DNA of 42,399 bases from an uncultured Wohlfahrtiimonas sp. Lineage in GTDB: Bacteria > Pseudomonadota > Gammaproteobacteria > Cardiobacteriales > Wohlfahrtiimonadaceae. Below are positions 1 through 42,399 of this stretch, piece after piece. Made by a program: the position numbers and the translations under genes. Below the pieces are notes generated by a model that saw nothing but the letters and a program-made list of their open reading frames with translations, was not told where the DNA came from and did not search any database. Location of the stretch: NCBI GenBank assembly GCA_947631095.1, contig CANRJX010000005.1:1-42399 (forward strand). The letters run 5' to 3'. Numbering within the stretch: the first letter of the stretch is position 1; each line of letters opens with the position of its first letter.

Positions 1-166
1 TATGAGATATGTGATCTGCATCTCAGCTTTATGTTGGACGATTTTTAATATCTGGGTTGGCTCAATTGGCGGAAGTTTAATTGAAGGTACATTTGTTGTG
101 ATGAATGTCATCACAACTTACAGATTACGTAAATTAGTTTTGGAAGGAAAGGATCCATTTAACTGA
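1..166 (+). CDS. 3' fragment of a YgjV-like inner-membrane protein (truncated by window start)
   Basis: Open frame from the window edge to TGA at 164-166: MRYVICISALCWTIFNIWVGSIGGSLIEGTFVVMNVITTYRLRKLVLEGKDPFN*; hydrophobic, resembles the C-terminus of YgjV-type proteins. Confidence 0.5.
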   Translation, partial: MRYVICISALCWTIFNIWVGSIGGSLIEGTFVVMNVITTYRLRKLVLEGKDPFN

Positions 167-207
167 TTTACTAATAATTTTTTAGTGAATTAACTATTGT
201 AAAAGCA

Positions 208-1677
208 CTATTGCCATTCAATTTTGAAGTTAAACTCAGATAGCCACTCTTGCTCAAGTTCTAAATCCTGCTGAATGAGCGGATGATCTACCATCCATTT
301 TTCAGGAAAGGTGAGTGTGATATTTTTCTTACTATAAGTAAAATCAAATTCAGGCAAAGGTTGTGATTCACGACTGCGATGTAGTAAAACAGAAATGCGC
401 AGAATTAATGTGAGTGGAATTACGAAATCAGGCAGGTATTCAAAGTCATCTAAATTAAATCTACGTTTGTGATTATATAAGATTGTTGCAATAATTTTTT
501 GATCCGTTCTGCTGAAACCATCTAAGTCCGCATGTTCTATTAAATAAGCACTATGCTTATAGTGTCGATGATAAGAGATGGCCAATCCAATTTCGTGTAG
601 CAATGAAGCCCAGCTTAAATATCTTTGCGGGCTGGTTAATTGTTTGGTTGATAGATCAATTTTGTTAGCCATGTATAACGAAGTTGTTTCTACACGTTTG
701 GCTTGTTCTATGTTTGCACCAAAACGATGCACCAAACTTTCAATCGTTAAATCACGCATGTCTTCTTTATGAATTCGTCCCAATAGATCAAGAATAATGC
801 CTTCACGTAAAGCGGTATCTACGGGCTGAATCACATCTAAGTTAAACTTAACCATGATCGCTTTAAGAATTAATAAACCACCACAAATGACTCGAGCTCG
901 CTCAGCTGATAAATCAAAACGTCTTTCGATCGCTTTAACTGTTGCAAGGGAAATGAGGATTTTTAACAGTTGCTGTAATGATGCAACTGTAATGCCATCA
1001 TTACCTAAATCTTCTTGTTCAATCATCTCTCCAAGTGTTTTAATCGTGCCTGAAGCGCCAAAGTATTGGCATGGATGATCAGTTAGATGTGCATTAAAAG
1101 GTAAGAGTTCATTTTCTAAAAATAGGCATGCAGCTTGGACTTGTTTTTTAGAGATTTTATCATCTGTAAAAAATTGCTTAGATAAACGAACACAACCCAT
1201 TTCTAAGCTACTAGAACGCAAAATTTTATCTTTATCACCTAAGACTAGTTCAGTACTACCACCACCGATATCTATGACTAGAGCCAATTGATCGTGTAGG
1301 TCAACATATTGAATAACGCCCAAATAAATTAAGCGTGCCTCTTCTTTGCCTGAGATGATTTCGATCGGTACACCAAGTGCAGCTTCTGCTTCTTGTATAA
1401 AGGTTTTATCTTTAAGTTGGCGAAGTGTATTTGTTCCAACGACACGTATATTCTTACGATCAATTTCAGCTAGCCTTTCGCCAAATTGCGCAAGGCAAGA
1501 AAGTGCTTTTTGTTTAACTTCTTCATGTATGCGCTTATCAGGTGTTAATCCGTAAGCCAATTGCACCATGCTTTTCATACGGTCGATTACCACTAATCGA
1601 CCATTATCTTCTTGAACAATAGCTAAATGAAAACTATTAGAGCCTAAATCAACAACACCTAATATTTTCTCATCCAT
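208..1677 (-). CDS. ppx: Ppx/GppA family exopolyphosphatase / pppGpp phosphohydrolase
   Basis: ORF with VVDLGSNSFHLAI and DIGGGSTELVLG motifs plus a C-terminal HD-like region. Confidence 0.9.
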   Translation of the reverse strand: MDEKILGVVDLGSNSFHLAIVQEDNGRLVVIDRMKSMVQLAYGLTPDKRIHEEVKQKALSCLAQFGERLAEIDRKNIRVVGTNTLRQLKDKTFIQEAEAALGVPIEIISGKEEARLIYLGVIQYVDLHDQLALVIDIGGGSTELVLGDKDKILRSSSLEMGCVRLSKQFFTDDKISKKQVQAACLFLENELLPFNAHLTDHPCQYFGASGTIKTLGEMIEQEDLGNDGITVASLQQLLKILISLATVKAIERRFDLSAERARVICGGLLILKAIMVKFNLDVIQPVDTALREGIILDLLGRIHKEDMRDLTIESLVHRFGANIEQAKRVETTSLYMANKIDLSTKQLTSPQRYLSWASLLHEIGLAISYHRHYKHSAYLIEHADLDGFSRTDQKIIATILYNHKRRFNLDDFEYLPDFVIPLTLILRISVLLHRSRESQPLPEFDFTYSKKNITLTFPEKWMVDHPLIQQDLELEQEWLSEFNFKIEWQ

Positions 1678-1697
1678 ACAGTTTTGTCCTTTTATTA

Positions 1698-2495
1698 TTA
1701 TCTTTTTGAGAATAATTTATTAGCTAATATTGCAAACTCTTGTACTGATAACTTTTCTGCGCGTAATGAAGGATCGATGCCACATTCTTCCAATTCTTCT
1801 TGGCTAAACATAGGTTTTAAGTTGTTGCGTAATGTTTTGCGTTTCATTGAAAAAGCACATTTTACAACATCAAAAAACGCTTCATCAGATTCAATCCCAA
1901 AAGGATCACTTTCATAAGGAACTAATCGCACGAATTGACTCATCACTTTTGGCGCAGGATTGAATGCAGTCGGAGGAATTGTAATTAATGGAATCACTTG
2001 GCAATAACGTTGTACCATTACTGATAAGCGGCCATATTCGCTATCATCAGGCGTTGCTGCCATTCGATCAATCACTTCTTTTTGTAGCATGAAGTGCATA
2101 TCTTTAATTACATCAGCCACAGAAAGTAAATGAAAAATAATCGGGGTAGAGATGTTATATGGCAGATTACCAACTATTCTTAACTTGCGGTCATCAGTTT
2201 TAAGCGAACGAAAGTCAACCGTTAAAACATCTTGATGAATAATCGTAAGATTCTTTAGTTCAGATAAAATGGGAATTAAATCACGATCTAGCTCAATGAC
2301 AGTTAATTCATTAACCGTTGTGAGAATCGGGCGAGTTAAAGCACCTAAACCAGGACCTATTTCGATCATATGATCATCAGGTTTGGCATGAATGCTTTGA
2401 AACAGTTTAATGATTAGAGGGTAGTCAATTAAAAAATTTTGACCAAAACGTTTGCGCGCCTGGTGTTGGCGCACGAGTTGTAAATATTCATTCAT
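1698..2495 (-). CDS. rsmA: 16S rRNA (adenine1518-N6/adenine1519-N6)-dimethyltransferase
   Basis: KRFGQNFLID, EIGPGLGALT and GNLPYNISTPI motifs of KsgA/RsmA. Confidence 0.95.
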   Translation of the reverse strand: MNEYLQLVRQHQARKRFGQNFLIDYPLIIKLFQSIHAKPDDHMIEIGPGLGALTRPILTTVNELTVIELDRDLIPILSELKNLTIIHQDVLTVDFRSLKTDDRKLRIVGNLPYNISTPIIFHLLSVADVIKDMHFMLQKEVIDRMAATPDDSEYGRLSVMVQRYCQVIPLITIPPTAFNPAPKVMSQFVRLVPYESDPFGIESDEAFFDVVKCAFSMKRKTLRNNLKPMFSQEELEECGIDPSLRAEKLSVQEFAILANKLFSKR

Positions 2496-2500
2496 GACTG

Positions 2501-3478
2501 TTATGGTCGTCTCTCTATGTATACATCGGCTAACATTTTATCTTGCCAAATGCTGAATTGTTGTGCAGCTTTTTTGCGATAGTAATAATCGCGAGCCAAG
2601 TTTTTCATTTGTGATTCGTCAGGCAGGCCAACTTTTTTATCTTCCACACGAATAATGTGGTAGCCAAATGGTGTACGAACTGGTTTGCTTGTTTCGCCAG
2701 GTTTTAAGTTAAACATGACTTTTTCAAATTCTGGTACTAATTGTCCTGGTGCAACCCAGCCAATTTCACCACCTTTCGCGGCTGAAATAGGATCTTGTGA
2801 TTGTGCTTTGGCAATATCTTCAAAGCCTTCACCTGCGGTTAATCGTTCATGCAATCTATCAATGCGTAACTTTGCTTCTTTTTCAGTCACATCATTATCA
2901 ACACGAATCAGAACATGTTTGACTTTCACATTAGGTGTTTTACTTTGAGCAATTTCATTTTTTAGTTTTTGAAATTCATCTGAGCGCATGTAAATATCAA
3001 CTTCGTTATCAGTCACACGTACAGTGCGCATTAATTGATTACGTAATTCAGCTGACATCATTTGTTTACGAATATTGTCTTTAAATTGCTCAAAAGGAAC
3101 ACCTTCGTAACGTAAATATTCTCGTAAATCCGCAACAGATGCACCATTTCTTGCAGCAATATCTTGAATCGCTTCATTAACGGCCATGTCAGGAATATCT
3201 ATGCCCATATTTTGTGCAAAATCTTCCATGATTTTATTAATGGCCAAAACTTTTACAACTTCTTCTTGAATTGCTTGGTCACTTAGACCTGATCCGCGGT
3301 ATTGTGCACGAGCCTGTGAGAGAGCAGAATTATATTCTTGACGGGTGATTGCATGGGTATCAACGATTAAAGCAATTTGGTCTGTACCGCGAGCAGATTG
3401 TGCGTTTCCTATTATTGCAAAGGAGGTGAAGCATAGTAATGATAACGGCAATAATATCGAAAGCTTTTTACGTGCCAT
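2501..3478 (-). CDS. surA: SurA-like periplasmic peptidyl-prolyl isomerase/chaperone with one parvulin domain
   Basis: Signal peptide, SurA N-terminal-like domain, one parvulin domain (VKHVLIRVDN...GGEIGWVAPGQLVPEFE...TPFGYHIIRVEDKK); adjacent to rsmA. Confidence 0.85.
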   Translation of the reverse strand: MARKKLSILLPLSLLCFTSFAIIGNAQSARGTDQIALIVDTHAITRQEYNSALSQARAQYRGSGLSDQAIQEEVVKVLAINKIMEDFAQNMGIDIPDMAVNEAIQDIAARNGASVADLREYLRYEGVPFEQFKDNIRKQMMSAELRNQLMRTVRVTDNEVDIYMRSDEFQKLKNEIAQSKTPNVKVKHVLIRVDNDVTEKEAKLRIDRLHERLTAGEGFEDIAKAQSQDPISAAKGGEIGWVAPGQLVPEFEKVMFNLKPGETSKPVRTPFGYHIIRVEDKKVGLPDESQMKNLARDYYYRKKAAQQFSIWQDKMLADVYIERRP

Positions 3479-3590
3479 ACAAAATCCTTCTTATTTATAA
3501 ATATTAAGTGAAATAAATGTTGGTAATTATACTAGTAATTAAGGAATAGTAATGCAATTATTTTATATATACTATAAAATGGCCTGATTC

Positions 3591-3611
3591 GGGCGTGACG
3601 ACGCCCTTTTT
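3591..3611 (+). terminator. Intrinsic-terminator-like hairpin in the proQ 5' region
   Basis: GGGCGT-GACG-ACGCCC followed by TTTTT, downstream of AT-rich promoter-like sequence and about 40-60 nt upstream of the proQ start. Confidence 0.6.
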
Positions 3612-3649
3612 AATTCATTTTTTATTATATTTTACAATTGCTTAATGTC

Positions 3650-4309
3650 ATGACAGAAGAAAAAGAAAACTTAATGGATACAACTGAAATTATCGAATCA
3701 ACTGTTGAAACAGTAGAGAACCAAGCTCAATCTAAGCGTGAAAAAATAAAACAGAAGCAGCAAGCTGCGAATGAGTTATTGGCTCGCTTATCAGTTGAGT
3801 ATCCTAATGTATTCCCTAAAGCAGGACAAGGCAGGGCGGTACCATTAGCAATTGGTTTACATAAAGTACTGCAACCAATTGTTGCTGAGTGGGGATTCAA
3901 CTCAATGATATTGCGTGCGGCAATGTTTAATTACACTCGCCAATTGCGCTATCAAAACGCTTTATTATATGCTTCGCATCGTTTAAATCTTGATGGCACG
4001 CAAGCTGAAGAGATTACTCAAGAGCAGAAAGAAGCAGCTAAGGCTGAAATTGCGAAAATCGAAGAGTGGTTGGCGAAGAATAAGCCTGAAAAAGCTCAGC
4101 GTTTAACTGAGAAAAAAGCTCAGTTTGCAGAGAAAAAGCAAGCAAGACCTTCTAAGCCAAAACATAAATCAAAACCACAAGGTGACAAACCTTTTGTGAA
4201 AAAAGATCCTAAAATTGCACAAGAACGCATTGAGAAAACGGTTGAGTCTACACCTAAAAATCTTGATGAAAAAATGCAAGGTCTTTTATCTAAATTTAAT
4301 CAGCACTAA
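3650..4309 (+). CDS. proQ: ProQ/FinO-domain RNA chaperone
   Basis: FinO/ProQ core ([32 protein letters not shown]...[19 protein letters not shown]) with a basic linker; start likely ATG 3650 or 3674 rather than TTG 3638. Confidence 0.85.
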
Positions 4310-4320
4310 GTTTAAAATCA

Positions 4321-6027
4321 ATGAAAAATATCATAGCATCAGCATTACATACTGCCGTTCAAACATTGAATAGCAATGAAAATCTTAATATTCCTGCCGA
4401 TAAAATCGGATTAAGCATTGAGCGCACACGAGATGTTGCGCATGGTGACTTTGCAAGTAATTTAGCAATGATGTTGGCTCGTGAGTTGAAAAGCTCACCG
4501 AGGCAAATTGCTGAAAAATTAATCGCAGCTTTACCAGTCGATCCTTTAATTGAAAAAGTTGAGATTGCTGGTGCTGGATTTATGAATTTTACATTAAGTA
4601 AAAGTGCATATTTCAATGAATTAAATGAAGTTGTTACACAGCAAGAAAAATATGGTCATAACAATGATGCAAATGGCGTAAAGGTGCAAGTGGAATTTGT
4701 TTCTGCTAACCCTACTGGCCCACTGCATGTTGGTCATGGTCGCGGTGCAGCTGTTGGTGACTCTTTAGCACGCATCATGGCTGCGAATGGTTATGATGTA
4801 ACAAAAGAGTTTTATTATAACGATGCAGGTGCTCAGATTGATAATCTGACATTGTCAGTGAAATCACGTATTGATGGTGTTGAACCTGATGATGCTTCGT
4901 GGCCAGCTGATGGCTATCGTGGTGATTATATTATTGAAATCGCTAAAGATTTTTTGGCTAAAAAAACAGTAATTGCTGATGATCGTAGTATTGTTGCCTC
5001 TGGTGATCCAAATGATTTGGAAAATATTCGTGAATTTGCAGTTGCTTATTTACGTCATGAACAAGATTTAGATCTACAAGCATTTGATGTTAAGTTTGAT
5101 AACTTTTTCTTGGAATCATCTGTTTATAAAGATGGTTCTGTAGATGCAACAGTTGAATTATTAACAAAAAATGGTTTTACGTACGAAGAAGATGGTGCTT
5201 TATGGTTAAGAACCACTGATTTCGGCGATGATAAAGATCGTGTTATGCGTAAAAAAGAAGGGGGTTATACGTACTTTGTGCCAGACGTGGCTTATCATCG
5301 CAACAAGTGGGAGCGCGGATTTAAGCGCGTTGTGAATGAGCAAGGTGCTGATCATCACGGAACAATTGCTCGTGTAAGAGCAGGGCTTCAGGCGTTGGAT
5401 ATTGGTATTCCAAAAGGATGGCCAGATTACGTATTGCATCAAATGGTATTAGTAATGCGTGATGGTCAAGAGGTTAAAATTTCAAAGCGTGCAGGAAGTT
5501 ATGTGACGTTAAGAGATTTAATTGATGAAGTGGGTAAAGATGCCACTCGTTATTTCTTGGTTGCTCGTAAGCCTGACTCACAATTGCAGTTTGATATTGA
5601 TTTAGCGCGCAGTCAGTCTTCAGAAAATCCAGTTTATTATATTCAATATGCGCATGCTCGTATTTGCTCATTGCTAGAAGAAAATAGTAAATCAAATGCT
5701 TTGGATTTAAATGCCGCTAAAGAAAATTTAAATCTCTTAGAGAGTATCGCAGAGTATGATTTAATGCGTGTTATTTCTCGTTTTCCTGAAGTTGTTGTGT
5801 CTGCAAATAGTAATAATGCACCGCATTTAATCGCAGCATATTTGCAAGAGTTAGCGGGATCTGTTCATAGTTATTACAATGCTAAGGATGAAAATGGTAA
5901 AGCGATTCGTATATTAACGGATGACAAGGCTTTACAGGATGCAAAACTATATTTGCTGTTCTCAGCTAAACAAGTAATTGCAAATGGTTTGTATTTATTG
6001 GGATTAAGTGCGCCTAATAAAATGTAA
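4321..6027 (+). CDS. argS: Arginyl-tRNA synthetase
   Basis: [24 protein letters not shown] (HIGH-type) and [11 protein letters not shown]-like (KISKRAG) motifs. Confidence 0.97.
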
Positions 6028-6039
6028 TTGATAGGTTAT

Positions 6040-6780
6040 ATGGCAAAAAAGTATTTCCAAGCGAAAAAGTATACCAATAATCCTTTAGCTATGATTGGAA
6101 AAAAGCATCCTAATTCTAGAAAAAATAGAATTATTGCTATTTGTGTCGTACTATTTTTCACTGTTATGGCTGCTTCAGCTGGTGTGACATATTTAACCAA
6201 TATGTTTAAAGAGAAAGCTGAAGTTGCCGCTGAAAAAAAAGAAGAGAGACAAAAGGCTAAAGAACCACCGGTTAAAAAAGTGGTTAAACCTTTATCTGAT
6301 GAAGCTTTTAAAGGTGAAAAAGAATATAATTTTTACACTCAATTAGAAGAGCGTTCATTCATGATTGGTGGTGAAGATCGATTTGGTGGTATAGCATTAG
6401 ATAATATACATGAGCCACCTAAGATCACTTTAGAAAGCGCTACTCAATCTGCGGTTTCTACTGTGCAAAATGAAATAGTGAAAAATACTTATCCTGATAT
6501 GGCGCCGCTTGTATTAGAGAGTACAAAGCAGAGCGATGTTGTCGTTAAAAATAATGAGTTAAGAGCCCTTCAAGTTGGTAGTTTTACTCACAAGAAAGAT
6601 GCTGAAAAACATCAGAAAAAATTAGAAAGTTATGGTTTTGCTTCAAAGATTTTACAAGCTAAAAATTCACAGCAACAAACATTGTATCGTGTGTATTTAG
6701 GGCCATTTTCTGGTAAAGAAATGAGTACTGTTAAGGCTAAGTTGAATGAATTAGGTATTAATCATTTTGAAGTGAAATAA
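6040..6780 (+). CDS. SPOR-domain protein, FtsN-like
   Basis: Single N-terminal TM helix, Lys/Glu-rich linker, C-terminal SPOR domain (ALQVGSFTHKKDAEKHQKKLESYGF...YRVYLGPF); follows argS as ftsN-like genes often do. Confidence 0.8.
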   Translation: MAKKYFQAKKYTNNPLAMIGKKHPNSRKNRIIAICVVLFFTVMAASAGVTYLTNMFKEKAEVAAEKKEERQKAKEPPVKKVVKPLSDEAFKGEKEYNFYTQLEERSFMIGGEDRFGGIALDNIHEPPKITLESATQSAVSTVQNEIVKNTYPDMAPLVLESTKQSDVVVKNNELRALQVGSFTHKKDAEKHQKKLESYGFASKILQAKNSQQQTLYRVYLGPFSGKEMSTVKAKLNELGINHFEVK

Positions 6781-6849
6781 ATAGTCTTAATGTGAGTTTC
6801 TTTTGAAAATCTAGTATAGTGTCTGTCAGTTTTTAAGTAAGGAATGATT

Positions 6850-7386
6850 ATGGCGCGTGGAATTAATAAGGTTATTTTGTTAGGTCATCTAGGAAGAGAT
6901 CCAGAAGTAAAATATATGCCTAATGGTAATGCTGTTGCAAATATTACGATTGCAACATCAGAAAGCTGGAAAGATAAGAATACAGGGCAGCAGCAAGATA
7001 GAACTGAATGGCATCGTGTTGTAATTTTTGGAAAATTGGCAGAGATTGCAGGTCAGTACTTAAAAAAAGGTTCGTTGGTGTATATTGAAGGTCAATTGCA
7101 AACACGTAAATGGCAAGATCAATCTGGACAAGACCGTTATACAACAGAAATTGTTGTAAATATGCAAGGTACGATGCAGATGCTTGATCGCAAAGGTTCT
7201 GGAGATAATTCTGATTTTGGTGGTGGTTCTCAAGATTATGGATATCAAGGTCAGCAGCAGCCTCAAGCACAGCAGCAATCACAACAGTTTAATCAAGGTA
7301 TGCCAAATCAACAACAATCAATGAATAATAGAGCGGCGCAACCTCAACCTACATTTGATGATTTTGAGGATGATATTCCATTTTAG
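6850..7386 (+). CDS. ssb: Single-stranded DNA-binding protein
   Basis: [47 protein letters not shown]-rich linker and acidic tail [15 protein letters not shown] upstream. Confidence 0.97.
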
Positions 7387-7425
7387 GAGTAAGTCTCAAA
7401 GTAGATGTAAAGTGATTGAACAAAA

Positions 7426-7450
7426 GCCCTCATTGATCGAGGGCTTTTTT
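7426..7450 (+). terminator. Intrinsic terminator after ssb
   Basis: GCCCTC-ATTGATC-GAGGGC + TTTTTT. Confidence 0.8.
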
Positions 7451-7509
7451 GAATAAGTTTTAAGAGAGCATTAAATATGATTTAAAGATTTATAGATAGG
7501 AGAATCTGA

Positions 7510-8640
7510 ATGGTAAAACACACACAACCTGCTGTAGAAAAACATGGAACGCGTCATAAAGAATATGCTGTTGTTTTAGCTGTAGCAGTTATTATTTTTG
7601 ATGTGGTGTTTGGAAAAACCGCATCAACCCCATTTTTAGTTTTAATTAATTTAATATCATTGGGTGCTATTTTATACAGCGCTTTTAGTGTTGTTCGCCA
7701 TGCTGACGTCTTTGCTCATAGATTAGGAGAGCCGTACGGATCTTTAATTCTCAGCTTGTCCGTTGTTATTTTAGAAGTCAGTTTGATTACAGCGGTTATG
7801 ACTTCAGGCGGTTCTCCTGAAAGTAATGGTGGTGTAAGTCCTTATGCAACTTTAATGAGGGATACATTGTATTCTTTGATCATGCTTGTTACCACAGGTT
7901 TTGTAGGTGTTTCTCTGTTGTTGGGTGGTAGAAAATTTAGAACGCAGCATGTGAATTTAGCGGGTGTTACGCAGTATTTAACAGCGATTATTCCATTAGT
8001 TTTTATCGTGCTTATTCTTCCTAGTGTATTACCTTCGAGTACTTATTCAACTGGTCAGTTATTTATAGTCGCATTTTTATCTGCGGCTTTATATGCAGTA
8101 TTTTTGATTATTCAGACTAAGACCCATCAAAATTTATTCATATATGAACATGAAGATCAAGATGAGGATCATGAGGGTATTCCATCGCCACGTTCTAATT
8201 TATGGCATGGTGTTTGGTTGATCGTGCATTTGGTTTCTGTTGTTGCAATTACAAAAGTAGATGCAGGTCCATTAGAAACTTTATTGGGTAATTTGAATGC
8301 GCCGCAAGCGTTAACAGGATTAATAGTTGCGATCTTGATTTTTGCACCAGAAGGTTTGGCTGCTATTCGTGCTGTATTGGCGAATGATTTGCAAAGAGCG
8401 ATCAATATGTATTTTGGTTCTGTATTGGCGACAATCTCATTGACTGTTCCTGCTGTTGTTATTATTTCTGTATTAACAGGGCATTCGATTACACTTGGTT
8501 TAGAGATGGTTGATATGATGCTGTTAATTGGTATCTTCATACTTTGCCAGGCAACATTTGCTAGTGGAAGAACCAATCAGGTAGATGGTGTTGCGCATCT
8601 TGTGATTTTTGGCGCATATATTATGTTGGTCTTAGGCTAA
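7510..8640 (+). CDS. ChaA-like calcium/proton (cation/H+) antiporter
   Basis: CaCA-family topology with EPYGSLILSLSVVILEVSLI and FAPEGLAAIRA motifs, acidic HEHDQDEDHEG-type loop. Confidence 0.85.
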   Translation: MVKHTQPAVEKHGTRHKEYAVVLAVAVIIFDVVFGKTASTPFLVLINLISLGAILYSAFSVVRHADVFAHRLGEPYGSLILSLSVVILEVSLITAVMTSGGSPESNGGVSPYATLMRDTLYSLIMLVTTGFVGVSLLLGGRKFRTQHVNLAGVTQYLTAIIPLVFIVLILPSVLPSSTYSTGQLFIVAFLSAALYAVFLIIQTKTHQNLFIYEHEDQDEDHEGIPSPRSNLWHGVWLIVHLVSVVAITKVDAGPLETLLGNLNAPQALTGLIVAILIFAPEGLAAIRAVLANDLQRAINMYFGSVLATISLTVPAVVIISVLTGHSITLGLEMVDMMLLIGIFILCQATFASGRTNQVDGVAHLVIFGAYIMLVLG

Positions 8641-8654
8641 TCACGGATACTAAT

Positions 8655-8690
8655 AAAAAAGCCTGATGAAGTTATCATCAGGCTTTTTTT
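8655..8690. terminator. Bidirectional intrinsic terminator between antiporter gene and typA
   Basis: AAAAAA-GCCTGATGA-AGTTA-TCATCAGGC-TTTTTTT. Confidence 0.9.
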
Positions 8691-8706
8691 GTTCTTCAGC
8701 TAGAAA

Positions 8707-10527
8707 TTAGTCTTTAGCTGTACGTGAGAAACGTTTACGATCATTTTCAGTCAAATGTTTTTTACGTAAACGGATAGACTTAGGTGTTACTTCTACCAAT
8801 TCATCATCATCAATAAACTCAATCGCTTGCTCTAATGTCATGCGGATTGGAGGTGTCAATGTTAATGCTTCATCTGTACCAGAAGCACGCATATTTGTTA
8901 ACTGTTTAGCTTTTAATGGGTTAACAGTTAAGTCATTATCACGTGAATGAATACCAATTAATTGTCCTTCATAAACTTCTTCAGCATGACCAATGAATAA
9001 ACGACCACGATCTTGAAGGTTAAATAATGAGTATGCAGAAGCTTTACCTGTACCAATCGAGATCAATACACCATTCAAACGTTGACCTACTTCGCCTTTC
9101 TTGAAAGGACCGTAATGATCAAAGTTGTGGAACATTAAGCCTGTTCCGCTTGTTAATGTCATGAACTCAGTTTGGAATCCGATTAAACCACGAGATGGAA
9201 TTACGTATTCTAAGCGGATACGGCCTCTGCCATCTGGAACCATATTTGTTAATTCACCAAAGCGAACGCCCATTTGTTCCATGATTTTGCCTTGATGATC
9301 TTCTTCAATATCAAATGTTAAAGTTTCATAAGGTTCAACTTTTACGCCATCTTCTTCTCTGAAGATAACTTCAGGGCGGCCAACAGCCATTTCGAAGCCT
9401 TCACGACGCATAGTTTCGATTAAGATAGATAGATGGAGCTCGCCGCGACCAGAAATTTTGAAGCGATCAGGATCTTCTGTGTCTTCAACACGCAATGCTA
9501 CGTTGTGTAGTAATTCTTTTTCTAAACGCTCTTTGATTTGGCGTGAAGTTACGAATTTACCTTCTTTACCAGCAAATGGAGATGTGTTTACTTGAACTGA
9601 CATAGAAACGGTTGGTTCATCTACTTTTAATGGTGGTAATGCTTCAGGGTGCGCAGGATCACAAATAGTATCTGAGATGAATAAAGGATCAATACCTGTA
9701 AAGCAGATAATGTCACCAGCTTGTGCTGATTCAAATTCAATACGATCTAAGCCGTGGAAACCAAGAATTTTTTGAATTTTACCGTTACGTTTTTTGCCAT
9801 CAGCACCAACAATTGCTACTTGAGAGTTAGCTTTGATTTGACCACGTTGAATACGACCAACACCAATTAAACCAACATAAGAGTTGTAGTCTAATGATGA
9901 AACTTGTAATTGGAATGGTGCATCAATTTCAACGTTAGGTGCATCTACATGCTCGATGATTGCTTCGAATAATGTAGTCATGTCACCATCGCGGACATCA
10001 GGTGTTAAACCTGCAAAGCCACTTAAGCCAGATGCATAAATTACAGGGAAGTCTAATTGTTCTTCAGTTGCGCCTAATTTGTCGAATAAATCAAAAGTTT
10101 GATCTAACACCCAGTCAGGACGAGCACCAGGGCGATCAATTTTGTTGATGACAACGATTGGTTTAAAGCCCATAGCAAATGCTTTTTGTGTCACAAAGCG
10201 AGTTTGTGGCATTGGACCTTCAACAGCGTCAACTAGCAAAAGAACAGAGTCAACCATCGATAATACGCGTTCAACTTCACCACCGAAGTCGGCATGCCCA
10301 GGTGTGTCAACAATGTTAATTCTGTAGTCGTTCCAATTGATTGCTGTGTTTTTAGCTAAGATTGTAATTCCACGTTCTTTTTCAATTGCGCCAGAATCCA
10401 TCACACGATCAGCGACTTGCGCTCTAGGATCAAATGTGCCTGATTGTTTAAGAAGTTGATTTACGAGAGTTGTTTTGCCATGATCAACATGGGCAATAAT
10501 CGCAATATTGCGTAATTTTTCGATCAC
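8707..10527 (-). CDS. typA: Ribosome-associated GTPase TypA/BipA
   Basis: [37 protein letters not shown] and full-length TypA architecture. Confidence 0.97.
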
Positions 10528-10635
10528 TTGACTAAGTCCTTATTCAGTGAATAGTTATGAAAAAATGAGACCGCACATTTTAGCATATTTTCTGCTCAAA
10601 CTGTCAATCAATCAATAACGTACCAAGGAGAAAAA

Positions 10636-10980
10636 ATGTCTGTATATTTAATGCAACTGGATTTTAAAACGGATGGACCGTTTAAAGTACTGATGACGCA
10701 AAGCTTCAGAGAGCTGGCAGAAGATATTGCTCAGCAAGAAGGATTGCTGTGGAAAATTTGGACAGAAAATGAAGATGAAAAAAGGGCGGGTGGTTGGTAT
10801 GCATTTGAAAGCCATACCGCGTTAATGAGTTATAAAGATATGCATGCTCAACGGTTGGAAAATTTTGGTATTACGGATATTCGCTGTCAAATTTTTGAAG
10901 CTAATGTTCCGTTATCAGCCATTACGCACTTTCCTGAAACGTTGATCAGTCAAAAAAAATGTAGTGGTAACGATTATTAG
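10636..10980 (+). CDS. YdhR-family putative monooxygenase
   Basis: Small ferredoxin-like fold protein resembling YdhR (LLWKIWTENEDEKRAGGWYAFE...YKDMHAQRLENFGI); SD AAGGAG upstream. Confidence 0.8.
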   Translation: MSVYLMQLDFKTDGPFKVLMTQSFRELAEDIAQQEGLLWKIWTENEDEKRAGGWYAFESHTALMSYKDMHAQRLENFGITDIRCQIFEANVPLSAITHFPETLISQKKCSGNDY

Positions 10981-11005
10981 ATCGTTGAATCAATCATTAT
11001 CAATT

Positions 11006-11036
11006 AAAAAAGCCCCATAATAATTTATGAGGCTTT
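11006..11036. terminator. Bidirectional terminator between the YdhR-like gene and rpsU
   Basis: AAAAAAGCCCCATAA-TAA-TTTATGAGGCTTTT inverted repeat with one mismatch. Confidence 0.75.
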
Positions 11037-11067
11037 TGAAACGTTCTAGTTAGATATAAATATCCAA

Positions 11068-11283
11068 TTAGTATAAACGCTTGCGATTAATTGAATCACG
11101 CATGATACGCTTATAATGGCGTTTCTGAGCAGCAGCAGCCTTACGCTTACGCTCTGCTGTCGGTTTTTCAAAGAATTCACGTGCACGTACGTCCGCAATT
11201 ACGCCAGCTTTTTCACAAGCACGCTTAAAACGACGCAGAGCTACGTCAAAAGGTTCATTGTCACGAATCTTGACGGAAGGCAT
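11068..11283 (-). CDS. rpsU: 30S ribosomal protein S21
   Basis: [28 protein letters not shown]...[15 protein letters not shown]. Confidence 0.97.
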
Positions 11284-11400
11284 TAAACATCACCCCAATT
11301 TAATAATAAGAGATAAAAAAGTTTCTTGTAAAAATACAAAAAACACCAAGTCAAAAATTATACACTAAATTTTAACAAAGTAAAAAAGTAAATCATTATA

Positions 11401-12417
11401 CTAGTAAGCTCTTTGGTATTGTCTCGTGATCGCATCTTTCTGATTGTGTTTGGCATAAAGGGATAATACCCAATTAGGATTTTCTAATAGTGGTCTTGCA
11501 AGGCCGATATAATCAACTTGTCCTGATTCTGTTAAGAAAGTTGCTAAATCATAATCTCCCAAAAGGCCACAAGCAATTACTGTCGAATTTAATTCATTTT
11601 TTATTTTAATTGCATGATTAACTTGGTAACCAGGATAAATATTATCTGGCGATTGTGTGGTAATTCCGCCTGATGAAATATTAATTAAATCGTATGAAGA
11701 TGCGATATTTTTAATCTGTTGAATGGTTGAGTCAATATCTAAACCATTATCTGAATAATCAGTAGTGCTAAAGCGAATGGAGAGAATTTTATTTTGTGGC
11801 CAAAACTCTTTCAAAGCAGTTGTTAACTCATTTAAAATAACAGCACCATTTTTATATTTATCGGTGCGTTTATTAGAATGTGGGCTCATGAATTGAGATA
11901 GCAAATATCCATGAGCAGCATGGATTTCAATGCCATCAAACCCAGCTTCTAATGCTAATTTAGTAGAATTTACAAAGTCTTTAATGACGCCTTGTATTTC
12001 AGATTCGTTTAAAGTTTGTGGCGTTCTGTATTCAGTTGAAAATGCAATGTCGCTTGGTGCATAAATCGTGTTGACTTCACTCGTTGCGGTACATTTACGT
12101 CCTGCATGATTTAATTGAATAATGATTTTGCCACCTTGTGCGTGCACGCCATCTACAATTTTTTTCAGTGCATTTTTTTGTTCTTCATTCCATAGACCAA
12201 GGCAAAGATCTGAAATTCTACCTTCAGGGCTAATTCCAGTGGCTTCCATAATAATTAATCCAACTTGCCCGATTGCACGACTAACGTAATGGGTGTAGTG
12301 AAAATCTGTTGCAACACCATCATGGCCTGTTGCTGAATACATACACATTGGTTCCATCACAACACGATTCTTCAATCGAATAGAATTAATGTGGTGTTTT
12401 TCTAAAATTTTAACCAT
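11401..12417 (-). CDS. Old yellow enzyme family NADH/NADPH:flavin oxidoreductase (YqjM/NamA-like)
   Basis: RLKNRVVMEPMCMYSATGHDGVATDFHYTHY, QLNHAGRKC, DGIEIHAAHGYLLSQFMSPHSNKRTD motifs. Confidence 0.9.
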   Translation of the reverse strand: MVKILEKHHINSIRLKNRVVMEPMCMYSATGHDGVATDFHYTHYVSRAIGQVGLIIMEATGISPEGRISDLCLGLWNEEQKNALKKIVDGVHAQGGKIIIQLNHAGRKCTATSEVNTIYAPSDIAFSTEYRTPQTLNESEIQGVIKDFVNSTKLALEAGFDGIEIHAAHGYLLSQFMSPHSNKRTDKYKNGAVILNELTTALKEFWPQNKILSIRFSTTDYSDNGLDIDSTIQQIKNIASSYDLINISSGGITTQSPDNIYPGYQVNHAIKIKNELNSTVIACGLLGDYDLATFLTESGQVDYIGLARPLLENPNWVLSLYAKHNQKDAITRQYQRAY

Positions 12418-12589
12418 GATTGATATTTCCCATAAGTTTAAAAATTGCTATAAAATCATAGCAAGTTATCTAGGTTTTCACATTTACCCAATATTTACAT
12501 TTTTTTGAATTATTTTTCATTGAGAATTTTATAGTAATAAAGATTAAGTTTTTATTTAAATCGTTTTTATGTTCTGAGGAAATTAATAT

Positions 12590-13978
12590 ATGAAAAAATC
12601 TTGGATGAAAGTGATACAAACAGGACTTATTGCATCACTTGTAATGATTAACTTCTCAACTGCTCAAACGCCTCCAGATTGGAGCGAGTTGTTCGAAAAA
12701 AACAAATCTTCAGTAGTTAGTATTACAGTGAAAGGAAAGGAAGAAGTGCCTGCTATGCAAGGCTTTCCATTCTTTGATAATAATGATCCTTTTCAATTTT
12801 TCTTTGGTGAGCCAAGACAAAGGCAACAGCAGCAAAAACCACGTGAACGAATCATTCATGGCGGTGGCTCAGGCTTCATCGTTGAAGAAGATGGAATCAT
12901 CGTAACGAATGCTCATGTTGTTGGAAAAGCAGACGAGATTTTAGTGCAATTATCAGATAGAAGGGAGTTGCCTGCGAAATTAATTGGTAAAGATGATCGT
13001 TCTGATGTTGCGGTATTACAGATTGATGCAAAAGATTTACCAGCAGTTAAAATTGCCAATGTTGATGATTTAAAAGTGGGTCAGTGGGTAATGGCAGTGG
13101 GTTCTCCATTTGGTTTAGATTACACAGCGACTCAAGGTATTATTAGTTCTTTGGGTAGAAACTTACCAAGTGATAACTATACGCCATTCATTCAAACAGA
13201 TGCTGCTGTTAATCCAGGGAATTCAGGTGGGCCACTATTTAATACAAGTGGTGAAGTGATTGGGATTAACTCTCAAATCTATACAAGTACAGGCAGTTAT
13301 GCTGGTGTAAGTTTTGCAATTCCAATTGATTTGGCTATGGATGTAGTTCAACAGCTAAAAGTGAATGGTAAAGTTGTTCGTGGTTGGTTAGGTGTTCAAA
13401 TTCAGGATGTGAGTGCAGACTTGGCAAAAACATTTAAATTAAATAAACCACAAGGTGCTTTAGTTTCAAGTATTGTGCCAAATGGCCCTGCATCTAAATC
13501 AGACTTAAAAGTCGGTGATTTGATTTTATCTTTTAATGGTAAAACAATAGAAAAATCAAGTGAATTACCTGTTTTGGTTAGTCGTGCTAAAGTCGATGAA
13601 AAAGCTAAAATTGAAATTTTACGAGATGGTAAAAAACAAACAATTGATATTGAAATTAAAGCAATTGATGGTGATCAGTTGGCAGGTAAGGCACAAGATG
13701 CATCTAATAACTATTTAGGTTTAGTTGTGGAAGATTTACCTGAGTCAAGCGCACAACAAGGTGTGGTGGTTAGTTTAGTTTCACAAGGTGCTGCTGAAGA
13801 TGTTGGTATTCGTCGTGGTGATATTATTTCACAAATTAATGGTGTGAATATCAAATCAGTGAATGATTTTAATCAGATTGTGACTGAGTTAAAACCAGGT
13901 GATACCGTTAGACTCTTATTGCAAAGAGGTCAAAATTCATATTTTGTTGCCGTGCCGATTAGAGAGTTGAAAAAATAA
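12590..13978 (+). CDS. DegP/DegQ/MucD-type periplasmic serine protease with two PDZ domains
   Basis: Signal peptide, GSGFIVEEDGIIVTNAHVVG, Asp and GNSGGPLFN catalytic motifs, two PDZ domains. Confidence 0.93.
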   Translation: MKKSWMKVIQTGLIASLVMINFSTAQTPPDWSELFEKNKSSVVSITVKGKEEVPAMQGFPFFDNNDPFQFFFGEPRQRQQQQKPRERIIHGGGSGFIVEEDGIIVTNAHVVGKADEILVQLSDRRELPAKLIGKDDRSDVAVLQIDAKDLPAVKIANVDDLKVGQWVMAVGSPFGLDYTATQGIISSLGRNLPSDNYTPFIQTDAAVNPGNSGGPLFNTSGEVIGINSQIYTSTGSYAGVSFAIPIDLAMDVVQQLKVNGKVVRGWLGVQIQDVSADLAKTFKLNKPQGALVSSIVPNGPASKSDLKVGDLILSFNGKTIEKSSELPVLVSRAKVDEKAKIEILRDGKKQTIDIEIKAIDGDQLAGKAQDASNNYLGLVVEDLPESSAQQGVVVSLVSQGAAEDVGIRRGDIISQINGVNIKSVNDFNQIVTELKPGDTVRLLLQRGQNSYFVAVPIRELKK

Positions 13979-13990
13979 CTTTTAAAACTA

Positions 13991-14025
13991 AAAGCCCCAT
14001 GAGCTAATATTCATGGGGCTTTTTT
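13991..14025 (+). terminator. Intrinsic terminator after degQ/degP-like gene
   Basis: AAAGCCCCATGA-GCTAATAT-TCATGGGGCTTTTTT. Confidence 0.88.
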
Positions 14026-14065
14026 ATTGGCTATAATATTTTTTTAATTTGTAATGGTATTGTTT

Positions 14066-14572
14066 ATGAGTAAAGCAAAAATTGATAAAACCAATGCAAT
14101 GCGCTTATTGGATCAATTAAAAATAGAGTATGAAGCATTAAGTTATCCATGTGATGGCGATGAAGTTTTGGGTGGTATAGAAGTGGCTGAATTACTTGAT
14201 GAATCACCCTCTGTTGTTTATAAAACATTAGTGACACACAGCGATAATAAAGATTATGTTGTTGCAGTGATTCCAAGTAGTGAACACTTATCGTTAAAAA
14301 AATTGGCAAAAGCTAGTTCGCATAAAAAAGTTGAGATGATTCCTGTTGCAAAAATAGAACCGCTGACAGGATATATTCGTGGTGGATGTTCACCCATTAA
14401 AATGAAAAAATCATTTCCGACATTTGTTTCAGAAAAAGCAAAATTAGAGCCATACATTATAATTTCTGCGGGAAAACGAGGTTCGCAAATTAAAATCAGT
14501 CCAGAAAATTTACAAAAAGCTATCCATTGTCAATTCGCTGAGATCTCAGATCTAGAAACAGTGGGAGAGTGA
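14066..14572 (+). CDS. ybaK: YbaK/EbsC-family Cys-tRNA(Pro)/Cys-tRNA(Cys) deacylase
   Basis: VYKTLVTHSDNKDYVVAVIP...GYIRGGCSPIKMKKSFPTFV, typical YbaK; ORF track start 14054, better start at 14066 (MSKAKIDKT). Confidence 0.92.
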   Translation: MSKAKIDKTNAMRLLDQLKIEYEALSYPCDGDEVLGGIEVAELLDESPSVVYKTLVTHSDNKDYVVAVIPSSEHLSLKKLAKASSHKKVEMIPVAKIEPLTGYIRGGCSPIKMKKSFPTFVSEKAKLEPYIIISAGKRGSQIKISPENLQKAIHCQFAEISDLETVGE

Positions 14573-14617
14573 TTTGTGATATGATCGCTGTTTTTAATTT
14601 TAGGGTTTTAGGCAAAG

Positions 14618-15964
14618 ATGTCAAAGCGTAAACAACGTAAACAAAAATTCTCACAAGAACCATTTGAAGTTGCGATTACTGATATCACTCATGATGGCCG
14701 CGGTGTTACACACATCGATGGTAAAGTTGTTTTTGTGAACGGTGCATTACCTGATGAAGTGGTAATGGCCCAGTATGTGAAAATACGTAAAGATTATGAT
14801 GAAGCAAAAACGGTAGAAGTGATCAAAGCTTCAGAAGATCGTGTGACACCCATTTGTGATGTATTTGGTATTTGTGGTGGTTGTTCTCTTCAGCATTTAG
14901 ACCCTGAAAAACAAATTTATTTTAAAGCCAAACAACTGGCGAGCAATTTAAAAAAACAGGCGAAATTAGATTTTGATGTTGATGCGCAAATGGAGCCTTT
15001 ACGCTCACCAAGTGAACATTACCGTTTCAAAGGTCGTTTGGGTGTTAAATATGTGCCTAAGAAAGAAAAAGTATTGGTTGGCTTTCGTGAGAAATTTGCA
15101 CCATTCATTGTAGATATGGATAGTTGTCCTGTACTAGATGCACAAGTTTCTAATTTAATTCCTAAGTTATCTGAGTTAATTGGCAGTTTGACATTGTTGG
15201 ATAAAATTCCTCAAATTGAAGTTGCTGTTGGGTCATCACAAGTAGCATTAAGTTTTAGAGTATTGGAAGAACCGACAGAAGAAGATTTAATAAAATTTAA
15301 AGCTTTTGGTGTAGAACATAATATTTTGATCTATTTACAGCCGAAGAGCGAAGCATCAACTTATTTATTAAGTGAAGTAGAAGATGCTGATGATTTATTG
15401 AACTATAAGTTGCTAGATCGTTTAACTATGGCGTTTAAGCCTTATCATTTCACACAAGTGAATCCGATCATCAACGAACAAATGGTATCAAGAGCATTAA
15501 AACTGTTGGATTTGAAAAAAGATGAAACAGTTTTAGATTTGTTCTGTGGTTTAGGGAACTTTACTTTACCGTTGGCTTTAGAAGCAGGAAGAGTGATTGG
15601 TGTTGAAGGCGATAAAAGCTTAACAGAATGGGCTGCTAAAAACGCTGAACGTAATAATTTAGATAATGTTGAATTTTATTGTACGGATTTAACGCAAAAT
15701 CAAGATAATGCTGATTGGATGCAGTTACAATATGATGCGATTTTAGTTGATCCACCAAGATCAGGTGCTTTAGAGATGATGCCTTATTTAGGCAAGTTAT
15801 CGCCAAAGCGTATTTTGTATGTTTCTTGTCATCCTGCAACATTAGCAAGAGATTTGGCTGAGTTGGTCCAATATGGCTATGAAGTCACAGAGGCTGGTGT
15901 TATGGATATGTTCCCACACACAGCACATGTTGAATCGATGGCACTTTTGGTGAAAAAAGACTAA
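14618..15964 (+). CDS. rlmD: 23S rRNA (uracil1939-C5)-methyltransferase
   Basis: N-terminal TRAM domain, CGICGGCSLQH cluster motif (FGICGGCSLQHL), LDLFCGLGNFTLPLA, DPPRSGA, ILYVSCHPATLARDL. Confidence 0.95.
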   Translation: MSKRKQRKQKFSQEPFEVAITDITHDGRGVTHIDGKVVFVNGALPDEVVMAQYVKIRKDYDEAKTVEVIKASEDRVTPICDVFGICGGCSLQHLDPEKQIYFKAKQLASNLKKQAKLDFDVDAQMEPLRSPSEHYRFKGRLGVKYVPKKEKVLVGFREKFAPFIVDMDSCPVLDAQVSNLIPKLSELIGSLTLLDKIPQIEVAVGSSQVALSFRVLEEPTEEDLIKFKAFGVEHNILIYLQPKSEASTYLLSEVEDADDLLNYKLLDRLTMAFKPYHFTQVNPIINEQMVSRALKLLDLKKDETVLDLFCGLGNFTLPLALEAGRVIGVEGDKSLTEWAAKNAERNNLDNVEFYCTDLTQNQDNADWMQLQYDAILVDPPRSGALEMMPYLGKLSPKRILYVSCHPATLARDLAELVQYGYEVTEAGVMDMFPHTAHVESMALLVKKD

Positions 15965-15988
15965 TCATTAATCATTCAAGGACAATAT

Positions 15989-16660
15989 ATGACGATCAAA
16001 GTAATTGGTTTTGACTTAGATGGAACGTTGGTGGATAGCGCATTAGGATTAGCAAATACCGTTGATGGAATGTGCGCACGTTTAAATTTACCAGAGCCTG
16101 GTAAAGCTTTGGTTGTCACTTGGATTGGTAATGGGATAGAGGTTCTATTAGATAGAGCATTGGCGTGGGCAAAAGCACCGACTGATGCTGAATATCGTCA
16201 AAAGGCGATGACGATTTTATCTGAATGTTACCAAGCAGAGTTATTATCAGGCAGCCCGTTATTTCCTGAAGTTAAAGAAACTTTGGAACAATTGAAAAAT
16301 GAAGGTTATGAGTTGGTGTTAATCACCAATAAGCCGTCAAGGTATGTTCCTGAACTTATGGATTATTTAGGGATTGCTGACTTGTTTTCATTAATGTTGG
16401 GGGCAAATGATTCAGTAAAAATTAAACCTCATCCAGCACCAATATTTAAAGCATTGGCTGAATTGGGTGTGATGCAATCAGAGTTTATCTTTGTAGGTGA
16501 TTCACGCAACGACATTGCTGCTGCGAGAAATGCAGGCGTTAAATCTGTGGCATTAACTTATGGCTATAATCATGGTGAGCCAATTGTTAATGAATCTCCT
16601 GATTTTGTGATTGATCGTTTTGCAGAATTATTACCAGTGCTCCATCAATTAAAGGATTAA
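15989..16660 (+). CDS. gph: Phosphoglycolate phosphatase (HAD family)
   Basis: IGFDLDGTLVDSALGLANTVDGM, ITNKPSRYVPELM, FVGDSRNDIAAARNAG. Confidence 0.92.
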   Translation: MTIKVIGFDLDGTLVDSALGLANTVDGMCARLNLPEPGKALVVTWIGNGIEVLLDRALAWAKAPTDAEYRQKAMTILSECYQAELLSGSPLFPEVKETLEQLKNEGYELVLITNKPSRYVPELMDYLGIADLFSLMLGANDSVKIKPHPAPIFKALAELGVMQSEFIFVGDSRNDIAAARNAGVKSVALTYGYNHGEPIVNESPDFVIDRFAELLPVLHQLKD

Positions 16661-16661
16661 T

Positions 16662-17546
16662 ATGAGTTTTAAAAATTTATTAGTTTATCGCTTTGAAGAG
16701 CCTATCAAAGAGAGTATAGAGTCAATTGAAGCTAAATTAGCAGATAAACCACTAACATCTTGTTTGACGCAAGAGTTAGAAAGTGTTGGTTGGTTGCCAG
16801 TATTTAAAGAGGGTAAACAATACGTAGAAAAAATTAATAATGCACTATTTTTTCGTTTGGGTATTGAACAAAAATTATTACCGAATTCTGTTCTAAAAAC
16901 GGCAGTAGAGAAAAAAATTGAAGAAAAAGAGTTAAAGCACATCAGTCGTTCTGAAATGAAAGAGTTGCATGAAGTTGTGTTGAATGAATTATTGCCAAAT
17001 GCATTGGTGAATAGGCATTCTGTTTTGGCTTACATCGACTTAGAAAAAAATTGGCTAGTTGTGGATGCAAGCTCTACGAAAAAAGCCTCATTATTAACAG
17101 GATATTTACGCAAAACTTTAGGTAGTTTGCCTGTTGTCCCGTTAGTGCCTGAAAACTCTGTGAATGCAGCAATGACACATTGGGCAATGCATGGAATTCA
17201 GTCTGATTTGTTAAAAATATTGGATGAAATTGAATTAAGAGAATTAAAAGATGAAGGCGGAAATGCTAAGTTTAAAGGCGTTGAGCTAAATTCAAAAGAG
17301 ATTCAAGATCCATTGAAAGATGGATGGCAAGTAACAAAGCTGATGTTGGAATATGATGAGCAATTATCATTTGCAATGTCAGGCGATTTTATTTTTAAGC
17401 GCTTAAAGTTTTTAGAGCGTTTTGAAGAAAATTTAGAAACGGAAGATGATCCAATTTTACAAATGCAAGCTGAGCTATATTTAGCGATCGATCTATATCG
17501 TCGCGTAGTTCAAAATGTTTATGATTTCACCAATAGTGCAAAATAG
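16662..17546 (+). CDS. rdgC: Recombination-associated protein RdgC
   Basis: MSFKNLLVYRF...GWLP...DVSS-type architecture of RdgC. Confidence 0.9.
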   Translation: MSFKNLLVYRFEEPIKESIESIEAKLADKPLTSCLTQELESVGWLPVFKEGKQYVEKINNALFFRLGIEQKLLPNSVLKTAVEKKIEEKELKHISRSEMKELHEVVLNELLPNALVNRHSVLAYIDLEKNWLVVDASSTKKASLLTGYLRKTLGSLPVVPLVPENSVNAAMTHWAMHGIQSDLLKILDEIELRELKDEGGNAKFKGVELNSKEIQDPLKDGWQVTKLMLEYDEQLSFAMSGDFIFKRLKFLERFEENLETEDDPILQMQAELYLAIDLYRRVVQNVYDFTNSAK

Positions 17547-17568
17547 TATTCAATTTATAGGTTAATTA

Positions 17569-19467
17569 ATGTCTGAAAAAAAATATACCGCGAGTTCCAT
17601 TGAAGTTTTAACAGGTTTAGATCCGGTTAAAAAACGACCAGGCATGTACACCGACACAACAAGACCGAATCATTTACTTCAAGAAGTGATTGATAACTCT
17701 GTCGACGAAGCATTAGCAGGATTTGCCAATCATATTACGATTACGTTATATAAAGATGGATCATATGGCGTCCAAGACAATGGTCGTGGTATGCCTGTTG
17801 ATATTCATCCTGAGCATGGTGTGAGCGGCGTTGAGTTAATATTAACTAAATTGCATGCAGGTGGTAAATTTAATCAAGATGTTTATCACTATTCTGGTGG
17901 TTTACATGGTGTAGGCGTTTCTGTGGTTAATGCTTTATCAAAAAGATTAGAAGTTAAAGTGATACAAAACGGATACCGTTATCATATTGCTTTTGCCGAT
18001 GGTGAATGCGTCGAAACTTTGACTAAAGAAGCGCATAATAATAAAAAAGATCAAGGTACAGAAGTTCGTTTTTGGCCAAATGCTTCGTATTTTGACCATG
18101 AGAAAGTGGCAAAAAACCGACTAATTCCATTATTAAAAGCAAAAGCATTATTGGCAGCAGGTTTAAAAATAACTTTAATCGATGAAAATGTTGCTGAAGA
18201 TTCTCAAGATGCTCGATTGGAATGGTATTTTCAGGGCGGTATTACTGAATATGTAGAAGATCAATTAAGTAATGAAGAAATTTTGCCAGTTGCATCAATC
18301 ATTGGCGAGTTTACGGGTGAAACAGAAGAGTTCACTTGGGGCTTGGCTTGGAGCAAAGAAACTACGCCAATTATGATGGAAAGCTATGCTAACTTAATTC
18401 CGACCACGCAAGGCGGAACGCATGTTAATGGATTAAAAAATGGTTTAACAGAATCTATTCGTGATTTTTGTGAGCAACGTAACTTATTACCAAGAAATTT
18501 AAAAATTACGCCTGAAGATGTCATGCAAAATTTAAATTTTTTATTGTCATTAAAAATGGTTGAGCCACAGTTTGCAAGTCAAACAAAAGAGCGTTTAAGT
18601 TCTCGTCATATTGCAGGGATCATCTCTGTTGCAGTAAAAGATTTCTTCACATTGTGGTTAAATAAACATGTTGAAGATGGTTTAGAAATCATTACCTTAA
18701 TCATTGAAAATGCGAATTCGAGATTAAAATCATCTAAAGCTGTAGTGCGTAAGAAAATATCTCAAGGGCCTAAACTGCCTGGGAAATTAGCAGATTGTGT
18801 GAGCAATGATGTTGCTTTGACTGAGTTGTTTTTAGTGGAAGGTGACTCTGCTGGTGGCTCAGCTAAACAAGCTCGAGATAAAAATGTTCAAGCAATTATG
18901 GCGCTGCGCGGAAAAATTTTAAATACTTGGGAAGTGGAATCTGATCAAATATTATCATCGCAAGAAATTAATGATATTTCGATCGCGATTGGTGTTGATC
19001 CTGGTAGTGATAATTTAGAAGGGTTGCGCTATGGAAAAGTCTGCATTTTAGCCGATGCTGACTCTGATGGTTTACATATTGCGACATTAATTTGTGCGCT
19101 ATTTTTAAAACATTTTAGGCCGTTAGTTGAAGCTGGACATATTTTTGTTGCTATTCCACCGCTTTATAGATTAGATATTGGTAAAGAAATATATTATGCT
19201 TTAGATGAGTATGAGAAAAATGAACTAATAAAAAAATATAGTAAAAATAAAAAACAAGTTTCTGTAACACGTTTTAAAGGTTTGGGTGAGATGAACCCAA
19301 TTCAACTAAGAGAAACAACAATGTCGCAAGATACTCGTCGATTGGTGCAATTAATGATTGGGGATTCTGATATAAATCAAGTGTTTGATCGGTTGCTTAA
19401 TAAGAAAATGAGCGCTAAACGTAAAGAATGGATTGAAATTCAAGAATTTAATGGTCTAGAGGGCTAA
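17569..19467 (+). CDS. parE: DNA topoisomerase IV subunit B
   Basis: ASSIEVLTGLDPVKKRPGMYTDTTRPNHLLQEVIDNSVDEALAG; GHKL ATPase plus TOPRIM (LVEGDSAGGSAKQARDKNVQAIMALRGKILNTWE). Confidence 0.97.
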   Translation: MSEKKYTASSIEVLTGLDPVKKRPGMYTDTTRPNHLLQEVIDNSVDEALAGFANHITITLYKDGSYGVQDNGRGMPVDIHPEHGVSGVELILTKLHAGGKFNQDVYHYSGGLHGVGVSVVNALSKRLEVKVIQNGYRYHIAFADGECVETLTKEAHNNKKDQGTEVRFWPNASYFDHEKVAKNRLIPLLKAKALLAAGLKITLIDENVAEDSQDARLEWYFQGGITEYVEDQLSNEEILPVASIIGEFTGETEEFTWGLAWSKETTPIMMESYANLIPTTQGGTHVNGLKNGLTESIRDFCEQRNLLPRNLKITPEDVMQNLNFLLSLKMVEPQFASQTKERLSSRHIAGIISVAVKDFFTLWLNKHVEDGLEIITLIIENANSRLKSSKAVVRKKISQGPKLPGKLADCVSNDVALTELFLVEGDSAGGSAKQARDKNVQAIMALRGKILNTWEVESDQILSSQEINDISIAIGVDPGSDNLEGLRYGKVCILADADSDGLHIATLICALFLKHFRPLVEAGHIFVAIPPLYRLDIGKEIYYALDEYEKNELIKKYSKNKKQVSVTRFKGLGEMNPIQLRETTMSQDTRRLVQLMIGDSDINQVFDRLLNKKMSAKRKEWIEIQEFNGLEG

Positions 19468-19550
19468 ATTTATAAATTGATTTTATAAATCGCACCTAGT
19501 AAACTTTGCTAAATTAATTCTAATAAAAAAATTAATAGAGGATAATAATT

Positions 19551-20588
19551 ATGGCTAAAAAGCCGAGTGTATGTATCGGGATAGATATTGGCTCATATTC
19601 AATAAAAATAGCCGAAATACAAAAAAAAGGTAGAGATTATATTCTGACAAGAGCATTGGTTTTTAACTGTGAAGGTGACTGGAAAGATGGTCTGCCAACA
19701 GATGTAGATGTTGCAGGGATCACATTAAATAAGGCAGTTGCAGCCTTTGGTGGTTTAAAAGAAGCTTCAATGGCGATTCCAACTTCTGTTGCAATGGTTC
19801 GTTCAGTGCCCTTAGATTCTCGCTTAAAAACTGATGAGTTATGGAAAACAATTGAAGCAAACGTTTCTCAATATTTTCCATTTTCAGCAGAAGAGGTTTT
19901 TTTAGATTTTATTCCGATTAAACCATCACTCACTTTGGATGGTCATACAGATGTTTTAATTGTTGCTGCACAAAAAGAGTTTGTGAATCAACGTGAAATT
20001 TGTGCGGATATTGCGGGCATTAAAGTGACATCTATTGATATTAATATCTATGCAATCCTTGATTTGTTGCATGTGCAAGATGCCTTAGCTGATAAGTCAG
20101 ATTATGATGCTGTCATGGTTTTTGATATTGGTTTGTATCAATCAGGGTTAAATATTGTAACTGGTGATCAATCTGTTTATGTCAGAGATGTATCAATTGG
20201 TGGTGAGCGCTTAACACAAATTATAGCTGAGCATAAAGGCATTTCTATAGCTGATGCAGAAAAATTAAAATTAAGTAAATCTCCTGAAATAGCTGATAGT
20301 TTGAATCAATTTGTGCTAGAAGTGAATATGCAATTGCAATCAGCGATAGATGTTTATATTTCTAATAACCCACAAATTACACTGCATGAACTTTATATTG
20401 TGGGTGCCACAGCATGTTATACAGAGTTAGAAGATGTATTACGCTCGCAGCTGAAAGATATCAATGTAATCTCATTATCTCCCGAAACATTGTTTGAAAT
20501 AGATGGAAAAATCTATCCAAAATTGAATAATGCAAGTATTCATAGTTTAACGACAGCCACAGGTCTAGCAATGAGAGGATTATTATAA
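19551..20588 (+). CDS. pilM: Type IV pilus inner-membrane platform protein PilM
   Basis: CIGIDIGSYSIKIAEIQ actin-like fold; first gene of pilMNOPQ. Confidence 0.95.
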   Translation: MAKKPSVCIGIDIGSYSIKIAEIQKKGRDYILTRALVFNCEGDWKDGLPTDVDVAGITLNKAVAAFGGLKEASMAIPTSVAMVRSVPLDSRLKTDELWKTIEANVSQYFPFSAEEVFLDFIPIKPSLTLDGHTDVLIVAAQKEFVNQREICADIAGIKVTSIDINIYAILDLLHVQDALADKSDYDAVMVFDIGLYQSGLNIVTGDQSVYVRDVSIGGERLTQIIAEHKGISIADAEKLKLSKSPEIADSLNQFVLEVNMQLQSAIDVYISNNPQITLHELYIVGATACYTELEDVLRSQLKDINVISLSPETLFEIDGKIYPKLNNASIHSLTTATGLAMRGLL

Positions 20589-21146
20589 ATGATAGTAAAA
20601 ATTAATTTATTACCTTGGCGTGAAGAGTTAAAGATTCAAGAAGAAAATAAAATAAAACGCTTCTTGACGTTGAGTTGTTTAATTGGGGCTTTATTGGCTG
20701 GCGGAGTTATTTTCTTGATTCAACAAGAGCTAGATTCAAGAGCATACAGAACGCATTTGATTGATGCTGAATTGTCTCAATTAGCAAATGTTGAATCACA
20801 GATGAATGAGCGAAAAGCACAAACAGAACGATTAAAACAACAATTAGATGTTTTAAAGCAACTTGCTGAGCAAAGATCTGAAGTTGTTAATTTAATGGAA
20901 AAATTTTCATCAGTGACACCTCAGGATGCTTTCATCGTATCTTTAGCATTTACTTTAGATCAATTGAGTTTTAATGCATTAGCTAAAGATAAAGACACGC
21001 TTGCAATGCATTTGGATAATTTGGACAATTTTATTGGCCCTGCACCAATACCACCACATCATGAAGTATTAATGGATGGTAACAGAGTCATCTCTTATAG
21101 TGTTGTAGTTGATCCAAAACAGTCTGATAAGGGTGGTAAAAAATGA
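20589..21146 (+). CDS. pilN: Type IV pilus assembly protein PilN
   Basis: IVKINLLPWREELKIQEENK motif, single TM. Confidence 0.95.
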   Translation: MIVKINLLPWREELKIQEENKIKRFLTLSCLIGALLAGGVIFLIQQELDSRAYRTHLIDAELSQLANVESQMNERKAQTERLKQQLDVLKQLAEQRSEVVNLMEKFSSVTPQDAFIVSLAFTLDQLSFNALAKDKDTLAMHLDNLDNFIGPAPIPPHHEVLMDGNRVISYSVVVDPKQSDKGGKK

Positions 21147-21808
21147 ATATTAATTTAGATTTTAATGAACTTCTTACCATTGAATATTTGGCAAAGCAAC
21201 CGATATGGATAAAAGGTATTGTGTTGTTATTGGCTGCGATTATCACTTTTGGGATTGTTTTTTTTGCAGCGTTTAAATATTTTGATTATGAAGCTCAGTT
21301 TCAAGCTCAAAAAAGTAATGAAGAACGAAAGCTCAATGAATTAGCGACTAAGCTAGAATTTAAAGCACTGGCAGATAGATATTTAGCAGAAATTGAGCAA
21401 GTAAATAAATTGCTTGAAGAAGTTAGAAAAAAACTCCCTAGAGATTTAAATGCAGCAAACTTTATTGAACAGCTAAATTTAAATGCAAATCAAGCTGGCA
21501 TAGAAGTTGTCAAATCTATTCCTTTAAAACCAATTTCCGAAGGGTTTTATACAAAAATACCTGTGAGAATTGAAGGGTGTGCAACTTATGACCAAATTGG
21601 GCAATTTGTTGCTAATTTATCAGAAATAGAAAGAATTATTACTCTAGAGAACTTTGGTTTAAATAGTTATGTGCCTGCAAATCAATTACCGACAGGTTTA
21701 CAATCTATTCAAACGGTTAAAGATGTTAATGTGCCAAGATTTGATTGTGGTACATCAGGTAGACAAGCATTTTCAGCGATGATCTCTACATATCGTTATA
21801 ATTCATAG
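21143..21808 (+). CDS. pilO: Type IV pilus assembly protein PilO
   Basis: Single TM, coiled coil, syntenic between pilN and pilP. Confidence 0.93.
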   Translation: MNINLDFNELLTIEYLAKQPIWIKGIVLLLAAIITFGIVFFAAFKYFDYEAQFQAQKSNEERKLNELATKLEFKALADRYLAEIEQVNKLLEEVRKKLPRDLNAANFIEQLNLNANQAGIEVVKSIPLKPISEGFYTKIPVRIEGCATYDQIGQFVANLSEIERIITLENFGLNSYVPANQLPTGLQSIQTVKDVNVPRFDCGTSGRQAFSAMISTYRYNS

Positions 21809-21819
21809 GAAAGTATAAT

Positions 21820-22416
21820 ATGAATAATAAAATAATTATAAGTATATTATTTACAAGCATTTTGCTTCAGGGATGTTTGGAAAACTTCGAAGAGTCTGCT
21901 CCAATTGATCAAAGAATTTTAGAGACAAAACAACGTGTGAATCAAATCGTTAGAGCAAAACACATTGAGAGTGTCGCGAATAATGTTAGTTTAGGTGATA
22001 CAAGCCTTTTTTATCTGCAACAAGGTAGGGATCCATTTGTCGCAACTGGTTTTTTTAAGGGCTTTTTTACCTACGGTGATATTAATGTTGATTCAAGTTC
22101 AAAGGTTCGTTTAAAGGAAGATCCTTCAAGATCGCCGGGCTATAAACCTGGGCCATTTGAAAAATATGAATTAAGTAGTCTCACAATGATAGGTGTAATG
22201 TCTTTAGCTAATGGTGAAACAGCAGCTTTAATTGATGTTGGTCAAAATAAAATAATGATGCTTAAAATAGGCGATTATATTGGTCGAGACTTTGGTAGAG
22301 TAACTGATATTACTGAGAAGTCAGTTTTTGTCGAAGAAAAATTTGGCTCAATTAATAAAGATGATTCACAAGCTTGGATCGTTTTGCCTAATAAAATAGA
22401 TTTAAAAATAAAATAA
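21820..22416 (+). CDS. pilP: Type IV pilus assembly lipoprotein PilP
   Basis: Lipobox LLQGC, RDPFV...PGPFEKYELSSLTMIGVM motif. Confidence 0.95.
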   Translation: MNNKIIISILFTSILLQGCLENFEESAPIDQRILETKQRVNQIVRAKHIESVANNVSLGDTSLFYLQQGRDPFVATGFFKGFFTYGDINVDSSSKVRLKEDPSRSPGYKPGPFEKYELSSLTMIGVMSLANGETAALIDVGQNKIMMLKIGDYIGRDFGRVTDITEKSVFVEEKFGSINKDDSQAWIVLPNKIDLKIK

Positions 22417-22429
22417 TTGGAGAATATTT

Positions 22430-24475
22430 ATGAGATCAATACAACGAATGAAAGGCTATAAAATAAGCCTGTTTTCTATAGCTTTATCATGCTTAATGTT
22501 GACCGTTAGTAATGCGCAAAAATTAACCGCTGTAGAGTCTATAACGCTTGCAAATGGAGACATGGAGTTACGTTATCATTTTGATAAAAATATTTCTGCT
22601 CCAAAATCATTTTATTTAGAAGATAAGGATTTGTTAGTTGTTGATTTTGCATCAAGTGGATTTAATCAAGTATTAAAAAATCGTACAGTTAACAATAATA
22701 TGGTCAGTGACGTTAATAACTTATATGCAAATAATAAAGTACGTTCAACGATCAAATTAAAATCTAATGTCGATTATAGTGTGACTAACAAGGGACAAGA
22801 GGTTGTTGTAACATTATCTCCTGCAAATAAATACTCTGTTGCACAACCAGTATGGGACAATTCTGTACAGTCAAATATTCCATCTTTAGAAGTTCAACAA
22901 CCTGTTGTAAAGGATGTTGGGTTTTATAGAAATTCGCAAGGTGCTGGTGTTATTGAAGTATTCTTGCCAAATGACAAAACTCAAGTTCAATTAATTGATG
23001 AGCAGACTAGAGGCTTAACTTTATCTGTCTTAGGTACTGCTTGGAATCCTTCTCAGGTTAGACGAATTGAAGTCACAGACTTTGCAACACCAGTATCAGC
23101 CATTGAAGTTGTTAATAATAATGGTGTTGCAGGTGTTAAAATTCGTACGCAATCCAATTATGAATTTAGTAGCCAACAAATAGGATCTAAATATCAGTTA
23201 ATTGTGAAGCCAAAAAAACAAGTTGTACAAACAGCAAAAAGTGCTTTAGGCGACAAAGATAATTTTACAGGTGATTTAATCAGTATAAACTTTCAAGACA
23301 TTGATGTAAGAGCAATATTGCAAATTATAGCGGATTTTACAGGTTTAAATATTGTCGTGAGTGACAGTGTTAATAGTAGAATAACGATTCGTTTACAAAA
23401 TGTTCCTTGGGATCAGGCTTTGGATGTTGTTTTGCGTTCAAAAGGCTTGGTTAAGCAGCAAAGTGGTAATGTTGTGTATATTATGCCTGCGAGTGAAGCT
23501 AGAACATTAGATCCTGATTTAATTACTGAAATTATTCAAATTAATAATGCAAAAGCACCTGATATTGCACAAATTTTATCTTCATCTCAAACTTCTAATA
23601 ATGATAATACTCGCAATCAATCAACTGGGATCTCACAACATGGTATGTTGACAGTTGATCCGAATCAAAACTTATTGATTGTCCGTGATACACCAGAGCA
23701 AATGAGAATCATTAGAGAGTTAATTACTCGTTTAGATAAGCCACTTCGTCAAGTTGTTATTAAAGCTCAAATTGTTGCTACAACTGATAATTTTACACGT
23801 CAACTTGGTGTTAAATGGGGGTTGGATGGTAAAAAAGGTTCTTGGGAGGCATCAGATAATAAGTATGGTGTAATGCCTGGTGGTATAACGCCTTCATCTG
23901 GTAGTAACATTTGGGGAGGTGGTATGACTGATCTAAGTGTTGCAGGTAATACTATCGCGGGATTAGCGATTTTACGTAGAAACTTTTCTGCAGCCTTAGA
24001 GTTACAAGCAATGCAAACCGAAGGTAAAGGTGAAGTTTTAGCAAGTCCAACATTAATGACTACCGATAGACAAGAGGCATTTATTAATGAAGGTTCTCAG
24101 ATTGCATATTCCACTGTCAGCGATAATGGAACGAATACTGAATTTAAAGATGTTGTTATGGAACTAAAAGTAACACCAAGCATTACTCCTGATGACAATA
24201 TTATTATGGATATTAATATTAAAAAAGATGACCCTGATCCGCAGGCTAATGGTGAAATGCAAATTAGAAAACGCGAGATTAAAACTCAAGCAATTGTTCG
24301 AGATGGTGAAACTGTAGTATTAGGTGGTATTTATACTGTAACATCTGGTACAGAAGTACAAAAAGTCCCATTTTTAGGTGATTTACCATTCGTTGGTAAC
24401 TTATTTAAAAATAATATCAACTTTAACAATAAAGCTGAATTAGTAATTTTCTTAACGCCAAATATTGTTAAGTAG
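22430..24475 (+). CDS. pilQ: Type IV pilus secretin PilQ
   Basis: AMIN domain, ISINFQDIDVRAILQIIADFTGLNIVVSD, secretin domain (VPFLGDLPFVGNLFKNN). Confidence 0.97.
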   Translation: MRSIQRMKGYKISLFSIALSCLMLTVSNAQKLTAVESITLANGDMELRYHFDKNISAPKSFYLEDKDLLVVDFASSGFNQVLKNRTVNNNMVSDVNNLYANNKVRSTIKLKSNVDYSVTNKGQEVVVTLSPANKYSVAQPVWDNSVQSNIPSLEVQQPVVKDVGFYRNSQGAGVIEVFLPNDKTQVQLIDEQTRGLTLSVLGTAWNPSQVRRIEVTDFATPVSAIEVVNNNGVAGVKIRTQSNYEFSSQQIGSKYQLIVKPKKQVVQTAKSALGDKDNFTGDLISINFQDIDVRAILQIIADFTGLNIVVSDSVNSRITIRLQNVPWDQALDVVLRSKGLVKQQSGNVVYIMPASEARTLDPDLITEIIQINNAKAPDIAQILSSSQTSNNDNTRNQSTGISQHGMLTVDPNQNLLIVRDTPEQMRIIRELITRLDKPLRQVVIKAQIVATTDNFTRQLGVKWGLDGKKGSWEASDNKYGVMPGGITPSSGSNIWGGGMTDLSVAGNTIAGLAILRRNFSAALELQAMQTEGKGEVLASPTLMTTDRQEAFINEGSQIAYSTVSDNGTNTEFKDVVMELKVTPSITPDDNIIMDINIKKDDPDPQANGEMQIRKREIKTQAIVRDGETVVLGGIYTVTSGTEVQKVPFLGDLPFVGNLFKNNINFNNKAELVIFLTPNIVK

Positions 24476-24502
24476 CTATTGATTATTATTGTGAAAGAAT
24501 AG

Positions 24503-24540
24503 AAACTATTGGTCATGAATATGATCAATAGTTTTTTTTT
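24503..24540 (+). terminator. Terminator-like hairpin plus T-tract overlapping the aroK start
   Basis: AAACTATTGGTCAT-GAAT-ATGATCAATAGTTT (14 bp with one G.U pair) running into T9 (24532-24540); 28 nt after the pilQ stop. Confidence 0.75.
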
Positions 24541-25072
24541 AGTCGGGCCTATGGGCGTTGGGAAGACAACGTTAGGAAAGTTATTAGCAAAAAAATTAAA
24601 CTACTCTTTTATAGATAGTGATATTTGGATTGAGGAAACTGAAAAGCAATCGATCCCTGATATATTTTCAGCTTTTGGAGAAACGGTCTTTCGTGATATC
24701 GAATCTCGAGCCATAGATACTTTAACCAATCAATCTAATATCATCCTATCGACAGGTGGTGGTGCTATTTTGCGTGATATTAATCGGGAAAGATTAAAGT
24801 CTAGAGGTAAGGTAATTTTTTTAGATTTATCCCCTGAGCAAATTTTTGAGCGGATAAAAGGTGATAAGAATAGACCCTTATTGCAGACTGATAATCCTCT
24901 CATAACACTTCGTTCTATTTATGACCATCGTAAAGCACTATATTTAGACTCTGCCCATTATCATGTTAATGTTGATGGAAAAACACCTAACCAAATTAGT
25001 GAATTGCTGGTTAATTTGTATAATGATACAGAAAATTTTTCATCCAACTGGTGTACACCCTTAAAGAAATAA
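24515..25072 (+). CDS. aroK: Shikimate kinase
   Basis: NSFFLVGPMGVGKTTLGKLLAKKL Walker A and STGGGA motif; start ATG 24515 or 24521 (ORF track starts at TTG 24509). Confidence 0.95.
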   Translation: MNMINSFFLVGPMGVGKTTLGKLLAKKLNYSFIDSDIWIEETEKQSIPDIFSAFGETVFRDIESRAIDTLTNQSNIILSTGGGAILRDINRERLKSRGKVIFLDLSPEQIFERIKGDKNRPLLQTDNPLITLRSIYDHRKALYLDSAHYHVNVDGKTPNQISELLVNLYNDTENFSSNWCTPLKK

Positions 25073-25075
25073 ATT

Positions 25076-26170
25076 ATGAAAATTATTGATATTGAATTAG
25101 AGGATCGTTCTTATCCTATTTACATTGCTACAACAAACCAATTTTTAGAACAACTGGAAACTAAAGTTAAAGGTGATAATGTTTTAATTGTCTCTAATAC
25201 GACGATTGCACCTTTGTACATTGATTATGTTGCAGGATTATTACCGAATAAAAAAGTTGAAACATTGGTTTTAGATGATGGCGAAATTTTTAAGAATAAT
25301 GATTCTCTACAAAAGATTATTACAAAATTATTAACTCTAAAATATACACGATCTTCAACATTGATAGCCTTAGGCGGTGGCGTCATTGGCGATTTAGTAG
25401 GATTTGCAGCAAGTATTTATCAACGCGGCATCGATTTTATCCAATTTCCGACAAGCCTTTTAGCTCAGGTTGATAGTTCTGTTGGAGGTAAAACAGCAAT
25501 TAATCATCCTTTAGGCAAAAATATGGTTGGTACCTTTTATCAACCTAAAGCTGTATTTATCAATGTGGATGTATTGGATACTTTGCCAAGAAGAGAGTTT
25601 ATCAGTGGTTTGGCTGAAGTGATTAAATATGGCTTGATCAGAGATGCATCTTTTTTCTATTGGTTAAAAGATAATAAAGATGCAATTTTAATGCGCGATA
25701 AAACTGTTATTAAAGAATTGGTGGCGCGTTCTTGCCAGAATAAAAAAGAAATTGTCATGGAAGATGAGTTTGAGCAAGGCAATAGGGCATTGTTAAACTT
25801 AGGCCATACATTTGGACATGCGATTGAGAAAAATTTAGGTTATAAAGGCATTTTACATGGTGAAGCTGTTGCGGTAGGCATGAGAATGGCTGCAATTGTT
25901 TCCGTTAAAATGAATTTGATGACAGAAGCGCAGCAAGTCGAAATTGAAGAAACACTGAGAAACTTTTTATTACCGACTGAAATGAAACAGCAATTCTCTT
26001 TTGAAGAAATGTGGGAGGCGATGTTGTTAGATAAAAAGAATACTTCTACAGATATTCGATATATCTTACTTTCTGACATTGGTCATGGTGTTGTCACGGG
26101 TAATGTACCCAAAGAATATATCGAAGAAGCATTTAATATGACTATGCTGAAGGATGAGAGAGATATTTGA
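25076..26170 (+). CDS. aroB: 3-dehydroquinate synthase
   Basis: ALGGGVIGDLVGFAASIYQRGIDFIQFPTSLLAQVDSSVGGKTAINHPLGKNM; follows aroK. Confidence 0.97.
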   Translation: MKIIDIELEDRSYPIYIATTNQFLEQLETKVKGDNVLIVSNTTIAPLYIDYVAGLLPNKKVETLVLDDGEIFKNNDSLQKIITKLLTLKYTRSSTLIALGGGVIGDLVGFAASIYQRGIDFIQFPTSLLAQVDSSVGGKTAINHPLGKNMVGTFYQPKAVFINVDVLDTLPRREFISGLAEVIKYGLIRDASFFYWLKDNKDAILMRDKTVIKELVARSCQNKKEIVMEDEFEQGNRALLNLGHTFGHAIEKNLGYKGILHGEAVAVGMRMAAIVSVKMNLMTEAQQVEIEETLRNFLLPTEMKQQFSFEEMWEAMLLDKKNTSTDIRYILLSDIGHGVVTGNVPKEYIEEAFNMTMLKDERDI

Positions 26171-27405
26171 AATTAGATCAACTACCATGGATAGGCATAG
26201 CTCCATATGATCAAATTTTAACTGATTTAATCAACTCATGTCTCACAGAAGATATGAGTTTGATTTGTGTGGAGGGTTCAGAAGGCTCTGGTAAAACTAG
26301 GCTTTTATCAGAGTTATTGGTTGCATTATCTGTTGACGAAACTGTTGGTTTAATTGAATTTAGAGGACGAACTAATCAAGTTTTTTATCATAATATTAAA
26401 GCTCTAACGAGTTTTCTGAAATTAGATCCTTCTCAGATTTTTTGCAATTTTTTATTAGCTTTAGAGAAAATTTTAGAAGAGAAAAGACATGTTTATGTAC
26501 TTATCGATGATGCAGATGATATTGAATACGAAATATTTAAAGCTCTTTTATCAATTATAAATGATAATTTTGACCTTCATCACCGAGTGACATTAGTGCT
26601 ATTTATGGGTGCAACACCTATGAATTTGGAATTTCAGCCTCTTCTGCAACAGGCTAAAAGGTTTTCTCTCACAGGCATGACAGTTGCACAAACCAAGAGT
26701 TTTATAGATCAGATTTATCTCAAGACACCTGAGAAAAGTGTTTCCATTTTTGAAGCAAATCAATTGAATAGTCTATCTTATGGTTATCCCGGTCGCCTTA
26801 TCAAACTGTTGCAGAATAAAAAAGAAAAAACGATTGAGCCCAAAAGAAACAATATTTATACTTTATTAACTGTCTTCATAATCGCTTTATCTATTGTGTT
26901 GACCTTATATCAATGGATATTTAATAGCGAGCAATCTCAAAAAGTCTCTATCGATCCAAAAATAAATCATCAGCCTACAGTCATTAAAAAAGAAGTAGTT
27001 CCAGTGAAAACTATAGCAGTAATGCCCGCAACTGAAATAGTATTGAATGAGACTAATAACTTTTTTGAAGCAGATATTGTTAACCCAGAAAAAATAGTTA
27101 AATTACAGAAAAATGAAAATTCATCTATAGAAAGTAATCTGATTTTAAATGCTGAGGATAAAAAAACTCTATTTAATTATGTGATAGAATTAGGCCGCAA
27201 TCGCTCTAAAACAGAATTAGAGAAAATATTAAAAGGCAGATCCATTCCTGGTAAAGTGCAATTTAAGCAATTAGATAATGCAGGGTTAAAAATATGGGTT
27301 GCATATCTTGGTCCATATGGAAGCGAAAAGCAAGCGACTCAAGGAATGAGCAAATTGCCAGCCAGTTTGCAAAGCTTACCTTTAAAAGTGAATAAGGAAT
27401 TTTAA
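26167..27405 (+). CDS. DamX-like AAA ATPase with TM helix and SPOR-like C-terminus
   Basis: Walker A (GSEGSGKTRLLSELL), Walker B (VYVLIDDADD), TM segment ~aa 237-255, C-terminal SPOR-like YLGPYGSEKQATQ; located aroB-downstream as damX; TTG start overlapping aroB stop. Confidence 0.8.
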   Translation: MKLDQLPWIGIAPYDQILTDLINSCLTEDMSLICVEGSEGSGKTRLLSELLVALSVDETVGLIEFRGRTNQVFYHNIKALTSFLKLDPSQIFCNFLLALEKILEEKRHVYVLIDDADDIEYEIFKALLSIINDNFDLHHRVTLVLFMGATPMNLEFQPLLQQAKRFSLTGMTVAQTKSFIDQIYLKTPEKSVSIFEANQLNSLSYGYPGRLIKLLQNKKEKTIEPKRNNIYTLLTVFIIALSIVLTLYQWIFNSEQSQKVSIDPKINHQPTVIKKEVVPVKTIAVMPATEIVLNETNNFFEADIVNPEKIVKLQKNENSSIESNLILNAEDKKTLFNYVIELGRNRSKTELEKILKGRSIPGKVQFKQLDNAGLKIWVAYLGPYGSEKQATQGMSKLPASLQSLPLKVNKEF

Positions 27406-27406
27406 A

Positions 27407-28024
27407 ATGGGGAGACGTAACGACCATTCGCGTGATGAATTAAAAGATATGGTAATTGTTGCCGCTGAAAAAATTTTGGTTGAAGAGGGGTATAGTAAAT
27501 TAACCACGCGCCGTATTGCTAAAGAAATAGGTTATACAGTTGGATCACTCTACATGGTGATCAAAAATGTTGATGATTTAATGCTTTTACTTAATGCTCG
27601 TACTTTGCAGCTATTATTAGAAAAAGTTGAGCATGATCTACAGGCTTTTTCAGAGGATCAACCTTATGAAAAATTAATGCAAATTGCAGAAAGTTATGTT
27701 GATTTTGCTTTTCAGCATAAAGAAAAGTGGGAAGCTATTTTTATACATAGAGTTGCAGATTCTGAATTATTGACTGATGAGTATTTTGTAAATATTAAAA
27801 ATTTATTCACAGTGATTGGGCATCAATTATCACTATTGGCACCAAAATTAAATGCTGAAGATTTAGAACTTTTAACAAGAGGATTATGGGGTGCGGTTCA
27901 TGGTGTAACAATCTTAAGTCTCGATCATAAGTTTAGTATAGGTGCGCCTAAAGAGTATGATATAAAGCGCGTTGTAGAAGGTGTAGTTAGTAATACACTT
28001 TATGGAATTCAAAATAGACAGTAG
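27407..28024 (+). CDS. TetR/AcrR-family transcriptional regulator
   Basis: N-terminal HTH (KILVEEGYSKLTTRRIAKEIGYTVGSLYMVIKNVDDLM) and WHG-like C-terminal domain. Confidence 0.92.
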   Translation: MGRRNDHSRDELKDMVIVAAEKILVEEGYSKLTTRRIAKEIGYTVGSLYMVIKNVDDLMLLLNARTLQLLLEKVEHDLQAFSEDQPYEKLMQIAESYVDFAFQHKEKWEAIFIHRVADSELLTDEYFVNIKNLFTVIGHQLSLLAPKLNAEDLELLTRGLWGAVHGVTILSLDHKFSIGAPKEYDIKRVVEGVVSNTLYGIQNRQ

Positions 28025-28026
28025 AT

Positions 28027-29952
28027 ATGGCAATTTTAACATTACAAAATATTTCATTAGCATTTGGGGATCGTCCTCTTTTAAAAGATGTAGACTTCAC
28101 TTTAGATAGAGGTGATAGAGTTGCCTTAATTGGTCGTAATGGTGAGGGTAAAAGCTCATTATTAAAAGTTATTTTGGGCGATATTGTGCCTGATGATGGC
28201 GATATTCTCATCGATAAAGGTTATCGAGTTGCGTCATTGTCACAAGAAATACCGAGAGACTTAACACAAACTGTTTATGATGTTGTTGCTGAAGGCATTC
28301 CTGGTGCAGGTAAAAAATTAGTTGAATATCATCAACTGCTATTACAGCCTGCTGATCAAATCGACTTAGATAGACTTAGCCAATTACAGCAAGATATTGA
28401 AGCTGTGGATGGTTGGTCTTTAGATCAAAAAGTAATGACGATTATCACACAGCTGTCACTACCGAAAGATGAAATTATTGCTAATTTATCAGGTGGCTGG
28501 ATTCGCCGTGTTCTACTTGGAAAAGCATTGGTTTCCAATCCGGATCTTTTATTATTAGACGAACCAACAAACCATTTAGATATTGATGCCATTTTATGGT
28601 TAGAAGAGATGCTTCTTAAAAATTATACTGGTGCATTGCTATTTATCACGCATGATAGACAGTTTCTGGGTAAGATCGCGAATAAAATTATTGAATTGGA
28701 TCGGGGTAATTTATCTGAATTTCCGGGCAGTTATGAAACCTATCTGCGTCGTAAAGAAGAAATGCTGCATGCTGAAGAGCAAGAAAGGGCGCTATTTGAT
28801 AAACGTTTGGCAGAAGAGGAAGTCTGGATTCGTAAAGGTATTCAAGCTCGACGAACACGTAATGAAGGACGTGTTAGAGCATTGCAAGCGATGCGCCAAC
28901 AGTATAAAGAGCGAGTTTCTAAACAAGGTACAGCTAAGCTAAATTTTGAAGAAGGTAAAGAGTCAGGTAAACGTGTCATCAATGCTGAAAATATTTCATA
29001 TAGTATTGGTGATAAAAATATCATTAAAGACTTCAGTCTAACGCTCTCAAGAGGTGATCGTGTTGGGTTAATTGGCGCAAATGGTGCAGGTAAATCAACT
29101 TTATTGAAATTGTTATTTCAACAGTTAGAACCTCAAACTGGCAAAGTAGAAGTTGGCACAAAATTAGAAATTGCATACTTTGATCAGCTAAGATCAGCGC
29201 TAGATTTAGAAAAAAGTGTGATCGATAATGTTGCTGAAGGTAGTGATTTTATAGAAATTAATGGCAAGAAAAAACATATTATTGGTTGGTTACAAGATTT
29301 TATGTTTACGCCTGAAAAAGCTCGTAGTCCTGTAAAAGCATTGTCTGGTGGTGAGCGAAATCGACTATTATTGGCAAAGCTTTTTGCTAAACCTGCGAAT
29401 GTTATTGTGCTTGATGAACCTACCAATGATCTAGATATTGAAACTTTGGAAGTTTTGGAAGAGCTATTGTTAGATTTTGAAGGTACTTTATTGATAGTTT
29501 CACATGACCGTATCTTTATTGATAAAACAGTTACTTCAACTTTAGTTTTTGAGGGAGAGGGGAAAATTAGTCAATATGTAGGTGGATATACTGATTGGTT
29601 AGAAAGCCCAGATAGCCGAAAATATTTTGAAAACTTATCTAATACAACTCCGACTAAAGAGGAAAAAAAAGCTTTAATTGTAGAAGAAAAGGCGCCTGAA
29701 ATAGAGGTGAAAGCACAAAAAATTAAACTTAGTTTTAAAGAAACTAGAGATCTTGAGCTATTGCCACAATTATTGGAAAAATTAGATAAAGAGATTGAAG
29801 AACTATCTAAATTGACTCAAAGTAATGATTTTTATCAGCAAGATCATGTAGCACAAGCAGTAATTTTAGATAAATTAGCGAAAAAAAATGAAGAATTAGA
29901 AGAAGCATTTGAGAAATGGGAGGCTTTAGAGCAGAAGCGTTCTCAGATGTAA
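28027..29952 (+). CDS. uup: ABC-F family ATPase (Uup-like)
   Basis: Two ABC domains (GRNGEGKSSLLK, GANGAGKSTLLK), LLDEPTNHLDIDAILWLE, C-terminal coiled coil. Confidence 0.9.
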   Translation: MAILTLQNISLAFGDRPLLKDVDFTLDRGDRVALIGRNGEGKSSLLKVILGDIVPDDGDILIDKGYRVASLSQEIPRDLTQTVYDVVAEGIPGAGKKLVEYHQLLLQPADQIDLDRLSQLQQDIEAVDGWSLDQKVMTIITQLSLPKDEIIANLSGGWIRRVLLGKALVSNPDLLLLDEPTNHLDIDAILWLEEMLLKNYTGALLFITHDRQFLGKIANKIIELDRGNLSEFPGSYETYLRRKEEMLHAEEQERALFDKRLAEEEVWIRKGIQARRTRNEGRVRALQAMRQQYKERVSKQGTAKLNFEEGKESGKRVINAENISYSIGDKNIIKDFSLTLSRGDRVGLIGANGAGKSTLLKLLFQQLEPQTGKVEVGTKLEIAYFDQLRSALDLEKSVIDNVAEGSDFIEINGKKKHIIGWLQDFMFTPEKARSPVKALSGGERNRLLLAKLFAKPANVIVLDEPTNDLDIETLEVLEELLLDFEGTLLIVSHDRIFIDKTVTSTLVFEGEGKISQYVGGYTDWLESPDSRKYFENLSNTTPTKEEKKALIVEEKAPEIEVKAQKIKLSFKETRDLELLPQLLEKLDKEIEELSKLTQSNDFYQQDHVAQAVILDKLAKKNEELEEAFEKWEALEQKRSQM

Positions 29953-30032
29953 GCACATTGCTTTTAGGCCTATTTTATGTATAGTAATGACTACAGAAAA
30001 TATACAATCCAGATAGAGATTAGGAGGAACAT

Positions 30033-31565
30033 ATGAGTGTTGATTTGAAAGAGCAAGCAGTCGGTAAAATTCGTTTTAAAGAGCTTCAAAATAAAATCGT
30101 ATCAGCTGAAGAAGCCGCTTCTTGGATTAAAGATGGCATGACATTAGGAATGAGTGGATTCACTCTTTTTGGTGAGCCTAAAGTATTCCCAAGAGCATTA
30201 GCGGAACGTGCAAGCAAAGATAAAATCAAAGTCAATGTTTATACTGGCGCTTCAATGGGGCCAGATGCTGATGGTGTTTTAGCAGAAAATAAAGCAATTA
30301 ATTTGCGTATACCTTATCAAGGCAACCCAGTATTACGTAAAGAAATTAATAGTGGTGAAGCTAAGTACATTGATCAGCATTTATCACATACAGCGGAACA
30401 AATTCGCCAAGGTGTTTTGGGTGAAATTGATTATGCGGTGATTGAAATTGCAGCCATTACTGAAGATGGCCAAATTATTCCTACAGGTTCAGTGGGAAAC
30501 TCTCCGATTTTTATTGAAAAAGCAGATAATATTATCCTAGAGTTAAACGTAAGTGCTCCGGCAGCTTATGAAGGTATTCATGATATTTATGTACCTAAAG
30601 ATCAAGGTGAAAATTTACGTGAAGCAATTCCTGTATTTGACATCAGTAAGCGCATAGGCACAGTCGGTATTAAAGTTGATCCTGCAAAAGTACGCGGTAT
30701 TATTTTGTCTGATCGTCCTGACATTCCATCACCATTGTTTGAACCAACAGAAGAAACACAAGCAATTGCTGATCATTTATTAGCATTCTTAGAAAAAGAA
30801 GTCGAAGAAGGTCGCTTAACAGAAACATTGGCACCATTACAATCTGGTGTTGGTTCAGTTGCAAATGCTGTATTAAGTGGAATGAAACACTCTAAGTTTA
30901 AAGACATTACTGTTGCATCAGAAGTATTACAAGACGGTATCTTTGACTTGATTGATGCTGGTGTTGTTAAGTTTGCTGCAGCAACGGCTTTCTCATTGTC
31001 GGCTAAACGTGTTGCAACATTAGCAGAAGATTTAGAGCGTTATAAAGGTAAAGTAATTTTCAGACCACAAGAAATTACAAATCATCCTGAAGTGATTCGT
31101 CGCGTTGGTGTTATTTCGTTCAATACAGCATTAGAAGCTGATATTTATGGAAACATTAACTCAACACATGTTAACGGTACTCATATGATGAATGGTATCG
31201 GTGGTTCTGGTGACTTTGCTCGTAATGCTCGTATCACAATATTTGTGACAACTTCAACAGCTAAAAATGGTGACATTTCTGCAATTGTTCCATTTGTAAC
31301 ACATGTGGATCATACAAATCATGATGTTGATGTGATTGTAACAGAGCAAGGTTATGCTGATTTACGCGGTAAATCACCAAGAGAAATTGCCGAGTTAATC
31401 ATTGAAAACTGTGTGCATCCGAAGTTTAAAGCACAAGCTAGAGACTACGTGGAGCGCGCGAATGCTAAAGGTGGTCAAACACCTCACATCTTATCAGAAG
31501 CATTCTCATGGCATGATCACTATGCAAAACATGGCACTATGTTATTAAATGAGAAGAAAAAGTAA
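30033..31565 (+). CDS. Acetyl-CoA hydrolase/transferase family protein (succinate:acetate CoA-transferase type)
   Basis: ISAEEAASWIKDGMTLGMSGFTLFGEPKVFP, VIVTEQGYADLRGKSPREIAELIIENCVHP; SD AGGAGG. Confidence 0.9.
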   Translation: MSVDLKEQAVGKIRFKELQNKIVSAEEAASWIKDGMTLGMSGFTLFGEPKVFPRALAERASKDKIKVNVYTGASMGPDADGVLAENKAINLRIPYQGNPVLRKEINSGEAKYIDQHLSHTAEQIRQGVLGEIDYAVIEIAAITEDGQIIPTGSVGNSPIFIEKADNIILELNVSAPAAYEGIHDIYVPKDQGENLREAIPVFDISKRIGTVGIKVDPAKVRGIILSDRPDIPSPLFEPTEETQAIADHLLAFLEKEVEEGRLTETLAPLQSGVGSVANAVLSGMKHSKFKDITVASEVLQDGIFDLIDAGVVKFAAATAFSLSAKRVATLAEDLERYKGKVIFRPQEITNHPEVIRRVGVISFNTALEADIYGNINSTHVNGTHMMNGIGGSGDFARNARITIFVTTSTAKNGDISAIVPFVTHVDHTNHDVDVIVTEQGYADLRGKSPREIAELIIENCVHPKFKAQARDYVERANAKGGQTPHILSEAFSWHDHYAKHGTMLLNEKKK

Positions 31566-31593
31566 TTCTTTGATTTAAATATAAGCTTAAATA

Positions 31594-31624
31594 AAAAGCC
31601 TCTAATTATTTAGAGGCTTTTTTT
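31594..31624. terminator. Bidirectional terminator between CoA-transferase gene and allE
   Basis: AAAAAGCCTCTAA-TTA-TTTAGAGGCTTTTTTT. Confidence 0.88.
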
Positions 31625-31638
31625 AATACGAGTGATTT

Positions 31639-32424
31639 TTATAAATCAATGTCTCTATGACAATCTTTAGAGTAGATATAGCTGAAGTCCTCTTCACCTA
31701 CTTGATAGGCAACTTGAAGAGCGTAGGGGCCCATGAAGATATAATCACCTTCTTGTACAGGCATCCATTGGTTATCTAGATTATACATGCCACGACCAGA
31801 AGTGATTAAAGCGCCATGCTCTTGCACATGAGTTTCAATGTAACCATGTGAGCCACCTTTTTTAAACGTTAGGATATGCATATTCATATCAAAACCTAGT
31901 TCAGCAGGTAGCATACTTTGAAAATGCACATTTTCCATTCCTTCATAGTGCACTACTTCAACATTTTTGATGTTGTTAGAAATGACTCGTGCAGAATAGC
32001 CTTCTAATGGTACATAACGGCGTTTGTATAAAAATAATTTACTATTTTGACCATTGTTATCATTTTGTAGATACATGGTGACACCTGCAGGGCAGTAAAG
32101 ATAACCACCTTTATCTAATAAGTGTTCATCTTTATCTGAATATGCTTTGATTTTTCCTTCTAGTACAAATACGAAGGTTTCAATATCGCCACCACCAAAA
32201 CCACGAGTATTTTTACCATCAGCTTTCATATTAACAACGTAGTCAACAAATGAAGCACCCATTTTTGGTGAACCAAGAATTGTCATGTCGCAGTTTTCAA
32301 ACCCAGGAACAGTATTGTTAACCATGCCATTTGGTTCTAATAATGCACAATTACCATGTTTAACGAATGAACGAGTTTGCAACACACCGTTTGGAAAACC
32401 AAGTTGATTATTGATATAGCCCAT
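31639..32424 (-). CDS. allE: (S)-ureidoglycine aminohydrolase
   Basis: Close similarity to E. coli AllE/YlbA: ALLEPNGMVNNTVPGFENCD, LFLYKRRYVPLEGY, ELGFDMNMHILTF, SHGYIETHVQEHGA, SYIYSKDCHRD. Confidence 0.95.
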   Translation of the reverse strand: MGYINNQLGFPNGVLQTRSFVKHGNCALLEPNGMVNNTVPGFENCDMTILGSPKMGASFVDYVVNMKADGKNTRGFGGGDIETFVFVLEGKIKAYSDKDEHLLDKGGYLYCPAGVTMYLQNDNNGQNSKLFLYKRRYVPLEGYSARVISNNIKNVEVVHYEGMENVHFQSMLPAELGFDMNMHILTFKKGGSHGYIETHVQEHGALITSGRGMYNLDNQWMPVQEGDYIFMGPYALQVAYQVGEEDFSYIYSKDCHRDIDL

Positions 32425-32489
32425 TGTTATCTCCTTTAGATAAATAAAATAGTACTGTGTTTCATACTTAAATTAATGTTTTGCAGCTC

Positions 32490-33722
32490 TTATTCAAGAT
32501 ATGCCAATTCATATAATGTTTGTGCCAAAATTTTTACACCTTCAGCTAAGTCTTCAATTTTTGTTGCCTCAGCAGGATTATGGCTTACACCATTAATGCT
32601 TGGTACAAAGAACATAACTGTTGGAACTTTTGGCGAAAAAATTTGAGCATCATGCCCAGCTCCACTATGCATTATGCGAAAGTTATAATTATCGCGCTGA
32701 CAGATTGTTTCTAATTTTTGCACTAATTTTTGATCCATTGGGATAGGGTCTTCATCCATCCAACGATCAATTTCAATGATTAAGCCATGTTCTTTGGCAA
32801 TGCGTTGCATATCTGCTTCTAATTCTGTTGTGAAATCTACCAGTGCTTTTTTGTCAGTGTGACGACAATCAATTGTAAAATTAGTGTATCCCGGTACAAC
32901 GTTAACAACATTGGGTTTTGGTTCGACTTTACCAAATGTTAACACTAATGGGTCGCCGATTTTTTTTGCTTTATTGATCGATTCAAAACAGATTTGGCTG
33001 AAGCCATAGATGGTATCTTTTCTATAGCCCATAGGTGTAGTACCCGCATGGTTTGATTGACCTTTAAGAGAGACATTATAGCGGCGCTGGCCAACGATAC
33101 TATTAACAATACCAATCTGTTTGCCTTCAATTTCTAGAACATTGCCTTGTTCGATATGAATTTCTACGAATGCTTTAATATCATCGCGCATAGGTTTGGT
33201 ATTGTCTCTGAAATCAAAACCTGCGTTATGCATCGCATCAACAAATTTTATTCCTTTAGCATCAGTAATATTTACCACATCATTATTATTGGCAATGCCT
33301 ACAATATTTTTGCTTCCCCAAAATACATAAGGAAAACGGCTACCTTCTTCTTCTGCGAAAGAGACAACTTCAAGAGATCTGAGCGGCTGACCATATGTTT
33401 CTTTGAGATATTGAATGGCTAAAAATGCGGCTTCAATACCATACTGCCCATCTAAATTTCCGCCATTAACAACAGTATCTATGTGGGAACCAGATAGAAT
33501 AGATTCATTTGGGTATTTACTGCCTTCTAAGCGCCCAAATAAATTTCCTACTTCATCAAATGATGCGGTTAGTCCATGATCAATAAACTTTTGCTTTAAA
33601 GCATTTTGTGCTTCAATCCATTCTTGAGAATAGAGTAGACGAGTCATACCACCTGTCGGATCAGCACCAATTGCTGACAACCATTTGGATATATCGGTAA
33701 AACGTTCTGTAAAATTTATCAT
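32490..33722 (-). CDS. allC: Allantoate amidohydrolase
   Basis: GADPTGGMTRLLYSQEW, SGSHIDTVVNGGNLDGQYG, EEEGSRFPYVFWGSKNI, MHSGAGHDAQIF. Confidence 0.96.
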   Translation of the reverse strand: MINFTERFTDISKWLSAIGADPTGGMTRLLYSQEWIEAQNALKQKFIDHGLTASFDEVGNLFGRLEGSKYPNESILSGSHIDTVVNGGNLDGQYGIEAAFLAIQYLKETYGQPLRSLEVVSFAEEEGSRFPYVFWGSKNIVGIANNNDVVNITDAKGIKFVDAMHNAGFDFRDNTKPMRDDIKAFVEIHIEQGNVLEIEGKQIGIVNSIVGQRRYNVSLKGQSNHAGTTPMGYRKDTIYGFSQICFESINKAKKIGDPLVLTFGKVEPKPNVVNVVPGYTNFTIDCRHTDKKALVDFTTELEADMQRIAKEHGLIIEIDRWMDEDPIPMDQKLVQKLETICQRDNYNFRIMHSGAGHDAQIFSPKVPTVMFFVPSINGVSHNPAEATKIEDLAEGVKILAQTLYELAYLE

Positions 33723-33759
33723 ATATGCGCACCTAAGTTATTTATGTAGTAATAGCTAA

Positions 33760-34809
33760 TTAACTTGCAAAAGGATCTTTATGATCATAAGAGTTGATGT
33801 AAATCTCATCAGATATTAAATAATTATAAATATCATCAACGATTTCAATACCATTTTTTAATGCTTCTTTTTCAGCAAGTTCAGTATTTTGACCAGGGTA
33901 GAAAACCATATCTACTCCTTCTACAGGCTTAATGTTATTGAGTTCTTTCATCATACGGCTGATGCCTTGTCGAACCACTTCAGCACCTGCAAATCTTTCA
34001 GGATCAATAACAATATGTAACTGGGCTAAATTACGCCCTTCTTTTAAATCGTGATACATAGATGATACATTTTTACCAAATGGCAGCCCTAAAAGAACAC
34101 CTGTGAGTACATCAACCATCATCATTAAACCATAACCTTTAGGTCCCGCAATTGGTAATAATGCATGTACTGCATGAGGATCAGTGGTTGGTTTGCCTGT
34201 TGAGTCTACAGCCCAGCTGTCTGGGATTGATACATTACGTGATCGAGCATCTAAAATCTTACCCCATGCTTGTACTGTTGTTGCCATATCAAAGATAATT
34301 TTGTCATCACCTTCACCGGGTGCTGCAAATGCTATCGGATTAGTGCCAAAATATACATCTGCGCCATTAAAAGGTACTGCCATTGGATCAGATTGGCACA
34401 TTGAAATGCCAATTAATCCAGCATCTGCAGCCATTTCGACAAAGTAAGATAATGCACCACTATGACCAATTCTGCTTAAGCCAACCACAGCGACACCATT
34501 TTCTTTCGCCATAGCAATTGCTTCATCCATGGCTAACTTAGCAGCAACATGACCTGCACCATTGTCACCATGGAATATTGCACTGCATGGACCTGTTTTT
34601 TCAAAATTAAATTTAGGTGCTGTATTTGTTCCACCTTTGCTAATGCGTTCAGCATAATATTCTACACGTACAGCACCATGAGAATGGATGCCTCGTAAAT
34701 CTGCATGTACTAATACGTCAGCAACTATGTGTGCATGCTCTGTGGTTAATCCTGCTTGAGTTAATTTTGTTTTTATCAGTGAATGTAGTGTTTCGTGAGT
34801 CAACTTCAT
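33760..34809 (-). CDS. allD: Ureidoglycolate dehydrogenase
   Basis: HADLRGIHSHGAVRVEYYAERISKGGTN, SRIGHSGALSYFV, MCQSDPMAVPF; ORF-track start 34926 is too long, ATG at 34809 (MKLTHETLHSLI) has an adjacent GGAGA SD. Confidence 0.95.
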   Translation of the reverse strand: MKLTHETLHSLIKTKLTQAGLTTEHAHIVADVLVHADLRGIHSHGAVRVEYYAERISKGGTNTAPKFNFEKTGPCSAIFHGDNGAGHVAAKLAMDEAIAMAKENGVAVVGLSRIGHSGALSYFVEMAADAGLIGISMCQSDPMAVPFNGADVYFGTNPIAFAAPGEGDDKIIFDMATTVQAWGKILDARSRNVSIPDSWAVDSTGKPTTDPHAVHALLPIAGPKGYGLMMMVDVLTGVLLGLPFGKNVSSMYHDLKEGRNLAQLHIVIDPERFAGAEVVRQGISRMMKELNNIKPVEGVDMVFYPGQNTELAEKEALKNGIEIVDDIYNYLISDEIYINSYDHKDPFAS

Positions 34810-34914
34810 AGTTTTCTCCAAAATGTCTATTAAGGTAATAGGAATATCAATTATTTTAACCAAAAATGACTTGATTCTAATTAAGTATTTATGAGGTATT
34901 TGCTTTTTTATATA

Positions 34915-34953
34915 AAAAGACCGCATTGTTAGAAATAATCTAACAACACGGTC
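34915..34953 (-). terminator. Intrinsic terminator of the MFS gene (minus strand)
   Basis: Minus strand GACCGTGTTGTTAGA-TTATT-TCTAACAATGCGGTC-TTTTT; 15-nt arms with two mismatched pairs. Confidence 0.85.
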
Positions 34954-34974
34954 ATTTTATAGCTTTATTTAAAA

Positions 34975-36315
34975 TTAATATTTTTTTGATATACCTACTT
35001 CAGTCCATCCGTTATAGGCAAGTGGTAAATATGCCACAGCTATGGCAATGATAGAAATAAACCAAATATAGTAGGCAACGCCCATAGGTGTTATTTTTAG
35101 TAATGCAATTGCAACTGCTGGTGTAATCGCACTAAAGATTGCATATGAAAGATTATATGAAAATGATAATCCACTGAAGCGAATTGCAGGTGGGAACATT
35201 CTTGTTGCTATCACTGGTGGAAGTGTAGTCGCCCCAGCAAAAAATCCCATGAAAGCGTATAAAATTAATATTGTGGAAATCGTCGGATGATGTCCGAGTA
35301 CGCTATAAAATATGGCGGAACTAACGATTAAACCACCCCAGAAAAGTGTAGAAGCTTTACGTGTTTTAAGTTTATCTTCAAAAATTCCGCATGTTACACA
35401 GCCGATCACAATGAAAACTGCTGCAATTAAGCCTGCCGTTCTCGCAATAATTGGATCTATTCCATATAGACCTTGTAACACTTTAACAGGCGTAAATAAT
35501 ATGCCTAACATGACGGTTGTGGATAAAGACCATGTTAATAATCCTGTCAAAAGACACGCTAATTTATGCTTTTTCAAGACGGTAATAATTGGAATTTCTT
35601 TAGATAACGATTTATTTTTTGCCATCTCTTGGAAAACAGGTGTTTCAGATAAAAATCTGCGTAAGTAAACCGCAACTAATCCAAAAATACCACCAATAAT
35701 GAATGGAATTCTCCAAGCATAATCAGTGATTGCCGCACGGTTGTCAGCGTAGATTAAATCTATTGCGAGAGATATTGAAAAGCCTAATAATATACCGCCA
35801 GCTATACCGCCTGTTAATACCCCAATTCCTAAACCGTAGTGTTTCTTAGGTGAATGTTCTGCAATAAAGACCCAAGCCCCCGGCATTTCTCCACCAATCG
35901 CGGCTCCTTGAAATACACGAAATACAATCAAGAGAATTGGTGCCGCAATTCCGATGCTTGCATAAGTTGGCATTAAGCCGATTAATAGAGTAGGGATTGC
36001 CATCATAAATATACTTAATGTGAACATTTTTTTACGGCCAAGAGTATCACCAAAGTGTGCCATGATCATTCCACCGAAAGGTCGTGCAAGATAACCTGCT
36101 GCAAACCCACCCCAAGCAAAGATGTCACCCCAAATTCCTGCTGCAATGTCTGCTGGTAAGAATAGAGGTTTAACAACTGTTTCAATGTAGAGAGCATAGA
36201 TCACAAAATCATAGAACTCTAATGTGCCGCCGAGTGCTGCGAGGGATAAAGTTTTTTTATCTTCGCGTGTTAAGGTTTTTTCATATTTTATACTTGTGAT
36301 ACTGGCTTCAGCCAT
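34975..36315 (-). CDS. MFS transporter, metabolite:H+ symporter (MHS/ProP-like) type; substrate possibly Tyr/Phe (inferred from the leader)
   Basis: 12-TM MFS: GGTLEFYDFVIYALY, LARPFGGMIMAHFGDTLGRKKMF, FRVFQGAAIGGEMPGAWVFIAEH; SD AAAGGAG at 36328-36322. Confidence 0.9.
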   Translation of the reverse strand: MAEASITSIKYEKTLTREDKKTLSLAALGGTLEFYDFVIYALYIETVVKPLFLPADIAAGIWGDIFAWGGFAAGYLARPFGGMIMAHFGDTLGRKKMFTLSIFMMAIPTLLIGLMPTYASIGIAAPILLIVFRVFQGAAIGGEMPGAWVFIAEHSPKKHYGLGIGVLTGGIAGGILLGFSISLAIDLIYADNRAAITDYAWRIPFIIGGIFGLVAVYLRRFLSETPVFQEMAKNKSLSKEIPIITVLKKHKLACLLTGLLTWSLSTTVMLGILFTPVKVLQGLYGIDPIIARTAGLIAAVFIVIGCVTCGIFEDKLKTRKASTLFWGGLIVSSAIFYSVLGHHPTISTILILYAFMGFFAGATTLPPVIATRMFPPAIRFSGLSFSYNLSYAIFSAITPAVAIALLKITPMGVAYYIWFISIIAIAVAYLPLAYNGWTEVGISKKY

Positions 36316-36330
36316 TTGTAACTCCTTTAT

Positions 36331-36355
36331 AAAAAAAGCCCGCTATTTGCGGGCT
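36331..36355 (-). terminator. Attenuator terminator immediately upstream of the MFS SD
   Basis: Minus strand AGCCCGC-AAATA-GCGGGCT-TTTTTT (7 bp perfect), then ATAAAGGAGTTACAAATG (SD + start of MFS). Confidence 0.88.
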
Positions 36356-36407
36356 CTGGGTAATTTTTTGTTGGTTTATTTTATACAATAAAAAATTCCG
36401 AGTCCCG
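36350..36407 (-). promoter_or_regulatory. Predicted antiterminator pairing
   Basis: 36407-36398 CGGG(A)CTCGG can pair with 36359-36350 CC(A)GAGCCCG: 9 bp with two single-A bulges, mutually exclusive with the terminator hairpin. Confidence 0.7.
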
Positions 36408-36458
36408 TTAGGATTCGAAGTAGTAATAAAAATAAACAGCAACGATTATCTTGTTCAT
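36408..36458 (-). CDS. Putative aromatic-amino-acid leader peptide MNKIIVAVYFYYYFES
   Basis: ATG AAC AAG ATA ATC GTT GCT GTT TAT TTT TAT TAC TAC TTC GAA TCC TAA; six consecutive Tyr/Phe codons, stop codon abuts the antiterminator arm; alternative ATG at 36464 (MT + same); no clear Shine-Dalgarno. Confidence 0.65.
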   Translation of the reverse strand: MNKIIVAVYFYYYFES

Positions 36459-36513
36459 GGTCATAATTTTTACAATGCTTTTCTGTAAAAAGCAATAGTA
36501 TTGATTAAAATAT

Positions 36514-36846
36514 TTAATGAGCAGATGATTGTGAAAAAAGTTGAATAATTAAAACACCGATTAAAATAAAAGAGATGCCTATAATTGCTGGCCAATCAAG
36601 CTTCTGCTGATAGATAAAATAAGCGGCGATTGTGACAGCAACGATACCTATACCAGACCATAGAGCATAAGCGATTCCTATAGGAATGCTTCGCAGCGTT
36701 AAACTTAAAAAGTAAAAAGCACCGCCATATCCTACTAAAGTAATGATTGAGGGAACCAGTTTGGTAAAGTTTTGACTGGATTTAAGAGTTGTAGTTGCAA
36801 TAACTTCTAAAACAATCGCGACCAATAAAAAAATAAAATTTTGCAT
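36514..36846 (-). CDS. Small multidrug resistance (SMR) family transporter, EmrE-like
   Basis: LEVIATTTLKSSQNFTKLVPSI...IPIGIAYALWSGIGIVAVT, four TM helices with conserved Glu. Confidence 0.92.
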   Translation of the reverse strand: MQNFIFLLVAIVLEVIATTTLKSSQNFTKLVPSIITLVGYGGAFYFLSLTLRSIPIGIAYALWSGIGIVAVTIAAYFIYQQKLDWPAIIGISFILIGVLIIQLFSQSSAH

Positions 36847-36932
36847 AGTGCAATGAATCTCATTAGTAAATTATAAAAATAAAGAAATTTATTATATAAC
36901 GTAAATAATTTATGCAGTGTAGTAATAAAAAA

Positions 36933-36968
36933 TTGACATTAACAATAACTGTACTATCATGCTAGTAC
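36933..36968 (+). promoter_or_regulatory. Promoter of the trpR-like/trpXYZ-like operon with overlapping TrpR-type operator
   Basis: TTGACA (36933-36938), 16 bp, TATCAT (36955-36960); operator GTACTATCATGCTAGTAC (36951-36968), 8/9 symmetric pairs, 13/18 identical to the symmetrised E. coli trp operator GTACTAGTTAACTAGTAC. Confidence 0.8.
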
Positions 36969-36985
36969 ATTTAGTGGGGGTGTTA

Positions 36986-37270
36986 ATGAAAAATGATGAT
37001 TATGAAGCACTATGTGAAGCATTAGTCTCGATTGATAACAAAGAAAGCATGAATAATTTTTTAAAAGATTTATGCACACCGAATGAATATGCAGCGTTTG
37101 TAGAGCGCTGGAGAGTATGTAAACTTCTTGCAACAGAGCAGTATTCATATCGTGAAATACATGCAAAAACAGGCGCAAGTTTAACCACAATTGGTCGCGT
37201 GGCTCGGTTTTTAAAAGATGAGACAAACGATGGGTATAAATCAGTTTTAGAGAAAATTAATCAAAAATAA
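36986..37270 (+). CDS. TrpR/YerC-YecD family transcriptional regulator
   Basis: DLCTPNEYAAFVERWRVCKLLATEQYSYREIHAKTGASLTTIGRVARFLKD aligns with the TrpR HTH region; ORF-track start 36959 falls in the operator/promoter, ATG 36986 has a GGGGG-type SD. Confidence 0.88.
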   Translation: MKNDDYEALCEALVSIDNKESMNNFLKDLCTPNEYAAFVERWRVCKLLATEQYSYREIHAKTGASLTTIGRVARFLKDETNDGYKSVLEKINQK

Positions 37271-37290
37271 TGATATTTAGGAGTAATTAT

Positions 37291-38259
37291 ATGAAAAAAA
37301 CAGTTTTAGCAGCAGCGTTAAGTTTGGTAACAGTATTTGGTATGTCTTTAGCAGATACAAAGAAAGTTTATATTAATCAAATCGTTGAGCACCCAGCATT
37401 AGATCAGACAGCTTTGGGCATCAAAGATGGTTTAGAAAAGCGTGGCTATAAGCAAGGTGAAAACTTAGATTTACGAGTTGAATCAGCGCAGGGCAATATT
37501 GCATTGGCTAGCCAAATCTCTACAAAATTTGTTAACCAAGGCGCAGATGTTACTGTAGGTATTGGTACACCTTCTGCACAAAGCTTAGTAAAAGCTGCAA
37601 ATGAAGGCAAAACTAAAATGATCTTCTCTTCTATCACAGATCCTTTAAGTGCAAGTTTAGTAACGGCATTGTCAGGTTCAAACAGCAATGTAACTGGCAT
37701 GTCGAATAAAGTAGATGTTGTGCCACAGTTTGAATTATTTAAAGAACTGTATCCAAACTTAAAATCGTTGGGTTTTCTTTATAATCCAGCCGATGCTAAC
37801 TCAATCCAACAGTTGCAAGATGTAACGGCTGCGAGCGAAAAATTAGGCTTAACAATTGTTGCGCAATCAGTGAATAAAACATCTGATGTGCCACAAGCTG
37901 CGACTCGTTTAGCGGGCCGTACAGATGGATTGTTTGTGTATGGTGACAATACAACATTGGCAGCTTTGGAAAGCGTTATCATGGCTGCAAACAAAGAAAA
38001 TAAACCTGTATTTGTAGCAGATACTGATGCAGTAGAATTAGGTGCGTTAGCAGCGTTAGGTCCAAATCAATATGATATTGGGCTAGATACAGCAACTATG
38101 ATCGCAGATGTTCTAGATGGTAAAGATATTAATTCAATTGATGTTGGTTTTCCAACTGAGTTAGAATTAGTGATTAACCAAGATGCGGCTGACAAATTAG
38201 GATATACATTCCCTGATGCTATCAAGGCAAAAGCAGCAAAAGTAATCAAGAAGGATTAA
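37291..38259 (+). CDS. ABC transporter substrate-binding protein, TrpX-like
   Basis: Signal peptide MKKTVLAAALSLVTVFGMSLA; KVYINQIVEHPALDQTALGIKDGLEKRGY...VGIGTPSAQSL TrpX-type ABC_sub_bind; SD AGGAG, start ATG 37291. Confidence 0.9.
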   Translation: MKKTVLAAALSLVTVFGMSLADTKKVYINQIVEHPALDQTALGIKDGLEKRGYKQGENLDLRVESAQGNIALASQISTKFVNQGADVTVGIGTPSAQSLVKAANEGKTKMIFSSITDPLSASLVTALSGSNSNVTGMSNKVDVVPQFELFKELYPNLKSLGFLYNPADANSIQQLQDVTAASEKLGLTIVAQSVNKTSDVPQAATRLAGRTDGLFVYGDNTTLAALESVIMAANKENKPVFVADTDAVELGALAALGPNQYDIGLDTATMIADVLDGKDINSIDVGFPTELELVINQDAADKLGYTFPDAIKAKAAKVIKKD

Positions 38260-38267
38260 ATTAGTAG

Positions 38268-39146
38268 ATGATCAGTTTAGGTGAATTAGAGATAGCCCTA
38301 ATTTTAGGGCTAGTTTATGGGATAGTTGGCATGGGAATCTATCTAACATTTCGTGTGATAGATTTTCCAGATTTAACATGTGATGGAAGTTTTGTACTCG
38401 GTGCTGCAATTTCAAGTATCTTGATCAAATATGGTTACAATCCTTATTTATCTCTCTTATTAGCAGTATTAGGTGGGATGGCTGCTGGTTCTGTAACAGG
38501 CATATTAAATTGTTATTTTAAAGTAACAGATTTATTGGCAGGTATTTTAGTCGCGTTCATGCTTTATTCTGTGAATATTCATGTGATGGGCGGTATACCG
38601 AATATTTCATTATTAGGTGCGACCACAATTTTTCCTTCATCATCGTTTGAGTTATTTGGTTACAATTTTTCATTATCTCTAGTTTACTTAACATTGATCG
38701 CAGTTGTATTGGTTGCGATATTTACTTGGATTTTAAGCACAAATCTAGGGTTATCGTTGCGCGCAATTGGCCAGAATAAGCGTTTATGTTTAAACGGTGG
38801 TGTGAATGTTAAGTGGATGATTATTTTGGGTGTTGCTTTGGGGAATGGATTAATTGCTTTAGGTGGCGCATTATTTTCTCAGCAACAAGGTTTTGGTGAT
38901 TTAACTTCAGGTATTGGTACGATTATCGCAGGTTTTGCGGCTGTGATTATCGGTGAAAAAATCTTACCGTTCAGATCAATTTGGATTAAGTTATTGAGCT
39001 GTATTATCGGCTCTATTGCTTATCGTATTGTGACATCAGTGGCTTTAAATACAGAGTTCTTACATCTTCAAACGTCAGATTTCAATCTTATTGCGGGTGT
39101 TTTAATTATCGTAATTATGGCGTTACCGGGAAGAAAAAATGCTTAA
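38268..39146 (+). CDS. ABC transporter permease, TrpY-like
   Basis: Multi-TM branched-chain-type permease, TFRVIDFPDLTCDGSFVLGAA; between TrpX-like SBP and ATPase. Confidence 0.9.
   Translation: MISLGELEIALILGLVYGIVGMGIYLTFRVIDFPDLTCDGSFVLGAAISSILIKYGYNPYLSLLLAVLGGMAAGSVTGILNCYFKVTDLLAGILVAFMLYSVNIHVMGGIPNISLLGATTIFPSSSFELFGYNFSLSLVYLTLIAVVLVAIFTWILSTNLGLSLRAIGQNKRLCLNGGVNVKWMIILGVALGNGLIALGGALFSQQQGFGDLTSGIGTIIAGFAAVIIGEKILPFRSIWIKLLSCIIGSIAYRIVTSVALNTEFLHLQTSDFNLIAGVLIIVIMALPGRKNA
38293..38312 (+). repeat. Perfect 9-bp inverted repeat inside the start of the permease gene
   Basis: TAGCCCTAA-TT-TTAGGGCTA, about 25 nt downstream of the permease ATG. Confidence 0.8.
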
Positions 39147-39900
39147 GTTAGAATCAATAGATGTCATCGTTGCTAAAGGCACAAAATTAGAGCGAGAAGT
39201 GCTTTCAAACCTAAGTTTGGAAGTTAAAAAAGGTGAGTTTTCGGTAATCATTGGTGGTAATGGTGCTGGTAAATCAACATTGTTTAATGTTGTTTCTGGT
39301 TTTATGAAGCCAGAAAAAGGCCGTATTTTAATTGATGATCAAGATGTGACATATAATTCGCAGCAAAAGCGAGCCAAAGATGTATCGATTGTGATGCAAG
39401 ATCCACGTGTTGGCACAATGGAACGCATGACAATTTTAGAAAATATGTCATTCGCTGCTAAACGCGGCCAGTTACGTGGTTTAGAGTTTTTTAATAGCCG
39501 CGCAAAACGTGAGTTTTTTAGAGAACGTTTATCACTCTTGAATATGGGATTAGAGAATAGGCTCCAAGATTCTGTGATGAATTTATCAGGTGGCCAACGC
39601 CAAGCATTAAGCCTAATTATGGCGATTTTATCTGACTCAAAAATCTTATTATTGGATGAAATTACAGCGGCATTGGACCCTAAAATTGCTGAAAATGTTA
39701 TGTATTTAGCAAATAAGATCGTTGAAGAAACGCATCTGACTTGTTTAATGATTACTCATAATATGCACCATGCGATTAAATATGGTGATCGAACCATGTT
39801 ATTAAAAAATGGCAAATTCTTAAAAACATTTACGCAAGCAGAAAAACAAAATTTAAGTGCGCCAGAATTGGCTGCAATGTTCGAAGAAGATTTTGAGTAA
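39139..39900 (+). CDS. ABC transporter ATP-binding protein, TrpZ-like
   Basis: GGNGAGKSTLFN, LSGGQRQALSLIMAIL, LLLDEITAALDP. Confidence 0.94.
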   Translation: MLKLESIDVIVAKGTKLEREVLSNLSLEVKKGEFSVIIGGNGAGKSTLFNVVSGFMKPEKGRILIDDQDVTYNSQQKRAKDVSIVMQDPRVGTMERMTILENMSFAAKRGQLRGLEFFNSRAKREFFRERLSLLNMGLENRLQDSVMNLSGGQRQALSLIMAILSDSKILLLDEITAALDPKIAENVMYLANKIVEETHLTCLMITHNMHHAIKYGDRTMLLKNGKFLKTFTQAEKQNLSAPELAAMFEEDFE

Positions 39901-39921
39901 TTGTTATCTTAAATGACCAAT

Positions 39922-39950
39922 AAAAAAGCTCTGAATTTCAGAGCTTTTTT
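39922..39950. terminator. Bidirectional terminator
   Basis: AAAAAAGCTCTGAA-TTTCAGAGCTTTTTT. Confidence 0.9.
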
Positions 39951-39955
39951 ATTGT

Positions 39956-40900
39956 CTAATGAATTTTTGGCGTAATTTTTACATAGATTAATTCACCGAT
40001 TAACTCAACTATGGTTTGCGCGACGATTACTGTTGCGGCAATCATTGCTAGTTCATCAGGCAATGCCAATGCAAATGGTAATACTGCAAGAGAGTTTCTT
40101 GTTCCCGCACTATATATCAACGTTCTCTTAGAGTCACTTGTGAGCTTAAACAGTTTCCCTATTAAAATATTTATGGGCAGCATAATGATCATGAATGCTA
40201 AATAGATTGGGATAATTTGCATGAGTAATTGATGGTTATGAATGAGTTCTGTGATTTGTGAGGCAATAATGATGAATAAAACTAAAGCCATGAAAGGAAC
40301 AGGCAACCAATCTGAAATTTTATGAAGACTAGATAGCACATGATATTTAGATGAAAAATTTTGCATTAAAACTGCAATCAAAAAAGGAATAACGATTAAA
40401 TAAAAAAATGATTCTATGAATGGTGTGATTGAAAGTGTGGATAAAAATGCATCTCCGATAAAAAGCCAAATATATAGAGGCAGTAGCAAGATTTGAGTGA
40501 TAAATAATAAAGGTGTTGATGCCAGCATTAATTGAGCATCTCCTTTGCCTAAATGAGTGAATACAATTACGTAATCAATACAAGGGGTTAACAGCACTAA
40601 TAAGACAGCAAATATTATGGTTGTTTCATTGGGTAAAAATTGAATCAATATTGCTACGACAATAGGCACAATAATATAGTTGCTCAATAATAACGCTGTA
40701 ATGAATTTATGGTTGCTGAAAGAAGACTTCAGTTGTTTAAAAGGGATTTGTAAAAACATGCTGTACATTAAAATACCTAAAACGACAGGCAAGTAGTCAA
40801 TCATTTTATTAATGTTGGCCATATTTGAACCCAGTAAAGTTGCAACAATAATTGTTACAACATAAATACTGACTTGGTTTAACTCAATTTTTTCTTTCAT
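39956..40900 (-). CDS. BASS/ACR3-like (bile acid:sodium symporter / arsenite exporter superfamily) membrane protein
   Basis: ~10 TM helices, VLLTPCIDYVIVFTHLGKGDAQLMLASTPLL and AGTRNSLAVLPFALALP motifs. Confidence 0.8.
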   Translation of the reverse strand: MKEKIELNQVSIYVVTIIVATLLGSNMANINKMIDYLPVVLGILMYSMFLQIPFKQLKSSFSNHKFITALLLSNYIIVPIVVAILIQFLPNETTIIFAVLLVLLTPCIDYVIVFTHLGKGDAQLMLASTPLLFITQILLLPLYIWLFIGDAFLSTLSITPFIESFFYLIVIPFLIAVLMQNFSSKYHVLSSLHKISDWLPVPFMALVLFIIIASQITELIHNHQLLMQIIPIYLAFMIIMLPINILIGKLFKLTSDSKRTLIYSAGTRNSLAVLPFALALPDELAMIAATVIVAQTIVELIGELIYVKITPKIH

Positions 40901-41030
40901 CTATTTGATCCGATTTTAATGTAATTGTATCTGCGAAGTTATTATAGTAGAACGCTATTCGAATGGTGTTGCTTTAATCAATAGGACTGTATAATCAAAC
41001 ACCTAAATTATAATGGGCTGGAGGAGTTTG

Positions 41031-41819
41031 ATGATTACGGTAACCACGTTAAAAAAGATGAAAGAAAACAATGACAAAATAACAATGTTAACTTGTTACG
41101 ATGCATCTTTTGCTAAAGTTATGAATAAGGCTGATGTGGACGTTTTATTAGTGGGCGACTCATTAGGAATGACGATTCAAGGGCATGCTAGTACTTTGCC
41201 TGTCACTATGGAACATATGATTTATCACACTCAAAATGTTGCCAATGGTAATCAAAAATCACTCATTGTGTCAGATTTACCCTTTGGGGCTTATGAAGGT
41301 TCAGTTGAATCAGCTTATATGAATGCCGTGCAATTAATGAAAGCAGGTGCTCATATGGTGAAAATTGAAGGCGGGCAAGATCAAGTAGAGAAAACTGCAT
41401 ATTTATCTAAGCGTTCCATTCCTGTGTGTGCACATTTAGGATTAACGCCTCAATCCGTGAATACCTTAGGTGGATATCGTGTGCAGGGTCGTCATGAAGA
41501 TGTTGCACTCGAAATGGTGGAAGCAGCCATTGCTCATGAATTGGCAGGTGCTGCGATGATAGTTTTAGAATGCATTCCACAAGAATTGGCTAAGAAAATT
41601 GCTAAAAAGCTACACATTCCTGTCATTGGTATTGGTGCAGGCATTCACTGTGATGGACAAGTCTTAGTATTACAAGATATGTTAGGCATTTATCCAAATC
41701 CTCCCAGTTTTTCTAAGAATTTTTTGATTGAAAATAATTCTATCGAAGGCGCCATTCAGTCTTATGTCAAAGCTGTAAAAATGCTAGAGTTTCCAACGGA
41801 TGAACAGTCATTTAATTAG
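41031..41819 (+). CDS. panB: 3-methyl-2-oxobutanoate hydroxymethyltransferase
   Basis: [45 protein letters not shown]; start ATG 41031 after GGAGGAG SD. Confidence 0.96.
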
Positions 41820-41827
41820 AGAAAATC

Positions 41828-42399
41828 ATGAAAGTTATTAAAACCATTGCAGAAATGAGAGCTTATCGTTCTCAATTATCAGAAGTTGCATTAGTACCCA
41901 CGATGGGCAATTTACATGCAGGGCATTTAACATTAGTAGAAACAGCTCAGCAAAGATCAAAACATGTGATCGTTTCTATTTTTGTGAATCCTATTCAGTT
42001 TGGTCCAAATGAAGATTTCAGTAGCTATCCAAGAACCTTGGCAGAAGATTGTGCAAAATTAGAAGCTTTAGGTATTGATGCAGTATTTGCACCGAATGCT
42101 GAAGAAATGTATCCAAAAGGGCATCAATCTGTCCGTGTAGTTCCCTCAGACATTCAAAATGAATTATGTGGTGCGTCAAGAGAAGGGCATTTTAATGGCG
42201 TCGCAACAGTTGTGACAAAGTTATTTAATATTGTACAACCTAATATTGCATGTTTTGGTGAAAAAGATTTTCAGCAACTTTACATCATTAAAGAAATGGT
42301 TGAAGAATTAAATATGCCAATTGAAATTGTCCCGGTTGCAATTTGTAGAGAAGAATCAGGGTTAGCATTATCTAGTCGTAATGGTTATTTATTACCTGA
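41828..42399 (+). CDS. panC: Pantothenate synthetase, 5' part (truncated by window end)
   Basis: [38 protein letters not shown]...[23 protein letters not shown]...[16 protein letters not shown]...SSRNGYLLP; open to window end, hence absent from the ORF track. Confidence 0.95.

Follow-up and report, generated by a model that had tools for sequence, protein, structure and literature searches.

Amino-acid leader-peptide attenuators are, in the textbook cases, located on biosynthetic or tRNA-synthetase genes. The aroR leader before aroF of C. glutamicum contains Phe-Tyr-Phe and acts by attenuation, and it is reported to sense Phe only (Neshat et al. 2014, as described in PMC11802643 and PMC4046766). 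In Sinorhizobium meliloti the trpL RNA starts at its own ATG, so that this attenuator leader is leaderless (PMC7298713). A Tyr/Phe attenuator on a transporter, or any in Wohlfahrtiimonas, was not found in the open-access literature that was searched.

Here we describe an element located in a 42,399-nucleotide stretch of DNA (the window) from an uncultured Wohlfahrtiimonas sp., directly upstream of a gene for an MHS-like transporter of the MFS. Computation revealed its parts and how far these are conserved, the alternative ways in which its RNA can pair, and parallel attenuators before trp genes. Very probably, the MFS element is a ribosome-mediated transcription attenuator which induces the transporter upon shortage of Tyr/Phe-tRNA. 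The type of switch is classic; its use on an MFS transporter, within a set with Trp, Tyr and mixed control codons, appears to be undescribed.

Results

On the minus strand a promoter-like sequence is followed by an ATG at 36458 (a further in-frame ATG lies at 36464), the leader MNKIIVAVYFYYYFES with its stop codon, CGGGACTCGG, an AT-rich spacer, CCAGAGCCCGCAAATAGCGGGCTTTTTTT, the Shine-Dalgarno sequence and the ATG of the MFS gene at 36315 (Table 1). An earlier note on this DNA had described the leader ORF, its six aromatic codons and a stop codon followed by CGGGACTCGG, and all of these were recovered at the same positions. Directly after the leader TAA, CGGGACTCGG (36407-36398) can pair with CCAGAGCCCG (36359-36350), as the note had proposed, and the 7-bp terminator before the MFS Shine-Dalgarno sequence is likewise present. 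Its stem, AGCCCGC-AAATA-GCGGGCT, is followed by a T-tract ending at 36331; a terminator scan also called it, with nine pairs (36357-36335; 0.5 expected in shuffles). A Tyr/Phe run of at least six codons occurs only once in the six frames of the window (0.15 expected under a first-order Markov model).

Table 1. Positions of the transporter gene, its leader elements and the parallel attenuators of the genus.
Feature	Position	Strand	Basis
MHS-type MFS transporter gene (446 aa)	34975..36315	-	TIGR00883, PF07690, PF00083 matches
MFS gene Shine-Dalgarno, AAGGAG	36322..36327	-	read from sequence
Leader peptide ORF, MNKIIVAVYFYYYFES and stop	36408..36458	-	conserved in six species
Control codons TAT TTT TAT TAC TAC TTC (Y F Y Y Y F)	36417..36434	-	sequence and six-species comparison
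Presumed leader promoter, -35 hexamer TTGCTT	36490..36495	-	motif in six species
Presumed leader promoter, -10 hexamer TAAAAA	36467..36472	-	spacing conserved in six species
Region 1 (TTCGAATCCT), overlaps end of leader ORF, pairs with region 2	36410..36419	-	fold analysis
Region 2 (CGGGACTCGGA), pairs with region 1 or 3	36397..36407	-	invariant in six species
Region 3, pairs with region 2 (antiterminator) or region 4 (terminator)	36349..36360	-	folding
Intrinsic terminator hairpin 3:4 (AGAGCCCGC-AAATA-GCGGGCTTT)	36335..36357	-	folding and terminator scan
Terminator T-tract	36331..36337	-	read from sequence
Trp-Trp attenuators	trpD: L118, L127, L124, L122, L178, L179; trpE: L131/L142, L166, L174		
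Tyr attenuator before TrpF-like gene	L105 (window genome, G000:C89:1222-1314); L100-L104, L150, L151		

The presumed leader promoter recurs in all six species compared as TTGC(T/A)(T/A)-17 nt-TA(A/C)AAA, ending 7-8 nt before the leader ATG (8 nt in the window); a consensus promoter scan leaves it under threshold and uncalled. A distance of 7-8 nt is usual between a -10 hexamer and the transcription start. The transcript probably starts at the leader ATG or within about 2 nt of it and, since the conserved -10 hexamer ends at just this distance, the leader is probably leaderless or near-leaderless. A Shine-Dalgarno sequence was sought before the leader ORF and is absent, in agreement with the earlier remark that none is clear; the promoter-like sequence close to the ATG may account for this. 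The MFS leader is in this respect unlike the Trp leader of trpD in the same genus, which has an AAGGA-type sequence before its ATG.

The earlier account comprised two hairpins. A third is added here by region 1, the end of the leader ORF (UUCGAAUCCU, 36419-36410), which also pairs with region 2; thus, the classic set of 1:2, 2:3 and 3:4 pairings is complete. All three alternatives, with an antiterminator that excludes the terminator, are present in six of six species. Relative to dinucleotide shuffles, the 90-nt switch region has a z value of -4.4 in the window and of -2.4 to -4.0 in the relatives. The stretch from region 2 to region 3 folds as the antiterminator in every species (z -2.9 to -3.9), with at most 4 of 500 shuffles equally stable in each.

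To model stalling, we placed a ribosome on the first, middle or last aromatic codon, took its edge to lie 16 nt from the codon in the P site, and folded the RNA beyond it up to just before region 4. With a stall at the first codon or in mid-run, 2:3 is the minimum-energy fold of this pre-terminator RNA in all six species (-15.2 to -20.6 kcal/mol). In mid-run, the edge of the stalled ribosome lies 4-7 nt short of region 2, so that region 1 is masked and region 2 is free, and a stall at the last codon begins to cover region 2 and weakens the antiterminator. A ribosome at the leader stop codon lets the terminator form in each of the six species. The attenuation logic put forward in the earlier note is thus supported by folding: removal of the ribosome-covered RNA yields the antiterminator as long as region 4 is still missing, and a ribosome at the stop leaves the terminator free in the constrained folds.

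Once the RNA is complete, the terminator often or usually has the lower energy, and this holds for many of the mid-run stalls as well. Hence, switching must be kinetic, as it is in known attenuators. The pre-terminator RNA also folds as 2:3 in five of the six species when no ribosome is present; consequently, 1:2 must arise during transcription. The leader of four species continues through region 2, and the position of its stop therefore differs from that in the window.

The comparison covers six Wohlfahrtiimonas genomes, that of the window and five congeners (those with names being W. populi, W. larvae and an uncultured Wohlfahrtiimonas MAG), i.e. about three lineages of one genus. Each genome has one MFS orthologue, in the congeners 82-91% identical to that of the window, and directly upstream of all six are the promoter, the leader, the Tyr/Phe run, the three hairpins and the T-tract. 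The leaders are MNKIIVAVYFYYYFES, MKNMIVAVYFYYYFES, MNKIIALVYFFYFKPCGTRRIL, MNKIIALVYFFYFYFKPCGTRRIL and, in two species, MNKMIALVYFFYFYYFKPCGTRSFFVMQK. Their aromatic runs comprise 5-8 consecutive Tyr/Phe codons and differ in length by whole codons only; the clear substitutions are third-position C/T changes or Tyr/Phe swaps. Since one random substitution preserves a Tyr/Phe codon with a probability of 0.22-0.28, the chance that four to six changes were all preserved is, as a rough estimate, well under 1%. Region 2 is identical in the six species, as expected for a segment that must pair with two partners. In the terminator stem AGCCCGC/GCGGGCT is changed to ACCCGCC/GGCGGGT, a compensated exchange that keeps the pairing; with six genomes from about three lineages, this covariation evidence is thin.

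Among paralogous MFS genes (64-67% identical; ten loci from the same and sister genomes), the 400 nt upstream contain neither a Tyr/Phe run of at least four codons nor such a terminator, and distant MFS homologues from a contig scan (L050-L055) have no Tyr/Phe runs upstream. The concern that AT-rich DNA may supply aromatic codons by chance, which the earlier note had raised against itself, is therefore ruled out by the six-species conservation, the codon-unit indels and the absence from paralogues. Nowhere among the homologous loci were hairpins kept with the aromatic ORF lost; they retain both hairpins and the ORF.

Two further observations concern the assemblies. In that of W. populi, part of the leader region occurs a second time and breaks off at an N (L038, around 5640-5760 and 5919-6044), probably a scaffolding artefact. 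An MFS paralogue (64-66% identical; G000:C4:6948-8225 in the window genome and G003:C7:180013-181293) has one internal stop in the match (TAG, TAA), which could be the very end of the gene or indicate a pseudogene.

With respect to the signal, each species' run holds both 2-4 Tyr and 2-4 Phe codons, and the final control codon is Phe in all six. The attenuator may sense one amino acid only, either Phe alone, as for aroF of C. glutamicum, or Tyr alone, and we assign this an appreciable probability, below even. Such a single signal would suit the constant final Phe codon, and the Phe-Tyr-Phe leader AroR is reported to be Phe-responsive and Tyr-unresponsive (PMC11802643), but Tyr and Phe codons are both retained in every species, and the codons best placed relative to region 2 are the mixed ones in mid-run.

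A trpR-like gene and a trpXYZ-type ABC transporter are adjacent or nearly adjacent to the MFS gene in six of six genomes. Only in the window genome and its closest relative does emrE lie between them; in four congeners the divergent trpR-like-trpXYZ unit adjoins the attenuator instead, and thus emrE beside the attenuator is incidental. These congeners also bear on a second alternative, in which the locus holds two plain intrinsic terminators, 1:2 with its T-run ending the emrE transcript and 3:4 serving as a back-up, and the aromatic ORF is due to chance. The window itself would allow this, as 1:2 has a T-run just after 36397, downstream of emrE. However, the four congeners without emrE, with the divergent trpR-like gene upstream, keep 1:2, the ORF and 3:4, so that 1:2 is ruled out as an emrE terminator. 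Moreover, a terminator placed between the MFS gene and the promoter that serves it would merely block the gene, and the Tyr/Phe run is conserved codon-wise. We regard two plain terminators as very improbable.

In the window the trpR-like gene, followed by the trpXYZ-type transporter, occupies 36959-39900 (plus strand); the TrpX protein scores 258 bits against NF041285, under the cut-off of 390. The presumed promoter of the trpR-like gene (TTGACA-16-TATCAT, 36933-36960, plus strand) is overlapped at its -10 by the palindrome TGTACTATCATGCTAGTACA (36949-36974, plus strand), present in all congeners. It is possibly an operator for a TrpR/YerC-type repressor controlling itself and trpXYZ.

R1, a covariance model made from the six MFS elements, also matches, more weakly, sites upstream of a TrpF-like gene and of trp genes, with the full attenuator layout at these places. 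The trp ORFs were identified by sequence and a TrpF search. In the window genome a MTHITLVSRNFWWQISHIAGDFLVSWQK leader precedes a trpD-like ORF, trpCF and trpB/trpA-like ORFs; in relatives, MTHFTQYLWWHISSSREMVLCVQ and MTQTMMNTTWWQELPTSGGSAVSVFQ leaders precede trpE-like ORFs. The leader before the TrpF-like gene is MNQFFTSYYYYYYLHDAGDVALCD (window genome) or MNQFFANYYYYYYLHKREI. Control codons are Trp-Trp in the trpE and trpD leaders and mostly 5-6 Tyr codons in the TrpF-like leader. Against Trp_leader (RF00513, cut-off 41 bits) the trpE/trpD elements of the genus, taken as a positive control, score 35.7-41.1 bits. The trpE and trpD gene groups lie apart from each other, and each group has a Trp-Trp leader attenuator of its own. 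The Tyr attenuator is found in all six Wohlfahrtiimonas and in two sister-genus genomes, one relative having YYDYY. The TrpF-like protein carries Ser and Gly where the TrpCF of the same genome has Cys and Asp, the residues expected to be catalytic in phosphoribosylanthranilate isomerase. Because of these replacements, it is probably not such an isomerase.

A second RNA model (R2), built from the Trp and Tyr elements only, finds the excluded MFS element in all six genomes (E 3.6e-6 in the window, 4.4e-4 at worst). Two apparently ordinary terminators were also obtained with E of about 2e-5 to 3e-5, and thus these E-values are supporting, not decisive. R2 also reaches two sister genera, where Trp-Trp leaders precede trpD-like genes; in one of the two, the TrpF-like gene has a leader with six Tyr codons. 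Across this search the MFS element was found in Wohlfahrtiimonas only. Weak R1 and R2 matches outside aromatic genes proved to be mostly ordinary gene-end terminators. By eye, no attenuators were seen before pheA and the DAHP synthase gene of the genus; just upstream of pheS, four genomes have a terminator-like hairpin, with no leader noted. It is very improbable that the leader is incidental and the MFS terminator is controlled by Rho, by a bound protein or small molecule, or by the short RNA in the role of an sRNA: the invariance of region 2 could also reflect a binding site, and there is a sub-threshold similarity to an Actinobacillus sRNA model, but such invariance is already expected from pairing with two partners, and the Trp- and Tyr-codon attenuators of the same genomes share the architecture with changed control codons.

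Against TIGR00883 the MFS protein scores 253.8 bits with the whole model covered (residues 29-424), which does not reach the MHS membership score of 443; the shikimate transporter model gives 156 bits (cut-off 538). All substrate-specific models are far under cut-off, the match being MHS-like at the subfamily level, and a search for a close solved structure gave just one weak PDB match. Import of an aromatic amino acid, as the earlier note supposed, goes further than these sub-cut-off matches; as a guess at the substrate, such an amino acid or a related compound is the most economical.

Downstream of the MFS gene, allD, allC and (S)-ureidoglycine aminohydrolase genes occupy 31639-34926 (minus strand). 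The true allD start is probably further in than that of the longest ORF, because the family model begins 39 codons into it. The window genome shares this arrangement, with allantoin genes after the MFS gene, with W. populi and W. larvae. An allantoin/ureide transporter is nevertheless unsupported: these genes are absent there in G001 and G003, a convergent gene adjoins the MFS gene in G001, and the W. populi allantoin cluster contains another transporter-like (MFS-type) gene, whereas the trpR-trpXYZ adjacency holds in every genome. An essential shikimate importer in a genus without DAHP synthase was also considered and dropped, since a type II DAHP synthase (PF01474) is found in five of the six genomes; the single one without a match is the window genome, which is 81.5% complete. 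PF00793 matches in the genus look KdsA-like by eye.

Discussion

We infer the following course of events. The promoter at about 36495-36467 would start an RNA with the leader ATG as its first or nearly first codon, and the leader would probably be translated as a leaderless or near-leaderless ORF. With ample charged Tyr- and Phe-tRNA the ribosome would clear the Tyr/Phe run, reach the stop and cover region 2 or permit 1:2 pairing; region 3 would then be unpaired, 3:4 would form and transcription would stop before the MFS gene. With scarce Tyr- or Phe-tRNA the ribosome would stall in the run and mask region 1. In this stalled state the 2:3 pairing would block the terminator, and the MFS gene would be transcribed.

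A conserved Tyr/Phe leader on a transporter would couple uptake directly to tRNA charging, and it hints at the function of an MFS protein for which homology reveals no substrate. The codon-exchanged set of attenuators across the genus is the more novel side of the finding. Tentatively, and with a likelihood somewhat below even, one attenuator architecture has been reused across this gammaproteobacterial family by exchange of control codons: Trp-Trp for trpE and trpD, mostly 5-6 Tyr for a TrpF homologue with altered catalytic residues (found in a sister genus too), and a mixed, leaderless Tyr/Phe version for the MFS importer. If so, one member of the set would be a tyrosine-specific ribosome-mediated attenuator, and another, likewise aromatic, would govern uptake rather than synthesis. 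The MFS element may either descend from the Trp/Tyr elements or merely resemble them; the parallel Trp, Tyr and Tyr/Phe elements offer material for studying how attenuators are copied and re-tuned by codon change.

The locus shows the structural features of ribosome-mediated attenuators, namely a short leader ORF with a run of codons for the amino acids presumably sensed, an intrinsic terminator between this ORF and the MFS gene, a 2:3 pairing that excludes the terminator together with a 1:2 pairing overlapping the control region, and a geometry in which a stalled ribosome would mask region 1 and spare region 2. Its predicted working principle is that of the pheA, pheST and trp leaders. The best Rfam match, below threshold, is Phe_leader (RF01859; enterobacterial pheA and pheST) with 33.1 bits for the window and 35.1-36.5 bits for three relatives, all short of the gathering score of 55; Trp_leader and Leu_leader are also among the high sub-threshold scores. 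With Phe_leader the MFS element shares the aromatic-rich ORF, the alternative hairpins and the terminator before the gene. It differs in its mixed Tyr/Phe instead of Phe-dominated control codons, in the lack of a Shine-Dalgarno sequence and in controlling a transporter, pheA of this genus being without such a leader. The 1:2, 2:3 and 3:4 logic is also that of Trp_leader (trp operons), from which the window element is set apart by its 27.8 bits (cut-off 41) and by Tyr/Phe control codons with zero Trp codons. The aroR leader of C. glutamicum is alike in its Phe-Tyr-Phe codons and in attenuating an aromatic-related gene, but belongs to an actinobacterium, has a shorter aromatic run, precedes a biosynthetic gene and is reported to sense Phe only. 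S. meliloti trpL resembles the MFS leader as an attenuator ORF starting at the ATG, a start that for the MFS leader is deduced from promoter position, and differs as a Trp leader of a biosynthetic operon in Alphaproteobacteria.
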